Below, piece by piece: positions 1 to 64,000 of a DNA stretch of 64,000 bases. The DNA lies in the IMG/VR virus record IMGVR_UViG_3300005613_000021, positions 32,537 to 96,536 of that record; one strand, 5' to 3'. Numbering within the stretch: the stretch's first letter is position 1; each line of letters opens with the position of its first letter. The stretch is from a virus. The notes below the pieces were generated by a model, which was not told the origin of the DNA, searched no databases, and saw nothing but the letters and a program-made list of their open reading frames with translations. The translations under genes and the position numbers were made by a program.

Positions 1-492
1 TCTGATTTAAGGGCTATATGCACAGGAGACTTATGGAGAAGATATTTGTGTAGTAAAGATATTTTTGGTCCATCTATACATCTTAACGATGACCAAATAA
101 ACCTACTATCTCTGCAAAAAATGTATGATAATGTTAGAGGTCATCCAGACTGTCCAGAAGAAGATGTCATTATGGATTCTGATGCTTTAGACGGATGGTT
201 TTTAAATCAAAAAGATAAAGTTAAAGAAAGAAAGAAAAAAAACGAAGCTTTAAGCAAGGTTCGGGGTAAAGTAGGTAGTCATGATTTTATATACATTATG
301 ACTAATGGAGATAAGGAACAGATACAGGCTGTGGAAAGTATGAATGATTTGAGAGGAAAATCTCTTGTTAAATCAGTAAAAGAAACTGCTAAATCGGATA
401 AAAAAACCAATTGGCGAGATGTTCCATACATTAAGCAAGAATTAAAATCTCAAGCATTCAAGAATCAAAAACAAGGAGTACCTAACCAATGA
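1..492 (+). CDS. Tail-module protein, 5'-truncated by the window edge (possible tail assembly chaperone)
   Basis: The frame is open from base 1, so the gene begins outside the window. A TTG at 46 would be an internal start and is not needed. About 163 residues are visible. They are acidic and then strongly basic (a KERKKK stretch), with no membrane segment and no motif I can name with certainty. It sits just upstream of two small genes and the tape measure, where tail assembly chaperones are normally found, so that role is inferred from position only. Its TGA overlaps the next ATG (ATGA), which suggests coupled translation. I looked for a G/GT-style -1 frameshift into the next gene; a TAA at 483-485 blocks that frame. 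Confidence 0.6.
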   Translation, partial: SDLRAICTGDLWRRYLCSKDIFGPSIHLNDDQINLLSLQKMYDNVRGHPDCPEEDVIMDSDALDGWFLNQKDKVKERKKKNEALSKVRGKVGSHDFIYIMTNGDKEQIQAVESMNDLRGKSLVKSVKETAKSDKKTNWRDVPYIKQELKSQAFKNQKQGVPNQ

Positions 493-812
493 AACAGGAA
501 AGAGTTGTAGAATTAATAAAAGCTATAGAAAAAAGATTTCAAACAACAATGATAGGTTCTTTAGCCAGGATAGAAGATCATTTCGGTTTTATTTGGGGAC
601 ATGATAAAGAAATGATATCTATAGAACAATCAGACAATAGAAATGTATGGCAAGATTTAAGAGAAGATATTTTAGATCACTGTAACTATCAAATGCGATC
701 AACATTGACAGATTTAAGAAAATTTCTACAAGAAGAAAATAAAGATCAAGTTAAACTGACCAAATCTTGTAAAATTGACACACAGTTAAGCAATAGTAAC
801 CAAGGAGAATAA
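489..812 (+). CDS. Small tail-module protein of unknown function
   Basis: This 107-residue soluble protein starts with an ATG that overlaps the previous stop, behind an AGGAG about ten bases upstream. It has no signal peptide or membrane segment. The middle is rich in acidic and aromatic residues and the C-terminal third is polar. I do not recognise the family. Its place between the truncated gene and the repeat-bearing 287-residue gene, all before the tape measure, makes a tail assembly or chaperone role plausible but unproven. A -1 frameshift into the next gene is excluded by a TAA at 797-799. Confidence 0.6.
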   Translation: MKQERVVELIKAIEKRFQTTMIGSLARIEDHFGFIWGHDKEMISIEQSDNRNVWQDLREDILDHCNYQMRSTLTDLRKFLQEENKDQVKLTKSCKIDTQLSNSNQGE

Positions 813-814
813 TA

Positions 815-1678
815 ATGAGTGAAGATTCTTTTGTAATGGAAATTAATGACAAGAAGGTTGAATTTTTAGTAAAGTCACCATCTTTTAAAGACCAAAGAGA
901 GGCACAGAAAGTTTATAATCAAGCATTCTCAGACGCCGTAAAATCTGGATGTATTGTTCGAGGAAGACTTGAAGATCTCTTAAAAGAGCAAGGTTTGTGG
1001 GACGATAAGAAGGAAATGAGACTTAATACTATTCAGCATGAATTATTAGGCCATGAACAAACTTTGTCTAAAGGCGGTATCAGCTTACAAAGAGCAAGAG
1101 GAATTGCTCTAGAAATGAGAAAATTACGAGATGATTTAAGAGAGCTAATTAGTTCTAGAACTAATTTAGATAATAATACTGCAGAAGGACAAGCTGATAA
1201 TGCTAGATTTAATTACTTAGTATCTGTGTGTTTGGTGTATTCAGAGAATAAGAAACCTTATTTTGTTAGTTATGAAGAATACTTAAATAAATCAGCAGAT
1301 CCTGTTGCTATTAAAGCAGCACAAATTTTGGCATCTAGATTATATGGACTAGATGATAGTTATGAGAAAAATTTACCAGAAAATAAATTTCTTACAGAAT
1401 ATAAATTTGTTGATGAAAATTTAAGATTTATTAATAAGCAGGGTAGACTAACAGATTCGGAAGGTAGGCTTGTTGATGAAAATGGTAGATATATCAACGA
1501 AGATGGTGAATTTGTTGATAAAGACGGCAAAAGGGTAGATAGGTCTGGAGAATATGTCGTTGAATTTAAACCATTCTTGGATGAGGATGGAAAACCTGTA
1601 AAGCTGGAAACAAAGAAAGTTGAAAATGAACAATCTGAAAAACCTAAAAAACAGGAGATACAAGATACAGCAGAATAG
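815..1678 (+). CDS. Tail-module protein with C-terminal seven-residue Gly/Asp repeats
   Basis: The start is supported by an AGGAG seven bases before the ATG. The first 190 or so residues look globular and mostly helical. From about residue 196 to 262 there is a run of roughly seven short repeats of the form x-[VIT]-[DN]-x-x-G-[RKE], for example LVDENGR, YINEDGE, FVDKDGK and RVDRSGE. The last 25 residues are charged and probably disordered. The gene immediately precedes the tape measure, the usual place of a tail assembly chaperone, but the repeats point to a beta-solenoid-like or ion-binding segment that such chaperones do not usually carry. Function unknown. It is followed by a strong hairpin terminator. 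Confidence 0.7.
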   Translation: MSEDSFVMEINDKKVEFLVKSPSFKDQREAQKVYNQAFSDAVKSGCIVRGRLEDLLKEQGLWDDKKEMRLNTIQHELLGHEQTLSKGGISLQRARGIALEMRKLRDDLRELISSRTNLDNNTAEGQADNARFNYLVSVCLVYSENKKPYFVSYEEYLNKSADPVAIKAAQILASRLYGLDDSYEKNLPENKFLTEYKFVDENLRFINKQGRLTDSEGRLVDENGRYINEDGEFVDKDGKRVDRSGEYVVEFKPFLDEDGKPVKLETKKVENEQSEKPKKQEIQDTAE

Positions 1679-1681
1679 TAT

Positions 1682-1695
1682 TGGTTTTGGAACCA
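1682..1695 (+). other. Small hairpin in the gap before the tape measure gene
   Basis: A perfect five-base-pair inverted repeat, TGGTT/AACCA with a TTGG loop, lies just after the stop of the 287-residue gene and upstream of the larger terminator hairpin. It has no T-run of its own, so it may be an accessory structure or chance. Confidence 0.3.
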
Positions 1696-1712
1696 TGGTA
1701 TTTTCGAAAAGA

Positions 1713-1747
1713 GACACTATATTCTTTACAGGGTATAGTGTCTTTTC
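1713..1747 (+). terminator. Intrinsic terminator (or attenuator) between the chaperone-region genes and the tape measure
   Basis: A perfect nine-base-pair stem, GACACTATA at 1713-1721 and TATAGTGTC at 1734-1742, is followed directly by TTTTCTT. This is the form of a Rho-independent terminator. It lies inside what otherwise looks like one tail operon, so partial termination that sets the ratio of upstream proteins to the single-copy-per-tail tape measure is a reasonable inference. I see no clear promoter between it and the tape measure start at 1768. Confidence 0.75.
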
Positions 1748-1767
1748 TTATTAGGAGATAAAACAAT

Positions 1768-4700
1768 ATGGCACAAGGCTATAATCTAACAGTACAATTG
1801 AATATTCAAGGTCCTAAAAACCTAAATAGCGTTGTTAATAACATTAACCAGAAACTACAAAATATACAAGCTACTGTTAATGTTAAAACTTCCCCTCAAA
1901 CAACGCAAGCCTTGAAAAACATAGCCAATGCTTCTAAAGGAGTTAAAAATAATGCCGATGATGCTGCTAATAGTATGGAAAAATTTGGCAAATCTGCTGG
2001 CCTCGCGATTAGGCGTTTTGGTGCCTTTACTGCTGCTACCGCTGGCTTCTATGCGGTTACTAGGGCTACGACACAATCGCTAGAAAAATTTATTGAGTAT
2101 GATAGACAACTTACTAGAATTGCTCAGGTGACTGGAACAGCTAAAGAAAGCTTAGGCAATCTCTCTAATACTATTACTCAGCTTTCTACTAGTTTAGGTG
2201 CTAGTAGTTCTGAATTGGCTAGGGTTTCGGTAATTCTTTCACAAGCTGGACTTTCAGCTGAACAAACAAGACAGGCTTTGGAGGCGTTAGCTTTAACTAC
2301 TTTGGCCCCAACTTTTAGCGATATTAATCAAACTGTCGAAGGTAGTATCGCTTTGATGAAACAGTTTGATATTAGCACCAAACAATTAGAAGCTTCTTTA
2401 GGCAGTATCAATGCTGTCGCTGGTCAGTTTGCTGTAGAAGCTGGTGATATTATTACAGCTATTCAGAGAACTGGTGGTGTATTTGCTGCTGCTAGTAATG
2501 GTGTGAGTCAGGGAGTAGATGCTCTTAACGAGTTTATTGCTGTTTTTACTAGCGTCAGAGCTACTACTCGTGAAAGTGCTGAAACAATTGCTACTGGCTT
2601 AAGAACTATTTTTACCCGTATTCAAAGAGAAGATACTCTTGATGCTCTTAAGGCTTTTGGAATAGAACTGACTGATCTAGAAGGAAAATTTGTTGGGCCA
2701 TTTCAAGCTATACAAAGATTATCAGAAGGGTTAAGAAGTTTAGATCCTAGAGATGTAAAGTTTAGTGGTCTAGTAGAAGAACTTGGTGGTTTCAGACAAG
2801 TTGGCAAAGTCATTCCTCTTATTCAACAATTTACCACAGCTCAACAAGCCCTTAATGCTGCACAACAAGGGTCTGGATCTCTGGCTCAAGACGCCGCCAT
2901 AGGTCAACAGTCTTTAGGTGTTCAAATATCTAAAGTACAACAAGAATTTGATGCTCTTATCAGGAGTATTGGTCAAACAGCAGAGTTTAGACAATTTATT
3001 CAACTTAGTCTTGATCTGGCTAGTGCATTAATACAAATAACAGATGCTGTTAAACCATTAATTCCAGCTCTTACTGCTTTAGGTGCGGTTGGACTTGCTA
3101 GAGGTATTCCTTCTATTGCTAGAGGATTCAAGAAGAGTATTGGAGCTACTGGATATAACAATGGAGGTGTTGTTACTGGTAGCTCTTTAAATTTTGCTGG
3201 TTCCTACAATAGTGGCGGTTTAATTGGAGGAAAGCCAGGAATTGATAAAAATATTATTCGTGCTTCTAAGGGTGAATACGTTATTCAAAAACCTGCAGTT
3301 GATGCTTTAGGAACGTCTTTTCTTGATAATTTACAAAAAAACAAACAAGTACCAGGGTATGTAACAGGAGGCTTAGTAGACTATCCCTCATCAAGAAGAT
3401 TTGTAAGAAGTAGTAACTTTACCTATGAGAAACCTCCAGGAGTTAGCATAACAGAATCCTTGCAAAACGAAACCCCATTAGCTTTTCAAAGATTTGATGC
3501 TGTTGATGTTGATATTAAAAATCAGGGATTTAATGGCAAGGCACTAGCTGAAAAAGTATCTAACAAAAATTCTGGTAAAACATATTTGAGAGCATTAGAG
3601 AGTGGGGACTATAGAACCAGAGGTATTGCTTTTGAAAATGTATTATACGACACTAAACAAGTTTCTTATAAGCCAGAAGGACGTAATGCCACCTCAAGAA
3701 TAGACAATATGAGAGGTTCAAATTTTGTAGAAATTAAAAGCGTACAAGAAAGAGTTCCTAATGAGGCAATATTAGATAAAACTATTGGTGCTATTTTTGC
3801 TTCTAGAGGTGGTATAGATGAAATGGTAATGCAAAGAGCTTCTAGGTCTGCAGTTACTAGTAAGAAAGATATTTTAGATGTTGGACAGGTTTCTGTGTTC
3901 TATGACACAACATCATTAAGAGACATTCAAAAAACAAAAAAAAACAAAGAGTTGACCTCATCTTTAAAATCTACAGCTGTTTCTAAAATTGGTAATATTA
4001 AATCTAGAAAATTGCCAAGAGCGTATACCGGAGGTAACCAAAAAGAAGGAGACATTAGAGTTACCAGAGGTGAATATGTAATCAACAAACAGGCTGCAGA
4101 ACAAATAGGAATAAATAGATTAAACGAACTTAACAACGCTCATAGAAACAATATGGCTGAAGACCTACCTAAATTTCATACTGGTGGAGCAATTGGTTCT
4201 ATTCCTGGATATAATACAGGTACTACAGTTGATAATGTTAGTCGGGATAGAGGTATCGGCAGTACTATCGGCCTAGTGTTTGCGTTACAAGGTGCTGCTA
4301 GTCTATTCTCCACAAGTATAGAAGAGGCAGCTTCTCAAGGGGCCGCAGAAATGGGGGCTGGTATACAGGGTGCTGTTTCTGGTATTAATCTTGGTATTGT
4401 TGGTGGAGAAATTGCAGGCTTTATTCCAGGCTTGTCCAAATTTTCTGGAGGGATAGGATTAGCTACCGCTGCTGTTGCTGGAACAGCTTCGGCATTTATA
4501 CAATCTAAAAATGCTGCTATTGATTTTGCAAATAAATTATCTAAACAGAGAATAGAAGATGCAACACAGAAAGTATCTTCTGCTCTTGACAAGCTAAGTA
4601 AAGAAGCAAATAATTTTAATGCTTTTAGACAAGCTGTTTCTGGAATAAGACAGTCCACTCAAGAAATTAGTTCTGTAAGAAGTAGACAAATTGAAAGTAA

Positions 4701-7700
4701 TAGATTGGGTTTTGCTAATATCCCAGAATACTTATTGGGAACTACAGCCACAGGAGAAAGAACTCAAGAACAAATAGCTGTCGGAACATCCCAAGAGACG
4801 CTCTCTGCACAAAGATCATTAGTATTAGAAATGAGAGGATTTAATGCTTATTTAAGCACTTTGGGAGGATATTTAGGAGATAATCAACAAGCACAAGAAA
4901 ATCTCGCTAATGCAATTAGAGGCATTAATGAAGTAAGAGCACAAGAAAGTGCTAGAGAGTTTGCGGGAGTGGCAGATTCAATTACTCAACTTGTAGAACA
5001 AAGACTAAAAGCAGGTATTGGTATTGATCAGATAATAGACAGTCAACAATTTAAATCTTTCAGCGAGGCTTTGGCAAGAGCAAATCCGCAAGTCGAAAAA
5101 TTTATTTTAAATACACAAGCAAATACATCATTATCAGCAGAAGAAAAAAAACAAAGAATAGATAGAGTAGTAGCTCAAAGAGCAGAAATAGAAATTATAC
5201 AAAGAACTGCAGCTTTTAGACAACAAATAGAGATAGATAATGCCGAAAAAATTGGTAGAAATTTAGAAACTATTTTGAGTAGAGTGTTCAATAGTTTTGA
5301 ACAAATATTTAATCGTACTGCTTTAGATATAGGAAGATCTTTTGATATAATAAATACAGACATTGCTGCGTTGTCTGGTAACGCCTCTATAGGTCTTGGA
5401 CAAGATAGAGGCTCTAATATTCTTTCTAATCCTTCAGCATATAGTAAACGAGAATTCAATTTGGTTGTCAGCGGACTTAAGCCCATACTGGGAGACCAGG
5501 CAGAAACAATAGCTGGCTTGGCTAGGGGTTCTGTTTCATTAGAAGCAGGAATAATATCTGCAATAAATAGAGTTGTAAAAGAAAATCCACAAGCTACTGA
5601 TACTGCTGTTGCAAGATTGGTAGGTCAAGAAATATCAAATCTGGTTACTGAATTAAATCTACCTCCAGATGTAGCAAGGACTTTATCAGATCAAATTAGC
5701 GCAGGTCTACAGAAATTAAGAAGTAAGGGTAAAGACCAAATAGGATTAGATTCCCAAGATGTCAGAGAAAGCGTATCTGGTTTCGCCAGCACAATAGACG
5801 CACTAAAGGGATCACTGAACACACTATTATCTGCACAAAAAATATATCAGTCAGGATTAGAACAATATACCAAGGTATTAAATAATATTACAGGAATTTT
5901 AGCACAAAGAAATCAGTATGTTTCAAAGAGTTTGGAAATTCTTGCTCAGGGAGCCATTAATCTGGACGAAGCTTTTGGTAGGATATATAGTGCTAGAGAT
6001 ATTAGCATACAACAAGAGAAAAGCATAGAAAGACAAACATTTGGTCTGTCAGATCCTGATGAAATTTTTAACAAAATTATAGATTTAAATTCTAGAAGAC
6101 AATTATTACAAACTAATTTACAGTCAGCACAAGATCAGGGGCCAGCTAGTTTTGCTCAGTTTAGAGACCTTAGTGTTGAGTTAGTTAACACCAATGTCGA
6201 ATTAAATAATATGCAGCAGGCTTTACAAACTCTTGCTGACAGTTCTAATGTAGCTCAAGCAGCACTTTCTGAAATATCTAGAGTTCAACAACAAAGACAG
6301 CAGCAAGCTGGATTTTTGGAAAGTTTGGTTTCTTCTACTCCAGAACAGATAACAGCTCTTAATCAGGCATATGCTGACTTACAAAGACTTCTTTCTGGCC
6401 AAAGTAATACTATTTATACAAGCATAGAAGCTCAAAGAACATACGCCCAAACATTGAGACAAACAAGAAGTACATTCCAAGCCCAAGAAGCTGCACAGGG
6501 AGTATTAGCACAAGAAAGAGGCAACGTAACGTCTTTAGTTAAAGAATTAGCTCCATTTCTTGGTTCTTCACAAGAAGCGAATAATTTAAGGGCAGAAGTT
6601 TTAGCAAGGCAAGTCAATCAATTGGGAATGTTAACTCCACAATTTTCTAGAATAATTGAGTCTATTAGAAATCCTGAAGGAGATCCACAGCTACAAGAAG
6701 CTATTAGAGTTTATAGAGAGGCCGTTACTGAGCAGTCTAGGGCAAATCAATTACTTGGGCAGATTCAAGCTATTAATGCTAGGATGGCTGAGCAAAATAG
6801 CGCACAAGCAGTGGTAAATGGTCTTGCTAAAACAGTTCTTACTGTGAACGTTAATAATGCTGGAGACATAGCAGCGGCCATTCAACCTGCTGTATTACCT
6901 CAACCAATAGTTCCTCAAGGAAGAGCTAGTGGCGGTGTTATATACGCAGCTGCTGGACAACAAGTAGAAATGAAGTCCAGAGGGACAGATACAGTACCGG
7001 CGATGTTAACACCTGGAGAATTTGTTGTTAATAGACAGGCAACAGCAAAGAACAGAGGATTATTAGAAAGTATTAATAGCGGCAAAACACAATACTATCA
7101 ATATGGAGGTTTTGTAAGCAATCTGTTTGATGCAAATCAACCCAGAGGAAAAACAGAAAAAGTTCCTGCCCTAGAACAATGGCAACAATTAGCTCAGGGA
7201 GTCAGAACCGCACCTAAACTTTTTACTGCTAGTAGTTTTGTTAATTTTGACAGAGCCCAAAACATTACAGTTGAAGACACTCTTCCTCAAACACAGGGCA
7301 ATTCAACCTTAAATGATATACAAGACTTAAAAACTTTTATATATAAACAATTTAAAAATGATTCAAATATTCTTCCAGGACGCGTTTCTGATATAGTGGT
7401 AGAAAAAGCAGGAAAATTTGATGCTAACTTACCTAGTACTGTCGCTGATTTTGGTACAGCTAGCAAAATTGCAAAAGCAGCCATAGAAATAAATCCAAAT
7501 ATAAAAAGCATAAAGGATTTTCCTGACTTTGGTTTCGGCATAGAAAGAAAAGTAGACACAGCTTCTCCTTTAGTTAGGCAAATATCTCAAAAAACAAATA
7601 TTCCTATACAAAATATTCTTGATTATATTGGGACCAGAAGTACAAGATATCCATATCTTGATAGCTTGATGCTTGGGGCCAGTCCAGAAGATTATATCAA

Positions 7701-10700
7701 TATATATCCACAATCTAAAGGAGCCGCATCAGCAACAGAAGTGAGTGCTATTAGGAGGGGTTTGTATGGTGTTGATACAAGAAACACCAATCTTTCACCA
7801 TCACAAAACTTAAACGAACAGACATATCCAGAATACAATAAAAAATTTAACAGCTTTAGATTGGTGAAACCTAATTTGAATGGTATTGATATAAATTCTT
7901 CTCCACCTACTAATGCGTTTGCAGATTCTTGGAATATTACTGGCAAGAACTATGGTCTATATTCATCTATAGGTCCGATACAAGCGGAACCATTTGGACC
8001 AAAGGTGACCTCTAAACCAAGAGATTTTATTAGACGTGGAAGCATAAGTATTAGCGGTAATGGTTCTAGCGGTGAAGTATTTGAAGGAACAAGAGTGATT
8101 GGAGATGATTTATTAAAAAGAAGTAAAAATATCTACGATAGATATATTGACACCAAAGAAATATTAAAAAATGGAGTCGCAGAAGATCCTGAAGTAGAAT
8201 CATTTATAAAAGAGTTAGAGTCCTTGTATAGTGGAGAAACACCATTTTCACCATTAAATGCTAAATTTTTTAATGATAAAAGAACTCCTATTATGGGTTT
8301 AAGTTCCTCTGTCTATAGAAGTTTTAACAGATTGGCGCAAGAAGACAAATTATCGGCTGCGATTCGTTGGCCTCTTGGTTTGAATGGTAATTTTAAAACA
8401 CTTGGCTTAATAAGAAACGAAGAACAAATAGATCGCTTGAAATCTCAAACAGATTTAATTAAAAAAGAGATAGCCGATGAAGAAAAGTCTAAATTTTCTA
8501 TAGTCAATAAAACTGCTAAAATACCTTTTAAGGCTGTTACCCCAATAGATAAAAGACTGGCTAATTTTCCTGCTTTTACAAATATTGATTTTAGCGTTCC
8601 ATATAAAGAATATTCCGGTAATCTGTATGACGAAATACAAGGTTTATATGACGATAAAAAAAATAAAGCGATAATTCCTAATTATGAAAATTATAGAAGT
8701 TTCTTAAAGGGTGACTCCAATAATGATCTGCTATATGGAAATTTACAGGCTTACTTAGGCAATATATTTAATAACTTAAATAATAATAGATCCGAAATCT
8801 CAGAATATTTATTTTCAGATAATGCCAAGCTAAATACTAAATTGTTTAGGCTTGCCTCTGTAGGATATAAAGGATCATCTAAGCCTAACATTTATTCTTT
8901 TGGTACAAAAGGATTATTTACTAGAGACTTTGCTGCTACAGATAATTTAGCTAGAGACATCGATAAAAAGAAAGACAAATTATTAAAACCAGCACCATTT
9001 GAAAAACCTATAGAACAGAAAGCTGAAGACGAATTTGCGGTAAAACAATATAATGATATGTTTACAGATACTAGGGGTTATTTTGGTAGAGCCCCAAGTT
9101 TCAGGCAATATGTTAGAACTGGTGGAGCAGGTATAGCTAGAGATATCCAAGAAGCAAAAAAATATTCTCAAGGTCTATCTGGACAATTCTTAGTTAGTAC
9201 AAATAATGGCAATCTTGCATTGCCAATTAGAGCTATGTCATCAGGTTTTTCTGAAGCATTTGCTAGTGTTGGAACAGGCAAACTTTCTCCTTGGACTGAT
9301 AGAATTGGAAGAGTAAATACGGCAGCTGCTGCTGCAAGCTTTGGTCAGTCATATTGGCTGCAGAATTTTGCTGGTGCTGAGGGCGTTGACCTAGAACAAC
9401 AATCAGACCCTAATGTTGTGGAAAGAGCACAGAGGGCTATCGAAGGAAATCCTAAAACTCCAACTACTATCAAAGAGTGGTTTGATTTGTATATGGATCC
9501 ATATCTGAAATATAACCAAAGAGGCATTAGAACTAAAGGATTATCTAATATATATCGCAGCATGGTGGATCAGTCATATTATGAAAAGAAGAGGAGAGGA
9601 CCCGTCCCTAGTGCTCAAGAAGCGGCAGCATATTTTACTAATCTTGGATCATGGTATGATGGAATCAGAAGGTGGCCTGGACAAGATGGAATAGTTGAAG
9701 ATCTTGATGGAGAAAAAGATATCAAAGAAAGAGCAAGATATCTTTATAGGAATAGTAAAAACTTTACAGGGGGTCTTTATAATACAGCAAATAGATCACA
9801 TTTAAGTTTGGGTGGAGGTATTTATGGGGGTTTGCCTACATTCAACCAGATATCGCTGATTAATGGAGTTAATCCACGAATAATGCAGCAGGTGATGAAT
9901 GAGGGTGTTGCTGCACAGGCACAGTTACTATCGCGGGGAGGAGAAGTTGACCCACTATATCTTGCAGAAGGTGGGCCGGTATTACTTGATAAGGCATTAA
10001 AACAACAGGCCATATCTCAACAGAAACAAACATATAACCCATTTGCTGGTCCGTCTTCTGAAGACAGATATAGAGAAGAATTACTACTCCAAAGACAAAG
10101 ACGAGAAGAACAAATAGCAGAGTTAAGAGCATCTACTCCATTTACTAAAGCAATACAAAGAGCACCTAAAGATGCATTTGGCAACACAACAATAGCACCA
10201 AATGCTACTATTAATGATAGTATTAGAAATATACCGGGATTTGGTTTAGACATTCTAGGAACGTTTCCAGGAATTGTAGGATCATTGGTTACTGGACCAG
10301 GAGCAGCAGCAGAACAACTTTCTAATGCTGTAACTGGTGGAGATAGTCAGTTTATGTCTGACATGTTTAGATATAATTTAAGCACAGGTACTGCACTAGG
10401 ACCAAGATTAGCATCTGGTATTTATTCTGAAGATATGATGTCAATGCCAGGATCTTATATTGCTGGAGGTAGTCAAGAAGATATAGTATCTCAAATGCAG
10501 CCAGCATCAAGGGTGGCGGCTACCGCTTTAGACTTTGTAAGTCCAGATATTGGGGATATCCCTAGAGGTATTAAAACTGCTAGTGCTTTAGGTTCTCTTT
10601 TAGGTTTTGTAAAGAAAGCGCCGATACCCAAAATTACTATGCCAGACAGACTTGGTGGATATGTTGCTGATTTAGAATCTGTCTTAAAAACCAATAAAGG

Positions 10701-13638
10701 CTTATCATTAGAAGATCAGACTTCTTTGGCTCAAGATATATTTACTCTTAGAAGTAAAATGAAAACAAGAGGTAGAGAGGGAGCCAGGGGGGCTGATCCA
10801 GAAATAGATGCTATTTTAAAGAAATATGAAACAAAGCCAGAAATTGAAGCTGGAGATGTTGGAGGGGCTGGAAAAACACCAGCTATTGATCCACAAGAAC
10901 TTACTTCAACAGGCAGATACAAGTTAGACACAACAATAGCAGCCCCCAAAAAAGAAATGGCAGCTCAAACTGGCAAAGCAGAACCACCAGCAGAAATTAA
11001 AGAAATTCTTGATCAAGGTAGGCAATTTTACGAATCAAGGAATACAACACCCACAAAAGACACATCATTAAACGATGCCATTGTAACACAAAGGGCTGAG
11101 GCAATGAGTCCTGAGCTAGAAGAATCAATGCGTCTCGGCCAAGAATTTGCCAAAGAAAGGGCAGCAAGGCAAACTGAGAATGCTAGCATAGTAGCCGAGG
11201 ATGCGAATAAAGCAGCCGCACTTAAACAGCAAAGAGAGGAACAAGCTGCACTGAAACAGAAACAAGATGCGTCAGCAGCTGCACTTAAACAACAAACAGA
11301 CAGGGAACTATTGCAGTTTGCTAAAGAGCAAAAAATTAACCCTAGAATTCCTCCTGGAGTTGATAAAAGAAGATTTGATACTTGGTACAGAGACAGAAAT
11401 AATCCAGCATATAAAGACGTTAAGAATGCTGTCATTAATGATGTCCTGGCTAGAGCAGAGTTCAGACAAGCACAAATGGGCGAAGTGCCGAATAGAATAC
11501 CTGGAGTAGATAGAGATTTATTTGAATATGACTTTGGTGATGTTGTTAAAATAGGTCCTGAACGTACTGGAACTGTAGGTCTTCAAGCTAGTGCAAATGA
11601 GAAAGAATATGCAAAAATTGCTAAAATAATAGCTGAAAAGCAGGGTAGGCCTTTTACTATTATTCAAGCTAGAGATATGATTGCTGAATCGGTAGGTTTA
11701 TTGCATTCTGATATGCCTGATTTAGAGCAGTTAGCGAAAAGGGGATTATTCCCATCAAGAGCAGAAGTTGGAACAACATTGGCTCCTAACCAAGAGCTAG
11801 GCAAGCCATTACCATCAAGTCCGCTAGAGGTGTTTGAGCAGATGTTTCCTGAATATAAAGCCACAGGAGGAATAGTACAACAACCAAAATATTTAGCTAC
11901 AGGTGGATCTACCAGTGTGGCTATGACACCAAGAGGAACCGACACTGTTCCAGCGATGCTTACTCCTGGCGAGTTTGTGGTGAATAGAGAATCCGCCAAA
12001 AATAACATGGGTCTGCTTAAGGCTATTAATCGTAGAAAGGGTGGTATAACTCCTACTTATTTACAACAGGGTGGAGAATTAACAAAAGATCAGCAAAATT
12101 TAGTAAATATGATGGGAATTCCACAATTTAGACTAGCAGACGGAATTAATCCTAGACTACCAGAAGAAGTAGCTATGGCCAAAAACATAGCTAGCAATAC
12201 ACTCAAACAAGAAAATACTCAAAGAGAAATGATGGGAGATACCCGTTTAGCTGCTCCTCAAATAGAAGAAATAGTTAGTAATTTCTTTAATAACGCAAAC
12301 TTATCTCCAAACAACGAATACGGAGAAGTTGGTTTAGACAGCTTAATTGGTGGTTCTAGATCTGCTATTGGTAGAGAACTAGATATGCAAACAGTATTTA
12401 AATACGGAATAAGTAATCTTAGCGATGCCCTATCTACAAGTAGAGGTAGTCCTTTAGGAGAAGTATTATCTGATCAAGACAGATTCACAAGAGATCAGAT
12501 TCAAGCTTTGTTGGAACGTACAGGAATTATGAAAAAATATGTTGCTCCAACATTTAATCTAAAAAATGGAGGAAAGGTAGAATATTTAAAAGGCGGAGGA
12601 CAGCTAGTAGATTACAGTCCTAAGGGTACTGATACTGTTCCTGCTATGCTAACTCCTGGCGAGTTTGTTGTTAATCGTGAAGCAACTCAAAAGAATCTTG
12701 GACTATTAAAAGCTATCAATAAAAGTAGTGGTGGTGTGGTTCGTAACGGTGTGTTATATGCTGCTAACGGAGGTCCAACAATAGATGATACTCGTGCTGA
12801 AATTGCTGGACAAAGAGCTTTTGATAATTTGTGGAGCGCTATAACTTCATTAGCTTCGGATATTGCAGGATTAATGATACCATCTACAGAAGTAACACCA
12901 GCCGCCACGGCCACCTCAAGAACAGAAGAGATGATCAGACCATCTGTACAATCTACAGACAATGATTGTTGTGATAGGATCATATCAGCTTTAAGAGAAG
13001 GTTCTGTGTCAGATATTCAGCCCCCACCTATGGATTTTGGTATGGTTAATCAACCACAGACACCTATGACAGACGATGGCACTTCTACCAGTATGTCATC
13101 TATTGCTTCTGATATTTTTTCAGCAATAAGAGAGAGTTTTTCTCAAACTTCAATCTCAACATCAACACCAACAACACCAGTCGAATCTGCTACAAAAGCA
13201 GATGCTCCCAGTATTGATTTTAGTCCATTTACCCAAAGTGTAGCAGATTTTAGCAGTGCATCCGCACCACTAACTTCTGCTATACAAACACTGTCACAAG
13301 TCGATTTTGGTGTAATAAACAATGGAGCAGCTAGCCTATTATCTAGTTCTATAGCTCTTGGAGGATCTTTTGGTAGATTTAACGAGTCTGTCAATCAATT
13401 TTCGCAAAAAACTAATGATTTAATTTCGGCTATAAATGGAATGAGCTTAGATGGTACTATTACTGTGGGAGGCAATATTTCTGTGCAACCAATGACTGTA
13501 AACATTGCTGGATTAGAAGCAATCGAAGCAAGATTACAGGGTTTTGGTGAGTATATAAGCCAAGCCTTGGCAGCAGGCTTAGCTCAAGCTAATCCAGGAT
13601 TTGATACGTCCGCAATTACAGTGAGCACTAGTATTTAA
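1768..13638 (+). CDS. Giant phage tail tape measure protein
   Basis: This 3956-residue protein sets tail length and leaves the tail at DNA injection. The start has TAGGAGATAAAACAAT before the ATG. Residues about 75-420 match the TP901-type tape measure core: helical, Ala/Gln/Thr rich, with FGAFTAATAGFYAVTR near the beginning. Glycine-rich linkers carry a recurring motif with a GTDTVPAMLTPGEFVVNR core near residues 1738, 3390 and 3620, and weaker versions near 480 and 770 (GEYVIQK, GEYVINK). A hydrophobic Gly/Ala-rich stretch at about 828-925 could insert in a membrane. Residues about 600-760 look like a PD-(D/E)XK nuclease fold. Residues about 1800-2500 are a large non-repetitive insertion I cannot name. 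At roughly 1.5 angstrom per residue the length would imply a tail of several hundred nanometres, less if parts are globular. Confidence 0.96.
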   Translation: MAQGYNLTVQLNIQGPKNLNSVVNNINQKLQNIQATVNVKTSPQTTQALKNIANASKGVKNNADDAANSMEKFGKSAGLAIRRFGAFTAATAGFYAVTRATTQSLEKFIEYDRQLTRIAQVTGTAKESLGNLSNTITQLSTSLGASSSELARVSVILSQAGLSAEQTRQALEALALTTLAPTFSDINQTVEGSIALMKQFDISTKQLEASLGSINAVAGQFAVEAGDIITAIQRTGGVFAAASNGVSQGVDALNEFIAVFTSVRATTRESAETIATGLRTIFTRIQREDTLDALKAFGIELTDLEGKFVGPFQAIQRLSEGLRSLDPRDVKFSGLVEELGGFRQVGKVIPLIQQFTTAQQALNAAQQGSGSLAQDAAIGQQSLGVQISKVQQEFDALIRSIGQTAEFRQFIQLSLDLASALIQITDAVKPLIPALTALGAVGLARGIPSIARGFKKSIGATGYNNGGVVTGSSLNFAGSYNSGGLIGGKPGIDKNIIRASKGEYVIQKPAVDALGTSFLDNLQKNKQVPGYVTGGLVDYPSSRRFVRSSNFTYEKPPGVSITESLQNETPLAFQRFDAVDVDIKNQGFNGKALAEKVSNKNSGKTYLRALESGDYRTRGIAFENVLYDTKQVSYKPEGRNATSRIDNMRGSNFVEIKSVQERVPNEAILDKTIGAIFASRGGIDEMVMQRASRSAVTSKKDILDVGQVSVFYDTTSLRDIQKTKKNKELTSSLKSTAVSKIGNIKSRKLPRAYTGGNQKEGDIRVTRGEYVINKQAAEQIGINRLNELNNAHRNNMAEDLPKFHTGGAIGSIPGYNTGTTVDNVSRDRGIGSTIGLVFALQGAASLFSTSIEEAASQGAAEMGAGIQGAVSGINLGIVGGEIAGFIPGLSKFSGGIGLATAAVAGTASAFIQSKNAAIDFANKLSKQRIEDATQKVSSALDKLSKEANNFNAFRQAVSGIRQSTQEISSVRSRQIESNRLGFANIPEYLLGTTATGERTQEQIAVGTSQETLSAQRSLVLEMRGFNAYLSTLGGYLGDNQQAQENLANAIRGINEVRAQESAREFAGVADSITQLVEQRLKAGIGIDQIIDSQQFKSFSEALARANPQVEKFILNTQANTSLSAEEKKQRIDRVVAQRAEIEIIQRTAAFRQQIEIDNAEKIGRNLETILSRVFNSFEQIFNRTALDIGRSFDIINTDIAALSGNASIGLGQDRGSNILSNPSAYSKREFNLVVSGLKPILGDQAETIAGLARGSVSLEAGIISAINRVVKENPQATDTAVARLVGQEISNLVTELNLPPDVARTLSDQISAGLQKLRSKGKDQIGLDSQDVRESVSGFASTIDALKGSLNTLLSAQKIYQSGLEQYTKVLNNITGILAQRNQYVSKSLEILAQGAINLDEAFGRIYSARDISIQQEKSIERQTFGLSDPDEIFNKIIDLNSRRQLLQTNLQSAQDQGPASFAQFRDLSVELVNTNVELNNMQQALQTLADSSNVAQAALSEISRVQQQRQQQAGFLESLVSSTPEQITALNQAYADLQRLLSGQSNTIYTSIEAQRTYAQTLRQTRSTFQAQEAAQGVLAQERGNVTSLVKELAPFLGSSQEANNLRAEVLARQVNQLGMLTPQFSRIIESIRNPEGDPQLQEAIRVYREAVTEQSRANQLLGQIQAINARMAEQNSAQAVVNGLAKTVLTVNVNNAGDIAAAIQPAVLPQPIVPQGRASGGVIYAAAGQQVEMKSRGTDTVPAMLTPGEFVVNRQATAKNRGLLESINSGKTQYYQYGGFVSNLFDANQPRGKTEKVPALEQWQQLAQGVRTAPKLFTASSFVNFDRAQNITVEDTLPQTQGNSTLNDIQDLKTFIYKQFKNDSNILPGRVSDIVVEKAGKFDANLPSTVADFGTASKIAKAAIEINPNIKSIKDFPDFGFGIERKVDTASPLVRQISQKTNIPIQNILDYIGTRSTRYPYLDSLMLGASPEDYINIYPQSKGAASATEVSAIRRGLYGVDTRNTNLSPSQNLNEQTYPEYNKKFNSFRLVKPNLNGIDINSSPPTNAFADSWNITGKNYGLYSSIGPIQAEPFGPKVTSKPRDFIRRGSISISGNGSSGEVFEGTRVIGDDLLKRSKNIYDRYIDTKEILKNGVAEDPEVESFIKELESLYSGETPFSPLNAKFFNDKRTPIMGLSSSVYRSFNRLAQEDKLSAAIRWPLGLNGNFKTLGLIRNEEQIDRLKSQTDLIKKEIADEEKSKFSIVNKTAKIPFKAVTPIDKRLANFPAFTNIDFSVPYKEYSGNLYDEIQGLYDDKKNKAIIPNYENYRSFLKGDSNNDLLYGNLQAYLGNIFNNLNNNRSEISEYLFSDNAKLNTKLFRLASVGYKGSSKPNIYSFGTKGLFTRDFAATDNLARDIDKKKDKLLKPAPFEKPIEQKAEDEFAVKQYNDMFTDTRGYFGRAPSFRQYVRTGGAGIARDIQEAKKYSQGLSGQFLVSTNNGNLALPIRAMSSGFSEAFASVGTGKLSPWTDRIGRVNTAAAAASFGQSYWLQNFAGAEGVDLEQQSDPNVVERAQRAIEGNPKTPTTIKEWFDLYMDPYLKYNQRGIRTKGLSNIYRSMVDQSYYEKKRRGPVPSAQEAAAYFTNLGSWYDGIRRWPGQDGIVEDLDGEKDIKERARYLYRNSKNFTGGLYNTANRSHLSLGGGIYGGLPTFNQISLINGVNPRIMQQVMNEGVAAQAQLLSRGGEVDPLYLAEGGPVLLDKALKQQAISQQKQTYNPFAGPSSEDRYREELLLQRQRREEQIAELRASTPFTKAIQRAPKDAFGNTTIAPNATINDSIRNIPGFGLDILGTFPGIVGSLVTGPGAAAEQLSNAVTGGDSQFMSDMFRYNLSTGTALGPRLASGIYSEDMMSMPGSYIAGGSQEDIVSQMQPASRVAATALDFVSPDIGDIPRGIKTASALGSLLGFVKKAPIPKITMPDRLGGYVADLESVLKTNKGLSLEDQTSLAQDIFTLRSKMKTRGREGARGADPEIDAILKKYETKPEIEAGDVGGAGKTPAIDPQELTSTGRYKLDTTIAAPKKEMAAQTGKAEPPAEIKEILDQGRQFYESRNTTPTKDTSLNDAIVTQRAEAMSPELEESMRLGQEFAKERAARQTENASIVAEDANKAAALKQQREEQAALKQKQDASAAALKQQTDRELLQFAKEQKINPRIPPGVDKRRFDTWYRDRNNPAYKDVKNAVINDVLARAEFRQAQMGEVPNRIPGVDRDLFEYDFGDVVKIGPERTGTVGLQASANEKEYAKIAKIIAEKQGRPFTIIQARDMIAESVGLLHSDMPDLEQLAKRGLFPSRAEVGTTLAPNQELGKPLPSSPLEVFEQMFPEYKATGGIVQQPKYLATGGSTSVAMTPRGTDTVPAMLTPGEFVVNRESAKNNMGLLKAINRRKGGITPTYLQQGGELTKDQQNLVNMMGIPQFRLADGINPRLPEEVAMAKNIASNTLKQENTQREMMGDTRLAAPQIEEIVSNFFNNANLSPNNEYGEVGLDSLIGGSRSAIGRELDMQTVFKYGISNLSDALSTSRGSPLGEVLSDQDRFTRDQIQALLERTGIMKKYVAPTFNLKNGGKVEYLKGGGQLVDYSPKGTDTVPAMLTPGEFVVNREATQKNLGLLKAINKSSGGVVRNGVLYAANGGPTIDDTRAEIAGQRAFDNLWSAITSLASDIAGLMIPSTEVTPAATATSRTEEMIRPSVQSTDNDCCDRIISALREGSVSDIQPPPMDFGMVNQPQTPMTDDGTSTSMSSIASDIFSAIRESFSQTSISTSTPTTPVESATKADAPSIDFSPFTQSVADFSSASAPLTSAIQTLSQVDFGVINNGAASLLSSSIALGGSFGRFNESVNQFSQKTNDLISAINGMSLDGTITVGGNISVQPMTVNIAGLEAIEARLQGFGEYISQALAAGLAQANPGFDTSAITVSTSI
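6973..7080 (+). repeat. Tape measure internal repeat, copy 1
   Basis: Encodes a GTDTVPAMLTPGEFVVNR block followed by a NRGLLESIN segment, near residues 1736-1771. The same block returns twice near the C-terminus. Confidence 0.8.
11929..12036 (+). repeat. Tape measure internal repeat, copy 2
   Basis: Second strong copy of the GTDTVPAMLTPGEFVVNR block, followed by NMGLLKAINRRKGG. It is preceded, like the others, by a short Gly-rich hinge. Confidence 0.8.
12619..12726 (+). repeat. Tape measure internal repeat, copy 3
   Basis: Third strong copy, GTDTVPAMLTPGEFVVNR then NLGLLKAINKSSGG. The DNA differs from the other copies at many wobble bases, so these are old protein-level repeats, not recent duplications. 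Confidence 0.8.
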
Positions 13639-13661
13639 CACTATCATAGTAGGTCTTAATT

Positions 13662-16600
13662 ATGTCTAATAAATTTTTTAATTACAGATACAGAGCAACT
13701 GCACCAGCAGCAGCATATGGTACAGCAAATTTCAATGTAAATGATAGTGCTGGTTATAATACCATCCATTCTCTGGTTGGCACCACCGCTGGATCTCAAC
13801 AAAGATTCACTTATAGTTTGACAGTAGCGAATCAGTCTAGCGTATATGAATACGGAATTGGATATTTGACCAGTCTTGGTGGAGGGTTATATCAATTTAC
13901 AAGAGAGCAATCTGTTTCTTCTAGTCAAGGAGACAATAGTAAAATAAATATTTCGTTAGCATACGGAAATGTAACAATCGATGTTATTGCACCAAATCCT
14001 AGCTATACGAATTATAAAAGATTAAATAGTAATTCAACACTATCAAATATAAATAGCACTTATTTTGTTGATGCTACTGGAGACATTACTTTATCTTTAC
14101 CAGCTATTGATATTGATTCTGTAATTATTGGCATAGCCTTAACTTCTTTGAGTGGATCGGAAAACGAAAGAACAGATGCTGTTACTCTTGATGCTAATGG
14201 ATCAAATACTATAAATGGCGGAGCTACCTATGCCTTAAGTAAGAAAAATGATTTTGTAAGAATTATATCTGATATAGACAACAATAATTGGATAGTATTA
14301 GACCCTATACAAGATACAGCTTCTTCGAGCGGTCCAAATGGGGCTATTCAATTATCTGACAATGGTGTTCTTGGTCATAATAATGGATTTTTCTTTAATG
14401 ACGATGCATTATTCGTGGGTGGAGATGATGCAGTATCGGCTGTTGTTCAAGTTGGTGGAGAATTAATGAACACAATCTTTAATCTTCAGTCTGGAGACCT
14501 AGATTTTACAATCAATACCAACGGTATCGGCAATACTTTTTTTGTTGATGGGTCAACTAATAATGTCGGAATTAATACTAACACCCCATTAGATTTGCTC
14601 AACATAAATACCGAAGGAGTGGAAGGTATTACTATTAGTACTTCTACTAGTGGATCTATTCCTACTATTGCTTTTGTTAATAATGATCCAGATTTTACTG
14701 AAGGTTTGGACATTGGCAGAATTGATTTTGTAGGTTCTAATACGGCAGAAGAAAATATTACTTACGCTAGAGTCATAGCAGAAGCATCAGATGAGACCGA
14801 TGGTTCAGAGCAAGGATTACTAAAATTTTTAGTAGATAACAACGGGACTTTACAGAATGTTGCTCTATTAAGCTATGAAGATATTCAAATTGGTCCAAAT
14901 AATTCTATATCTGGTGGTATTGTTATAGGTTCTAATACTACCAATAAAGGAGATAATGTATGTATTGGTTATTACAATACTAATTGTGGTGTTAGTAGTA
15001 TTAATATTGGACATCAAAATACTATAGAAAGCGGTTCGTATGCTGGTGCTATCGGATCAGCTCATACAGTAACAGGTTCTCATGTTTGGTTATTTGGTGG
15101 TTCTGGAGCAGACATTACTGGCAATAATAGTACTTTTTTATTGTCTAACGATAATAATTATATACAAGTTAAACATGATCAGCAAAAAAGAGTAGGAATC
15201 TATGTGGATTCTACAGGAACCGATTTCAGTATTGTTAATACCAGAATATCTTCAACAGGGACACAGCATCTGCAAAACTTCTTGTTTAGAAACAATGCTG
15301 GAGATCAAATTACAGGAATTTCTCAAGGTATCATTGTTGATGATCCTTCACAGTCTGGTGAATATACAAGCTTTTTTTTAAAGGTTTTAGAGTCCGGCAA
15401 CTTAGTTGATGTATTAGATATATCTGCTGATTATGTTAGTATTTCAAATGTATCTGGTTTATCAAACACTGTGTTTATAGGAAGACTATTAGAGATAAGC
15501 GGTACAGGAGCAAATAATACTATTATTGGTGTTTCTAATGTTCTTTCTGATAATAGTGGTAACAATACTATTGTGGGATATAACAATGAGTTAGCGACTT
15601 CTGGTAATCATCATGTTGTTACTTTAGGAAGCAATAATACTTCTGATGATAACTATACTACAACTGTTGGTGTTTCTAATCGAAACAGCGGATTGTATTC
15701 TGCTGTTGTTGGATATAATAATGGTGTTTATGGGGAAAATATTTCTATTGTTGGTGTTAATAACGATGTGTCTGGAAATAATTCTGCTGTTCTTGGTTAT
15801 CAAAATAATATAGATAATATAAATTGTTATGTATTTGGACAGGGCAATTCTTCTGTATATTCAGGAGTTACAATATTAGGAAACGACATTACTGCAACAG
15901 GACACGAACATACATACATAAAAAATACCACTGTTGTTATTACAGGAGACTATATAGCTCTTGATGCTACATCAGACATAAACTTTAAGTCTAGACCTAT
16001 TTTGGAAGGTAGTGGTTATGTTTTGGTTAGTGGAGATAGTGTTAGCTATTTAGTCAATGATTCTAATTATGTTTCTAGTGGAGATAATATTAGCGAATTA
16101 GTTAACGATTCAGGATATATTAATAGTCAGGCCAACGTAACCGGCATTTCTTATACTTCAGGAATTTCGTCTGGAATATTAGTCCTAAGCCATCACACAG
16201 GAACAGTAACCGGCATATTAAGTGGCGTTGCCCATAGTGGTCAAAATATTAGTATTTTTGCTAATGATGTGGGATATATTACTGGAGAAGCATATGTTAC
16301 TGGTATTAATTATGATGGTTCAGGAGAGTTGGTTTTAAGTCATCATAGTGGAACTGTTACTGGAATTTTAATAGATGTTGTACATAGTGGGGACAACATT
16401 ACTAATTTAAATAATGATGCTCTGTATATTACAAGTAGTGATTTTGCTAAACCTAAATTAAAATTCGATGTTTCTGCAACAGGAGATAATACTTTTATAT
16501 TCAGTGGTGCTGGCACCGATGGTGTTGGAAACGACGAAAACCCAACTCTGTATTTGTACAAAGGATTTAATTATGATTTTGACATAAACGTATCGAGTTC

Positions 16601-16775
16601 TCATGCTTTGGAAATAAAATTAGGATCTTCGTTATATACTAGTGGATTAACAAATAATACTGGTGTTAATAGTGGTATTGTGTCTTGGAGCGTTAGACAT
16701 GATACTATTAATAGTGGAATTTATTATATTTGCTCTAATCATGCTGCTATGAGTGGAGATATTAGAATAGTTTAA
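13662..16775 (+). CDS. Tail fibre with YadA-like beta-roll repeats and a C-terminal cupredoxin-like domain
   Basis: This 1037-residue virion protein probably contacts the host. The middle (about 420-760) is built of short repeats rich in NNT, IGxxN and GxxN patterns, such as NNTIIGVSN, NNTIVGYNN and NSAVLGYQN, resembling the left-handed beta-roll of YadA-type trimeric adhesins. Residues about 785-930 hold repeats around VNDSGYI and LSHHSGTVTG, common in phage fibre shafts. The last 100 residues resemble the small domain found in many aquatic phage structural proteins, ending in YYICSNHAAM. His981, Cys1024, His1027 and Met1030 are placed like a type 1 copper site. Trimerisation is inferred. 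The ribosome site is weak (TAGGT). Confidence 0.85.
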   Translation: MSNKFFNYRYRATAPAAAYGTANFNVNDSAGYNTIHSLVGTTAGSQQRFTYSLTVANQSSVYEYGIGYLTSLGGGLYQFTREQSVSSSQGDNSKINISLAYGNVTIDVIAPNPSYTNYKRLNSNSTLSNINSTYFVDATGDITLSLPAIDIDSVIIGIALTSLSGSENERTDAVTLDANGSNTINGGATYALSKKNDFVRIISDIDNNNWIVLDPIQDTASSSGPNGAIQLSDNGVLGHNNGFFFNDDALFVGGDDAVSAVVQVGGELMNTIFNLQSGDLDFTINTNGIGNTFFVDGSTNNVGINTNTPLDLLNINTEGVEGITISTSTSGSIPTIAFVNNDPDFTEGLDIGRIDFVGSNTAEENITYARVIAEASDETDGSEQGLLKFLVDNNGTLQNVALLSYEDIQIGPNNSISGGIVIGSNTTNKGDNVCIGYYNTNCGVSSINIGHQNTIESGSYAGAIGSAHTVTGSHVWLFGGSGADITGNNSTFLLSNDNNYIQVKHDQQKRVGIYVDSTGTDFSIVNTRISSTGTQHLQNFLFRNNAGDQITGISQGIIVDDPSQSGEYTSFFLKVLESGNLVDVLDISADYVSISNVSGLSNTVFIGRLLEISGTGANNTIIGVSNVLSDNSGNNTIVGYNNELATSGNHHVVTLGSNNTSDDNYTTTVGVSNRNSGLYSAVVGYNNGVYGENISIVGVNNDVSGNNSAVLGYQNNIDNINCYVFGQGNSSVYSGVTILGNDITATGHEHTYIKNTTVVITGDYIALDATSDINFKSRPILEGSGYVLVSGDSVSYLVNDSNYVSSGDNISELVNDSGYINSQANVTGISYTSGISSGILVLSHHTGTVTGILSGVAHSGQNISIFANDVGYITGEAYVTGINYDGSGELVLSHHSGTVTGILIDVVHSGDNITNLNNDALYITSSDFAKPKLKFDVSATGDNTFIFSGAGTDGVGNDENPTLYLYKGFNYDFDINVSSSHALEIKLGSSLYTSGLTNNTGVNSGIVSWSVRHDTINSGIYYICSNHAAMSGDIRIV

Positions 16776-16788
16776 TAAGGATTTTTAA

Positions 16789-18279
16789 ATGTCAATATCT
16801 GTAGAAGGAATAAATTTTACGAGACCCTCTGTGAATTTTTCCACAGAATTTAGAAAAGATTCTGATGGAAATAATATAGGGCAAAGAGATACCATTACTA
16901 TACAAGATGTTGTTTTAAGTAGTGATAATAATGATTTAGCTGGATTTTATAGCAATCTTGTAGACAAGCTTACTGATACAGAAATGGTAACTGTTGACTA
17001 TCCCGGTAATAGTGGGTCAGTAGGTAGGATTAAAAATCTTAGTTTAGATAATGATTCTGATTTTGTTAATAAGCTTTCTTATTCCGTTACTTTAGAAGCT
17101 ATACCTCAAAGAAGTTTATATAGTCTTTATGAGTTAGGTGATCTTAGTGGGGTTGTCAATTCATTGACAGAAAGCGAGAGTTGGGATGTTCCTTATGATC
17201 TTTATGTCTTAGCAATTCCTACAGGTCAGGGCACGGGTTTTTTTTATAACAAACCTATCACTTATGAATATAATTTAAATTTTTCTTGTGGTTATCATCC
17301 TAGCGGCTCAGGAATAACGTCAAGCTTAGATGCTGCCAATAAAATATTAACAACTTTAGGAAAAACTTCCCCAAGTAGCGGATTAGTTTCTGGTATAGAC
17401 TCAAGGTATATCAATTGTGGCGTATCTTCTGTGCAATTAAATAGAGGTACTGATGGAACAACAACACTGAATATTAAGTCCTTGTTTCTACCTAGCGGAA
17501 CAGGTGCCAATCCTGGTAATTTTACAGCTTCTTTAAATAGAAATGAATCCAAAGATGAGATACAATATTATTCTAATAGAGATATTAAAGTAACTATTAA
17601 TGCACTTCCTGTTGGTGTTGGCTATACTTCTAGTGGAAATACTCCCTGGAGTATTACTGGGGTGCCTACTGGATTAGCAGAAAGCGCTTATGGTGTTATT
17701 GAATCCATAAAAGATGCTCTTATAGACACTAGTGGAATGATAGAAATAGAAGAAACTATGCCAGGAAAAAAACAGAGTTGCAGCCTGCCGCATACAGCCT
17801 TAACTTCTACAGGGTGTTGGAGCACAAAATTATTTAGCATGACTAAGGACTACTCAAATAACAGCGCTACTTTGAATATTGAACAGACTACACAAAATAT
17901 TGGTATGTGTGATTATAGTGCTAGCGGATACAAGATTAATTATGAGATTATTAAACATAGCCCTAGAGACAAACAGAAAGTTTATGCAGAACCAAGAGGC
18001 TGGTCTAGTCCAGATTATTGGGTGCAAGATATGAACACATTTAAAGATGAATATTATGAATACAGCATAAACGTGGCATCAACATTAGCTTGTTCTAGAG
18101 GAGATACTGGAATCACTGGTATAGCTAATACTGTTTTTACTGGTATAGATTTACTTTCTGGATCTGGCATTATTACCAGTAAAGTAATTAGTGTGAGTAA
18201 AGACACATGCTCATTAAAAATTGTACAATATTCGGGTGAAAATTTATCTGAAACAGGCATAGGTTATTCAAATCCCTAA
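16789..18279 (+). CDS. Tail or baseplate structural protein, tandem paralogue A
   Basis: A 496-residue, beta-rich, Ser/Thr/Gly-rich protein with no signal peptide or membrane segment. AAGGA precedes the ATG. It shares order and local sequence with the next gene. Both open with an I-x-GI-x-F segment, and late in both proteins a Cys-Asp pair precedes a GYKI segment and an aromatic block (CDYSASGYKINYE here). I infer an old tandem duplication. Its place between the fibre and the large adhesin suggests a distal tail or baseplate component. No family name can be given with confidence. Confidence 0.75.
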   Translation: MSISVEGINFTRPSVNFSTEFRKDSDGNNIGQRDTITIQDVVLSSDNNDLAGFYSNLVDKLTDTEMVTVDYPGNSGSVGRIKNLSLDNDSDFVNKLSYSVTLEAIPQRSLYSLYELGDLSGVVNSLTESESWDVPYDLYVLAIPTGQGTGFFYNKPITYEYNLNFSCGYHPSGSGITSSLDAANKILTTLGKTSPSSGLVSGIDSRYINCGVSSVQLNRGTDGTTTLNIKSLFLPSGTGANPGNFTASLNRNESKDEIQYYSNRDIKVTINALPVGVGYTSSGNTPWSITGVPTGLAESAYGVIESIKDALIDTSGMIEIEETMPGKKQSCSLPHTALTSTGCWSTKLFSMTKDYSNNSATLNIEQTTQNIGMCDYSASGYKINYEIIKHSPRDKQKVYAEPRGWSSPDYWVQDMNTFKDEYYEYSINVASTLACSRGDTGITGIANTVFTGIDLLSGSGIITSKVISVSKDTCSLKIVQYSGENLSETGIGYSNP

Positions 18280-18293
18280 AAGGAATAAAAGAC

Positions 18294-19796
18294 ATGATAT
18301 CTGGTATAGGAGGCATATCTTTTGTGCCTCATGCAATGATAGATATTTCTCCTCAGTATTTTTATTATGGCGATGATGTTATAGGAGGATTTTTAAACTT
18401 AGAAATACAGGGTACACATCATGCTGAAGATAGTGATTCATATACTTCTTTTATAGAATCTGTTGTTGGTCTTATCGATAGTTGTGCCACTATTAATATG
18501 TCAAATGAATGTACTCCTGAAAGCACTATAGATAAATTAGATAATTCTGTTGGAGTTGTGAGAGATGCTAGAGTTAGTCCTGTTGGGGGATTAGATATAA
18601 ATTACAACATAATTGTAGAATGTTCAAAGGATAGTGACAAAAACAAATTAATAGTGAATAATAGTGATATCGATTTTGAAACCATACTTGGAAATGATAT
18701 GATAGTTAGAGCATATTCTGAATCAATAGTGGTCAATTATGCTGATACTAGCACTTTCTCTATTAATGATAAAAAACTAGTCAAAAATGCTGGCAAGTTT
18801 ACTATACAAATAGAAGTGTCTGCTTATGATAATGATCAGTGCGATACTAATGATTTAAATTTTGAATTACTTATGCAATTTTTAGAAAATAGAGTAGATA
18901 CTATTGTTACTAGTCCTAGTGAGGTTAATATTAATATACCTTCTACTTTTGTTACTTGTGCTACGAATATAAAAAAAACAACAAAGAAAACTAGCGCTAG
19001 TATCGATTTTGACTTACATATACTTCCTCAAAACGATACCAAGGCTATTGTAGAATTTAGTGAAACTTTTGAATCTGATCAGCTAAAAGGAGGTAAAAGT
19101 ATTACAAAAATAAAAGGATCTATATTAGGAGTTGATAGTAGCCAGACTGTTTTATATCCAAACTATGATGGTTATGATAATGCTTCAGCCGCTTATAATG
19201 ATATTAGGGAATATTTTGTTAGTGGTATTACAGATCTTTTTGTATCTAATTGTTCCAATGGTAGTGGAACAGGTATGCCCAATATAGGAGATACATGCTA
19301 TCAATTGACCAGTACTAGGTTGTCTGAATTTCCATCAGCCAATAAAATAGATTTTGAAATGACCTATAAAGATACAGAGACTTGTGATTTATTGGGTTAT
19401 AAAATATCTAGTCAATATGAAGAAAGACCTTCCGTAAGTGGTAGGGCAGAACATTTTGCTCCTGGTAGACAGGCTAGTTATAAACCTTTAGTATATGCTA
19501 GTCAAGCTACATCAGCCCCTAAATATAAATTAACAATAAAAGGAGAATTGCCTAGCAGTTGTTTACAACAATCTGTTGGTAAAAGCAATACAGTGCTTAA
19601 AAATAATAGTTTGTTTGCTAATAGTGTCAACATGGACAGTCTTATTACAGAATTAAAGTCAGCTGTTAGCGGAGAGCTTTCTGATCAAAAAGATATTTGG
19701 TCATTAACTGGTGGAAATATAATGCAAATTAATAAAGTAGAAACAGAAGGTAGATACACATATAGTATTACAGAGGAATACATAGAATGTCAATAG
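18294..19796 (+). CDS. Tail or baseplate structural protein, tandem paralogue B
   Basis: A 500-residue protein with AAAAGGA before the ATG. It is beta-rich with several scattered cysteines. It appears paralogous to the preceding gene: similar length, a similar opening, and a CDLLGYKISSQYE segment aligning with CDYSASGYKINYE of its neighbour. Its end overlaps the start of the next gene by ten bases, so the two are probably translated together. The role is inferred from context: a repeated ring or spoke of the tail tip or baseplate. Exact function unknown. Confidence 0.75.
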   Translation: MISGIGGISFVPHAMIDISPQYFYYGDDVIGGFLNLEIQGTHHAEDSDSYTSFIESVVGLIDSCATINMSNECTPESTIDKLDNSVGVVRDARVSPVGGLDINYNIIVECSKDSDKNKLIVNNSDIDFETILGNDMIVRAYSESIVVNYADTSTFSINDKKLVKNAGKFTIQIEVSAYDNDQCDTNDLNFELLMQFLENRVDTIVTSPSEVNINIPSTFVTCATNIKKTTKKTSASIDFDLHILPQNDTKAIVEFSETFESDQLKGGKSITKIKGSILGVDSSQTVLYPNYDGYDNASAAYNDIREYFVSGITDLFVSNCSNGSGTGMPNIGDTCYQLTSTRLSEFPSANKIDFEMTYKDTETCDLLGYKISSQYEERPSVSGRAEHFAPGRQASYKPLVYASQATSAPKYKLTIKGELPSSCLQQSVGKSNTVLKNNSLFANSVNMDSLITELKSAVSGELSDQKDIWSLTGGNIMQINKVETEGRYTYSITEEYIECQ

Positions 19797-22700
19797 ATAA
19801 AAGTAAAGAACTATACGACAAAATATTAAGTGAATTAGAGTTATTTTCTGATGAATTAAGTTTTGATGCTATGGCTACAAAACCAGCCATAATAAATCAG
19901 TATAATTTACTTTCTAATATTCCAGTAAACCTTAGTGTATCAAGTGGGAATCATGTTGTTTTAGGTCATAGAATTCCCATGAGCTATATTGATATAAATA
20001 GTGTTAGTGATTGTGATTCTGATTGTAATATACTTAGTTTTTCTGGTATTAACGCTAGTGGAGATATAACATACGCAACAGATAATATTATATCAATTAA
20101 AATAGAAAAGGATATTAGTTCATTCGCTGCCGGATCTACTATCAGTGGTAGTGATGAAATTAGTTTTACTAGCACAGGAGTAACTCCCGGTTCTTGTTCG
20201 GGATTTTCTGATTACAGCATATCTGATCAAATATCGGTGGATAATGCTTTAATTTCTTTCGTAACAGGAATAGGTTCAGAAATACCTTTTAGTGGAGGTA
20301 GCGGTAATGTTGAATCATCTTATTTTGAAAGATTGGGTTCTGGAACATTTATTATAGCCCCACCATTATCATCACAAGATGATTATTTTTATATCTATAC
20401 AACTGGAACTTCATCATATCGTGGTGTTGCTCATCCTTCAGAAACTGGAATAAAACAAGTAGTAGGAGGATCGTCAGAATGGAGTGCATTATCAAATAAT
20501 TTTATTTTATGTCTTTATAATTCTGATCCTTCTTCTATTTTTAAATATAATGTAGAACAAGATAATTGGACTGCTATAAATCCTTTTAATACTGGCATTA
20601 ATACTGAACTTACTAATATTATAAAACTAGAGAATGATGCAGGCTATTATTTAGTATTAGGCACTGGTACTGGTGAATATGTTTTATATAATAGTATCTT
20701 TGATTTTGCAACAGGCATACTAGATTCGACCGATGAAGGATACAAAATACTACCTGCAAACATAGCTTTGATTCCTAGTTATGTAACTACTGGATGTCAA
20801 TGGCAGGTTGATAGTTCTCAAGACATGAGACTAGGTGACAGTGAATATCATATATTTCTTACTGACTATGATTATAGTGGTAACTTAACCTATCCATTAA
20901 AACTAAAAAATATTAATTTTTCTCCGATAATAGAAAATGGTGATTTTGTATTGTCTGGAAATATTGTCAGCGGAACTACTTATCTTAGTAATTATTTAAA
21001 TTATCGTACAGATATTATTAATGTAGCAGATAAACTTGTAATATCTCTTTCTAGCACAGGTACTAATAATAGTCAACTTGTTATATGGGACAATAGCACA
21101 CTAACAACAGACAGCATCTATTCTTCTGAGAAAAAAAATAGATTGGTCAGATTAGTGAATGACCAAATACTATGGTGCTCATCTAGTAATAGTGGTATTT
21201 CGACAGTAATAGATCCGTATGAGATAAAAGAGTACCCGTTTCCTGTTCCACTAACAGGCAATATTAGTGTTGCTACTAGCTGTCCATTAGAATTTAGAAC
21301 ATTGATGCTGGATGCTGCTGGCACAAACGCATATATTGTTAATGATTTAGACAGAACTTACGAAACCCTATCTTTTACAGGCTCTTTGTCTATGGGTAGG
21401 TATCATGATATTATTGTGCTAGATCAGCTACCAAACAGCTCTGATCATTCTCATAACTTTTATTTGATGCCTGATGAAACTTATTCTAATGATTTTCCTA
21501 AAGCAAACCTTATTACCATATCTACAACAACCACCTCTTTTACCGGCATCACTATTGATGGTGATTTTACTATAGATGAAACAACTACTACTGGCTTAAT
21601 TGAGATAGGTAGATTTTTTGTTCCATCAGGAGCGGATGATGAATTTGTTGGGACTTATACTTTTGGTATGGACGATGCTTTGGGCAATAGTTCTATTTTT
21701 GATTTAACCTTTAACAATGGTAGTGGTATTATTTATGTAAAATCTGGAATATATTTAGATTATGAAGATCAAAATTTTTATTATGGATATATAACTGGAG
21801 TAGACCTTTATGTTGATAGGGGTAATTCTAATAATAATTTTACCCTAAGATTACTACCAGTTAATGAAGCCCCTACAGGAATAGTATTTGATCCCCCAAA
21901 TAGTGGTGGTTACAATATTAATATTCCTGTTGATGAAGATAAACTTGTTGCAACTTTTGATGTAAAAGATCCAGATACTGTATTTACCGGTATTTTTGAC
22001 AGATTAAAACAATTTAATAATGTTATAGGTGTTTCAGGTGTGGACGCTGATATCTTTAATGTTAATTTTAATGATATTTTACAAGAAGGTAGTATATTTG
22101 TAAAGAATGGGACAGCTTTTGATATTGATAGCAAAGACTTGTATGAATTAACTTTATACGCTGGTCAGAGTGGGTCTGGCTTTAGCACATCTGGAAATTG
22201 GACTCTATACCTAACAGACAATCCGCCAATATCTATAGATATAACACCATCTCAAACTGGTCTTCCAGAAAATTTTATTCCTCCACAGACAGGTTTTAAG
22301 CTATCTGATTTTATTGTTCAAGATAATGATACTAACAGAAATAATTTTGTAAGTCTTATTGGTAATGACGCCAGCTATTTTAGTATCGATTACGATTTTG
22401 CTAGTGGCACAGGCTCTTTAGTATTAGAGCCAGACGTTGTACTAGATTATGAGACAAAACCTACAGTTACTGCAACTTTAGTGGCAGGAAATCTACCTGG
22501 TATATATTCTGCAACTAGAACATTTACAATTAATGTACAAGATGTGGAATTTGAAATATCAGGAATTACAGCAACACCAGATATATTTTATCTTTATGAA
22601 GACGTAGACACTTCTACTGGTAGTATTAAACTTTGTGACTTAAAATGGACAGATCCTGATTTAGATCTTAATCCTGGTGCCGATATGGTTGTTTTTGATT

Positions 22701-25609
22701 TGAGATATACTGGAACTAATTTTGGTAGTGCTTTGGATAAATTTACAGTGGTGGATAATAGTACTAAATATCCAAAAATATACTTAAAACAAGGAGCCGT
22801 ATTGGATTATGAAGTAGCAACTAGATATGACATATTCGTTTACGCCAGGCCAGATTTTAATCAGGATTCATATGGAACTCAAATCACTTTAGTCGTAAGA
22901 GATATTAACGACCCACCCAATGTAACATTTGATCCAACGGGGATACTTTTAGCAGAAACGACACCCTCCAATGCTGGCTCCTTTAAAGTTTGTGATATTG
23001 TTGTAGCGGACGAGGAACTATCTTCTGTTAATTTTGCTTTGACTGGACAGGATAGTTCTTATTTTACAATGCAGATTAAAGAAGGAATACCAAATAGTTT
23101 GTCTGGCGAAAATGTTGGTAGTATATATTTTAATAGCGGCATCAATTTGAATATAGACAGTAAAAATAGCTATACTGCAACAGTTTTAGCTACCGATTCA
23201 AGTGGATTAGTTGGAACGGGTAATTTTACAATAGAGATAACCGACGATCCATTTTGTGAATACAGAATAAACCTAGTTTCTCTTGTTAACAATAATTGTG
23301 CAAATCAAGAGAACGGTAGGATAGTGCTTGATATTTTATACACGGGAGAAGATAACAATAGTTGCACAATCAATAGCCCTCTTTCTGTTTCATGGATTAA
23401 TTTACCATCTGGAGTAAGCTCTTCTTTTGGAGGTAGAAATCTTAATAATTTACCGACAGGAAATTACAGTGGCTTTATTTATGGTGGAGAAATACCTTTA
23501 GAGGAAATTTCATACACTATAAGTTCCACTTCTGATTTAGAATTCTTACAAGCAACTAAAATTTACAATAGTTGTGAGACAACAGGAATATTACAAGTTG
23601 TATGGCAAGGAGGAGTTCCTCCTTATTATGTGTCTTATGGTACTGCAAGAGCAGTAGTTTCTTCTGGTTTTAAAGCTAACTTAAACGTGATAAATAATAC
23701 GGTAAATATCAGTCCAACAGTGCTTGATTCATTAGGCTGTGAGGTTTCTTCTGAAGAAGATATATCTTTTGAGTTTCCTGGGGTTTCTTTTGTAGAATAT
23801 CAATCTCAAAGCCCTCCTATTATATATGATGACACTATAGAAAGTTTTAAATTAAATGTCTCTAATGGCGATGGTCCAAATCAAGTTGAAATATATCATA
23901 CTACAACAGGCGAAAGAGATAGTCTATTTGCTTCTTTTGATATGTTTGATACAACGATATTAGAAAGTATAGATAAGTCAAACAATATATATTATTACAA
24001 TTTCAAAAATACTTTATATCCAGGCTATTATATTTTTGATTTTATAAATTCAGATGGTTGTTCTGTGTCTTCTTCATTGTTATTAGCTCAGAACATAACA
24101 CCAATGTCTTTAAATGTAGACATACAACATGACGCCCCTTCAGATAATGGTTCTTTTACTATTTCTCAACCAATATTAGAAACATTATTTGTTCCATATA
24201 AAATGATACTAAATAATAGTAATGTACTATCTTATATTAATGGTATTACAGAAAAAACAGATATAAAATTTGAAATAAATGGAAAAATTTATAAAAGAAA
24301 ATCCCTTAATGGAGTAGTCAACTGTGATGATTATTCGATATTGAATATCAAGTTTTTAGGCATAAAAGACACAGATTGGTATTATACTATTAGTTTTTTT
24401 CAAGGGTTTGATCTTACAGATGCTGAATTAAATATTCTGAGCTCTGATATTTATTTAGTGCTGCCTAATGAAGAAAAGATTAAAATTGTAACAGAATTAA
24501 ACAACAATATCAATACTATTAAATTATTGAAAGGTTCTATTATTACTGGAACTTCCAGAATAGCACAATATTCTTATAATAGAGAATTAGGGTTATATTA
24601 TTTTGAACAAAACTACATACCTTTGGAAGCTAAGTCTTTTGTTTTTGACACATTAACCTTAACTAATAAATATATACCAGGAACTGTTACTAGAATAAGC
24701 TTTTTGGAACATCCTGATATCTCAGATAATTTAAGATCAGATCTTCTTGAATCAATATCTTTTTCTGGTACTGATACCCAATCAAGGATTTTAAATAATA
24801 GAAAATTTTTACTGGCTTTAAATAATTTTGGAAAATCTACAATTATGTATAGTAAAACAGAGAATTATTATACTCATGACGGGTCTATCGTTAATAGTAT
24901 TACTGGAGGTTATGGGGAATATAATATCAATTATTATTATTACAATAAGGAAACAAAGTGCTTGAATTTATTAAAATATAATAATGAAACATTAACAGAA
25001 GCAGAGGCACAACCTATACCTCATGGATCATATGTAGTTAAAATTAGAGACATATATGGAAATAAAATAAAATCTGTAAACAATATTGCATATGATACTG
25101 TTTACACAAATTATCTAGATTATATCTTAAATACCTTAGACACTACTACAGAAAACATGAACTTTGAATATGGAGATATTTTGGTTAATATAGTTGATAC
25201 AACCAGACAAGACATACCCGATGATGGAGGACTACCAGGCTCTGAACCAGAGACACCAACCCCGGTGCCTCCTGCTACTCCTTCAAATAGGGTTACCGAA
25301 ACAACATATCGGGTATCGCCCAACACCGATTATAAAAATTCTGTTACTATACAAACTTCTCCAATTAAAGTGTCATTTATAGTTACCGGTCCATATGGGT
25401 ATAGTAAAAAATTCCACGACACATCAATACTAACACAATTGCCTCCTGGTGTATATTACATAGAAGGAGACAAAACAGATCTAAGGAATAAGTATCTATA
25501 TCAAGACAAAAAGAGTTTTGCTATAAATAAAAATACAAATATTTTTGTACAACTAAGATTTAATTCATATCGGGATACAATACAGATAGAAGATACTTGT
25601 GAATTATAA
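19787..25609 (+). CDS. Giant tail adhesin with cadherin-like and SprB-like repeats
   Basis: A 1940-residue protein with a GAGGA site inside the previous gene. Residues about 1-580 are beta-rich and may form a propeller or a tail-attachment part. About 585-1155 contain four or five cadherin-like domains, seen from repeated LDYE or DIDSKD followed by Y-x-L/V strands, and from linkers such as RDINDPP and PVNEAP, the Ca2+-binding type. About 1155-1440 resembles SprB repeats of gliding bacteria (NNCANQENG, GGVPPYYVSYG, DSLGCEVSS). A Pro/Thr hinge lies near 1820-1835, and the last 90 residues look like a PEGA-type beta sandwich. A Ca2+-stiffened receptor-binding protein is inferred. Confidence 0.8.
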   Translation: MSIDKSKELYDKILSELELFSDELSFDAMATKPAIINQYNLLSNIPVNLSVSSGNHVVLGHRIPMSYIDINSVSDCDSDCNILSFSGINASGDITYATDNIISIKIEKDISSFAAGSTISGSDEISFTSTGVTPGSCSGFSDYSISDQISVDNALISFVTGIGSEIPFSGGSGNVESSYFERLGSGTFIIAPPLSSQDDYFYIYTTGTSSYRGVAHPSETGIKQVVGGSSEWSALSNNFILCLYNSDPSSIFKYNVEQDNWTAINPFNTGINTELTNIIKLENDAGYYLVLGTGTGEYVLYNSIFDFATGILDSTDEGYKILPANIALIPSYVTTGCQWQVDSSQDMRLGDSEYHIFLTDYDYSGNLTYPLKLKNINFSPIIENGDFVLSGNIVSGTTYLSNYLNYRTDIINVADKLVISLSSTGTNNSQLVIWDNSTLTTDSIYSSEKKNRLVRLVNDQILWCSSSNSGISTVIDPYEIKEYPFPVPLTGNISVATSCPLEFRTLMLDAAGTNAYIVNDLDRTYETLSFTGSLSMGRYHDIIVLDQLPNSSDHSHNFYLMPDETYSNDFPKANLITISTTTTSFTGITIDGDFTIDETTTTGLIEIGRFFVPSGADDEFVGTYTFGMDDALGNSSIFDLTFNNGSGIIYVKSGIYLDYEDQNFYYGYITGVDLYVDRGNSNNNFTLRLLPVNEAPTGIVFDPPNSGGYNINIPVDEDKLVATFDVKDPDTVFTGIFDRLKQFNNVIGVSGVDADIFNVNFNDILQEGSIFVKNGTAFDIDSKDLYELTLYAGQSGSGFSTSGNWTLYLTDNPPISIDITPSQTGLPENFIPPQTGFKLSDFIVQDNDTNRNNFVSLIGNDASYFSIDYDFASGTGSLVLEPDVVLDYETKPTVTATLVAGNLPGIYSATRTFTINVQDVEFEISGITATPDIFYLYEDVDTSTGSIKLCDLKWTDPDLDLNPGADMVVFDLRYTGTNFGSALDKFTVVDNSTKYPKIYLKQGAVLDYEVATRYDIFVYARPDFNQDSYGTQITLVVRDINDPPNVTFDPTGILLAETTPSNAGSFKVCDIVVADEELSSVNFALTGQDSSYFTMQIKEGIPNSLSGENVGSIYFNSGINLNIDSKNSYTATVLATDSSGLVGTGNFTIEITDDPFCEYRINLVSLVNNNCANQENGRIVLDILYTGEDNNSCTINSPLSVSWINLPSGVSSSFGGRNLNNLPTGNYSGFIYGGEIPLEEISYTISSTSDLEFLQATKIYNSCETTGILQVVWQGGVPPYYVSYGTARAVVSSGFKANLNVINNTVNISPTVLDSLGCEVSSEEDISFEFPGVSFVEYQSQSPPIIYDDTIESFKLNVSNGDGPNQVEIYHTTTGERDSLFASFDMFDTTILESIDKSNNIYYYNFKNTLYPGYYIFDFINSDGCSVSSSLLLAQNITPMSLNVDIQHDAPSDNGSFTISQPILETLFVPYKMILNNSNVLSYINGITEKTDIKFEINGKIYKRKSLNGVVNCDDYSILNIKFLGIKDTDWYYTISFFQGFDLTDAELNILSSDIYLVLPNEEKIKIVTELNNNINTIKLLKGSIITGTSRIAQYSYNRELGLYYFEQNYIPLEAKSFVFDTLTLTNKYIPGTVTRISFLEHPDISDNLRSDLLESISFSGTDTQSRILNNRKFLLALNNFGKSTIMYSKTENYYTHDGSIVNSITGGYGEYNINYYYYNKETKCLNLLKYNNETLTEAEAQPIPHGSYVVKIRDIYGNKIKSVNNIAYDTVYTNYLDYILNTLDTTTENMNFEYGDILVNIVDTTRQDIPDDGGLPGSEPETPTPVPPATPSNRVTETTYRVSPNTDYKNSVTIQTSPIKVSFIVTGPYGYSKKFHDTSILTQLPPGVYYIEGDKTDLRNKYLYQDKKSFAINKNTNIFVQLRFNSYRDTIQIEDTCEL

Positions 25610-25636
25610 GAACAAACCCAACAACAGGATAAAGTT

Positions 25637-28600
25637 ATGACTTGTCAAGATATTAATCCAACATGCACCTTTAAATATTTAGAAGCAGTTAGTGTATGGG
25701 GTCAGGTTCCTCCACCAGAACAGTTAAAAAATGTATTAGGAGACGCAACTGGTGAAGATGATCCTATGAAAAAGATTCTAGGATTTACTTGCACATTGGG
25801 AATGGGTACTTCATCAAGCACCCTTACTATTGATCTTTCTGGTTTTCATGCAGATGCTGAGGACACTGTTGGCAGAGTAGCTATATTTAAATGTGATGAG
25901 TTTGGTTTCGGGGGAGTAATTAAAAGCGTAGTTCATTCAGAAAATAGTAATGGGCAAAAAACCAAAATAGAGATGACAGATTGTAAAGAATTACTGGTTC
26001 GTTATGATCTTTTTCTTAATGAGTGGCACGATACAACTAATAGTGTTAGTAAATCAGGTGGTTTCGTTAATATTAATTACAGGGGTTGGAATTGCACAAA
26101 TGTTCACAGGGCCATAGAAGGAGATAGCTGGGGGGATTATATTGCTAGTAACTACGGAGGAAAACAGGTTGGAATAAATAATTACGGTACGGCTCTTCCT
26201 GATGCTGGCCAGGACTGCGCGAAGTTTGGTACTAGTACAGATGGAAAGGTATCTCAAGGAAATACTACATATTACAAAATATGTCAAGCATTAACAACCT
26301 TATCAATTCGTTGGTTTAATACCAAATCTTATCCTTTAAAAATTTGGATTGATGCAGTAAGAAATATAGCAAGTGAAATACCGTATGTAGCAACATCTGC
26401 AAAGTCTATGACACTTTTAGATCTTATCAACAATGTTTGCGAAGAGGCTGGTTACGATTGGACTTTTCACACTCCAGATGGTAATAGTATTTATATGAGA
26501 TTTATAGATAAGAAACAAGAAGTTGCATTTGGAGAAGTAAAAAATAGAATATTGAATGCCAAAAATAGCGGAACAAATAAGCTGTTAAACTATTCGATAG
26601 GTGCTGAGTTTAAAAACGAAAAGACCAGAAGAGTAGTATTAGGTTCTAAAGTTAATTATATTAAAGAATTATATTTCCCAAGCAATAATCAAAGTGGAGG
26701 TATTGAAAATAATGGTCGGGCACACAAAGTTGCAGCAGTTTTAGGTTTTACAAATGACGGTAAAGCAATTTATGCAACAGATTCTGCCGGTCAACCAACT
26801 ACTTACGCTTGGGACCTAAATATTAATACTAGTACACTTAATGTAGCATTATCAACAGTGGGTTTTCCTGGATTTGGAACATCTACTATATTAGGCGAAA
26901 TAGAAATGATGGCCACTTCAAATTTAGCAACATGGAAACTATTTGGAATTTTAAATCCAGCCAGCATTTCTGCTAAATGTATGAATCATCTTGGAATTGA
27001 TAGAGCAACTGCTTTTAGTAAGGTTTCTACGGCTGCTGCCGATACTCATAGTCAAGCACAGGCTGCTGTAGAGGCTGTAAAATTTTCTACAAGAAAAAAT
27101 GTTGGAGAATTAGTATACGAAGAAGTATGTTATTCTTGGATTAAAAATTTTTATGATCGATATTACGGTAAATACTATCTTTGCATATTGCCCAAAAAAA
27201 TGTGTTACAATGATCCAACAGGATATATGCAGGCAAATGACATATTTCTTGGGCCAGGATCTGCAGCTTTTATGATGGACGAACCTACTGATAGCGGATG
27301 GGGAGATTTTACTAACAATACTATTGGTCTTAACGACTGGACTAGATTCAAAGACAATAGTGGCAAGACTAAATGTTTCTGTAGAATAGACGGCACAGAC
27401 AATTTGGTAAGAAACGTTTTCAATTCACAAAGAAGCTTTTTTACAGATCCTTCAAGAATACAGTCAGATTTTGCTGTACAAGGCAATTACATATATTCTG
27501 ACGCAGAAGTGGATGGGCGGGTATTTTTTGTAGATGATGGAACTGGCAATAGTTCTATGGGAATACTAGTAAAATTACCTAATATTATTCCCCAAGTATG
27601 GAATGATACTAGCAACAAGGGATTAAATAGTCATGGTTTAAGACTATTAGATCTCTTCAGTGGTAGTACAAGTTTTATAAATGGGGCTTCACAATATGGG
27701 GGAACTACTGATTTTAGTTATGCAAATGTTTTTAAGGCGGCAGACTTGGCTGCTAGAATAGATTCTGCTGCTATTCCACTCAAAAGTAAAATAGTAAATT
27801 ATGGACCATGGCTTTCTCATGATAGAAGTAGCGACTGGGATGACGGAGGAGTGGAACTAAGACATGTTGAAGACCTGAATCCTTGGACATATGGTGGATA
27901 TGCCAATATGAATACGGCTGGAAGTAAGTTGGCTACAGATGGTTTAAAAAATAGGGTGAGATATGAATCTGGTAGTATAACTATAGCTGAAACACCACAA
28001 CAAAATATGGAAGGAGGAGGAACCAGTAAAACAGATCCTGTTATAGCTAGTATAGTTTGTAAACTTGATGCTGGTGGAGCTACTACAACATATAATTATC
28101 AAACATATGTACAAAAATTTGGACAAAGTGCTGAAGCCTTTAATAATTATACTAAATTACAAATCAGTAACAGAAGATCAAATGCCAATATCTTAAAAGA
28201 TATGAATCTAGAAATTAGTAGGGCATTTTCAAGTGCAATGAGATCTTTTGGGAATATCAGAGAAAGGTTTTTTGAACAAATGTCTGTTCCTTTGAGCACA
28301 TCCTCTAGTAGTTTGAATAATGTTTTGATTTTGAGCTATCCTGATACTCTGACATATCCAGGAAGAATAGAGGCTGGTATTGATAAAAAATATACATCTG
28401 ATTATTTTCAAGATCAAAATAATTACAGCAAATATGCTATTGTTAGTTTAGATATGATTTTTAGTCCTTTTTCTACTACTATTGGTCCCGGCCCTGCTAT
28501 GCCAGGTTTTACTGCAGCTTTAGGTAGTAGTGACTATCCTGCAAACGCCACAAAGCCCAGAGTTCCACCAACTAGCTCAACACAAATAATACCAATTTAT

Positions 28601-29455
28601 AATCTATCATTAAATCCTTACAGCACAAGTGCTATGATGGGTAATTTTAACGGAGCTGGTAGTGGTCGCGGATTCTATACAGAATATATTGCTTTCGGCA
28701 GTGTTCCGGCCAATACTTTTGCAGCCAACGCTACGCAAGAAAGTTTTAGAGACAGTCAAACAAATCTTCGTGGTGCTGCACTTAGAGGCCCATTAGTTTT
28801 GCACTCTTGGGGATATGATACCAATGGGCAGCCCGTACCAGGTAGTCCCACTACTTTTAATAGCGGATGGCTAGGAAACCCCAGTAGCTGGCCTATTGGA
28901 CCAATTGATTTAAGATGGGACAGAAGGAGAGGCGTCTGGGTATCTCCTCCTTCCGCTTCTTTGGTAGTAGCAGAATTAACATCTGATCTGACTATATATA
29001 GTTCTGCAAGTGCTAGTATTATTAATGTTCCTAATTTATATAGCACAAGTATAAATGGGTCAATTACTGTTTATGACTTTATAGGACAAGGCATTAGTGC
29101 AGGGTGTAGGGTATTGGCATATCATTTTGGTCCTGGGGCAGATTATATGGTTGTTAATGCTGGCATGTGTTTAGTTAAGGCTGATGCTCATGGCTGCGAA
29201 CCTTCTACTAATGTTGGACAACCAATGATTCCGCAAGATAAGCATCTTTATGGCTTTGGTCCTAATGGTAGACCAGCTATGTACAGCATAGAAGAATTAT
29301 TTAGTCAGCCCAATCTTACAGGTGGAAGTTTAAAGGTTCTTGGCTACGAAGAACTCAATGATAATGGACACCCTTGCATGGTAGACATTAGTGTTATTGA
29401 TTGTAGCGGTAATTCATTAGGAGGGGGAGGAATAATAGAAAATGAGATTGATTAA
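25637..29455 (+). CDS. Baseplate-hub-like tail protein
   Basis: A 1272-residue protein, the last gene of the tail block. Residues about 20-125 (AIFKCDEFGFGGVIKSV and TDCKELLVRYDLFLNEW) resemble the first domains of phage hub proteins of the gp27/late-control-D type. Residues about 225-330 (IASEIPY, LLDLINNVCEEAGYDWTF) fit the second hub domain, which reads as a peptide-like reduced-fold module. The rest is long, Gly/Ser/Asn rich and without a visible lytic domain. Following the tape measure and fibre genes is the usual hub position. Its stop codon overlaps that of the convergent minus-strand gene on a TTAA palindrome, with no terminator in between. Confidence 0.7.
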   Translation: MTCQDINPTCTFKYLEAVSVWGQVPPPEQLKNVLGDATGEDDPMKKILGFTCTLGMGTSSSTLTIDLSGFHADAEDTVGRVAIFKCDEFGFGGVIKSVVHSENSNGQKTKIEMTDCKELLVRYDLFLNEWHDTTNSVSKSGGFVNINYRGWNCTNVHRAIEGDSWGDYIASNYGGKQVGINNYGTALPDAGQDCAKFGTSTDGKVSQGNTTYYKICQALTTLSIRWFNTKSYPLKIWIDAVRNIASEIPYVATSAKSMTLLDLINNVCEEAGYDWTFHTPDGNSIYMRFIDKKQEVAFGEVKNRILNAKNSGTNKLLNYSIGAEFKNEKTRRVVLGSKVNYIKELYFPSNNQSGGIENNGRAHKVAAVLGFTNDGKAIYATDSAGQPTTYAWDLNINTSTLNVALSTVGFPGFGTSTILGEIEMMATSNLATWKLFGILNPASISAKCMNHLGIDRATAFSKVSTAAADTHSQAQAAVEAVKFSTRKNVGELVYEEVCYSWIKNFYDRYYGKYYLCILPKKMCYNDPTGYMQANDIFLGPGSAAFMMDEPTDSGWGDFTNNTIGLNDWTRFKDNSGKTKCFCRIDGTDNLVRNVFNSQRSFFTDPSRIQSDFAVQGNYIYSDAEVDGRVFFVDDGTGNSSMGILVKLPNIIPQVWNDTSNKGLNSHGLRLLDLFSGSTSFINGASQYGGTTDFSYANVFKAADLAARIDSAAIPLKSKIVNYGPWLSHDRSSDWDDGGVELRHVEDLNPWTYGGYANMNTAGSKLATDGLKNRVRYESGSITIAETPQQNMEGGGTSKTDPVIASIVCKLDAGGATTTYNYQTYVQKFGQSAEAFNNYTKLQISNRRSNANILKDMNLEISRAFSSAMRSFGNIRERFFEQMSVPLSTSSSSLNNVLILSYPDTLTYPGRIEAGIDKKYTSDYFQDQNNYSKYAIVSLDMIFSPFSTTIGPGPAMPGFTAALGSSDYPANATKPRVPPTSSTQIIPIYNLSLNPYSTSAMMGNFNGAGSGRGFYTEYIAFGSVPANTFAANATQESFRDSQTNLRGAALRGPLVLHSWGYDTNGQPVPGSPTTFNSGWLGNPSSWPIGPIDLRWDRRRGVWVSPPSASLVVAELTSDLTIYSSASASIINVPNLYSTSINGSITVYDFIGQGISAGCRVLAYHFGPGADYMVVNAGMCLVKADAHGCEPSTNVGQPMIPQDKHLYGFGPNGRPAMYSIEELFSQPNLTGGSLKVLGYEELNDNGHPCMVDISVIDCSGNSLGGGGIIENEID

Positions 29456-30174
29456 CAATAGTTATCAATTATTTTTATAGACCTATTTTCTGTGTATGGT
29501 TCGGTTGTGGTGTATGCCAGATAATTTTTATGTATAGAACATTTATACAAACCACTTAAAATATTCTGTTCTTTTTTTAAATTTTCATCCAATATAATAG
29601 AATTATTACCTTTTCTTGAACAGTATGTGACGACAAATTTATTAGAATCAAAAATTTTAGATATTCTTATAATACTTGCATTATCAATAATTTGATTAGT
29701 GCTAATTTTTTTTCTACTAACAATATCAATAATGTCTATATTTTTACCTCTATTTTCGGAAGAGGTGCAATATAACAAACCGTTGTGTAACACTCCATTA
29801 AAAGATCTGTGTAGTACTTTAATGTTTTTATATTCAGCATCAATACTAACTACATAGTAATATACAGCAGACTGGGGGTTTTTTTTAAATCCACAAGTAT
29901 ATGTCAAAAGAGAACTGTCCGAATAAACACAAGGATTGCATTCAACTAAGACATAACCATAGCCTTTGACATATTTAGGTAAATTTATTTTTGATGCAAT
30001 TTTATTATTCTTTATATCTTCAATTAGGTGTATTTTCCAAGGTTTGATGGAATAAATCTGTTTACTAAATTGATCAAATATAGTTTTTTTTGCATAACAG
30101 CACAACATATTTATAGTTCCATTACTGTCATAAAGATATGGTTGACTATAATTTTGTAACTCTATAGTATTCAT
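29452..30174 (-). CDS. Unknown protein, possibly a small beta propeller
   Basis: A 240-residue protein, the last gene of the long minus-strand array. Strand-turn-strand units recur (for example GLLYCTSSENRGKNIDIIDI and SKIFDSNKFVVTYCSR), as in WD- or NHL-like propellers, but no clean repeat signature is present. Its ATG overlaps the stop of the upstream gene (TAATG). It has no signal peptide. I do not recognise it. Being next to the tail genes and a Cys/Pro-rich protein it could be virion-associated. Confidence 0.55.
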   Translation of the reverse strand: MNTIELQNYSQPYLYDSNGTINMLCCYAKKTIFDQFSKQIYSIKPWKIHLIEDIKNNKIASKINLPKYVKGYGYVLVECNPCVYSDSSLLTYTCGFKKNPQSAVYYYVVSIDAEYKNIKVLHRSFNGVLHNGLLYCTSSENRGKNIDIIDIVSRKKISTNQIIDNASIIRISKIFDSNKFVVTYCSRKGNNSIILDENLKKEQNILSGLYKCSIHKNYLAYTTTEPYTENRSIKIIDNYC

Positions 30175-31232
30175 TACTCAAAATCTAGATCGTCTATATT
30201 GATAGACAGAGGATATCCTGGCGGAGGATATCCTGGCGACGGAGGCTTGGTAGTGGTAGTGGTTGGGCCAGGTGTTGTAGTTGTAGTTGTAGGGGGACAA
30301 TAACATTGGTAATCAACAATACAATATATTTGTCTAGTATTGGTTGGAATACCATCGCAGTAACACTGGACTATGACCACACCCCATAATCGCTGGGGAT
30401 AGCACCCCGAAGGGCATTGTGGTATTGTGACTGGTGGGCATTGGGCGCAATAGTAACTTCCCTGACAGCCGTCCCCTGGAGGCGGCGGCTCTCCGGGTCC
30501 TGGCTCTGGAGGGGGAGCACACACCCAATCCACTATACACCAATGCACTCGACCACAATTGTCCTCAAAAAGCCGATAAATAGGATATAGTATATTCGGT
30601 GGCGGACAATCTGGTGGTGGTGGGACTGGTGGACATGGATATATGGGTATACAAGGTTCTCGCGTAGTTGTAGTACCTGTTGGTGGTGGTAACGTTGTTG
30701 GTGGTGGTGGTAACGTTGTTGTTGTACAGCAAGGGGGTAATGGTGGATATATTTTACCAGTACCTGAAGGACAGCATGTTTGGTCATACCCATCACAATT
30801 AAAACAGTGTTCTGGTTCTCCATATTGAGTTACCCATGAATCTAATGTTCTCCAATCATCTGGTGTTGCTTCTGGTTTTAGAGGATTTTCACACCTAACT
30901 TGAAGCTCCATATATCCTGGATAAAGTTCGTATGGTGGAGTAAAGCAGCAAGCTCCAGCCCCACCCATACCAAAAAATATGTAACTAGGATCCCCAGTTC
31001 CTAAAGGTGGTGCTGGTTCTTCGTCATCTCTTACTACCACAGGTCCAGAAAGAAAAAGAAATGGATAGCTTGTTTCTATTATTCTCCATTCTACTGGAAG
31101 AAGACATGCGCAACAGCAATAAAAACCTTCTAAACCTTCTTCAGATCCTAGTAAGGTTGGTTCCCAGCTATCGCTTTTTAAGCTGAAACCACTACCATCT
31201 TGACCTGCCGACCCTAGTAAGACGAATGACAT
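30174..31232 (-). CDS. Cysteine-rich protein with Pro/Thr-rich, mucin-like tracts
   Basis: A 352-residue protein unlike its neighbours. It contains many cysteines, often in pairs or triplets (FYCCCACLLP near residue 40), several proline tracts (PPPP) and runs of threonine (TTTTTT, TTTTT). It ends in PSPGYPPPGYP followed by an acidic tail. The DNA is more GC rich than the surroundings and carries exact short repeats at 30210-30239 and 30682-30720. There is no clear signal peptide. Such composition suits an exposed, disulfide-stabilised stalk or a protein with many ligand contacts, perhaps a virion decoration. Function unknown. The shadow frames across it are not genes. Confidence 0.65.
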   Translation of the reverse strand: MSFVLLGSAGQDGSGFSLKSDSWEPTLLGSEEGLEGFYCCCACLLPVEWRIIETSYPFLFLSGPVVVRDDEEPAPPLGTGDPSYIFFGMGGAGACCFTPPYELYPGYMELQVRCENPLKPEATPDDWRTLDSWVTQYGEPEHCFNCDGYDQTCCPSGTGKIYPPLPPCCTTTTLPPPPTTLPPPTGTTTTREPCIPIYPCPPVPPPPDCPPPNILYPIYRLFEDNCGRVHWCIVDWVCAPPPEPGPGEPPPPGDGCQGSYYCAQCPPVTIPQCPSGCYPQRLWGVVIVQCYCDGIPTNTRQIYCIVDYQCYCPPTTTTTTPGPTTTTTKPPSPGYPPPGYPLSINIDDLDFE

Positions 31233-31237
31233 TGGTT

Positions 31238-31555
31238 TTAACTACCTTGCCATTTATACCATCCTCTATTTGGCATGTAGTCACCCTTTTCATCTTTTCT
31301 TTTTGGGAAGAGAGTTCCTCCCTTTTTATGTTGACCAAACGCGAGAGTGGCACCACACTTCGTGCATTTTAGCTCATAATACTCATTGTCTTCTACTGTT
31401 CTTACGGCAAATCTAATGTTCGTATTTTTACACATACCACATTCTGACTCGCCAAAAATTTCTTGAATAGAAGACAATTCTTTAAAAACTTCTTTTTGAC
31501 CTTCGCCCTCAACTTCGAATTGTAGTGTATCACTTACTTTATATGATGCTTTCAT
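31238..31555 (-). CDS. Small zinc-ribbon protein
   Basis: A 105-residue protein with a four-cysteine zinc ribbon: Cys39, Cys42, Cys64 and Cys67 (CGMC then CTKC), followed by GATLAFGQ and a basic FPKRK segment. Small proteins of this pattern occur beside recombination genes in many phages. It overlaps the Rad52/Erf-like gene by four bases (ATGA), so the two are co-translated. A nucleic-acid-binding helper role in recombination is inferred. Confidence 0.7.
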   Translation of the reverse strand: MKASYKVSDTLQFEVEGEGQKEVFKELSSIQEIFGESECGMCKNTNIRFAVRTVEDNEYYELKCTKCGATLAFGQHKKGGTLFPKRKDEKGDYMPNRGWYKWQGS

Positions 31556-32226
31556 TTCCAGCCTTCCTCATATCCTAAGATGGTTTCGGGTATATTGCTA
31601 GTATCTTGTTGATAACTAGATAACTGTCTTATAATAGATACACCATTGTTATGGTCAAGTTTATCAATATCTATTGATAAATTCACACTTTCTAAATATT
31701 TTATAGCGTTTATATTTAATCTTTTACATAGAACGTCCATAAAATTTAACTGATTATTTGTAATCTTACCAGCATTATGACCATCAATATCGTCTTCTAT
31801 TTCTTCTGCAATTTCTTCAGCAGCAACAACTTTACGAAGCTTTAAACCTCTTCTAAGAGCCCTTCCTTCAGCCCTTGTTTCCGCAACAGCCACTGGATGA
31901 TTTCTGAAAATCTTATCACAATTTCCCCAATATACGTCTGCAGCGCCATTAACAGTCCTGGTTTTAATATGATTGTCCATATCACAATCGTTTAAAACAT
32001 ATGTCACAGAATGAACCACAGTAGCTCTATTGCCATTATTAGGTTCTGGAGACTGAGCAATGGTTGATGATGAGTCAACAACGGTACATTCAAGAGCTAT
32101 TTCAAATATTCTACGCAGACCATCTGTAGTTGGATTGCCTTGAATTTTTTCATCTTCAGACAAAAGCTCTAAAACATAATCTGTCCATTCAATATCGTTA
32201 ATGCTAGGTTTCTTATTTTTACTCAT
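31552..32226 (-). CDS. Rad52/Erf-like single-strand annealing protein (putative)
   Basis: A 224-residue protein. The key stretch, VAVAETRAEGRALRRGLKL near residues 112-130, is the helix shared by many phage single-strand annealing proteins, where an Ala-Glu-x-x-Ala pattern precedes GRALR. A C-terminal helical segment of about 60 residues (ITNNQLNFMDVLCKRLNI) resembles the tail domain of such proteins. GAGGA precedes the ATG. It is next to a zinc ribbon, as seen for recombinases in other phages. The family is assigned by pattern, so a related DNA-binding role is the alternative. Confidence 0.6.
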   Translation of the reverse strand: MSKNKKPSINDIEWTDYVLELLSEDEKIQGNPTTDGLRRIFEIALECTVVDSSSTIAQSPEPNNGNRATVVHSVTYVLNDCDMDNHIKTRTVNGAADVYWGNCDKIFRNHPVAVAETRAEGRALRRGLKLRKVVAAEEIAEEIEDDIDGHNAGKITNNQLNFMDVLCKRLNINAIKYLESVNLSIDIDKLDHNNGVSIIRQLSSYQQDTSNIPETILGYEEGWK

Positions 32227-32992
32227 TGTTGTCCTCTATATGAAATAATTTTTCCTTTGAATTTTGTATATATCCCAAAGTTTTCATTAATCTATCAGCA
32301 ATCAAATGCGCTCTTGCTTTGGAATAGTCCTTTGTCTGTTTTATTCTAATCAATTTCATTCCTTTGCCAAGTATAAGTCCCGTTTTCTTTTCGTCGTACC
32401 TTTTATTTCTACTTAAAGAATCCTCTCCCCACACAGGCTCAAAATGAGAAGGACCATCAACTTCTATTGCTACATTTTTTTCTGGAACATAAATATCAAT
32501 TTGAAGTTTAGTATTTGCTAAAACTTCCTCTTTATGAAATTCCGGTTTGAATCCACCTTCTATTAAACTAGCTAATAAAAATTTTTCTAATTTAGATCCT
32601 TCTACACTAGATTTTCTAATGGCTATATGTGCAGAATGTAGCATATTTTGCTTTTGTACTTCATCAAGATTATCCCATCTTTTTTTGCTGTCTAATTTTC
32701 TTTTTTTTCTTTCTTTTTCAGATAGACTGTCCCATGCATTATAGACACCCATAGATATTTTATTTTTCTCATTTTCTGTTCTACTTTTGCCCATAGTAGG
32801 ATGAACAGCTTTTCCTTCACTCAACACATTTTTTTGTGCTTCGCTTTTAGTTCTAATTGGTATATTGAATTTTATCGCGTCTCTTCTGATTTTATTTGGG
32901 TATGTATCGTATTTTTGTGCTATTTCACCAAAAGACATTTTTTTTTCTATATATAATTGATAAAGAAGTTTTCTTTTATTGGTGTCATTCAT
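32219..32992 (-). CDS. Vsr-like (EDxHD-type) homing endonuclease, free-standing
   Basis: A protein of about 257 residues. The N-terminal 45 residues look like a helix-turn-helix (MSFGEIAQKYDTYPNKIRRD). A basic NUMOD-like linker follows. The C-terminal half is a PD-(D/E)XK-type nuclease with the line LQIDIYVP then VAIEVDGPSHFEP, the E-V-D-G-x-x-H form of Vsr-related homing enzymes. An upstream in-frame ATG exists at 33004, but the ATG at 32992 fits the ATGAATGA overlap with the previous stop better. The gene lies between a recombination gene and an unknown gene, as a mobile intruder would. It shares architecture with the endonuclease in the polymerase locus. Confidence 0.75.
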   Translation of the reverse strand: MNDTNKRKLLYQLYIEKKMSFGEIAQKYDTYPNKIRRDAIKFNIPIRTKSEAQKNVLSEGKAVHPTMGKSRTENEKNKISMGVYNAWDSLSEKERKKRKLDSKKRWDNLDEVQKQNMLHSAHIAIRKSSVEGSKLEKFLLASLIEGGFKPEFHKEEVLANTKLQIDIYVPEKNVAIEVDGPSHFEPVWGEDSLSRNKRYDEKKTGLILGKGMKLIRIKQTKDYSKARAHLIADRLMKTLGYIQNSKEKLFHIEDNNE

Positions 32993-33389
32993 TTGCTGGT
33001 ACATTTAAAATATCCTTTATAGACTTAATATTCTTGATATCATCATACTTTTCTTTGAACTGTTGGAATAATTCTAGATTATCATAGATGTAATATTTAT
33101 GGTGCGGATATATTTGTGGTAAATCAATCAATCCCTCGTCCATAATAATGACATCTTTTGCATCGCTGACTAAATAATATGTATTAAATTGAGGAATAAA
33201 AACATTATGTTTTACTTGTATTTCATCACAGTATATAGCATAATTGAATTCTTTTTTAAAGTCATTGTTCAAAGACAACATTAACAATTCTTTAAAACAC
33301 GCACTATCATAATGAGTCTGATTGAATTTTGAACAAGCCAGAGCTAAATGTCTTGATACATATTCATATTGTTGTCTTTTTTGTGTCAT
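32985..33389 (-). CDS. Unknown protein
   Basis: A 134-residue soluble protein preceded by TAGGAT. It contains alternating strands and helices with aromatic residues (NTYYLVSDAKDVIIMDEG). No membrane segment or recognisable motif. It follows the glycosyltransferase group and is probably co-transcribed with it. I cannot assign a function. Confidence 0.6.
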   Translation of the reverse strand: MTQKRQQYEYVSRHLALACSKFNQTHYDSACFKELLMLSLNNDFKKEFNYAIYCDEIQVKHNVFIPQFNTYYLVSDAKDVIIMDEGLIDLPQIYPHHKYYIYDNLELFQQFKEKYDDIKNIKSIKDILNVPANE

Positions 33390-33391
33390 GA

Positions 33392-34087
33392 TTATCCTAT
33401 ATATTGTTGTAGGGATTTTTTACTAAAAATAAGATGAGCATCTTTACTTTTTATGTCTGTTTTTTTACAAGTTAAGTTTTTTGATATACAGCTATTGATT
33501 ATTTCAAAAATGTATTTGTTCTTATCTCTTTCTAAAGAAAAATTTTCTAAAATAAAAGATTTTGCTTTTGTGTTTATACAGTTGATACCTATATGTTTGT
33601 TTTCTAGACCAAAAAATATATTTTGTACATAATCATTTTCGACAACACACCCGATTTGAAGATCATTATTTTGTTTATGTCTATTTCCTACACAACATAT
33701 ATTCATATCACATTCTGTATTATTTGCAATGGTATCAAAAATTGCTAGATGATTTATTATTAATCCACACTCTATATTAAATACTGTATTGTATTTGGCA
33801 AGCTCCAACCCCTTTAAAAAGCACCCGGCATAATTTACATTTTTCTTATTTAAATGGCAGTATTTTATATTTAATCTTTTGTTTTCTATGTATTTGATAG
33901 TTTTATTGTGTTCTATGTTGTTCACAAAAATAATTTCATAATCTATATTATTACAACTTTTTTGTATTGCTTTGTATTGTTTGTATAAAATTGTATTTTT
34001 CTTTATGCTATATATTGCTTTTGATCCTAGTGATTTTATCCCACTATCATAATATGGAGAGCTTATAACAAAACTAATTTGATTCAT
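33392..34087 (-). CDS. GT-A-like glycosyltransferase, probably family 2 related
   Basis: A 231-residue protein. The N-terminal half follows the family 2 layout: an initial strand (ISFVISSPYYDSG), helix, strand (DYEIIFVNN), a second strand with an NxAGCFLKGLELA helix, and a strand where the DxD normally sits. Here that position reads NIECGLII, so the canonical metal-binding DxD is absent, and activity may be altered or lost. It overlaps the preceding methyltransferase-like gene by 14 bases. A role in modifying a glycan or a virion protein is inferred from the group. Confidence 0.55.
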   Translation of the reverse strand: MNQISFVISSPYYDSGIKSLGSKAIYSIKKNTILYKQYKAIQKSCNNIDYEIIFVNNIEHNKTIKYIENKRLNIKYCHLNKKNVNYAGCFLKGLELAKYNTVFNIECGLIINHLAIFDTIANNTECDMNICCVGNRHKQNNDLQIGCVVENDYVQNIFFGLENKHIGINCINTKAKSFILENFSLERDKNKYIFEIINSCISKNLTCKKTDIKSKDAHLIFSKKSLQQYIG

Positions 34088-34505
34088 TTTTTATTGCTGT
34101 TATTGAGTATTCGTAAGCGTTAACATAAAATGTCGATTTAATCTTTAGGGTCTTTATTTGACTTATCATAGAAATTATTTCATCTAATGTATAGCACAAT
34201 ATTCTTCCAGGATGATAAATTATTCCCCTAAAATGAGATACGTCTAGATGAAATTTAGAACAATACCAACACATTTGCAATATATCTGGACCTTTAATGT
34301 GTAACTGTCCATTGTCTTCTAATTTATTTGATATTTTTTCTAGTGTTTCCGGAATTTGTTTTATTTGAAGATAATCAAGAAGATCTGCTATATAAATATT
34401 TTCGTACACAGAACTTAAATCATTTATTTCATCAACAGAATAATATCTATAGTCCTTTGGATGTTCTACTTCTTCGTCTATTAATATTGCTATGTTTTTT
34501 TTCAT
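34074..34505 (-). CDS. Short methyltransferase-like protein, lacking the SAM-binding loop
   Basis: A 143-residue protein resembling the C-terminal part of class I SAM-dependent methyltransferases: NIYIADLLDYL, a helix, then NKLEDNGQLHIKGPD, the post-motif strand of that fold. The N-terminal GxGxG loop is missing, so the protein is either a fragment, a partner subunit or an inactive relative. It lies among glycosyltransferase genes, where small methyltransferase-like genes are common. Confidence 0.5.
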   Translation of the reverse strand: MKKNIAILIDEEVEHPKDYRYYSVDEINDLSSVYENIYIADLLDYLQIKQIPETLEKISNKLEDNGQLHIKGPDILQMCWYCSKFHLDVSHFRGIIYHPGRILCYTLDEIISMISQIKTLKIKSTFYVNAYEYSITAIKNESN

Positions 34506-34506
34506 A

Positions 34507-34962
34507 TTAATTTTTAGCCTTAAAAGTTTTTTGTAATATATTATTAATAGCTTTTTCCCACATCTCTATATTGTTTATGTTAATTTCTATTACTTCGTTA
34601 CACGCTTCTTTTCCCCAAGACATTCCTATCGTCTCGGAAATAGATATTTGATAATGTGTTATTTGTGGCTCTGGAACTTGTGAAATATTTAAATTATCTG
34701 GCTTTGGCTTGTGGTCTACAATCAAAAGAGGACTATGATAATAATAACATAATCCTATACAAGTATCCAAGATATCTAGTCTATTATTGCATATAATAAG
34801 ATCTATATTCTTATGCGAAAAAATTGATTCTTCTATTGTAGCAACATTTGATGACCCATATATGCTATTCAATATTTTAATAAAAGGCTTGTTATCCGAA
34901 TGAGAATATAAAATATTCTTTTTTTTGTTGATATTTTTTAATATTGTATTATATACTAGCAT
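34507..34962 (-). CDS. Glycosyltransferase-associated protein, possible GT-B half
   Basis: A 151-residue protein with Rossmann-like alternation (NIDLIICNNRLDILDTC, then HSPLLIVDHKP), similar to the N-terminal half of GT-B transferases. The C-terminal nucleotide-sugar site is absent. It overlaps the following GT-B-like gene by seven bases and may act with it. Weak assignment. Confidence 0.45.
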   Translation of the reverse strand: MLVYNTILKNINKKKNILYSHSDNKPFIKILNSIYGSSNVATIEESIFSHKNIDLIICNNRLDILDTCIGLCYYYHSPLLIVDHKPKPDNLNISQVPEPQITHYQISISETIGMSWGKEACNEVIEININNIEMWEKAINNILQKTFKAKN

Positions 34963-36014
34963 AGTAAGTCATTAATATTGGATATGTCATATTTTTCTAG
35001 TTGCTCTTTAGTTATCTTATCGCTACTATATCTGCCATAATAGGCTTTTATCATTGTGTCCCTCAGACTATTGCTTTCCATAGTATAGTTACGACTATAA
35101 AGACAAGAAGAAATATTGCAAGCATACGCATCAACTTTATATATCTTTTCAAAAAATTCTGAAGCAGCTAGTTTTTCATTACATATTATATCCTTCTTTA
35201 GCAAGGCTGCTAAGAAAATATTATTGTTATAATCGTCTGTTCTACAACAATCAATAAAGCAATCTATTGAATTATATAGTTTAACCGTTGATGTTTTATC
35301 GTATATTCCATTAAAAATATGGGGCAAATTTTCTTTTCTATTTATGTTAACGGAACGTGCTATTTCATTAATTCTTTGGTTGATTTGGTCACTATCTTCC
35401 TTACTATCTATGCCGATTGTTTTAATAACCAATCCACAATTTTTATTAACCAAACTATTTATGTAAACATATATTAGTTTTTCCCAATCGTATGTATCAT
35501 TAAAAGATACTTCTGTATAGAAATAATATTTTTCTCCATTTGCCCAATCTAATTTCTCTTTAGTATTATAATCTGTATTATTGATATCTATATAATTGGG
35601 ACAATATGACACATTACACATTAGGTTTTTGGATAATAAATATAAAAGTTTTCTATATTGTTTTTGAGAATTTACTACGATTTTATCGGCAAAACACATC
35701 TTAGTATTTAGTATAGGTTCGTCAATAATATTTGATGCTGGATATATGGCAATATGTTTTTTTATTGCTTCGTTAAAACAATAAAAATTAGGATCGCAGT
35801 CTTGTATACATATATCATAATTATCAAGATTATTTTTTTCTAGCTCCAATAAATCTTCTGGGGTTTCGTTGAAAAATTGTCCAGGATAATATATTGGTAC
35901 TATTCTAAGTAAATGTTTTTTCTTGTATAGTCCCCTGATATTGTTTAAAGAGGACCTTCCCCTATTTGACTCTTCGTTGTAGGGTCCTATGTAAAGAATT
36001 TTTTTATTGTCCAT
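34956..36014 (-). CDS. GT-B glycosyltransferase (family 4-like, divergent)
   Basis: A 352-residue protein. It begins with a GT-B opening strand and loop (KKILYIGPYNEESNRGRSS) and has a middle hinge where DKIVVNSQKQYRKLL matches the region where GT-B enzymes check the acceptor. The second half includes NGIYDKTSTVKLYNSIDCFIDC, the helix before the donor site. The usual E-x7-E pair is not clear, so donor and activity are uncertain. It overlaps the next upstream gene by 11 bases, in the same group. Confidence 0.6.
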   Translation of the reverse strand: MDNKKILYIGPYNEESNRGRSSLNNIRGLYKKKHLLRIVPIYYPGQFFNETPEDLLELEKNNLDNYDICIQDCDPNFYCFNEAIKKHIAIYPASNIIDEPILNTKMCFADKIVVNSQKQYRKLLYLLSKNLMCNVSYCPNYIDINNTDYNTKEKLDWANGEKYYFYTEVSFNDTYDWEKLIYVYINSLVNKNCGLVIKTIGIDSKEDSDQINQRINEIARSVNINRKENLPHIFNGIYDKTSTVKLYNSIDCFIDCCRTDDYNNNIFLAALLKKDIICNEKLAASEFFEKIYKVDAYACNISSCLYSRNYTMESNSLRDTMIKAYYGRYSSDKITKEQLEKYDISNINDLLC

Positions 36015-37605
36015 ATTTGAGAAATTCAGAATTATCTTCTATGGTTTTTGATCTAATTTTTTCTAATAGTACTTTATGGTTTAATAGCGCTTCTAGATTA
36101 GCCTTTGCCGTCTCTATTTTGTATGGTACTGTGCTATTTCCCGTATTGGCGTATCCATTATTTAGATTCATTACCATAGTTTGAATATATGGTGTCTTAA
36201 GCAGATGTGGGCTTTGTAAGACATCTTTAACAATATCGTGAACAAATTGTCTATTAGAAGAATAATTCACTTTTAGTGATGGATTAACAGATAATGGAAC
36301 ATTCCACATATTTTTAGGTTCTAATGCATCAAAAATATCTATATACCTATCTGTTGTTTTGTCCCAACTATATTTTTCTATTATTTTTTCTCTAATCAGC
36401 TTCTTTTTGCGTATTTTGTTTTCTTTTGTGTCTTGCATATGCTGTATGATTTTGACTACAGCCTCGCTGTCATTAGGTATTGCTCTTAAAGCTCCTGTAT
36501 CTAACTCTTTAAATAGAGCGTATGATATTTTATCTGCTTCTAATTTATCTGTAACTTCGCTCATAGCACTATAATCAACCGAACAAATAGGAACACCACA
36601 TGATGCAGCTTCTAGCTGAGGTATTCCTAAACCTTCACATATAGCATATTGAATATAAAGATCAAATAAATTATATACGTTTTTGAGTTGTGAGTCTGTT
36701 AATCCTTTTACTACGTTTGGCATATGGGCTGCTTCGTTTGAGCAAAATGGACATATTGCTTTAGCTCCCTTCCATGTAGACGAATGTACTTTTGAACACC
36801 TGTCGCAATAGTATGTAAATAATACGAAGTTATAAGCCTCATACTCCTGCAACAATGTGGGGATGTCCCATCCAGATCGTTCTGGATAGCTTGTATGCAG
36901 ATACAAATATACATTCGTTTTTTGGGTTAATGCCCTAACTTGTTTAACTATACCCATTAAGTTGGGAATTAGTTTTCTTTTTTGATTTCTCATAACAGAA
37001 CCAACTACATAAGCATCCTTAGGAATAAGGTGATGAGCCCTGTTTAATGTTGAAGAATAATTAATAGGACGAAAAACGTTTGTATCTACTGAGTCGGAAA
37101 CACTTGTTATTGCGTTCATTGTGTTTCTAGATTGTTTTAGATAGTCTACAGCCCAATCTGTATGTCCCAAAACTACATCTGCTGTACTAAAGCTTTGCAA
37201 CCATTGCATTTGTTGTGGTGTAGAGTCTACTGTTGGTGCAATGACCCAATGAAAATATGGCCTAAGTAAAGAAATGGATTGATATTCTAGCATCCAGGGA
37301 TCTCTTATATCAAAAACGATATCTGGTCTAAAATCTAATACTATTTGATCGAATCTCCATTTTCCAAAAACGTTGGCTGGGTCTTGGTTGTATATTTTGG
37401 TTGCTTCTTTGTCTCCTTCTGTAGCATTTGGATAAACCTTCCAAGGCACCGACTTAGAATCTTTTCCACTATTAAAACAGCTTAACTCTGCTATATCGTA
37501 TTTTCCAGTTTTGTGCAATCTAGACAGGATTTCTCTAGTATATAGACCGAATCCTGATTTGGCGATATGATGTTCACCAACCATTAATATTCTTTTTTTT
37601 CTCAT
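36004..37605 (-). CDS. Family 4 glycosyltransferase with an inserted zinc ribbon
   Basis: A 533-residue GT-B enzyme that would move a sugar from a nucleotide donor. It opens with KRILMVGEHHIAKSGFG, a clear family 4 start. The donor site EGLGIPQLEAASCGVP near 325-340 has the E-x7-E pair. Between the halves sits an inserted zinc ribbon, Cys267, Cys270, Cys285 and Cys288 (CDRC...CPFC), which family 4 enzymes do not normally have. The last 100 residues form an extra domain. AGGAGA lies ten bases before the ATG. A target in phage DNA, virion or host envelope cannot be told from sequence. Confidence 0.85.
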   Translation of the reverse strand: MRKKRILMVGEHHIAKSGFGLYTREILSRLHKTGKYDIAELSCFNSGKDSKSVPWKVYPNATEGDKEATKIYNQDPANVFGKWRFDQIVLDFRPDIVFDIRDPWMLEYQSISLLRPYFHWVIAPTVDSTPQQMQWLQSFSTADVVLGHTDWAVDYLKQSRNTMNAITSVSDSVDTNVFRPINYSSTLNRAHHLIPKDAYVVGSVMRNQKRKLIPNLMGIVKQVRALTQKTNVYLYLHTSYPERSGWDIPTLLQEYEAYNFVLFTYYCDRCSKVHSSTWKGAKAICPFCSNEAAHMPNVVKGLTDSQLKNVYNLFDLYIQYAICEGLGIPQLEAASCGVPICSVDYSAMSEVTDKLEADKISYALFKELDTGALRAIPNDSEAVVKIIQHMQDTKENKIRKKKLIREKIIEKYSWDKTTDRYIDIFDALEPKNMWNVPLSVNPSLKVNYSSNRQFVHDIVKDVLQSPHLLKTPYIQTMVMNLNNGYANTGNSTVPYKIETAKANLEALLNHKVLLEKIRSKTIEDNSEFLKYGQ

Positions 37606-37641
37606 ATACTAGAGATCTCCTATTGACTAGATTAATTAAAA

Positions 37642-38019
37642 TTAAAACGCTACTGCTTCTTCTTGAGATTGAACAGTATCATTATTCTTTTTTAGCTTAG
37701 TAAGCTTAGAGAAATTATTGACTCTAACCTTCATGCTATTATGCTTAACTCCGTCTTTTTCCCACTTATCATTGCGCATTGATCCTTCGACAAAAACCAA
37801 ATCCCCCTTTCGGAATGATTCAGCAATTAGTTCAGCTCCAGAATCCCAAGCTTCGCAAGGAATATAAGAAACAATCTTATCCTTAACACCATTGTTTTTG
37901 GTATATTCTCTAGATACAGCAACAGTAAAATTGATTACTGAGATAGACCTATTACCATTATCAATAGTTCTTAGCTCTGGATCTCTTGTCAAATTACCAC
38001 GTAGAATTACTTGATTCAT
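37642..38019 (-). CDS. ssb: Single-stranded DNA-binding protein
   Basis: About 125 residues with the OB-fold SSB signature: NQVILRGNLTRDPELR at the start, INFTVAVSREY, and a KGDLVFVEGSMRNDKW strand pair. It coats single-stranded DNA during replication. I chose the ATG at 38019 over a TTG at 38025 because AGGAG lies eight bases before the ATG. The C-terminal tail (QSQEEAVAF) is short and acidic and ends in Phe, like the partner-binding tip of bacterial SSBs. The gene has its own sigma-70-like promoter, unlike most genes of this array, which fits a need for large amounts. Confidence 0.95.
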   Translation of the reverse strand: MNQVILRGNLTRDPELRTIDNGNRSISVINFTVAVSREYTKNNGVKDKIVSYIPCEAWDSGAELIAESFRKGDLVFVEGSMRNDKWEKDGVKHNSMKVRVNNFSKLTKLKKNNDTVQSQEEAVAF

Positions 38020-38063
38020 AATCAAATCTCCTCAAGGTTCAAAAAATCTCACTAACACTTATT

Positions 38064-38091
38064 ATTGTATTCTCTGTCCGTATTTTGTCAA
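38064..38091 (-). promoter_or_regulatory. Sigma-70-like promoter for ssb
   Basis: Read on the minus strand, TTGACA (38091-38086) and TACAAT (38069-38064) are separated by 16 bases. The -35 box overlaps the TGA stop of the polymerase C-terminal gene. This is the best consensus promoter I find in the window. Confidence 0.7.
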
Positions 38092-39203
38092 GCTTGTGGA
38101 ATAAAAATCTTTTCTGCTATCAAACTATCTTTTTCCTTGGATCTTGTACCTTTAATTATTACAATATTGTTATCAAATAGAATATTTTGATAGGTTCTAT
38201 AAGCTTCTGGAAAAACTATTACAGAATCTAAAACTCCGGTATTGTCTGACATACTAACAAAGGCCATTTCAGCACCTTTGTTTTTACCAGATTTAGTTTT
38301 TACAACATTGATATTCTCTATTTCTCCAGCAATTACAATATGTTGTTGATGTGTTTTTAAAAATTCTCCACAAGTACAATTAGTGTGCGAAACATCATAC
38401 ATATCAATTTTTGAGCAGGATATTGAGTATCCCAGTAATTCGTATTCTTTATCAGATATCCACTCTATTGAATCCTCTAGGTCAAATGGTGGCTTGTCTA
38501 TCGAATTAATATGGCTTTGTACAACATTTTTTCTTCTGGTGGTTATTTTATCTTTTAGAAGACTATTTAGTATTTTTTTAAGATTTGAATTATTAGTAAT
38601 GTATTTTTTACAAATCTCTATTTCTTTCTTTGTCAGATCACTAGCAATAGAGTATTCAAATAACATCTTATTTCTACTTTGATTATAATGATCCATAGCT
38701 CCAGAAGATATCAAGCCTTTAACTGCTGTACTATTAATATTTAGTAGTACATTAAACAACAAGTCTGTCCAGCTTGTATTTTCTATTACTGATTCATCTG
38801 TCAGGGTTAAGAGTTTATTGAATACGGATTGTCCAACTCCTTTGATGTCTGTTAGTCCAAAGTATATGATTTTATTCTTTAATACAAAATATCTATTGAG
38901 TTTTCTTATGTCTGGAGTAGACACATGAATATTCATTTGAGAAGCATTTTGAATCAATTCTTTAATTTCTTGTTGAGAATCTATTTTATCTTTAGCAAAT
39001 TTCAAGTATGAAGCAAAAAAAGTTCTAGTGAAGTGAGCTTTGCTGTATGCTGATAGGTATGCGTTCATGGCATAGCTCACAGCATGTGAGTTGGACGTTG
39101 CTATTCCATTAGCATAGAATAAATGTTTATCATTATTTACTTCAATGTCTTTTGTTGGTTTAATTCCAATTTTGCTAATTCTTGTAATTTTTGCATTACG
39201 CAT
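38088..39203 (-). CDS. dnaE: Split-intein C half fused to the C-terminal piece of DNA polymerase III alpha
   Basis: A 371-residue protein. Residues 1-38 are the C half of a split intein, ending ANGIATSN. From Ser39 the sequence is polymerase (SHAVSYAMNAYLSAYSKAHF), matching the DnaE segment that follows YGFNK in bacterial enzymes. It continues through the fingers/helix-hairpin-helix region (GLTDIKGVGQSVFNKL) to an OB domain near 270-365. The bacterial tau-binding tail is absent. A GGGAG seven bases before the ATG lies inside the overlapping endonuclease gene. Trans-splicing with the middle piece at 40082-40966 would join YSFNK to SHAV. Splicing is inferred. Confidence 0.93.
   Translation of the reverse strand: MRNAKITRISKIGIKPTKDIEVNNDKHLFYANGIATSNSHAVSYAMNAYLSAYSKAHFTRTFFASYLKFAKDKIDSQQEIKELIQNASQMNIHVSTPDIRKLNRYFVLKNKIIYFGLTDIKGVGQSVFNKLLTLTDESVIENTSWTDLLFNVLLNINSTAVKGLISSGAMDHYNQSRNKMLFEYSIASDLTKKEIEICKKYITNNSNLKKILNSLLKDKITTRRKNVVQSHINSIDKPPFDLEDSIEWISDKEYELLGYSISCSKIDMYDVSHTNCTCGEFLKTHQQHIVIAGEIENINVVKTKSGKNKGAEMAFVSMSDNTGVLDSVIVFPEAYRTYQNILFDNNIVIIKGTRSKEKDSLIAEKIFIPQA
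39090..39203 (-). other. Split intein C half in polymerase (IntC, 38 residues)
   Basis: It contains a block-F-like DIEVNNDKHLFYANG and ends in Ser-Asn, with Ser as the first residue after the junction. The penultimate residue is Ser where His is common. Length and wording closely resemble the short C halves of the gp41-1 group of phage split inteins. Confidence 0.9.
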
Positions 39204-40051
39204 TGTTTTTCTCCCAGAACTTCATTTTCCCAAAACCTTATTAATTTATGACCATGCTCTTGACAAAACTGATTTTTCTTTACATCTCTGTATCTGTTTA
39301 TTTTTTGAGTATTTGTTTTCGGTCCATCTGGATAAATTTTTGGATTACTATGAAAATAATCTCCATCTATTTCTATAAGAACATTATAACTAGGAAGATA
39401 GAAGTCAAAAGCCCAACTTCCAATTATATATTCTTTTTCGTATTGTATGTTATTTTGTTTTAATATTTCTGCAAACTTTCTTGCTGGCAAAGTATCTGTT
39501 TGTGGAAACTCTCCATTTTTTATTCTTTTTAGTGTTGCTTGTCTCATTAATTCCTTGGAATATTCAGAATGTTTATGTCCTGTATGTCCATGTATATTTC
39601 TTTTTTTTGCTGAAATAGACTGCTTTGTTTTTGTTTCTTTTTTTACGATTCTTCCTGTTTGTTTTTTAGACATTAATTTACCATACTCTGAATTCTTTTT
39701 ATTCAGACCTATGTTCCAGGGTTTCATTCCAAACATTGGATTGGCTTTTCCCTGTCTTGTTGTCTTTGCTTTTTCAGACCATTCTATTACTCCTGGGTTT
39801 CTTCCACACGCAAGTTTTGACCATCTAAATAAACTACCATCCTTAATTATTTTTAGTTTCTTTTTACATTTTTTACAGGGACATTCAGGACCTTCTCCAA
39901 AATACTGTTCTTTGTTCATTTTGTGTTCATTTTTTAGATGTAATAAAAAATAATCTGTTTTATAACAGCCTCTTTGTTTGTATTGTTCACTTATTTCTTC
40001 TATTGTTTTTCTACAAATACGACAAACAGAAAAGCTTATTGGTGTATACAT
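39137..40051 (-). CDS. Vsr-like homing endonuclease between the two split-intein halves
   Basis: A 304-residue protein. The N-terminus has two Cys/His clusters (CRICRK..., CPCKKCKKK), probably zinc-binding. The middle carries NUMOD3-like motifs (NPMFGMKPWNIGL). The C-terminal third is a PD-(D/E)XK domain with FDFYLP then VLIEIDGDYFHSNP, the EDxHD pattern of Vsr-related homing enzymes. AGGAGA lies seven bases before the ATG. It lies exactly between the polymerase piece ending in IntN and the one starting with IntC, and its last 67 bases overlap IntC in another frame. It probably cuts intron- or intein-free polymerase alleles to spread this locus. Confidence 0.9.
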   Translation of the reverse strand: MYTPISFSVCRICRKTIEEISEQYKQRGCYKTDYFLLHLKNEHKMNKEQYFGEGPECPCKKCKKKLKIIKDGSLFRWSKLACGRNPGVIEWSEKAKTTRQGKANPMFGMKPWNIGLNKKNSEYGKLMSKKQTGRIVKKETKTKQSISAKKRNIHGHTGHKHSEYSKELMRQATLKRIKNGEFPQTDTLPARKFAEILKQNNIQYEKEYIIGSWAFDFYLPSYNVLIEIDGDYFHSNPKIYPDGPKTNTQKINRYRDVKKNQFCQEHGHKLIRFWENEVLGEKQCVMQKLQELAKLELNQQKTLK

Positions 40052-40081
40052 TAGTATGTCTCCTATTAAGAAATCTCATGC

Positions 40082-40966
40082 TTATTCATACACCATTATG
40101 TCTAAGTCCATAGCAATAATTTCCCATAAAGGATGTTTTTCTCCATCGTTACATAAAAATTTATGATCAAGAGTACACGTTATGGTATAATCTCCATCAA
40201 GCTCTATTTCAAATACTTCTTTTTTTCCACTGTCAATGACATCTAAAACTTCCGTATATTGATCACCATCGGATGTTGGACATAAGACCATATCTCCAAC
40301 TTTTATATCGTCAAGGGTTTTTATTCCATCGGGCGTTTGAACAACTGTTGATGGGTCTAAGCATTTATTAAATGAATATCTTTGGCTTTTTTCAATCCAT
40401 GAAAAAATCTGATTTGCTTGATCTTGAGAGATGATATCCATTTTTTGGCATCCAGACAAAAACTTATCTTTAAGTTTAGCCATTTCGTCTGCCTTTTTTT
40501 TGCCGATGGCTTTTCTAAGCATGTCTGCTTCTTGTAGGTTAAACCCAGCGAGATCTTTAGCTATTTGCATCGCCTGCTCCTGGTATACCATTTCTCCAAA
40601 AGTATTAGATAAAATTGGCTCCAGAGATGGATGAAAATAATCTACGGACTCAAGGCCATTTTTCTTGTCTATAAAGTGAGAACTAACGGTTTTCCCATCA
40701 CGCACAACTTCCAAACATCCCGGCCTCATAATACTAATTAGTGCAGATAATTGTTCTATGGAATTAGGCCTGAGTTTTTTTGACATACTTCTACCAAGCC
40801 TAGACTCTAATTGAAAACACCCTTTAGTGTTTCCGCTAGATATCAAATCCCACGTAAGAGAGCAGTCCAAATTGATATTATTGATATCCGGATCAAAAAT
40901 TATATTGCCTTGCTCATCTAAAGGGAATTTACATCCACATTTTTTATATTCAAAATATTTGGTCAT
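40082..40966 (-). CDS. dnaE: Middle piece of DNA polymerase III alpha fused to a split-intein N half
   Basis: A 294-residue protein. Residues 1-201 are DnaE: a KKCGCKFP opening, then TWDLISSGNTKGCFQLES, SALISIMRPG, GEMVYQEQAMQIA and ADMLRKAIGKKKADEM, ending WIEKSQRYSFNK. Cys202 begins a 93-residue intein N half. The ATG overlaps the stop of the exonuclease gene (ATGA). No intein sequence is found at its own N-terminus, so its link to the N-terminal piece (41823-43700) must be non-covalent. It is needed with the other two pieces for a working polymerase. Trans-splicing to the C-terminal piece is inferred from the intein motifs. Confidence 0.93.
   Translation of the reverse strand: MTKYFEYKKCGCKFPLDEQGNIIFDPDINNINLDCSLTWDLISSGNTKGCFQLESRLGRSMSKKLRPNSIEQLSALISIMRPGCLEVVRDGKTVSSHFIDKKNGLESVDYFHPSLEPILSNTFGEMVYQEQAMQIAKDLAGFNLQEADMLRKAIGKKKADEMAKLKDKFLSGCQKMDIISQDQANQIFSWIEKSQRYSFNKCLDPSTVVQTPDGIKTLDDIKVGDMVLCPTSDGDQYTEVLDVIDSGKKEVFEIELDGDYTITCTLDHKFLCNDGEKHPLWEIIAMDLDIMVYE
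40085..40363 (-). other. Split intein N half in polymerase (IntN, 93 residues)
   Basis: It starts CLDPSTVVQTPDGIK with the nucleophilic Cys. It has IKVGDMVL (block A end) and a block-B TLDH inside YTITCTLDHKFL. It stops at the gene end after MVYE, with no endonuclease or C-terminal blocks. The pattern is that of gp41-1-type split inteins. Confidence 0.92.
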
Positions 40967-41646
40967 GCAAAAGAATTCCTAAATTTAATCTTTTTTGCTT
41001 GATTTCTATGAAGCCTTAAAAACCTTGTTAAAATTTCTGCACAATCTTGAACATCTTTTAGTGCGTCATGAGCATTGTCTTTTGACATACCAAAATAATC
41101 CCTCATATTATCCAAAGACAAGCTTTTTATTTCGCTGTTGTTCTCAAACCACAAAAACATCAAATGCATAAGATCTAGTTTATCTCTAGGATGAAAAATA
41201 TTATTGCTTTTATCTTTGCCAACATTTTTATATTTATTTGCTAACCTATCAATGATAGGTATATCAAATCTTAGTATATTGTAACCAGCTGCTATAGGGG
41301 CTGAAAACATACTTTTTCTAGAAGATCTAGTATGATATTTATCTAGATAGTTAATAAACTGGTTCCAAGATTGTTTTTGAGAAGGATACTTTTTCCAATT
41401 TTCTAAAATTTCAGTTGATGTACACTGTTGTGCTTTTGCATGAAATTCTAGAAGATCTATACCATATTCATGACTAGGATTTTGGTCTAAAAGCTCAGGC
41501 TTAAAATTAATATTAAATTCAGAATTAGGAATGATTTCTAATTTATCTGGATCTATCATTATGCAGGCCAATTGCACAGGACTACATTCGTTTGGATCTT
41601 TACCGTCTGTTTCGAAATCAAAAACACATATTTTATTTTTCAACAA
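40963..41646 (-). CDS. DnaQ-like DEDDh 3'-5' exonuclease (proofreading)
   Basis: A 227-residue protein of the DnaQ superfamily, which removes mispaired 3' ends. ExoI is the CVFDFETDG segment with Asp10 and Glu12. ExoII is GYNILRFDIPII, and ExoIII is NAHDALKDVQDC with His and Asp. The start is TTG (followed by a second TTG), chosen because AGGAGG lies nine bases upstream. No ATG is available nearby. Sitting between two pieces of the polymerase gene and coupled by ATGA to the middle piece, it very probably works as the proofreading partner. Confidence 0.92.
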   Translation of the reverse strand: MLKNKICVFDFETDGKDPNECSPVQLACIMIDPDKLEIIPNSEFNINFKPELLDQNPSHEYGIDLLEFHAKAQQCTSTEILENWKKYPSQKQSWNQFINYLDKYHTRSSRKSMFSAPIAAGYNILRFDIPIIDRLANKYKNVGKDKSNNIFHPRDKLDLMHLMFLWFENNSEIKSLSLDNMRDYFGMSKDNAHDALKDVQDCAEILTRFLRLHRNQAKKIKFRNSFA

Positions 41647-41821
41647 TTCTTACTACCTCCTCTAGTGGTCTAAAAACAGCTGTGGTTTTACCATCTTGTG
41701 TTTTTGCATTTAGTTTGATTTTACAACACGAGACTCTTTCTTCCTTTACTTTAATATATCTTGTATTAACCTGTCCAGCCTTAATAAAAATGTCGTTGAT
41801 TTTTAAGTCTTTAAATTTCAT
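41633..41821 (-). CDS. Small protein between polymerase N-terminal piece and exonuclease
   Basis: A 62-residue protein beginning MKFKDLKINDIFI and predicted to be mostly beta (a small barrel, judged by strand alternation). It starts one base after the stop of the polymerase N-terminal piece and its end overlaps the exonuclease start, so it is a genuine, tightly packed gene. No family is recognised. Given its position it might bridge the separate polymerase pieces. Confidence 0.65.
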   Translation of the reverse strand: MKFKDLKINDIFIKAGQVNTRYIKVKEERVSCCKIKLNAKTQDGKTTAVFRPLEEVVRIVEK

Positions 41822-41822
41822 T

Positions 41823-43700
41823 TTAAACTCCCATTTTTAGCATTTCGGAAACATTCATAATTTTATCTAGGACTGCGACTCCTAGAATATCAAATTTAAT
41901 TACCCCTATGCTTTCGAGATCTTGCATTTCCATACCAGCTATAAGATTTTTGTTTTTTGTATCATAAACCATAGGGCAAATATTTGTTAGTGGTTCTGGG
42001 GCTATTACCACACCAGCAGCATGTTTGGATTGATTTGTTTTTGTTCCTTCTAGTCTAATAGCTTGTTCAAAGCGTTTTGACAAGGGACCACTGAGATTTC
42101 CATCATTATCTATAGAACACCACTCTTTCAAGTCCTTAGCCTTGTTCTCTAAGGCCCACTTGATAATAGATGCTTCACCATATTCTTTTTTCATTTCCTG
42201 TAATTCATCAGAAATTTTAGCTTCATCAGGAATGTTTTTAGTGATCTTATTCATGTCTTCAAATGATAGGTTTCCGTATACTCTGAGCACGTCTTTTAAA
42301 GAACCTCGACCTTTCATGGTATTAAATGTTAACATTTGAGAAACTTTGTCAGATCCATAAGTTTGCTTTATATAGTCAATTATATTTTCTCTTTTATCAA
42401 TTGGAACATCGATATCAATATCTGGCATGGACACTCTATCTTTAGTATTCCTGCCAGCATTATAGAATCTATCAAAAAGTAAATCATATTTCATTGGATC
42501 GATAGATGTAATTCCAAGAAGATATGACACTAAACAGCCTGCTGCGCTCCCTCTCCCTGGTCCCGGAAGCCAATTGGACTGTCTTATATGATGCACTATG
42601 TCTTGAACAATTAAAAAATAGCTAGATAAATTTGCTCCATGAAGCACATTAAATTCATATTTAAGTCTTTTAACATACTTATCTTGTTCTTCTTTAGATA
42701 AACTATTAAGGTTATGACTCCTCCATCCTGTTCTACACAAATCTCTTAGGTAGTCTGAATCTGATTCATATTTTTTAGGAAATTTAAAAGGAGGAAGTAC
42801 GGGATGGCTGAGTATATCATATTCCTCACATAAAGAATCTACATAAATAGTATTGTCTATTTCTTCTTCTGTGTGTAGATAGGACATTTCTTCTGGAGAT
42901 GGTATATAATACTTATCACTATTAAAAAAACAAGATAGCGGTACGGGCATGTTGGTCTGTAGTTTGTGATTTATTTGAGATAAAGTAGTCTTCATATTAT
43001 TACAAAGCAGTATTCTTTGATCTACAGCATCGCTCTGATTTGCGTAGTGAGCATCTGGTGTGCATATAACCTTGGCGCCCGACAGATCTCCAAGAGTTCT
43101 TATACATTCTGTTAGTTCTATCTGTATAGAATTAATGTCTTTATCTATTAATTGTGCTTCTAGAAAGACATTACCTTGACCAAAAACATCTGTTAGTTTA
43201 TCTATATGATTTTTTCCATTCTTTTTCCAATCATCATCTATAGCATCATTAGTCATTACCTGTCTTGCTAACGTAGAACCTAAATGCCCAGTAATGGCCA
43301 ATATATTTCCGTCAAGCAAATCCCCAAGAGTATCTAAGTCAAGTCTTGGCTTATGATAATATCTATCTGGATTATTGCTCTCAGATACAATCTTTATTAA
43401 AGTTTTCCATCCTGCTAAATTTTTTGCCAAAACAACAAGATGGTCAAGTTTGGTGTTTTCTTTATTTTTTTCTTTAGAACAAGATTTAGATATATATAAC
43501 TCACAACCTAAAATAGGCTTGATGTTATTTGCTCTTAAGTGACTAAAAAATTGAACAGTACCTGAAATTGAACCATGATCGGTGATGGCGCATGATGACA
43601 CGCCAATATTTTTACATCTTTTTACAATATCAGAAGGTTTACTAAGTCCATCCAATAAAGAATAATGCGTATGTACATGGAGGGGGACGTAATTTTTCAT
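41823..43700 (-). CDS. dnaE: N-terminal piece of DNA polymerase III alpha (PHP and palm)
   Basis: A 625-residue protein. The PHP domain begins at once (LHVHTHYSLLDG at 7-18, CAITDHGSISG, GCELYIS). The polymerase palm follows with GPGRGSAAG at 380-388 and the catalytic PDIDIDVP at 426-433. The third carboxylate lies in VIKFDILG near residue 604. The protein ends soon after, where a bacterial DnaE would continue to the segment found in the gene at 40082-40966. PHP metal ligands look largely intact, so it could have nuclease activity. No intein sequence is present at the end, so the pieces must assemble without splicing here. Confidence 0.95.
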   Translation of the reverse strand: MKNYVPLHVHTHYSLLDGLSKPSDIVKRCKNIGVSSCAITDHGSISGTVQFFSHLRANNIKPILGCELYISKSCSKEKNKENTKLDHLVVLAKNLAGWKTLIKIVSESNNPDRYYHKPRLDLDTLGDLLDGNILAITGHLGSTLARQVMTNDAIDDDWKKNGKNHIDKLTDVFGQGNVFLEAQLIDKDINSIQIELTECIRTLGDLSGAKVICTPDAHYANQSDAVDQRILLCNNMKTTLSQINHKLQTNMPVPLSCFFNSDKYYIPSPEEMSYLHTEEEIDNTIYVDSLCEEYDILSHPVLPPFKFPKKYESDSDYLRDLCRTGWRSHNLNSLSKEEQDKYVKRLKYEFNVLHGANLSSYFLIVQDIVHHIRQSNWLPGPGRGSAAGCLVSYLLGITSIDPMKYDLLFDRFYNAGRNTKDRVSMPDIDIDVPIDKRENIIDYIKQTYGSDKVSQMLTFNTMKGRGSLKDVLRVYGNLSFEDMNKITKNIPDEAKISDELQEMKKEYGEASIIKWALENKAKDLKEWCSIDNDGNLSGPLSKRFEQAIRLEGTKTNQSKHAAGVVIAPEPLTNICPMVYDTKNKNLIAGMEMQDLESIGVIKFDILGVAVLDKIMNVSEMLKMGV

Positions 43701-44695
43701 TCTGTACTTCCAGGGGCTTTGTAGTGTCCTACATTATAGCCGGGAACTGTGTATTCGTCAACTGTTTCTTTCAAACCCTTGATGCTAATGTCATGTGCTA
43801 CCTGTTCGCATTTAGTCATAGGACTACCAATGTTGCAAGTCTGTCCATCTCTATATTCTATAATAGGAAGAATATTTGTTCCCTCAAAAGTGGTTTTTCC
43901 ATAATGGCATAATTTTGTACATTTCCATGTTTTGCTTAATTTAGGTTGGGTAGTAGACTGTATTTTTTTGAATTTTTGTTTAAGTAATTCTTCTGTTTTG
44001 TATAGGTCTTTTTTGTCAAAAGTCATACTAAAAGGACCGCCATCATTGATAAAATAAATAGTAACAATACAGTGTTCTATTTCTGGATAAAGTTTACTGA
44101 CGGCATAAAAGTATATCATTAATTGTGGATCAACCTCTAGTTTTTCTTGAGTCTTTTCTTCTCCTGTCGCCCAATTAAGTCTACGCCCTGTTTTCCAGTC
44201 TATAATTTCTAAAGTATTTTCGTTGGGTTTTGTTATAAGATCTATCGTACCTTTAATAGATAGCTGCCCTTCTAAAGGCCCGTCTTTTGTATCATACTTA
44301 AATTTAGCCCACGGCTTATCTATTGTAATGTCAAATTGTTGTTCAGGATACAGGATATTTCTATTTCTTGGATCAAACATGCCATTTTCATAATTGATTG
44401 CTTTATATGTCCATTTAGAACAATCTTTAAAATCTATGGGCTTCCATTCGTGGTGGGTAAAAGCGCTTGTGTAATGGGTGTAAATAGAGTCTATAATACC
44501 GTCTAAATCATAATCTTGAACATCAACCTCTCCAATGATATCATCTATAAAAGTTCTGTTGCCCTCTTGAGTATGGTATTTGATGAAAGCTAATATTTCC
44601 AATACCTTGTGGACAATAGTTCCTTTGTCTGCTTTTTTGTTTGAAGGTGATCTATATCCTAAAACATAATCGAATAAATATTGTTGTTCACACAT
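43697..44695 (-). CDS. RecB/Cas4-like PD-(D/E)XK exonuclease
   Basis: A nuclease of at least 332 residues. Catalytic residues are His29 (GTIVHKVLE), Asp152 (GTIDLI), Asp166 and Lys168 (EIIDWKTGR), then QLMIYFYAV (motif QxxxY). Cys2 together with CTKLC and two later cysteines may hold an iron-sulfur cluster, as in Cas4 and AddB. The open frame extends 15 codons upstream of the first ATG, encoding RSSSYNTHN, which matches the conserved family N-terminus, but the only possible starts there are ATT or ATA at 44740-44732. The real start may therefore be non-ATG. Its end overlaps the polymerase N-terminal gene by four bases. It probably works in recombination-linked replication. Confidence 0.85.
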   Translation of the reverse strand: MCEQQYLFDYVLGYRSPSNKKADKGTIVHKVLEILAFIKYHTQEGNRTFIDDIIGEVDVQDYDLDGIIDSIYTHYTSAFTHHEWKPIDFKDCSKWTYKAINYENGMFDPRNRNILYPEQQFDITIDKPWAKFKYDTKDGPLEGQLSIKGTIDLITKPNENTLEIIDWKTGRRLNWATGEEKTQEKLEVDPQLMIYFYAVSKLYPEIEHCIVTIYFINDGGPFSMTFDKKDLYKTEELLKQKFKKIQSTTQPKLSKTWKCTKLCHYGKTTFEGTNILPIIEYRDGQTCNIGSPMTKCEQVAHDISIKGLKETVDEYTVPGYNVGHYKAPGSTE

Positions 44696-44733
44696 ATTAT
44701 GAGTATTATATGATGAGCTTCTGAAATATGTTA

Positions 44734-45321
44734 TTATAATGGTAGCACCCTCTTATCTTTTAGGAATTGAAATATAAGTTTATTTTTATCAACTATTTCC
44801 ATATCTTGGTTTTCTATTATCAAATCAAAATGAAATGGGTCGTACCTATCCTCATCTAACGCTATCTCGCTTTCGTGAGAAGAGTTGTAAAGGTTTCTAT
44901 TAAGTTTTACTACCAGGCCCCCAGCATTTTTAACCGCTTCAACCTCGTTAGGAAAACGACAATCAGCAATCAAAGATAATGGTAGGTTTTCGTCTTGTAT
45001 TTTCCTTATTGTAGCATCAGCCCAAACGTTGTGTTGCATTTTTCTAAACACATTAGTTCCCACATATTGCATTACTTCTCTAGCTGTCATGGTTTTATTA
45101 GTATCGGGCCATAGACAATTAACTAATTCATTTTTATTATCGTCAGAACCATAGCACTGATCATATGTTAGACCAAATATATCAATGCACATTTTTTTAA
45201 GAGGATCAGCAAAGTTATATATTGCCGAATTTTGTTGCGTGGTTTGAGAAAAAACATTAGCAGTAAATTCACATGCAGTAGTTTTACCAGATTGTTTTCT
45301 TCCAGCAAATGCTATAATCAT
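44734..45321 (-). CDS. Deoxynucleoside monophosphate kinase
   Basis: A 195-residue P-loop kinase, related to T4 gp1-type dNMP kinases. The nucleotide-binding loop is GRKQSGKTT at 7-15. Further marks are FADPLKKMC, a lid-like TAREVMQYVGT and a substrate region IADCRFPNEVEAV. It raises dNMPs to dNDPs for phage DNA synthesis. AAAGGA precedes the ATG, which overlaps the primase stop (ATGA). Confidence 0.9.
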   Translation of the reverse strand: MIIAFAGRKQSGKTTACEFTANVFSQTTQQNSAIYNFADPLKKMCIDIFGLTYDQCYGSDDNKNELVNCLWPDTNKTMTAREVMQYVGTNVFRKMQHNVWADATIRKIQDENLPLSLIADCRFPNEVEAVKNAGGLVVKLNRNLYNSSHESEIALDEDRYDPFHFDLIIENQDMEIVDKNKLIFQFLKDKRVLPL

Positions 45322-46469
45322 AAATTTTCCTTTATAAACTGTTTAATCTGAATATCAATTTCTTCATTTGTCATTTCTCCTATATCAGATTTCGATATTT
45401 CTGGGAAAAATAAACGATATGTGTTTTCACACTTGCTTTTAATTTCTTGTGCCGCTTTTTTTCCTGCTTCATCATTATCCATAATAACAAATAATGTCAT
45501 AGCGCCAGAAGAATCCAAAATCAGTTTTTGCCTATCGCTCAGATTACATCCAAAAATAGCTACACTATTATGTATATTATTTTCTTCTAGTCTCCAGACA
45601 TTGCCTGGACTTTCTACAAGAATCGCATAACTATCTTTTAAAATATATTCTTTTGCATGCCAAAAATTATACAAGTGATTTTGTGACTTAAATCCATAGC
45701 TGTGTTTCCATTTAGAGTATTGCCATTGTTTTTCTTTATCTGGACAATAATTTTCAGGGTCGTGGAAAGAAGAACAAATATCGCACTTATTAAAAATACT
45801 CCTTCCTGTACATCCAATTAAATATTGAGCGGATTGGTCATATACTGGTACTACAACTCTTTGATACATTGGCTTTTGAGGATTGTCACAGAACCCAACA
45901 TCATACTTTACCAAAACACTTTCTGTAAATCCCCTGTCTATATAGTATGTTGATGGTATTTGTATATTATTTATTACTGCTTGTCTATTGATTTTATTTT
46001 CTATTAATGGTTTTTCTACAAATCTATCTACAATTCTTGCAAAATTGTTTTTGTCTTGCTTTATCGCACTAAATACCATTTCTGTTTCAATCTTGTCAGA
46101 CACTAACGACTTTGCAAAATTCATAGCCTCTTGAAATGAACACATTTGGTCTCCATCTTGACACCAATTATATTTCCTAGAAGATAAAACCCCTCTTATA
46201 AAACCCAAAATAGAACCCTTGAAATATTTTTCGCATTGATGAGTTCTACATTTCCAATTCCCCCTATATGTGTCACCCTCATAATACAAATTAAGCGCAG
46301 AATCATTATCTCCGCCATGTATAGGACAAGGCATAGTTAGCATTTTAGAATTGTCCCTATAATCACATAAATCTAGCGAAGATAACACATCTTCTATATT
46401 ATCGCAAAGAGAATCGCATATTACTTTTAGTTCGTTTTGGCTATGCGAACGGTATTTCTTCTTTATCAT
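45318..46469 (-). CDS. DnaG-like primase
   Basis: About 383 residues. The N-terminal CHC2-type zinc site is Cys-Pro-Ile-His followed by CRTHQC (Cys50, His53, Cys76 and Cys81, counted from the TTG). The TOPRIM part has AILVESPGNVWRLEE and VIMDNDEAGKKAA, the metal-binding Glu and Asp-x-Asp. It makes RNA primers. There is a TTG at 46475 and an ATG at 46469; I prefer the ATG. The start lies inside the helicase gene end, so primase and helicase are translated together, as expected for partners. The helicase-binding C-terminal domain of bacterial DnaG is missing. Confidence 0.9.
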   Translation of the reverse strand: MIKKKYRSHSQNELKVICDSLCDNIEDVLSSLDLCDYRDNSKMLTMPCPIHGGDNDSALNLYYEGDTYRGNWKCRTHQCEKYFKGSILGFIRGVLSSRKYNWCQDGDQMCSFQEAMNFAKSLVSDKIETEMVFSAIKQDKNNFARIVDRFVEKPLIENKINRQAVINNIQIPSTYYIDRGFTESVLVKYDVGFCDNPQKPMYQRVVVPVYDQSAQYLIGCTGRSIFNKCDICSSFHDPENYCPDKEKQWQYSKWKHSYGFKSQNHLYNFWHAKEYILKDSYAILVESPGNVWRLEENNIHNSVAIFGCNLSDRQKLILDSSGAMTLFVIMDNDEAGKKAAQEIKSKCENTYRLFFPEISKSDIGEMTNEEIDIQIKQFIKENL

Positions 46470-47889
46470 TGTCAACTACAAATCCTTCTTCTTCGTCCAT
46501 ATTGCTATTCATTAATTCAAGTTTAGTTTTGCCTTCTGTAATTTTGGCACACCAGCCCTTCATATTACAGTTGATATAGTCATTATCGTCTAATCCTCCT
46601 CCGTGTCTACTGATAACAGGTATTAGTTTTCTATTCCCAGCAGAAGGGCCATCTTCAGATATTTCTTCGTCGCTTTTTCTCTTAAAGATAGTAAAGTTAC
46701 TACACAACCAAATAATTCTATCTGATCCACTAGCAGTATCAGTACTTTCTTTTGTTATGCCATCTCTATTTAATTGGATAAATGAAACTATTGGTATTTT
46801 GTACTTACTGGCAAAATTATGTAAGCTGGTCATCATAAAACCAAGTAGTTGATACTCCTTCATATCTGATGATAATCCTTGAGTATCCATAAGTTTTAGA
46901 TAATCATAGAACACAACGCAATCCTTAGCTGTGCCATCGTCATTCAGTCCCACATCTTTAATTAGCCACCTTTTCATAATAGACAGTTGCTCATCAAAAG
47001 ATTTGCCAGCAATAGATTTGTGATAAAATTTCATTTTGCTTAGTTCTTCTGCTGCTTTGTTTATTTTATTTAGCGAAGCGTGGGATTCTGCAAATTTACC
47101 AGTCTCTATCTTGTTGATCTCTATCTCAGTCATCATAGCAATAAGTCTATTTATATGGTCTACTTTGGTCATTTCAGTATCCATATTTAAAACGGGGATA
47201 CCTCTCTTTGCTATGTTTAAACCCATGTTATCAGACAGTAATGTTTTGCCTGTTTTTGGTCGTGCTGCAATTACGTTGATTGTGCTTTTTCTTAAGCCCC
47301 CTCCAATAGATTGATCATATACAGGAAAGCCAGTAGGAATACCTACTTGGTCTATTGGGTTCTCTATTAATTCTTGAATATATTCTTCTAATCCTTTAGA
47401 CATCTGCTCTGGGGCAGCATCGTCATTATTGATAAGATTAGTAAAGTCAAATATAGGATCTTCTGCTAGAGAAATAATGTGAGATATTGTTTCTGATCCA
47501 TTTATGGAGTCGATATTCTTTTGTGCATCACCAAGCTGTTTCTTCAAAAGTCTAGCTATTTTTAGTTTACATATTTTACTAGCAAACTTTTTTACGTTGT
47601 CTATATGTATGGGAAAATTTAAAACAGCCTGAAGATGATGCAGTTCTTCCTTTTTAGCAAAATAATCTGAGTATCCTAATTCTTTAGCTTGAGAAAGTAT
47701 TGAGGCTATATCAATAGCAGTAACATTTTCTTCACATAGTTTTTTTATGCAATCAAAAATTAGCTTATTACTATCTATTGTAAAGCATTCAACATCAACA
47801 ATATCAGAAATTTCCAAATAAATATTATCAGTGTATTTGCAAATTCCAGACAATACGGCTCTTTCAGCAGCAGTATCACTGAGACTCAT
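46441..47889 (-). CDS. DnaB-like replicative helicase
   Basis: A 482-residue hexameric helicase. An N-terminal helical domain (TAAERAVLSGICKY; IASILSQAKELG) is followed by a RecA-like motor with Walker A ARPKTGKT at 209-216 and Walker B VVFYDYLKLM. The sensor loop VSFIQLNRDG and the arginine-finger region near KLIPVISRHGGG follow. GGAGGT lies six bases before the ATG. It unwinds the fork for the three-piece polymerase and is coupled to the primase. Confidence 0.94.
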   Translation of the reverse strand: MSLSDTAAERAVLSGICKYTDNIYLEISDIVDVECFTIDSNKLIFDCIKKLCEENVTAIDIASILSQAKELGYSDYFAKKEELHHLQAVLNFPIHIDNVKKFASKICKLKIARLLKKQLGDAQKNIDSINGSETISHIISLAEDPIFDFTNLINNDDAAPEQMSKGLEEYIQELIENPIDQVGIPTGFPVYDQSIGGGLRKSTINVIAARPKTGKTLLSDNMGLNIAKRGIPVLNMDTEMTKVDHINRLIAMMTEIEINKIETGKFAESHASLNKINKAAEELSKMKFYHKSIAGKSFDEQLSIMKRWLIKDVGLNDDGTAKDCVVFYDYLKLMDTQGLSSDMKEYQLLGFMMTSLHNFASKYKIPIVSFIQLNRDGITKESTDTASGSDRIIWLCSNFTIFKRKSDEEISEDGPSAGNRKLIPVISRHGGGLDDNDYINCNMKGWCAKITEGKTKLELMNSNMDEEEGFVVDNDKEEIPFA

Positions 47890-47892
47890 TGA

Positions 47893-48285
47893 TCAACCTC
47901 CAGACCTAGAACACGCATTACACTTATACCTAGTTGGTTCATTGACTAATACCGGATTTATTTCCTCTTTCTTGCCACATACACGACAAGACACCTTAAT
48001 AGTATTGAATGAACGGGTTCTTGGACAGGGATCTAGAACCTTAAGTTTTTTATCAATTGCCGTATCTTCTTTAAACATATTTCTTTCCGGCATACTATCA
48101 AATTTATTTGTTGAAGTCGTCTTGGTTTTTTTTATATTGGCTACGATACTATTTTTGGTTGGTGTTGTTTTTCTTGTTGATTTTTTCTTAGGCTTCTCTT
48201 CTTCTGTTGTCTTTTCTTCTTCGTCATCAACCAAAGCCATAAGTAATTTATAGATTTGTTCAACTGTTTCTTTTTTATTGCTCAT
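47893..48285 (-). CDS. Small zinc-ribbon protein with a charged linker
   Basis: A 130-residue protein. An N-terminal helix is followed by a Lys/Glu/Thr-rich disordered linker. A C-terminal zinc ribbon has Cys100, Cys103, Cys122 and Cys125 (CRVC then CNAC). Its stop lies in the ribosome site of the helicase gene, so the two are coupled. It could be a loader or adaptor for the helicase, but that is only context. Confidence 0.65.
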   Translation of the reverse strand: MSNKKETVEQIYKLLMALVDDEEEKTTEEEKPKKKSTRKTTPTKNSIVANIKKTKTTSTNKFDSMPERNMFKEDTAIDKKLKVLDPCPRTRSFNTIKVSCRVCGKKEEINPVLVNEPTRYKCNACSRSGG

Positions 48286-48757
48286 TTCGCACCTTGTTTC
48301 TTTGTATGTTTAGCAGAATGTCCGAAAGATTTTTAATTCCATTGGCCATGTACTGTAGACGATCAGCTCTCATTTTGGCATATTTTTTTATTTTATTTAA
48401 TGCGTTGGCATTGTCATTATGCTTAATTGCTTGAGAAGATTTTTCAACATAGCCGTATCCTTTATATGAATTGATTTCATCTGCTATTGTTTCCTTAATA
48501 TTTTCTTCTGCCCAATTACATCTTGCCAATTCTCTGTTTAAGCTTCTTTGAATATGAAAACTAAATTGTCCTAATCTGTATGCTATTTCTCCACAATCTT
48601 GTGGTGTCATAGTCTCTAAAACTTTTCTGTCCATAGAAAAATAATGCTCTAATTCTTCATTAGCAAATTGATCGTTTTTATATTGAGGTAAACCTATGCC
48701 CTTTTCATACTCATCAAGTATTTCGTCCCACTCTTTTACTTTATCTTTAGTGTTCAT
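48275..48757 (-). CDS. Helical protein of the recombination-replication group
   Basis: A 160-residue, mostly helical and charged protein (acidic N-terminal half, basic C-terminal half). It overlaps both neighbours. It lies between a RecA-like recombinase with its nuclease neighbour and the helicase, where T4-like phages place recombination mediators of similar size (UvsY). I see no diagnostic motif for UvsY, so this is only a guess from position. Confidence 0.6.
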   Translation of the reverse strand: MNTKDKVKEWDEILDEYEKGIGLPQYKNDQFANEELEHYFSMDRKVLETMTPQDCGEIAYRLGQFSFHIQRSLNRELARCNWAEENIKETIADEINSYKGYGYVEKSSQAIKHNDNANALNKIKKYAKMRADRLQYMANGIKNLSDILLNIQRNKVRNEQ

Positions 48758-49154
48758 TTAATCTATCTTCCCATTCCTGTATACTTAGATTATAAGGCAG
48801 TTCAATATAAGTAATGAAGTTTTTTTCACACCACTCTTGTTTTTGCCTGTCTTTTTTCTGTGCTTTGAGAAAATTTAATTTTGTAGTATGGTAAAACGGA
48901 ATAAACTTATAGTGCTGTTCGCCGTGTACCTCTATACATTTTTTAATCATTGGGATATAAAAATCTAAAAACAATGTATCTTTTCTATTTATAGGTATAG
49001 ATACTTCTTCTAAGATTTGTAAAGTTGGATACTTTGTATGTAACAGTCTTCTTGCCTGAATATGATAAGTCGATTTATTTGTGGCTGTTGCTTTTGATAT
49101 ATATCCTTTTAACTGCCATTTTTTAATATTGTCATCCAGATCAATAATATCCAT
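48747..49154 (-). CDS. Small Vsr-like/PD-(D/E)XK nuclease
   Basis: A 135-residue protein. The core is LFLDFYIP then KKCIEVHGEQHYKF, with Asp, Glu and His in the arrangement of Vsr-like enzymes, followed by KKDRQKQEWCEKNFITYIELP. It lacks the N-terminal DNA-binding modules of the two larger homing enzymes in this window. It starts on the stop of the RecA-like gene (TAATG). It may be a resident recombination nuclease rather than a mobile one. Confidence 0.7.
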   Translation of the reverse strand: MDIIDLDDNIKKWQLKGYISKATATNKSTYHIQARRLLHTKYPTLQILEEVSIPINRKDTLFLDFYIPMIKKCIEVHGEQHYKFIPFYHTTKLNFLKAQKKDRQKQEWCEKNFITYIELPYNLSIQEWEDRLNEH

Positions 49155-50161
49155 TATAAACCCAACGCTTGATTGATTTGTTGAGACAAAGAATCATAAA
49201 CATCGCCATTATTTATTAAAAAGTCTCTTGCTTTTTCTGCTCCTTGAAACTTAGGATTGTCTTCAACAGTTGTGAAGGTATACCAAGCCCCACCCTTATT
49301 AATTAAGCCAATATCTACAGCAAGATTAAACAATTCCATATACTTATCTATACCTTCTCCATACCTAATATAACTTGTGGTTGTTGCTCCAGGAGGCCCA
49401 AGAGCAGAACACACCACTTGCCATTCAACCTCTTGTCCTATTTGTGTGTTTTCTTTTCCTAGTAGCCAAGGACTAAATCTTTTTGCTCTTAGCTTAATGT
49501 CTGTTTGATAAGCAATAGCCTGTCCAGACTTTTCTTTGAATTCAGCACCATATCCAGTAGGATTTCCCATAAGATGTGTAATGCCTATTACTATATTTTT
49601 ATTTACAGGAATAACATTGGCAACTTTTCTGCAAAATTTTGCTAATAGCTTTGCTCCATCAGCTCTTTGCATTTTATTCATATCACTAGTTATTTCTGCC
49701 TCTGTACATAAAGCAGAATATGAGTCTATAATTACGATGCTTCCTGGCTCTTGATTAATAATTTGTTCAGCTATTTGTAGGTATTCTTCTGCATGTAAAA
49801 TTTTCCCTTGAGTAGAACCTATCAGGGTAAATCTGTTTAAGTCTAAACCCTTAATTCCCTCTATATCTCTCTTTTTCAATCTACCTTCGATGTTTAGATA
49901 ATACACATGTCTAGGCTTTTCTAAGCTTCCTTGGTATTTAGGATCCAACGCAGTTGCGGCTAAACTTAAAGAAGTAACTGTTTTACCACATTTGGGCTGC
50001 CCAGTCAATACCACAAAGCTACCTTCTGGAACACCACCCTGCAATGCCATGTCGAGTGCTGGACTAACTGGGATAACTATTGTTTGTTTTTCTTTTATAG
50101 AATTTCCGGAGAGCAATATGTCATCTCCAAAAGTTTTCTTAATTGTTGCTTCAATTGTCAT
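49154..50161 (-). CDS. RecA/UvsX-like recombinase
   Basis: A 335-residue strand-exchange ATPase. Walker A is TGQPKCGKT at 53-61, Walker B is SIVIIDSYSAL, and loop-1-like sequence follows (TSDMNKMQRADGAKLLAKF). Later marks are IVIGITHLMGNP (sensor) and a basic KSGQAIAYQTDIKLRAKRF. The C-terminal segment resembles that of phage recombinases. AAGGA precedes the ATG. With the Rad52/Erf-like protein, RecB-like nuclease and SSB it forms a full recombination set. Confidence 0.9.
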   Translation of the reverse strand: MTIEATIKKTFGDDILLSGNSIKEKQTIVIPVSPALDMALQGGVPEGSFVVLTGQPKCGKTVTSLSLAATALDPKYQGSLEKPRHVYYLNIEGRLKKRDIEGIKGLDLNRFTLIGSTQGKILHAEEYLQIAEQIINQEPGSIVIIDSYSALCTEAEITSDMNKMQRADGAKLLAKFCRKVANVIPVNKNIVIGITHLMGNPTGYGAEFKEKSGQAIAYQTDIKLRAKRFSPWLLGKENTQIGQEVEWQVVCSALGPPGATTTSYIRYGEGIDKYMELFNLAVDIGLINKGGAWYTFTTVEDNPKFQGAEKARDFLINNGDVYDSLSQQINQALGL

Positions 50162-50571
50162 TCTAAATCCTTAAGTTTGGATATGATATTTTTCTTTGTT
50201 TTTCCTATCATGTATTTATTGTTTTCTTTTCTTTCATAACTATTATTTAAACTAGTGTTTTCTGATTTAAGCTTTTCTTGTTCTTGCTCTATAATAGCTA
50301 TTAGATGTGGAGCCCTCAAGGAATAAATTTTTAAGCTTTTCGGGCTATTTAAAGCTCTTATTATTGCTTTGCAGTCATATTTTTTTAAAAGTTTATTAGC
50401 AGAACCTATTTGATTTCTATAGTATGATGCCCAGTCTTTATGTGTCCAAAATCTATAATGCAAGTCTAGCTTATTTTTTTTTGCATAGTGCTCGCATATA
50501 ATCTCTGTAATATATTGTGCAGCACTCACTTCCTTATTATTTGAGTACTTTGAAATATATTTGTTATTCAT
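50158..50571 (-). CDS. Unknown protein upstream of the recombinase
   Basis: A 137-residue basic helical protein (Lys and Asn rich). It shows KDWASYYRNQIGSANKLLKKY, which may be a DNA-binding helix pair, and a charged C-terminal tail. It is coupled to the recombinase by an ATGA overlap. Family not recognised. Confidence 0.6.
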   Translation of the reverse strand: MNNKYISKYSNNKEVSAAQYITEIICEHYAKKNKLDLHYRFWTHKDWASYYRNQIGSANKLLKKYDCKAIIRALNSPKSLKIYSLRAPHLIAIIEQEQEKLKSENTSLNNSYERKENNKYMIGKTKKNIISKLKDLE

Positions 50572-50899
50572 TAATTTTGTGGATACTGTGGCTGTGACGA
50601 GATACGGGTGTAGATAATGATTTTTTAAATGCGTCTGCTGTTTGAGATGCTTCTTTTGTCATTACTGCTACAGTATTATTTCCTTTAGAGTCTGTTTTCC
50701 TAATCATTAAATCTTTAGATTTCAATGGTCCTGATTTAGTAGTTTGTATAGCATTATTCTTGTTTGGTTTACAGTTTTTTTCGATGAATTTATTTACAAC
50801 ATCTGTAGGTATTTTAAGCTCTTTAACAATTTGTGTAACTTCATTTCCTTCAGACACCATCCATTGAATAGCGTACTTTTGTGATTTATTTAGTCTCAT
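50564..50899 (-). CDS. Small helix-turn-helix-like protein
   Basis: A 111-residue protein. The first 50 residues read as three helices (KSQKYAIQWMVSEGNEVTQIVKELKI split over helix-turn-helix spacing), like small sigma-type or Hin-type DNA-binding domains. The remainder is polar. GGGAG precedes an ATG that overlaps the previous stop. A regulator role is possible but unproven. Confidence 0.55.
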   Translation of the reverse strand: MRLNKSQKYAIQWMVSEGNEVTQIVKELKIPTDVVNKFIEKNCKPNKNNAIQTTKSGPLKSKDLMIRKTDSKGNNTVAVMTKEASQTADAFKKSLSTPVSRHSHSIHKINE

Positions 50900-51273
50900 A
50901 GTAACTCCCTATTTGCGTTATTGAGCCATGCAATATTTTTTGTTCTTAAAAAGGATATATATAAGTCAAAAACTTTTGAATTTACCCTCTTAAAATTAAA
51001 TTCGTTTTTACCTATTTTAGCTAAGACTTTATTTGGTCTGCCCTCTGAAAATAATCCTATAGGATTATATACTCTATTATCTAATCCTATTTTTATAAGG
51101 TGTTGACCATTGATGCTTTTAGCAAATGTATTTTTTGTTTCCCTATTCTGTCTAGTGTTGCCATCACTATCTATAAAATCCTGCATTCCAAATACAGTGT
51201 AGAATTTATCTTCTTTTTTTTTAGTGTGTGTTATATTAGATCTATCTACGGTAAATTCTTCAAATTCTGTCAT
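50896..51273 (-). CDS. Unknown small protein
   Basis: About 125 residues, beginning MTEFEEFTVDRSNI. I prefer the ATG at 51273 over the one at 51285, because GGAGATAATT sits just before it. The protein has a mix of strands, and ends FLRTKNIAWLNNANRELL. No recognised motif. Confidence 0.6.
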   Translation of the reverse strand: MTEFEEFTVDRSNITHTKKKEDKFYTVFGMQDFIDSDGNTRQNRETKNTFAKSINGQHLIKIGLDNRVYNPIGLFSEGRPNKVLAKIGKNEFNFKRVNSKVFDLYISFLRTKNIAWLNNANRELL

Positions 51274-51275
51274 AA

Positions 51276-51617
51276 TTATCTCCACTTTACTTTATTCTGT
51301 TTTTTAATCCTAGACATGCCCTTTGGCAATTCTTTAGCTAAGTCATTATCTTTATATTCATTATGTTTTTTATCTAATGCTATTCTTTCATCTGAAGAAA
51401 ATCTATCACGATTACGATTAGCTAAGTCTCCTATAGTTTTTAGTTCACTATCGGACTTTTTCACAGACGCAGATTGGCTTAGAACATCCTCAATATAATT
51501 TCTTCTACACGTTTTGTTGCACTTCTTACATTTGGTTTTTTCCTTATAGTCACGTATACTAAAAAAAAGTTCAAAAGCTGTATCGCAAGTTTCGCAAAAA
51601 TAACTATAATTCGGCAT
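51276..51617 (-). CDS. FmdB-like zinc-ribbon protein
   Basis: About 113 residues from the ATG at 51617. The N-terminal MPNYSYFCETCDTAFELFF then CKKCNK is the FmdB-type zinc ribbon (two CxxC pairs). The remaining part is charged. The ATG overlaps the HNH stop (TAATG), which is why I prefer it to the upstream ATG at 51650. Such proteins are common in phages; the role is unknown, perhaps a transcription or nuclease accessory factor. Confidence 0.75.
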   Translation of the reverse strand: MPNYSYFCETCDTAFELFFSIRDYKEKTKCKKCNKTCRRNYIEDVLSQSASVKKSDSELKTIGDLANRNRDRFSSDERIALDKKHNEYKDNDLAKELPKGMSRIKKQNKVKWR

Positions 51618-52186
51618 TATCCTATCAAGTCTCCTATGTAAGTATGCCATTGCTCTGGTAGGTCATGCAATATAGTATCCAATTGGTATGCTAATGGCAA
51701 GTATTTTAAAGTTTTTTTTGGAATAAAAGGCTCTTTCTTTAATGGCATATTTGCTTGTTGTGGTGTTTTATTTGATTTTTTTAAATTACAATGAATACAA
51801 GCTGTAACTATATTTGTCCAACAAGTTGGGCTACAGCTTTCTTTCCAAATTGATTTTGGTATTACATGGTCATATGTTAATTTATTTATAGAAAACTTTT
51901 TATTGCAATATTGACACGTAAAATTATCTCTAATAAAAACATTTTTACGTGAAAAATTAACATCCTTATTGAGAATCTTAAAATACTTTTTAGTTTTAAT
52001 AATAGATGGGATACTTATAGGTCCATTACAACCAATAACTGTATCTGTATTATGATATTCTATAATGTCTATGTTTTCAAAATAATCGTGACTATATCTA
52101 AAAAACCATATCATGGCTTTTTTCCAATCTATGATTTTTATTGGAGTATAGTCAGCATTTAATACTAGACAATTTTTATGTGTCAT
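51617..52186 (-). CDS. HNH endonuclease
   Basis: A 189-residue HNH nuclease. The zinc knuckle is CQYCNKKF and CIHCNLKK, around LTYDHVIPKSIWKES, the His-Val-Ile-Pro centre, then NIVTACIHCNLKKS. The N-terminal half (VLNADYTPIKIIDWKKAM) is the domain common to this subfamily. It overlaps the PhoH gene by four bases (ATGA). It could be a resident nuclease or a homing enzyme. No intron break is seen nearby. Confidence 0.92.
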   Translation of the reverse strand: MTHKNCLVLNADYTPIKIIDWKKAMIWFFRYSHDYFENIDIIEYHNTDTVIGCNGPISIPSIIKTKKYFKILNKDVNFSRKNVFIRDNFTCQYCNKKFSINKLTYDHVIPKSIWKESCSPTCWTNIVTACIHCNLKKSNKTPQQANMPLKKEPFIPKKTLKYLPLAYQLDTILHDLPEQWHTYIGDLIG

Positions 52187-52917
52187 TGTAATTTGTAAAC
52201 GATATCCGCAATGATTGGATTTCTAATGATATCTGTAGTTTCTAGAGCAGAAAAACCTATATTTTTGGTATCTTGTAATTTATTTATTATTGTTTGAAAA
52301 CCACCCTTTTTTCTATCTTCTAAATCTGACTGTTCAGTATCTCCAGTAAGAATCATTTTACTATCCATTCCAATTCTTGTCAATAGCATTTTTAGTTGAT
52401 CGTAAGAAGCATTTTGACATTCATCTGCTACTATGAAAGCATTATGAAAACTTCTACCTCTCATAAGGCCAAGTGGAACTATCTCTATTTGATGTGTATT
52501 TTGTAATTTTCCACGATGTCTATCAGATAGAAAATAATTAATCTCATCAAACAATGGCAACAAATAAGGATGCAATTTTTCTTCAGCTGTTCCAGGTAAA
52601 AACCCTAGTTTTTCTCCAGCTTCTACAATAGGTCTTGTAATTATTACCTTTTTAATTTTGTGATCAAGCAAATATTCTAATGCCATACCAACTGCGATAT
52701 GTGTTTTACCAGACCCAGCAATACCTTGACAGAAAGTAATAGTATTTTCAGCTACTGTTCTAATATACTCTTTCTGATTAATTGTTCTAGGCTTTAGTCT
52801 ATTTTTAAAACCTACTATAATTTCTTCAGGTTTTTCAAATCTGTCTTTTTTATTGTCTAGAACACTAAAATTTTTATTGGTATTATTGCGATTTTTTCTT
52901 TTTCTCAAGGTAACCAC
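52183..52917 (-). CDS. phoH: PhoH-like ATPase
   Basis: A 244-residue P-loop ATPase. Walker A is GIAGSGKTH at 65-73 and Walker B is FIVADECQNAS. Family marks are ITRPIVEAGEKLGFLPGT, PLGLMRGRSF and LTGDTEQSD. The start is uncertain: GTG at 52917, or TTG at 52908 with AAGGTGG five bases before it. PhoH-like genes are widespread in aquatic phages. The exact function is unsettled (RNA-related or phosphate-stress related). Confidence 0.92.
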   Translation of the reverse strand: MVTLRKRKNRNNTNKNFSVLDNKKDRFEKPEEIIVGFKNRLKPRTINQKEYIRTVAENTITFCQGIAGSGKTHIAVGMALEYLLDHKIKKVIITRPIVEAGEKLGFLPGTAEEKLHPYLLPLFDEINYFLSDRHRGKLQNTHQIEIVPLGLMRGRSFHNAFIVADECQNASYDQLKMLLTRIGMDSKMILTGDTEQSDLEDRKKGGFQTIINKLQDTKNIGFSALETTDIIRNPIIADIVYKLQ

Positions 52918-52936
52918 CTTTCAGGACAGAATAGGT

Positions 52937-55135
52937 TTAAATTAAACATGCTCCACCAGCACAACTAATCTCTTCTATTCCAGCGGTATTGTCCTCGGTT
53001 TCATGTAGTTGTGTATAATCAACCTTGGTAAAACTATTATATAGGTCAGTATAAATTTTCCAATTATATACATCTTTCATACAATAAGTTAAACGCCTAA
53101 TATCGTCGTTAAAATACTTTTTAGCAAACCTCCTCATTTTAGTGGCAAACATTTTTTTATCTTCACCGTCTTTGTCTGTTTCTTGATTTAATGTCATGTA
53201 GTCACACGATGCCCACAGGTTATTGTTGAAGGCGTTCAAGCCCAATTCAATTAAGCCAGAACACCACAACGCAGCATCTCCATATTCTTTAACAATCTCT
53301 CTGCTTGTATAAACAGTAGTAAATGGCGCCTGGGGATAGTCTTTGTCTCCGCTTTGAGGAATAAGACTGATACCTGCAAAATATTTGCGATTGTCATAAA
53401 TATATTTGGTTACATCTTCCCATTCTTCTGTCTTAACCGTAACAGTATTGCTAACGTTGTGACAAAGATAATCTTGAGTACATAAAGATCTATTTTTACC
53501 TGACTGTACCCAATTTTTTTGAGTATCTTTAACAACTGCAAGCATCTCTACGGCAGGAAGCTGATTTTTTAATTTAGAACCATCTGGAACTTCTATTGGG
53601 AATTTAATAACTTCATCAGTATTATTAGCAGACCAAGCAGATTTCTCACATGCATGAGGGTTATAGCTTTTAAAATATTGATAAGGAGGCTCTAGCACGT
53701 TGGCTTGTACATGCCTAATATATCTTTTTGCATGATGTGGATGTATACCTGAACTAGTGCCAAGCATAGAGCTAGATGTTCCCTCTGGCTTTAAACAAGT
53801 AACTCTTGCTGCCTGATTTATTTCTATCTTTTTAGACATTTCTTTGTTTGTTTCTACAGCAATTTTGGCACCAGCTTTTAATACCTTTTCTGTTAGTATT
53901 AAATCGTGCTTTTCCATTATTCCTGTCATTGAAACTCCAAGGAGAGCCTCTCTCTCGAAAATTTCTTCACTGTTTTTACCCAAATATTCTAATCCTGTAA
54001 ATCCAGCCTGTAAAGTACCTATCAACGCAGCTGCTTTGCATCTTTCATAAAAATCATCTTCATCTGCAATAGAAGAACAATTAATAGTGCTAAGATTGCA
54101 TCCTTGCCATCCTGATTCTCCTGTTTTTTCATTAACAGGCCACAGCGAGATTTCAACGCAAGGGTTGAAAACCATTTCTGTTGAATCGCCCCAAATAAAT
54201 CCTGGTTCTCCAAATTCTTTAACGCTCTCCATGAGATTTTTAAAATCTTCATACGAAGTACCATCTTTTAATAATAATGCCGAATTATTGCTTCTGGCTC
54301 TCTGTGGATTATCTATATACCAATTGCCGGTTTTAGCCTTTGCCATTTCTTCATCGTCTGCGCTGAACAAAGCCAAAGACGCACTTCTGCGCACGCCGCC
54401 CGATAACACAGCATCGCTACTGTGCATAACAATATCATAAGCATCAATGGGTCTGAGTTTTTTTTGTTCATTTGCTACACACCTGTCTAATAGTTCTCTA
54501 ATTTTTTCTAGTCCATTTTGTAATGGTTCAAAGCCTGGGGCTTTTCCAACACCAGACGTTAATGGAGAACCCTTTGGTCGTATTTGAGAATAATCAAAAA
54601 CTATATATTGATCTTTATACTCTTTAAATTTTGGTTCACTTGGCTTATTAAAATAAGAACTTAGCAACACACCAAGAGAATCAGCCCAACCCTCTATACT
54701 ATCTTCTATTACATATTTTACGCCCTTGTCTTTGTCTTTGGGCGTTTGAGAAAGTGTTGGTAGTTTTGATACATGGTGTTTTTGAACACTAAAGCCGGTA
54801 CCGCTGCCGCACAATAATAGCCAAAAACATTCTTGAAAAAACCTTAAACGATCACAATAACTTGCTGTACAATTATATAGCTTTGAATTACGCTTTAGAA
54901 TAGGATCGCCACCAAATTGCAAACACCTTTGACTACCCAGAATTTTCTTCTTGAACATCAAATCATATGCCCAATTTATTTCTTCGGCAATATTTTTGTC
55001 GGCATATTTGGTATGCATCATATTTCTCACTCTGTCTACGGCCTCTTTCCAAGTTTCTCTGCGACTTTCACTTTCAATCCAACGAGCATACTTACTAACA
55101 AATGTATAATTTTGAAGTTCATTTAGTGCCGACAT
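52937..55135 (-). CDS. nrdJ: Class II (B12-dependent) ribonucleoside-triphosphate reductase
   Basis: A 732-residue enzyme that makes deoxyribonucleotides with adenosylcobalamin, resembling the monomeric Lactobacillus type. The active site has NPCVEISL (Cys326 as thiyl radical, Glu328), partner cysteines Cys89 and Cys346, and CLKPEGTSSSMLGTSSG. The C-terminal tail ends SCAGGACLI, the redox pair that re-reduces the active site. AGGAG lies seven bases before the ATG. It needs host B12. It is next to dCMP deaminase. Confidence 0.95.
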   Translation of the reverse strand: MSALNELQNYTFVSKYARWIESESRRETWKEAVDRVRNMMHTKYADKNIAEEINWAYDLMFKKKILGSQRCLQFGGDPILKRNSKLYNCTASYCDRLRFFQECFWLLLCGSGTGFSVQKHHVSKLPTLSQTPKDKDKGVKYVIEDSIEGWADSLGVLLSSYFNKPSEPKFKEYKDQYIVFDYSQIRPKGSPLTSGVGKAPGFEPLQNGLEKIRELLDRCVANEQKKLRPIDAYDIVMHSSDAVLSGGVRRSASLALFSADDEEMAKAKTGNWYIDNPQRARSNNSALLLKDGTSYEDFKNLMESVKEFGEPGFIWGDSTEMVFNPCVEISLWPVNEKTGESGWQGCNLSTINCSSIADEDDFYERCKAAALIGTLQAGFTGLEYLGKNSEEIFEREALLGVSMTGIMEKHDLILTEKVLKAGAKIAVETNKEMSKKIEINQAARVTCLKPEGTSSSMLGTSSGIHPHHAKRYIRHVQANVLEPPYQYFKSYNPHACEKSAWSANNTDEVIKFPIEVPDGSKLKNQLPAVEMLAVVKDTQKNWVQSGKNRSLCTQDYLCHNVSNTVTVKTEEWEDVTKYIYDNRKYFAGISLIPQSGDKDYPQAPFTTVYTSREIVKEYGDAALWCSGLIELGLNAFNNNLWASCDYMTLNQETDKDGEDKKMFATKMRRFAKKYFNDDIRRLTYCMKDVYNWKIYTDLYNSFTKVDYTQLHETEDNTAGIEEISCAGGACLI

Positions 55136-55159
55136 ATTTACTCCTTAGAAATAATTGAC

Positions 55160-55230
55160 TTAGCCCTTATTTAAGAATGATTTGGTCATATGATATGATA
55201 AATCGTTAGTTAGAGGAAGCAAGGGCCTAA
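55160..55230 (-). promoter_or_regulatory. Possible leader structure upstream of the ribonucleotide reductase
   Basis: The 153-base gap 55136-55288 holds an inverted repeat, arms at 55160-55168 and 55221-55230 (pairing nine bases with one bulge), with a loop of 52 bases. It is the longest gap of this strand. I see no B12-box and no strong promoter, so a regulatory role is a suggestion only. Confidence 0.3.
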
Positions 55231-55288
55231 TAAAAATATGGGTTATGCTAATAACATACACCGTTAAACAAAGATGCTAAAACGTTTT

Positions 55289-55804
55289 TTAAAAATCTAT
55301 TTTTCTGATCCAATCGAAGTCTGGTGTAGTGTACACGATTTGTATTTTAGTTTGTTTGACAAAAATATCGAACCTTTCTTTTTCTTTATCGTCAAATAAT
55401 TTTGTTCCATGACTATCTGCCATTACTACCCTGGTGATTCCTTCTTGCCATAAAGCCATGATGCAATCATTACAACTTTGACCAGTTACATAAGCGATAC
55501 CATTATCTGGTCGTATTACGCAATTGCTTAGAGCATTTCTTTCTGCGTGAATCATCCATGAGTATTTTTCTGGACGAGAAGTAGGCAGAAATGAATCATT
55601 CATACCTTTAGGAAAACCATTATAACCAACACTTAAAATTCTGTGTTGTTGATCTGTAATTACGCAGCCGTGTTGAGTGTGTATATCGTGACTTCGTTGT
55701 GAAACAACTTTAGCAAGTCCGAGAAAATAGTCTGTCCAGTTTGGTCTCATATAAGTATTGTAACCGACAGTAAATAGATAGTCAAGAGCGTCTTTTGGCC
55801 ACAA
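55289..55804 (-). CDS. dCMP deaminase
   Basis: Up to 171 residues. Zinc and catalytic sites are IHAERNA (His86, Glu88) and CNDC (Cys111, Cys114), with the family phrase SQRSHDIHTQHGCVI. It turns dCMP to dUMP for thymidylate. The usual family start, MRPNWTDYFLGLAK, corresponds to an ATG at 55750 and is probably the true one; the first ATG (55804) would overlap the methyltransferase gene. A thymidylate synthase gene is not in the window. Confidence 0.93.
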   Translation of the reverse strand: MWPKDALDYLFTVGYNTYMRPNWTDYFLGLAKVVSQRSHDIHTQHGCVITDQQHRILSVGYNGFPKGMNDSFLPTSRPEKYSWMIHAERNALSNCVIRPDNGIAYVTGQSCNDCIMALWQEGITRVVMADSHGTKLFDDKEKERFDIFVKQTKIQIVYTTPDFDWIRKIDF

Positions 55805-56510
55805 TAGACTTGTATAGTCTTTTTTCGGGTTTGTCTAATAAAACATTTTGAATAGGCCATACTTCAATAATATTTTCAATTTTCCATCCGATACTACTTA
55901 TCATCCTATCTATTGTATCTATGCTTAAACTCCACCAAGTTCTTTGGAAATTATTAAATGAGGGCATAAAAGTAGAGCCATTTTTATCAGGAAAAGGATT
56001 GATTAGTACAGCAAATTCTTTAACTCTATATAGCATATTCATTAATACTAATATCGGATCTCTAACATGAGATAACATGGTACCAAAGACCGCCCCATCG
56101 AAACTTTCTAAACATTCTGGTAAATTATCATATATATTGGCGCGATATATTTTGCATTTAGATTTAAATTTTTCGTATGCATAATAATAGGAGTTATACA
56201 TTTTAGTGTGACAATTCAGATGTTTTGCTGGAATATATCCTGGATATTTTAATACATCCCAATAAGAACCATCAGGCATGTCAAAAGAAACTACATCAGC
56301 ACCCAATTTCTCCATCTCAAACGATAGGTAACCAGAGGCTGCTCCCACATCTATAACCCGCTTACCTTCATAATTAATATTGCCTAAATATTCTTTTATA
56401 CAATATCGAAGATCCCAATTTCCGTTTACCATAGTCCCATCCGGAAAATCAAAAGAGTGATAAAATTCGCAATCTTCTAATTTAATATTAGTTTTTGGTT
56501 GTGTGTACAT
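55782..56510 (-). CDS. Class I SAM-dependent methyltransferase
   Basis: About 242 residues. The SAM loop is VIDVGAASGYLSF and the next acidic residue is in VVSFDMPDG. A post-motif VFGTMLSHVRDP follows. It looks like the CmoB/DUF1698-like small-molecule or sugar methyltransferase line. I prefer the ATG at 56510 because it overlaps the previous stop (TAATG) behind a GGAGA; an in-frame ATG at 56528 lies inside the sulfotransferase gene. It belongs to the glycan-modification group. Confidence 0.85.
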   Translation of the reverse strand: MYTQPKTNIKLEDCEFYHSFDFPDGTMVNGNWDLRYCIKEYLGNINYEGKRVIDVGAASGYLSFEMEKLGADVVSFDMPDGSYWDVLKYPGYIPAKHLNCHTKMYNSYYYAYEKFKSKCKIYRANIYDNLPECLESFDGAVFGTMLSHVRDPILVLMNMLYRVKEFAVLINPFPDKNGSTFMPSFNNFQRTWWSLSIDTIDRMISSIGWKIENIIEVWPIQNVLLDKPEKRLYKSIVAKRRS

Positions 56511-57157
56511 TAGTATTCGTATCTCCATTTATCAATAACATATTTTTCTTTATCTGCTACTATATCTATTAGTTCTTGGTTATAAAAATCTTTATAGATA
56601 TAGTCTTTGTTCTTGTTTAGTTGTAATAATTCTATATTTTGAATATTTAAACTATTGCAAAATGTTTTGAAGTCATTTTGTAAGTTTTCAAATTTCTGAA
56701 TATTATTTACTATACATTGACCATTTTCTAAAAAATAATGAGATTGATTAGCAATGGAATTTATATAGTGTTTTAAAATTTTTTTATCACAATTATCATA
56801 ATGTTCTTGAACACTTAAAATACTTTTTAATGCTTTTTTATCTAGTTCATTTATTATTGTAGGGTTTTCTGTGCAATACTTTATGTGTTTATGTGTCCAC
56901 ATAAAATATGAAACATATCTCTGCCAAGGATTTCTTATTCTTACATAGGAAACATATTTGTTCCAATCAAAACCAGAAGCTAATAATTTATGCTTAACAC
57001 TACTAGCAGAATCATGAACATAATACTCTTTATCCATTGATCCATTACCAGATATATCTATATGAATATTAGATCTAAACAAAGTGTTTAAAATGGATAA
57101 AGTTCCCGTTTTAGGTATATTAATAATAATGAATTGATGTTTGTGTGAAATAATCAT
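56510..57157 (-). CDS. Sulfotransferase
   Basis: A 215-residue protein with both PAPS-binding signatures: the 5'-phosphosulfate loop NIPKTGTLS (13-21) and the 3'-phosphate site VRIRNPWQRYVSYF (72-85). It moves a sulfate group from PAPS to a carbohydrate or other acceptor. The C-terminus with IVADKEKYVIDKWRYEY fits the family, where this last helix is common. Neighbours are a fucosyltransferase-like gene and a methyltransferase, so a sulfated glycan is the likely product. The acceptor is not known. Confidence 0.88.
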   Translation of the reverse strand: MIISHKHQFIIINIPKTGTLSILNTLFRSNIHIDISGNGSMDKEYYVHDSASSVKHKLLASGFDWNKYVSYVRIRNPWQRYVSYFMWTHKHIKYCTENPTIINELDKKALKSILSVQEHYDNCDKKILKHYINSIANQSHYFLENGQCIVNNIQKFENLQNDFKTFCNSLNIQNIELLQLNKNKDYIYKDFYNQELIDIVADKEKYVIDKWRYEY

Positions 57158-57175
57158 ATTATAGTAATTTTCATT

Positions 57176-58144
57176 TTAGTCATAATGATAAGTCTCTATA
57201 CGATAAGCCTTTAAAGGAACGTTGAAAATTTTGCTTGGCCATATTGTGAATCCAGACCCCCAACTGTAAATACTGTAACTAATATTAATTTTACTGTTAA
57301 TTAAACATTCTAGATCTAACGCTAAACAATATGCTTGATTATCAGAAAAACTATGAGAATATGCTTTCGTATATTTTAATAATCCAGGCTTACAAGATGA
57401 ATGAACACTATCAAAATGTGTTATTATGATTTTTGAATTATTTTTTTGAGAAACATACTTTTTAAACTTGTTGCAGTCTGATAGCAATATTATTTTGGAT
57501 AAATTATTATCTTCTAAGTTTCTTTCAATCAAAAAATAAAGAAAATCAAAATCGTGTTCAATTTCTCTTAAATTGTAATTATTCAGTATGTTCTGTGGTA
57601 TCTTTTCTGAAGTTTTTTGAAAATTAGGAAGGGTTTGTCTGTCTCCTAGTCTGAAATGTATTGTTCCATAGTCTTGTATTTTATTAATTGTTTTTTTGTG
57701 TTTTGTTTTTATTTTTTCGCATACTATAAGGTTATTTTTTAGAAAATTCTTAGTATCATCAGGTATGTCATAAGATAGAATTTTTTGTAAAGGATTGTCC
57801 CCATAAATATCTAAATAGTAAGAAGACATTAAAACTGGATTTTTATTATCAGGTTTTGTCTGAGTAGTTTTTTCTGCTATAAGATTTATAATACTTTTTA
57901 GTCTATTGTTGAATGGTCTATTATTCTTTTGTTTAAAAGCCAATTTTTCTACATCTAGTATATAATCCATATTATATGATGATTGTTCACTAGAGCTGAT
58001 ATATTTTCCTATGGTGTGATATTTCCAATCTATAGAAAAATTAATGTCATATTTTTTACACAAGGAGTGAAGATGGACGGATCCCCTTAAAAAATCTCCT
58101 ATACCACCACCAAAATTAGTGTGGTATGTATTAATTATTTTCAT
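57176..58144 (-). CDS. Fucosyltransferase-like GT-B glycosyltransferase
   Basis: A 322-residue protein. NFGGGIGDFLRGSVHL near the start and GTIHFRLGDRQ near residue 162 resemble the fucosyltransferase superfamily (NodZ, family 11 and POFUT-like), where HxRxGD contacts GDP-fucose. KIILLSDCNKFKKYV and SWGSGFTIWPS follow in the expected order. Donor is inferred. It is next to the sulfotransferase gene and overlaps the next small membrane gene by four bases. Confidence 0.7.
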   Translation of the reverse strand: MKIINTYHTNFGGGIGDFLRGSVHLHSLCKKYDINFSIDWKYHTIGKYISSSEQSSYNMDYILDVEKLAFKQKNNRPFNNRLKSIINLIAEKTTQTKPDNKNPVLMSSYYLDIYGDNPLQKILSYDIPDDTKNFLKNNLIVCEKIKTKHKKTINKIQDYGTIHFRLGDRQTLPNFQKTSEKIPQNILNNYNLREIEHDFDFLYFLIERNLEDNNLSKIILLSDCNKFKKYVSQKNNSKIIITHFDSVHSSCKPGLLKYTKAYSHSFSDNQAYCLALDLECLINSKINISYSIYSWGSGFTIWPSKIFNVPLKAYRIETYHYD

Positions 58145-58386
58145 TTAACTATTTTATTGTATACCAGTAGGGCTAAAACAGAGCCTCCGACACCCATAAT
58201 AATCCCCCCAGCACTTAGTACATTCTCCATCCCCAATAAATAAGATATGGCTCCACCCGCATAAGAGCCAGATACTCCTAGTGCTACAGTTTGAAAAAAT
58301 CCCATTTTTTCTTCTCCTGGAACTATGCTTTTGGCAATAGATCCTACAAAAATACCATATATGCACCATATAAAAATATTAATCAT
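58141..58386 (-). CDS. Transglycosylase-associated (GlsB/YeaQ/YmgE) family membrane protein
   Basis: An 81-residue protein with three hydrophobic segments and the family glycines (WCIYGIFVGSIAKSIVPG; GVSGSYAGGAISYLLG). The bacterial family consists of small inner-membrane proteins of unclear function. In a phage, a holin-like or stress-related role is possible. It overlaps the next gene by eight bases. Confidence 0.85.
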   Translation of the reverse strand: MINIFIWCIYGIFVGSIAKSIVPGEEKMGFFQTVALGVSGSYAGGAISYLLGMENVLSAGGIIMGVGGSVLALLVYNKIVK

Positions 58387-58765
58387 TATTTACTGCTCCT
58401 ATGAGAGTGTGTACTTCTTTTTCAGACAAATCACTAGACACCTCTAAAATAGCATTTTTTAATTCGTTTTTATATTTTTTGTAATCTGCTATACTCATTT
58501 TTTGTCTAATTATTTTTTTAAGTTTTAGGTTAGTATACCAACTGTTTTTTAATCCAAGAGATCTAAATTGTTCTTTATAAAACGAATCTAGATCATCGCC
58601 ATGTAATTCTTTTGTTTTGTTTTTTTGACATTCTTGAACAACCCTGATGGCTGTAAAACATATACTTATAACCATTAATAATGCTATTATGCTGCCAAAT
58701 TTTTGATCTGGTTTGATGCTGGTTTTATTAAGAATTTTTGTTCCTATAGTTTCTAGTTCCGTCAT
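58379..58765 (-). CDS. Single-pass membrane protein of unknown function
   Basis: A 128-residue protein with one membrane segment (SIIALLMVISICFTAIRVV at about 25-43) and a charged helical C-terminal part. It overlaps the small GlsB-like gene and may act with it. No family is recognised. Confidence 0.65.
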   Translation of the reverse strand: MTELETIGTKILNKTSIKPDQKFGSIIALLMVISICFTAIRVVQECQKNKTKELHGDDLDSFYKEQFRSLGLKNSWYTNLKLKKIIRQKMSIADYKKYKNELKNAILEVSSDLSEKEVHTLIGAVNND

Positions 58766-58815
58766 AATGATTTAACCCTAGAGAATAATTCTAATAAGCA
58801 ATAAATAATACACCA

Positions 58816-59664
58816 TTATTCGTATTTTTTTCTATCGTCAAAATATTGAGCTATTTCTTTGATCAAGCTGGGCTTATATGGTATAGAATATAGGTTATTA
58901 TTATCCAATCTTAGGTCTTTTGAGGGAGTAAAGTTATGTTTTACAAGTATATTATTTCTTGAATGATATCCCCTATACTGTAATTTTCCGTGATATAAAT
59001 GTTCTAATGATCCTTGCACATAACCTATATTTCCCTGAACATTTTCATAACTATCCCATGCCCATAATAAAAATTCTTTTCTGTAAGGTGGCAATAAATC
59101 TATAATTGTCCTATGGTTCCACACACCCATCCAGACAAGTAATTGTAAAACATCAGAATTGCCTACAGGATCACAATCATAGAGATGATTATCTACAAGA
59201 ATATTTCTCCTAAACGCCCAAGCAAAGCCTATAGCGGGAAATTTTATGTCTAAGTTATCAACTATTTTTTTCCCTAAGCTATAATTATTGTGATAAGAAT
59301 TTATATATGGTTTTTCAAAACAGCGATCAAATAATTGAACAACTTTATATTCTGATAATGACTTTTCTGTTTGTTCTAGTAACAAATGGTTATGAAAAAT
59401 AACATCTGTGTCTACCCAAGCAATACTGTCTACTTGTGGAGGTAGTTCGTCTATTGCTATATTCAAACACCTTTCTTTTTGCCATAAAATATTATTATAG
59501 TCTGCATTTATTTTGATACTATCGTCTATAAAAAATTTTTGATTTGGAAGAGCTAACTCTACGGTGATAATATCGTAAGGAAATTTTTTTCGAAATTCTA
59601 TATAGTTATTTTTTATCTTGGTTGAGTTACTAAAATTAAAATAACAACATATAAACTTTAACAT
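58816..59664 (-). CDS. GT-A glycosyltransferase with DxD motif
   Basis: A 282-residue enzyme. The metal-binding Asp85-Thr86-Asp87 lies in SIAWVDTDVIF, followed by PAIGFAWAFRRNIL. The C-terminal HLYHGKLQYRGYHSR is typical of a phage glycosyltransferase line. AAGGA precedes the ATG, directly after the previous stop. It probably starts the second glycan group with the fucosyltransferase-like gene. Confidence 0.85.
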   Translation of the reverse strand: MLKFICCYFNFSNSTKIKNNYIEFRKKFPYDIITVELALPNQKFFIDDSIKINADYNNILWQKERCLNIAIDELPPQVDSIAWVDTDVIFHNHLLLEQTEKSLSEYKVVQLFDRCFEKPYINSYHNNYSLGKKIVDNLDIKFPAIGFAWAFRRNILVDNHLYDCDPVGNSDVLQLLVWMGVWNHRTIIDLLPPYRKEFLLWAWDSYENVQGNIGYVQGSLEHLYHGKLQYRGYHSRNNILVKHNFTPSKDLRLDNNNLYSIPYKPSLIKEIAQYFDDRKKYE

Positions 59665-59970
59665 CTATCCTTTAAAGATTTTTGTCTTTGGTGAAAGACG
59701 CTCATCTTTACTCTCTGTTTGGATATTGGATTCTTTTTCTGGTTCACAATAGCCACAATCAACCTTAGCTATACCATCTCCACTAATATACCACCCCTTA
59801 CCTTTACATACAGGACAATCTTTGCGTTTGTGTTTTTTAATTTGTGGTTCTTGTTGCAATGAGGCTATTTTAGCTCCTACTAGTGTGACCACAGACAAAG
59901 TGCTATATTGGGAAACATTAGACGACAACATAACACTCGCAATCAATATAGAAAATAATATTGTTTTCAT
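59665..59970 (-). CDS. Exported small protein with half a DnaJ-type zinc finger
   Basis: A 101-residue protein. The first 18 residues form a signal peptide (KTILFSILIASVMLSS). The middle has CPVCKGKGW and CGYC (Cys52, Cys55, Cys72, Cys75), the CxxCxGxG pattern of DnaJ zinc modules. It is probably periplasmic or at the cell surface. It follows a 54-residue gene on an ATGA overlap. Function unknown; a disulfide- or metal-linked role is possible. Confidence 0.7.
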   Translation of the reverse strand: MKTILFSILIASVMLSSNVSQYSTLSVVTLVGAKIASLQQEPQIKKHKRKDCPVCKGKGWYISGDGIAKVDCGYCEPEKESNIQTESKDERLSPKTKIFKG

Positions 59971-60131
59971 CTGTTAAATACCCTATCTAAAAGATCTTTA
60001 AGGGGTCTTTTTACTGGCTTAGGAGAAACTATATCTTTATTTTTGGTGGCAAATATTTTTATGATCGATAATATAAAATCGGTTATAATTTTAATAAATC
60101 TATTTAGAGCAACTTTATCTAAAAATTTCAT
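59967..60131 (-). CDS. Small amphipathic or membrane protein (54 residues)
   Basis: A gene too small for routine calling. It starts at an ATG overlapping the peptidase stop (ATGA at 60131-60128) and ends with TGA overlapping the next ATG (59970). It encodes MKFLDKVALNRFIK, then a hydrophobic IITDFILSIIKIF segment and a basic tail with PKPVKRP. The double overlap supports that it is real. It may be membrane-bound. Confidence 0.6.
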   Translation of the reverse strand: MKFLDKVALNRFIKIITDFILSIIKIFATKNKDIVSPKPVKRPLKDLLDRVFNR

Positions 60132-62071
60132 AAGTAATCTCCAAAACCGTAATCTGGAAGTTTTTGAGGAGGAAATCCATTAAAATCACTAAAGGCATAA
60201 GCTCCGTTTTGCCTTAACATACCTTCGGCCACATCGGCGTGTATTAAAAAAGAACCATCTGGGATAGGCCCCCATTCTGGATGACCGCCAGAGTTCCAGC
60301 TGTTGCCGCACCATACCGCCCTACCATTACGCCTAACATACATTATATGATTAGGTACTGTGGCGCAATAAATTTTACCATTATATGGCAATAATATCGG
60401 AGTTGTACCATTGGATTCTCTTGGTGTTAAAGATATTGCTTTAATGTTTAGCCTGTACTCTTTGTGTCTTGTGATGTTTTTATTGTTATTTTTACCATTA
60501 TCTCTTCCAATTCTATTAATCTCTATAATATCAGCAGCCATGCCTATTTTTAATATAAGTTCTTGCATGTCGTCGGCTAATTGTTTGGAAGATGTATAAA
60601 AATTCATTTTACCATTACTAATTGATCCGTCGCCTAACATAATAGCGTCAAAAAAAATCTTTTGTTGTCTGGAAGATAAGTCTTTCACATAATTAGGAAT
60701 ATGCTTTTGGTGTGCTTTACCAAATATTTTTAATTCGTTGTACAAAGACTTGTCATAACACACCATATTTTTAGAAAACTTAAACGGCAAATTATCTAAA
60801 CATTTTTTCATCATTAGTTGAGAATCTAGTTTGTATTGACTAATTCCAATATGACCATAACTTTTGGTTTCTCCACTAGATAATACTTTATTATGCAGGG
60901 ATGCGTGACCTTCTGATATAAAATAACCCAAAAACTCTAGCCATAAATCCATGGCAATGATGTGTTTGCCTATTTTAATATTTAATATTTCCTTACCGTT
61001 CCATTTAGCATTTTTTTTGATGTGTAAATACTTAGGACAATTTTTTGATTCAACTATACTCCAAGAGGCCGGATTGTCTAAATCTGAATGTAATTTACCA
61101 ATATACATGTTATGATTATCTGTGACAAGTAAATCAACGCCTCTGAAATGATAGTGATTTAAATAACCATTGTAATTATATTCAAATTTTTCTTGTATTT
61201 GTTGCCATTCTAGATTGTGATTATTGGGGTTGAGAGTAGCCAATATGTCGCTATCTGATAGATTTTTAAAAAATTTCCAACCTTCTTTAGTAAGTACCTC
61301 GGTATCATCTGAATAACAACCCCAAGAATTTTGAACTAAAAATGAAGGTTCTCCATCTGTATCATCACAAGCCGACCAGCACATCGCATGTGCCCATGAG
61401 CCACTTTTACGAGCAAACCCCTTAGAGTCTCTACGATTAGAAAATCCATAACTGGAACATACACTTAAACCATAACCATTAGCTAAAGCATCTCTAGCTT
61501 CTTCTACTGTTTTTATTAATGATACTGTTCTTATTTGATGATCATCTGCTAAATCTATAATATCATCCGGAATCCCTCTACTGCCCCACCCCTTACTAAG
61601 TCTTGGCTGATATTTTGTTAAATCAATGATACCAGGATAGTTTTTGCGTAATAGTATTCCTCCTGTTTTACTAACAAAAGTAGCGGCCCTAGAACAACTC
61701 ATCCCTTCTCCGCCGTGACCCCTAAATCCATAAATCCCCTCTGTTGCACCAAGAGATATCCAGCTTTCTTTGTCGCCCTTAATGTCTATCTCTACTGCTC
61801 TTGTTAAATCACAAGCATTCCTAGTTGCGAAACTTACACAATCCCCCTGCTGTTGCCTTGTTGTATAAGCGTTCTTATCAAATTTCAATACAGATTTAAA
61901 AGGTGTAGATAGCTTACCTTTTCCACTATCTTTAATACGCTTTGCTCCATCTTTAAAATAGGCGTATTTACTAGTCTCTATAAGTTCATCAAATATGTGC
62001 TGCTCCCACAAGCATCCACTAAAACCTTTACGATATTCGTTATAGAGTTGATCTGGTGTCATTCTTGGCAT
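60128..62071 (-). CDS. Papain-like cysteine peptidase with an in-frame intein
   Basis: A 647-residue reading frame. Exteins are residues 1-251 and 591-647, together 308 residues of C1-type peptidase: RQQQGDCVSFA with Cys78 as nucleophile, GSWAHAMCW with His228, and VQNSWG with Asn248. Between NSWG and SWNSGGHPEWG lies a 339-residue intein (252-590). No signal peptide is seen. After splicing the catalytic triad is complete. It sits among membrane proteins. Virion maturation, lysis or attack on a host protein are all possible. Confidence 0.88.
   Translation of the reverse strand: MPRMTPDQLYNEYRKGFSGCLWEQHIFDELIETSKYAYFKDGAKRIKDSGKGKLSTPFKSVLKFDKNAYTTRQQQGDCVSFATRNACDLTRAVEIDIKGDKESWISLGATEGIYGFRGHGGEGMSCSRAATFVSKTGGILLRKNYPGIIDLTKYQPRLSKGWGSRGIPDDIIDLADDHQIRTVSLIKTVEEARDALANGYGLSVCSSYGFSNRRDSKGFARKSGSWAHAMCWSACDDTDGEPSFLVQNSWGCYSDDTEVLTKEGWKFFKNLSDSDILATLNPNNHNLEWQQIQEKFEYNYNGYLNHYHFRGVDLLVTDNHNMYIGKLHSDLDNPASWSIVESKNCPKYLHIKKNAKWNGKEILNIKIGKHIIAMDLWLEFLGYFISEGHASLHNKVLSSGETKSYGHIGISQYKLDSQLMMKKCLDNLPFKFSKNMVCYDKSLYNELKIFGKAHQKHIPNYVKDLSSRQQKIFFDAIMLGDGSISNGKMNFYTSSKQLADDMQELILKIGMAADIIEINRIGRDNGKNNNKNITRHKEYRLNIKAISLTPRESNGTTPILLPYNGKIYCATVPNHIMYVRRNGRAVWCGNSWNSGGHPEWGPIPDGSFLIHADVAEGMLRQNGAYAFSDFNGFPPQKLPDYGFGDYL
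60302..61318 (-). other. Contiguous LAGLIDADG intein in the peptidase
   Basis: Residues 252-590. It starts CYSDDTEVLTKEGW (Cys1) with block-B TDNH in LLVTDNHNMYI. A dodecapeptide endonuclease has LGYFISEGH (381-389) and IMLGDGS (477-483). It ends VPNHIMYVRRNGRAVWCGN, with Ser as +1. The penultimate residue is Gly instead of His. The site follows the catalytic Asn motif directly. Confidence 0.9.
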
Positions 62072-62568
62072 TATTTACTACCCTCGTAAAAAGCCCAACT
62101 TAAAGCCCTAAAAGCATCACAGGCCTTTTTTCTCATGTTTTCATCTAATACCACATCGTCTTCTCCAATAGCTTCAACAATTAGTTCTTTGCAAGATTCT
62201 GCAAGATTTGGGTATTTATTTTTAATATTTAATCTAAGCATTTTACCAGCAAGACTGTTTGCTTCACGAATAGAGGCAGTATCTTTAATAACTTTATCAG
62301 TATTGTCTAATTCTATTAGTGTGGCCATATCACAATATAGTGAGGATAATTTTAGACAATCTAATCTTTTGGTAGAATCGTTTGATTCTTTTAGAACTGA
62401 AACCACAGACCGGGCTTTTTCTAATAAGGCTTCGTCGCTAGGGGCGTCTATAACATAGCTCTCTACAGCAGGAGTGGTCGGTTTTAAAATATCTGTGGGC
62501 GAGTACTTACCAAATAAACCAAAGCCTATTAAGACGATTCCAACAGCTAGCACTAATTTATTCTTCAT
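62071..62568 (-). CDS. Membrane-anchored exported protein
   Basis: About 165 residues with an N-terminal anchor (NKLVLAVGIVLIGFGLFG) and a helical outer domain with four cysteines (LDCLKLSSLYCD; ESCKEL; KACDAF). I prefer the second ATG at 62568 because AGGAG is seven bases upstream of it. It ends directly on the peptidase start (TAATG). Function unknown, perhaps a partner of the peptidase. Confidence 0.65.
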   Translation of the reverse strand: MKNKLVLAVGIVLIGFGLFGKYSPTDILKPTTPAVESYVIDAPSDEALLEKARSVVSVLKESNDSTKRLDCLKLSSLYCDMATLIELDNTDKVIKDTASIREANSLAGKMLRLNIKNKYPNLAESCKELIVEAIGEDDVVLDENMRKKACDAFRALSWAFYEGSK

Positions 62569-62965
62569 TTTCATTCTCCTGCTTTAATCCTAAATCCTCA
62601 CAAACCATAGGAGAAAGATAAGGAAACATTTGATCTGCTACTTCAACAGCTTTTTTGCATCCGCTTTTTTCTGCTAAGTCTCTTGTTTGTTTCCATGAAA
62701 CTACTAGATCGAAAAATAAATTACGGTCTTCTACTTGCTCTTTAGAAGAATCTACAATTTCTTTTATTTTATCGGCTAAATTACTATCTGAATTATTTGA
62801 ATTTTTCCCTTTAAATTTATTAACAAAATCCAGGACCATTTTTTGTACCGGGCTCATTTGATCCTTAAATAGAATCCACAATACAACTCCTACACCTGCA
62901 TAAAGAGCCAAATCCGTTGGTCCTAAACTTCCGCTAAATTCCTCAAAACTTTGTGTGAAATTCAT
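62558..62965 (-). CDS. Single-pass membrane protein
   Basis: A 135-residue protein with one hydrophobic segment near 17-33 (LALYAGVGVVLWILF) and an amphipathic helical C-terminal part. It overlaps the previous and next genes (ATGA at its start). Together with the neighbours it forms a small membrane gene set. No family is recognised. Confidence 0.65.
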   Translation of the reverse strand: MNFTQSFEEFSGSLGPTDLALYAGVGVVLWILFKDQMSPVQKMVLDFVNKFKGKNSNNSDSNLADKIKEIVDSSKEQVEDRNLFFDLVVSWKQTRDLAEKSGCKKAVEVADQMFPYLSPMVCEDLGLKQENENEE

Positions 62966-63435
62966 TCTACCCTCACTATATATTTAAGATTATTAAGAAA
63001 ATCTACTACTACTTTGCGTTCTGTGCTTACATTAGATTGTACACTAACTGGCTCTTTCGGTTTAAATACTCCAACTTGCCTAAATGTAGCCACCATAGCA
63101 TCAATACCAGAACCTACAAGAAGCATAAGAAAACTTTTAACATGACTATGTATTATTGGTTCAACTAAAGAATGAACCCACGGAATATCCACAACAGTAA
63201 AAATTTTGTCATAAAAACTACCTATTAATTCCAATGCTAGCTCTTTTTTCTCTGGACTACTAAGATTATCTCCTAGATTTTCAATAAGTTGAATAACAAC
63301 GGCGGTCAATAGTTGTAGTATTTTCCACACCTCGCTTAGTGCAAAGCTCTTAACTTCTGCTACAGACTTTTTTGTTTCTTCTATTAATTTTTCGATTTCT
63401 TCTCTAATAAGATCTTTTGTGCTTAATTCGCTCAT
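62962..63435 (-). CDS. Membrane-associated helical protein
   Basis: A 157-residue protein: charged coiled-coil-like N-terminus, then two hydrophobic helices (ILQLLTAVVIQLI; FLMLLVGSGIDAMVA). GAGGT lies before the ATG. It may be a holin-like or membrane-scaffold component, but no family signature is seen. Confidence 0.6.
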   Translation of the reverse strand: MSELSTKDLIREEIEKLIEETKKSVAEVKSFALSEVWKILQLLTAVVIQLIENLGDNLSSPEKKELALELIGSFYDKIFTVVDIPWVHSLVEPIIHSHVKSFLMLLVGSGIDAMVATFRQVGVFKPKEPVSVQSNVSTERKVVVDFLNNLKYIVRVE

Positions 63436-63444
63436 TTTTATACC

Positions 63445-63930
63445 TCATACAATAATGTATTTTTTAATATCTTGAAATATGTAATCTCCAACGCCACTAA
63501 CTTTAATTAAATCTTCTGGTTCTTTAAACTTGCCATTTTCAATACGATATTCTACTATTTTTTGGGCTGTTGCTGGGCCGATACGAGGTAGTTGAATTAG
63601 TTCTCCTATTCCCGCTGTATTTATATTAATTACCTTAAGGTTTTTGTCTACCCCTACATAATCTTCTAATTCTTTTTTGAGATTTTCCTGCTCTTTTTGC
63701 TTGGTTTTCTCTTCTTCTATTTTTTCTTCTTTTCGTTTTTTGATATATCTAGCCAAAATGAATGCTTGTCCACCCAATAATATGACGCTCTCTACCACAT
63801 GAGTAAATACATCGGTTAAGTCATCTTTTGTGTCTGGTTCTTGTATTACTCCAAAAAGAAATAGTCCGCTCATTATGAAGCTAACGAGAGTATACCAGAA
63901 TTCACTAGTTTTATAGGATGCTTTTCTCAT
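63445..63930 (-). CDS. Membrane-anchored ComEA-like helix-hairpin-helix protein
   Basis: A 161-residue protein. Two membrane segments (about 12-30 and 44-62) precede a Lys/Glu-rich coiled coil (65-90). Residues 99-160 are a clear ComEA-type helix-hairpin-helix pair (VININTAGIGELIQLPRIG; LIKVSGVGDYIFQDI), which binds double-stranded DNA. In bacteria ComEA draws DNA across the envelope. Here the domain would face the cytoplasm or periplasm depending on topology. First gene of the visible minus-strand array; role in phage unknown. Confidence 0.85.
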   Translation of the reverse strand: MRKASYKTSEFWYTLVSFIMSGLFLFGVIQEPDTKDDLTDVFTHVVESVILLGGQAFILARYIKKRKEEKIEEEKTKQKEQENLKKELEDYVGVDKNLKVININTAGIGELIQLPRIGPATAQKIVEYRIENGKFKEPEDLIKVSGVGDYIFQDIKKYIIV

Positions 63931-64000
63931 AATGTATTATATACACCAAAAGTCGAAAGGAGGACGCTCCGCTAGACGACGCCCCACTTGGTCAGCAGGT
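63931..64000 (-). other. Gene-free segment at the window end
   Basis: Seventy bases upstream of the ComEA-like gene. There is a TATAAT at 63941-63936 on the minus strand, only six bases before the ATG and with no matching -35, so I do not call a promoter. The last 40 bases are GC rich compared with the rest. Confidence 0.3.

What the first reader, a model, noticed from the sequence alone, without database searches (positions are those of the whole stretch)
38088..40966. Fractured DNA polymerase: gp41-1-like split intein with a homing endonuclease between its halves
The polymerase middle piece ends in a 93-residue intein N half starting at Cys202, and the C-terminal piece starts with a 38-residue C half followed by Ser. 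In between lies a same-strand Vsr-like endonuclease gene. Fractured phage genes of this kind, found in environmental sequences, gave the fast-splicing gp41-1, NrdJ-1 and IMPDH-1 inteins. The wording here (CLDPSTVVQTP; KHLFYANGIATSN) looks closest to gp41-1. The junction, after YSFNK and before SHAV, is four residues downstream of the cyanobacterial split DnaE intein site.
Basis: partly seen in the sequence, partly recalled or inferred. Interest (0 to 1): 0.88.

Follow-up and report, generated by a model that had tools for sequence, protein, structure and literature searches.

The report
Phage polymerase split by mobile intein
In this phage the gene for the C-terminal part of its DNA polymerase is broken in two by a mobile DNA cassette (two halves of a self-splicing protein element with a DNA-cutting enzyme gene between them), and related phages show the same site empty, unbroken, broken, decayed and scattered, so how natural split inteins arise can be studied at one spot.

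Summary
Confirmed. The ORF at 40082-40966(-) ends in a 93-aa intein N half starting at Cys202. The ORF at 38088-39203(-) starts with a 38-aa C half followed by Ser. A 304-aa homing-endonuclease gene (39137-40051) lies between. It is of the Vsr/EDxHD kind: the top fold and sequence match is I-Bth0305I, then Vsr. Many relatives, the nearest 80-86% identical in DnaE, have the uninterrupted site YSFNK|SHAV, so the cassette is a 1274-nt insertion.

It belongs to the known class of 'fractured genes'. It is not specifically gp41-1: its closest kin are 14 other DnaE cassettes at the same site. I found that site also with contiguous mini-inteins, with LAGLIDADG genes between the halves (once on the opposite strand), with an endonuclease fossil (L260), and with halves about 5 kb or more apart (L267/G001).

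The cassette moves. Two phages share it at 90% DNA identity while their polymerase synonymous sites are saturated or nearly so. In the window the +1 Ser codon matches other carriers, not its empty relatives. In that pair both intein and endonuclease are under purifying selection.

Splicing and cutting are inferred, not shown. The locus is a new member of a known kind; the allelic series is the interesting part.

The parts
41823..43700 (-). DnaE N-terminal subunit (PHP and palm), separate gene, 625 aa; not split by an intein
   Evidence: Pfam PHP and DNA_pol3_alpha; also a separate gene in empty-site relatives
40963..41646 (-). DnaQ-like 3'-5' exonuclease gene lying between the two DnaE genes
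   Evidence: Pfam RNase_T 5.7e-9
40364..40966 (-). N-extein: DnaE finger-domain piece, residues 1-201, ending YSFNK
   Evidence: Pfam DNA_pol3_finger 3.4e-46; 84-93% identical in relatives that read on into SHAV
40085..40363 (-). Split intein N half (IntN), 93 aa, Cys1 to Glu93
   Evidence: PDB gp41-1 E 1.1e-10 and DnaE intein 3.3e-10; 73% identical IntN with flanking extein residues at the same site in L253
39137..40051 (-). Free-standing Vsr/EDxHD-like homing endonuclease gene, 304 aa, with own Shine-Dalgarno
   Evidence: Sequence and fold match to I-Bth0305I 3r3p, then Vsr; phrog_9084 3.6e-14; 66% identical in L253
39090..39203 (-). Split intein C half (IntC), 38 aa, MRNAKI...GIATSN; start codon and Shine-Dalgarno inside the endonuclease gene
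   Evidence: 76% identical in L253
38088..39089 (-). C-extein: DnaE helix-hairpin-helix and OB-fold piece, 333 aa, starting Ser+1 (SHAVSY)
   Evidence: Pfam HHH_6 and tRNA_anti-codon; relatives
39090..40363 (-). Whole mobile cassette, 1274 nt, inserted between the FNK and SHA codons
   Evidence: Empty sites in relatives; same cassette in 14 other loci

Best explanation
A mobile split-intein cassette inserted in a conserved codon stretch of a phage dnaE C-terminal-subunit gene. Shown from sequence: two extein-intein fusion genes with a separate Vsr/EDxHD-like endonuclease gene between them, all on one strand; precise empty sites in relatives; movement of whole cassettes between phage lineages; purifying selection on intein and endonuclease in the one pair where it could be measured. 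Inferred: the endonuclease cuts intein-less dnaE alleles of co-infecting phages at or near the FNK|S codons; repair from the carrier copies the whole IntN-endonuclease-IntC unit plus some flanking DNA; the two polypeptides associate through IntN and IntC and splice in trans (class 1: Cys1, branched ester on Ser+1, Asn cyclisation), joining FNK to SHA and giving an intact ~534-aa DnaE C-terminal subunit, which works with the separate 625-aa PHP-palm subunit.
For: Anatomy and catalytic residues. Empty sites in relatives, the window nested inside a clade of empties (100/97). Endonuclease fold nearest I-Bth0305I and Vsr. Same cassette at the same site in 14 other loci, all with the endonuclease end overlapping the IntC start. 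L311/L312 cassettes 90% identical in DNA with dS 0.3-0.6, exteins saturated or near saturated, identity rising toward the junction. Window +1 Ser codon TCA, all eight nearest empties AGY. dN/dS 0.07-0.14 for IntN, endonuclease, IntC in L311/L312.
Against: No splicing or cleavage was measured. The cassette in the window is known from one assembled contig. The first-helix Glu of I-Bth0305I is not conserved in this endonuclease subfamily, so its exact active site is unsure. Among carriers, extein and cassette distances are also correlated, so part of the pattern may be vertical descent with loss.
Confidence: 0.87

Rival explanations
1. The intein halves no longer splice; the polymerase works as three non-covalently assembled pieces with the intein halves as inert tails.
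For: The DnaE of these phages already works as two separate polypeptides in empty-site relatives, so a further non-covalent break is conceivable. No splicing data exist.
Against: All catalytic residues are kept in all EDxHD-type carriers; dN/dS of IntN and IntC is 0.07-0.10 in the closest pair; IntN and IntC stay intact in L260 where the endonuclease has decayed.
Confidence: 0.06
2. The intein is specifically a gp41-1-type intein that moved into DnaE.
For: gp41-1 is the best solved-structure sequence match of both halves; shared words CLD..T.VQTP and HLFYAN. The AU test does not reject a joint clade (p 0.15).
Against: The tree puts it with other inteins at the same DnaE site and gp41-1 with gp41-8; penultimate Ser instead of His; the fold of the contiguous homologue L266 matches DnaE inteins better than gp41-1.
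Confidence: 0.12
3. The cassette is old and inherited vertically; empty relatives lost it precisely.
For: Among carriers the closest pair by extein (window, L253) is also close by cassette; distances correlate overall.
Against: Window and L253 lie in different well-supported clades of empties, so many separate exact losses would be needed; the +1 Ser codon of the eight nearest empties is AGY, not the carriers' TCN; L311/L312 cassettes are far closer than their exteins.
Confidence: 0.07

Closest known systems
'Fractured genes' with split inteins and free-standing Vsr-related (EDxHD) homing endonucleases (Dassa et al. 2009, doi 10.1093/nar/gkp095; not held, known through citing papers and memory)
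   Same: Conserved phage enzyme gene broken in two by a split intein with a separate endonuclease gene between the halves; endonuclease related to Vsr
   Different: Host gene and site here are dnaE FNK|S; whether dnaE was among their eight enzyme types could not be checked. Here the same site is seen in many further states.
gp41-1 split intein (PDB 6qaz)
   Same: IntN and IntC lengths, Cys1 and Ser+1, best solved-structure sequence match
   Different: Ser-Asn instead of His-Asn end; groups with gp41-8, not with this intein, in the tree
Cyanobacterial split DnaE intein (Npu, Ssp)
   Same: Same host protein, split DnaE, neighbouring site, Ser-Asn end; best fold match of the contiguous homologue L266
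   Different: Site four residues upstream with Cys+1; halves far apart and no endonuclease gene (established knowledge)
I-Bth0305I (EDxHD homing endonuclease, PDB 3r3p; reviewed in PMC3943268)
   Same: Nuclease domain: top sequence and fold match
   Different: I-Bth0305I sits in a group I intron; this one is free-standing between intein halves and its N-terminal ~180 aa are different; first-helix Glu not conserved
Split PolB with HNH gene in phage MIJ3 (PMC6892783); split nrdA of Aeh1 (PMC3653736) and of Campylobacter phage CPt10 (L156)
   Same: Cultured phages with a replication or nucleotide gene broken in two by a split intein
   Different: Other host genes and, in MIJ3, another endonuclease family

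Membership tests
Split intein (class 1) | IntN with Cys1 and block-B TxxH; IntC with block-F His and terminal Asn; nucleophile at +1 | tested here: met
   Sequence and alignment with carriers and reference inteins
Split intein (class 1) | Halves encoded by separate genes, split at the usual endonuclease point | tested here: met
   93 + 38 aa in separate ORFs, insert not a multiple of 3; usual split lengths about 100 and 40 aa (PMC11923092)
Split intein (class 1) | Trans-splicing activity | not testable with these tools
   Needs expression of both halves
Fractured gene (Dassa et al. 2009) | Conserved enzyme gene broken by a split intein with a free-standing endonuclease gene between | tested here: met
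   Anatomy plus empty sites
EDxHD/Vsr-like homing endonuclease | Vsr/I-Bth0305I-like nuclease fold | tested here: met
   3r3p E 1e-4, TM 0.80 on target; Vsr 1cw0 and 1vsr next; phmmer 3r3p 0.0024
EDxHD/Vsr-like homing endonuclease | Conserved catalytic motif residues | tested here: inconclusive
   D216, E227, H234, D256 and K259 invariant in 11 relatives, but the first-helix Glu seen in I-Bth0305I is replaced
EDxHD/Vsr-like homing endonuclease | Mobility of the element into empty sites | tested here: met
   Comparative evidence only: L311/L312 transfer and codon signature in the window
gp41-1 intein type | Groups with gp41 inteins in a tree | tested here: inconclusive
   Free tree separates them; joint clade costs 17.6 lnL but p-AU 0.15
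Cyanobacterial split DnaE intein allele | Insertion before CFNK with Cys+1 | tested here: not met
   Insertion after FNK with Ser+1

The most novel reading that the evidence does not exclude
One insertion site in phage dnaE holds every stage in the life of a split intein: empty; contiguous mini-intein; contiguous intein apparently with embedded HNH; intein cut in two by a free-standing endonuclease gene of either of two unrelated families (EDxHD, or LAGLIDADG, once on the opposite strand); split with only an endonuclease fossil; split with halves kilobases apart. This would show that naturally split inteins are made repeatedly by endonuclease genes invading an intein, and that dispersed split DnaE inteins like the cyanobacterial ones are an end stage.
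Probability: 0.4. Interest if true: 0.78.

Novelty: new member of a known kind. Interest (0 to 1): 0.6.

Why it matters
How naturally split inteins arise is a long-standing question; an endonuclease gene invading an intein was proposed as the missing link. Here one site in one gene offers matched alleles for each step, including a decayed endonuclease between intact intein halves (L260) and halves moved apart (L267/G001), so order, reversibility and cost can be tested directly. The diverged natural IntN/IntC pairs with Ser+1 are also candidates for new orthogonal trans-splicing tools, and the endonuclease subfamily marks a preferred target inside a conserved polymerase motif.

Tried and rejected
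A single-protein search for the window endonuclease in viral contigs found nothing; the family appeared only with alignment queries. L088 and L101 seemed to match into IntC but are empty-site relatives. The idea that the whole three-piece polymerase is due to inteins was rejected: the PHP-palm break exists in empty relatives too and carries no Hint sequence. Whether the EDxHD-type split inteins form one clade apart from contiguous ones is neither shown nor rejected (p-AU 0.37), so the number and direction of split events within that group are open. The host of the phage was not determined; cultured phages match this DnaE stretch at under 45% identity. The Dassa 2009, Carvajal-Vallejos 2012 and Taylor 2011 papers are not held, so their gene lists could not be checked. 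A genome-contig scan with the endonuclease found one 3-kb MAG contig (L310) with the same cassette, probably a phage fragment. A search of the window's own record found no second copy of this endonuclease.

Full report
OBSERVATION. The window is bases 32537-96536 of a 96.5-kb virus record. The three ORFs are as described. The 294-aa ORF 40082-40966(-) ends in an intein N half from Cys202 to Glu294 (nt 40363..40085). The 371-aa ORF 38088-39203(-) begins with a 38-aa intein C half (nt 39203..39090) followed by Ser39. The 304-aa ORF 39137-40051(-) lies between. The insert is 1274 nt; as this is not a multiple of three, the two extein halves cannot be read as one frame. The endonuclease gene starts 30 nt after the IntN stop behind AGGAG, and the IntC start codon, with its own GGGAG, lies inside the 3' end of the endonuclease gene (67-nt overlap).

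EMPTY SITES. DNA encoding relatives of the two extein pieces shows the uninterrupted junction YSFNK|SH[AS][VI]SY. In a tree of 90 DnaE C-terminal subunits (66 empty, 15 split carriers, 9 contiguous carriers) the window lies inside a clade of empties (support 100/97); its nearest empties are 79.5-86% identical. The boundary FNK|S is therefore set by comparison, not by motif guess.

THE POLYMERASE. The PHP-palm part (625 aa, 41823-43700) is a separate gene also in empty relatives, with a DnaQ-like exonuclease gene (and in the window a 62-aa ORF) before the C-terminal subunit gene. Splicing therefore restores the C-terminal subunit, not a full-length DnaE.

THE ENDONUCLEASE. Sequence: PDB 3r3p (I-Bth0305I) E 0.0024, Pfam DUF559 1.1e-7, a PHROG annotated homing endonuclease 3.6e-14. 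Structure: an AlphaFold model from 11 relatives (mean pLDDT 79, nuclease domain about 84-92) has I-Bth0305I as top PDB match (E 1e-4, TM 0.80 on the target) and E. coli Vsr next. D216, E227, G230, H234, R255-D256, K259 and W274-E275 are invariant in 11 relatives. The Glu of the first helix seen in I-Bth0305I is not conserved in this subfamily.

A FAMILY AT ONE SITE. Alignment-based scans brought further alleles at exactly this site. Split intein with EDxHD-type endonuclease: 15 distinct loci including the window (L253, L157, L238, L254, L255, L257, L259, L261, L311, L312, L313, L241, L242, L310), all with the endonuclease end overlapping the IntC start by 19-67 nt. Split with a LAGLIDADG gene on the same strand: L265, L273; on the opposite strand: L271. 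Split without an endonuclease gene: L260, whose 189-nt spacer still reads IEVDGDY*HSNPKIYPNGP...KIIRFWESDI, the tail of the EDxHD-type endonuclease with an in-frame stop. Contiguous: L266, L268, L283, L287, L288, L308, L325, phages NiceHouse, Grayson and MT835601; L291 and L292 are contiguous with what looks, by eye only, like an embedded HNH stretch. Halves apart: L267, with IntN at 138.6 kb and the IntC-extein gene at 1.66 kb of a 142-kb contig (G001), both on the + strand, so at least 4.95 kb of unrelated genes lie between if the genome is circular or circularly permuted. The contig ends show no overlap, so the true distance is open.

MOVEMENT. (1) L311 and L312 have cassettes 90% identical in DNA over 1297 nt (dS 0.63 IntN, 0.31 endonuclease, 0.56 IntC), while the extein synonymous sites are saturated (C side) or near so (dS 2.4, N side) and the extein proteins are 57% (C) and 81% (N) identical. 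Their exteins are no closer to each other (64%) than L311 is to L313 (66%; L312-L313 75%), yet their endonucleases are 90% identical against 67-68%. Upstream DNA identity climbs toward the junction (60, 73, 77, 85, 87% per 60 nt), as expected of co-conversion, though part of this may be protein conservation. (2) In the window the +1 Ser codon is TCA and the nearby Val codon GTG, as in carrier L253; all eight nearest empties have AGY and none has GTG. AGY to TCN cannot be reached by single silent changes, so the codon most likely came with the cassette. (3) Among 12 cassettes the endonuclease is more similar than the extein in 60 of 66 pairs, and intein and endonuclease distances correlate (r 0.86) better than endonuclease and extein (0.61). 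(4) dN/dS in L311/L312: IntN 0.07, endonuclease 0.14, IntC 0.10, so all parts were recently under selection there.

INTEIN KINSHIP. The window and L253 inteins are sisters (100/99). The LAGLIDADG-type split inteins are a separate clade (99/97). gp41-1 pairs with gp41-8 (99/93). Deep branches are weak, and AU tests reject neither a gp41 link (p 0.15) nor a single clade of split inteins (p 0.37). The contiguous homologue L266, used as a natural stand-in for the joined halves, is predicted with a Hint fold; Npu DnaE intein is among its best matches (TM 0.64-0.67), gp41-1 lower (0.54-0.62) (moderate model, pLDDT 73).

MECHANISM. Shown by sequence: anatomy, empty sites, lateral transfer, selection. 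Inferred: cutting of empty dnaE, repair from the carrier, association of the halves, class 1 trans-splicing with Cys1 and Ser+1.

LITERATURE. Fractured phage genes with split inteins and Vsr-related endonucleases are known (Dassa et al. 2009, cited in PMC12350094 and PMC6892783; not held here, content partly from memory). EDxHD endonucleases are reviewed in PMC3943268. A split PolB intein with an HNH gene is described in phage MIJ3 (PMC6892783) and a split nrdA in Aeh1 (PMC3653736). The natural split point coincides with the usual endonuclease insertion point (PMC11923092). A search of the held library for DNA polymerase III alpha with split intein and phage gave only a review.

VERDICT. The finding is real. 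It is a new member of a known kind. Its value lies in the allelic series at one site.

Noticed in passing
window 60128-62071 (-): 647-aa ORF that looks like a papain-like peptidase (by eye) interrupted by a contiguous LAGLIDADG-type intein (CYSDDTEVLTKEGW...CGN|SWN); Pfam LAGLIDADG_3 6.1e-8.
   Followed up: partly
window 32219-33004 (-): A second, distantly Vsr/EDxHD-like endonuclease gene in the same phage (phrog_559 6e-16).
   Followed up: partly
window 40963-43700 (-): DnaE encoded as two genes, PHP-palm and fingers-HhH-OB, with a DnaQ-like exonuclease gene between, also in empty-site relatives; not an intein break.
   Followed up: partly
L153 2140-9050 (also L154): Another phage dnaE appears broken by three split inteins at other sites, with Vsr-like endonuclease genes between some halves.
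   Followed up: no
L134 4672-7011 (+): A contiguous intein with an HNH-like stretch at a different site (RPG|C) of the same DnaE C-terminal subunit in an empty-FNK relative.
   Followed up: no
L271 4399-5673 (-): LAGLIDADG gene on the opposite strand between the DnaE intein halves.
   Followed up: partly
L156 2666-6754 (Campylobacter phage CPt10): nrdA annotated only as disrupted: the pieces carry intein N and C halves, and a second contiguous intein lies in the C-terminal piece.
   Followed up: no
L155 2864-4873 (Salicola phage SCTP-2 gene 204): RecA-like protein annotated as hypothetical carries two mini-inteins.
   Followed up: no
upstream of endonuclease starts: window 40049-40073 (-), L257, L312, L313: The leader TTTATTAACAGGAGGCATACTAATG is nearly the same before diverged endonuclease genes, perhaps a control element that moves with the cassette.
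   Followed up: no
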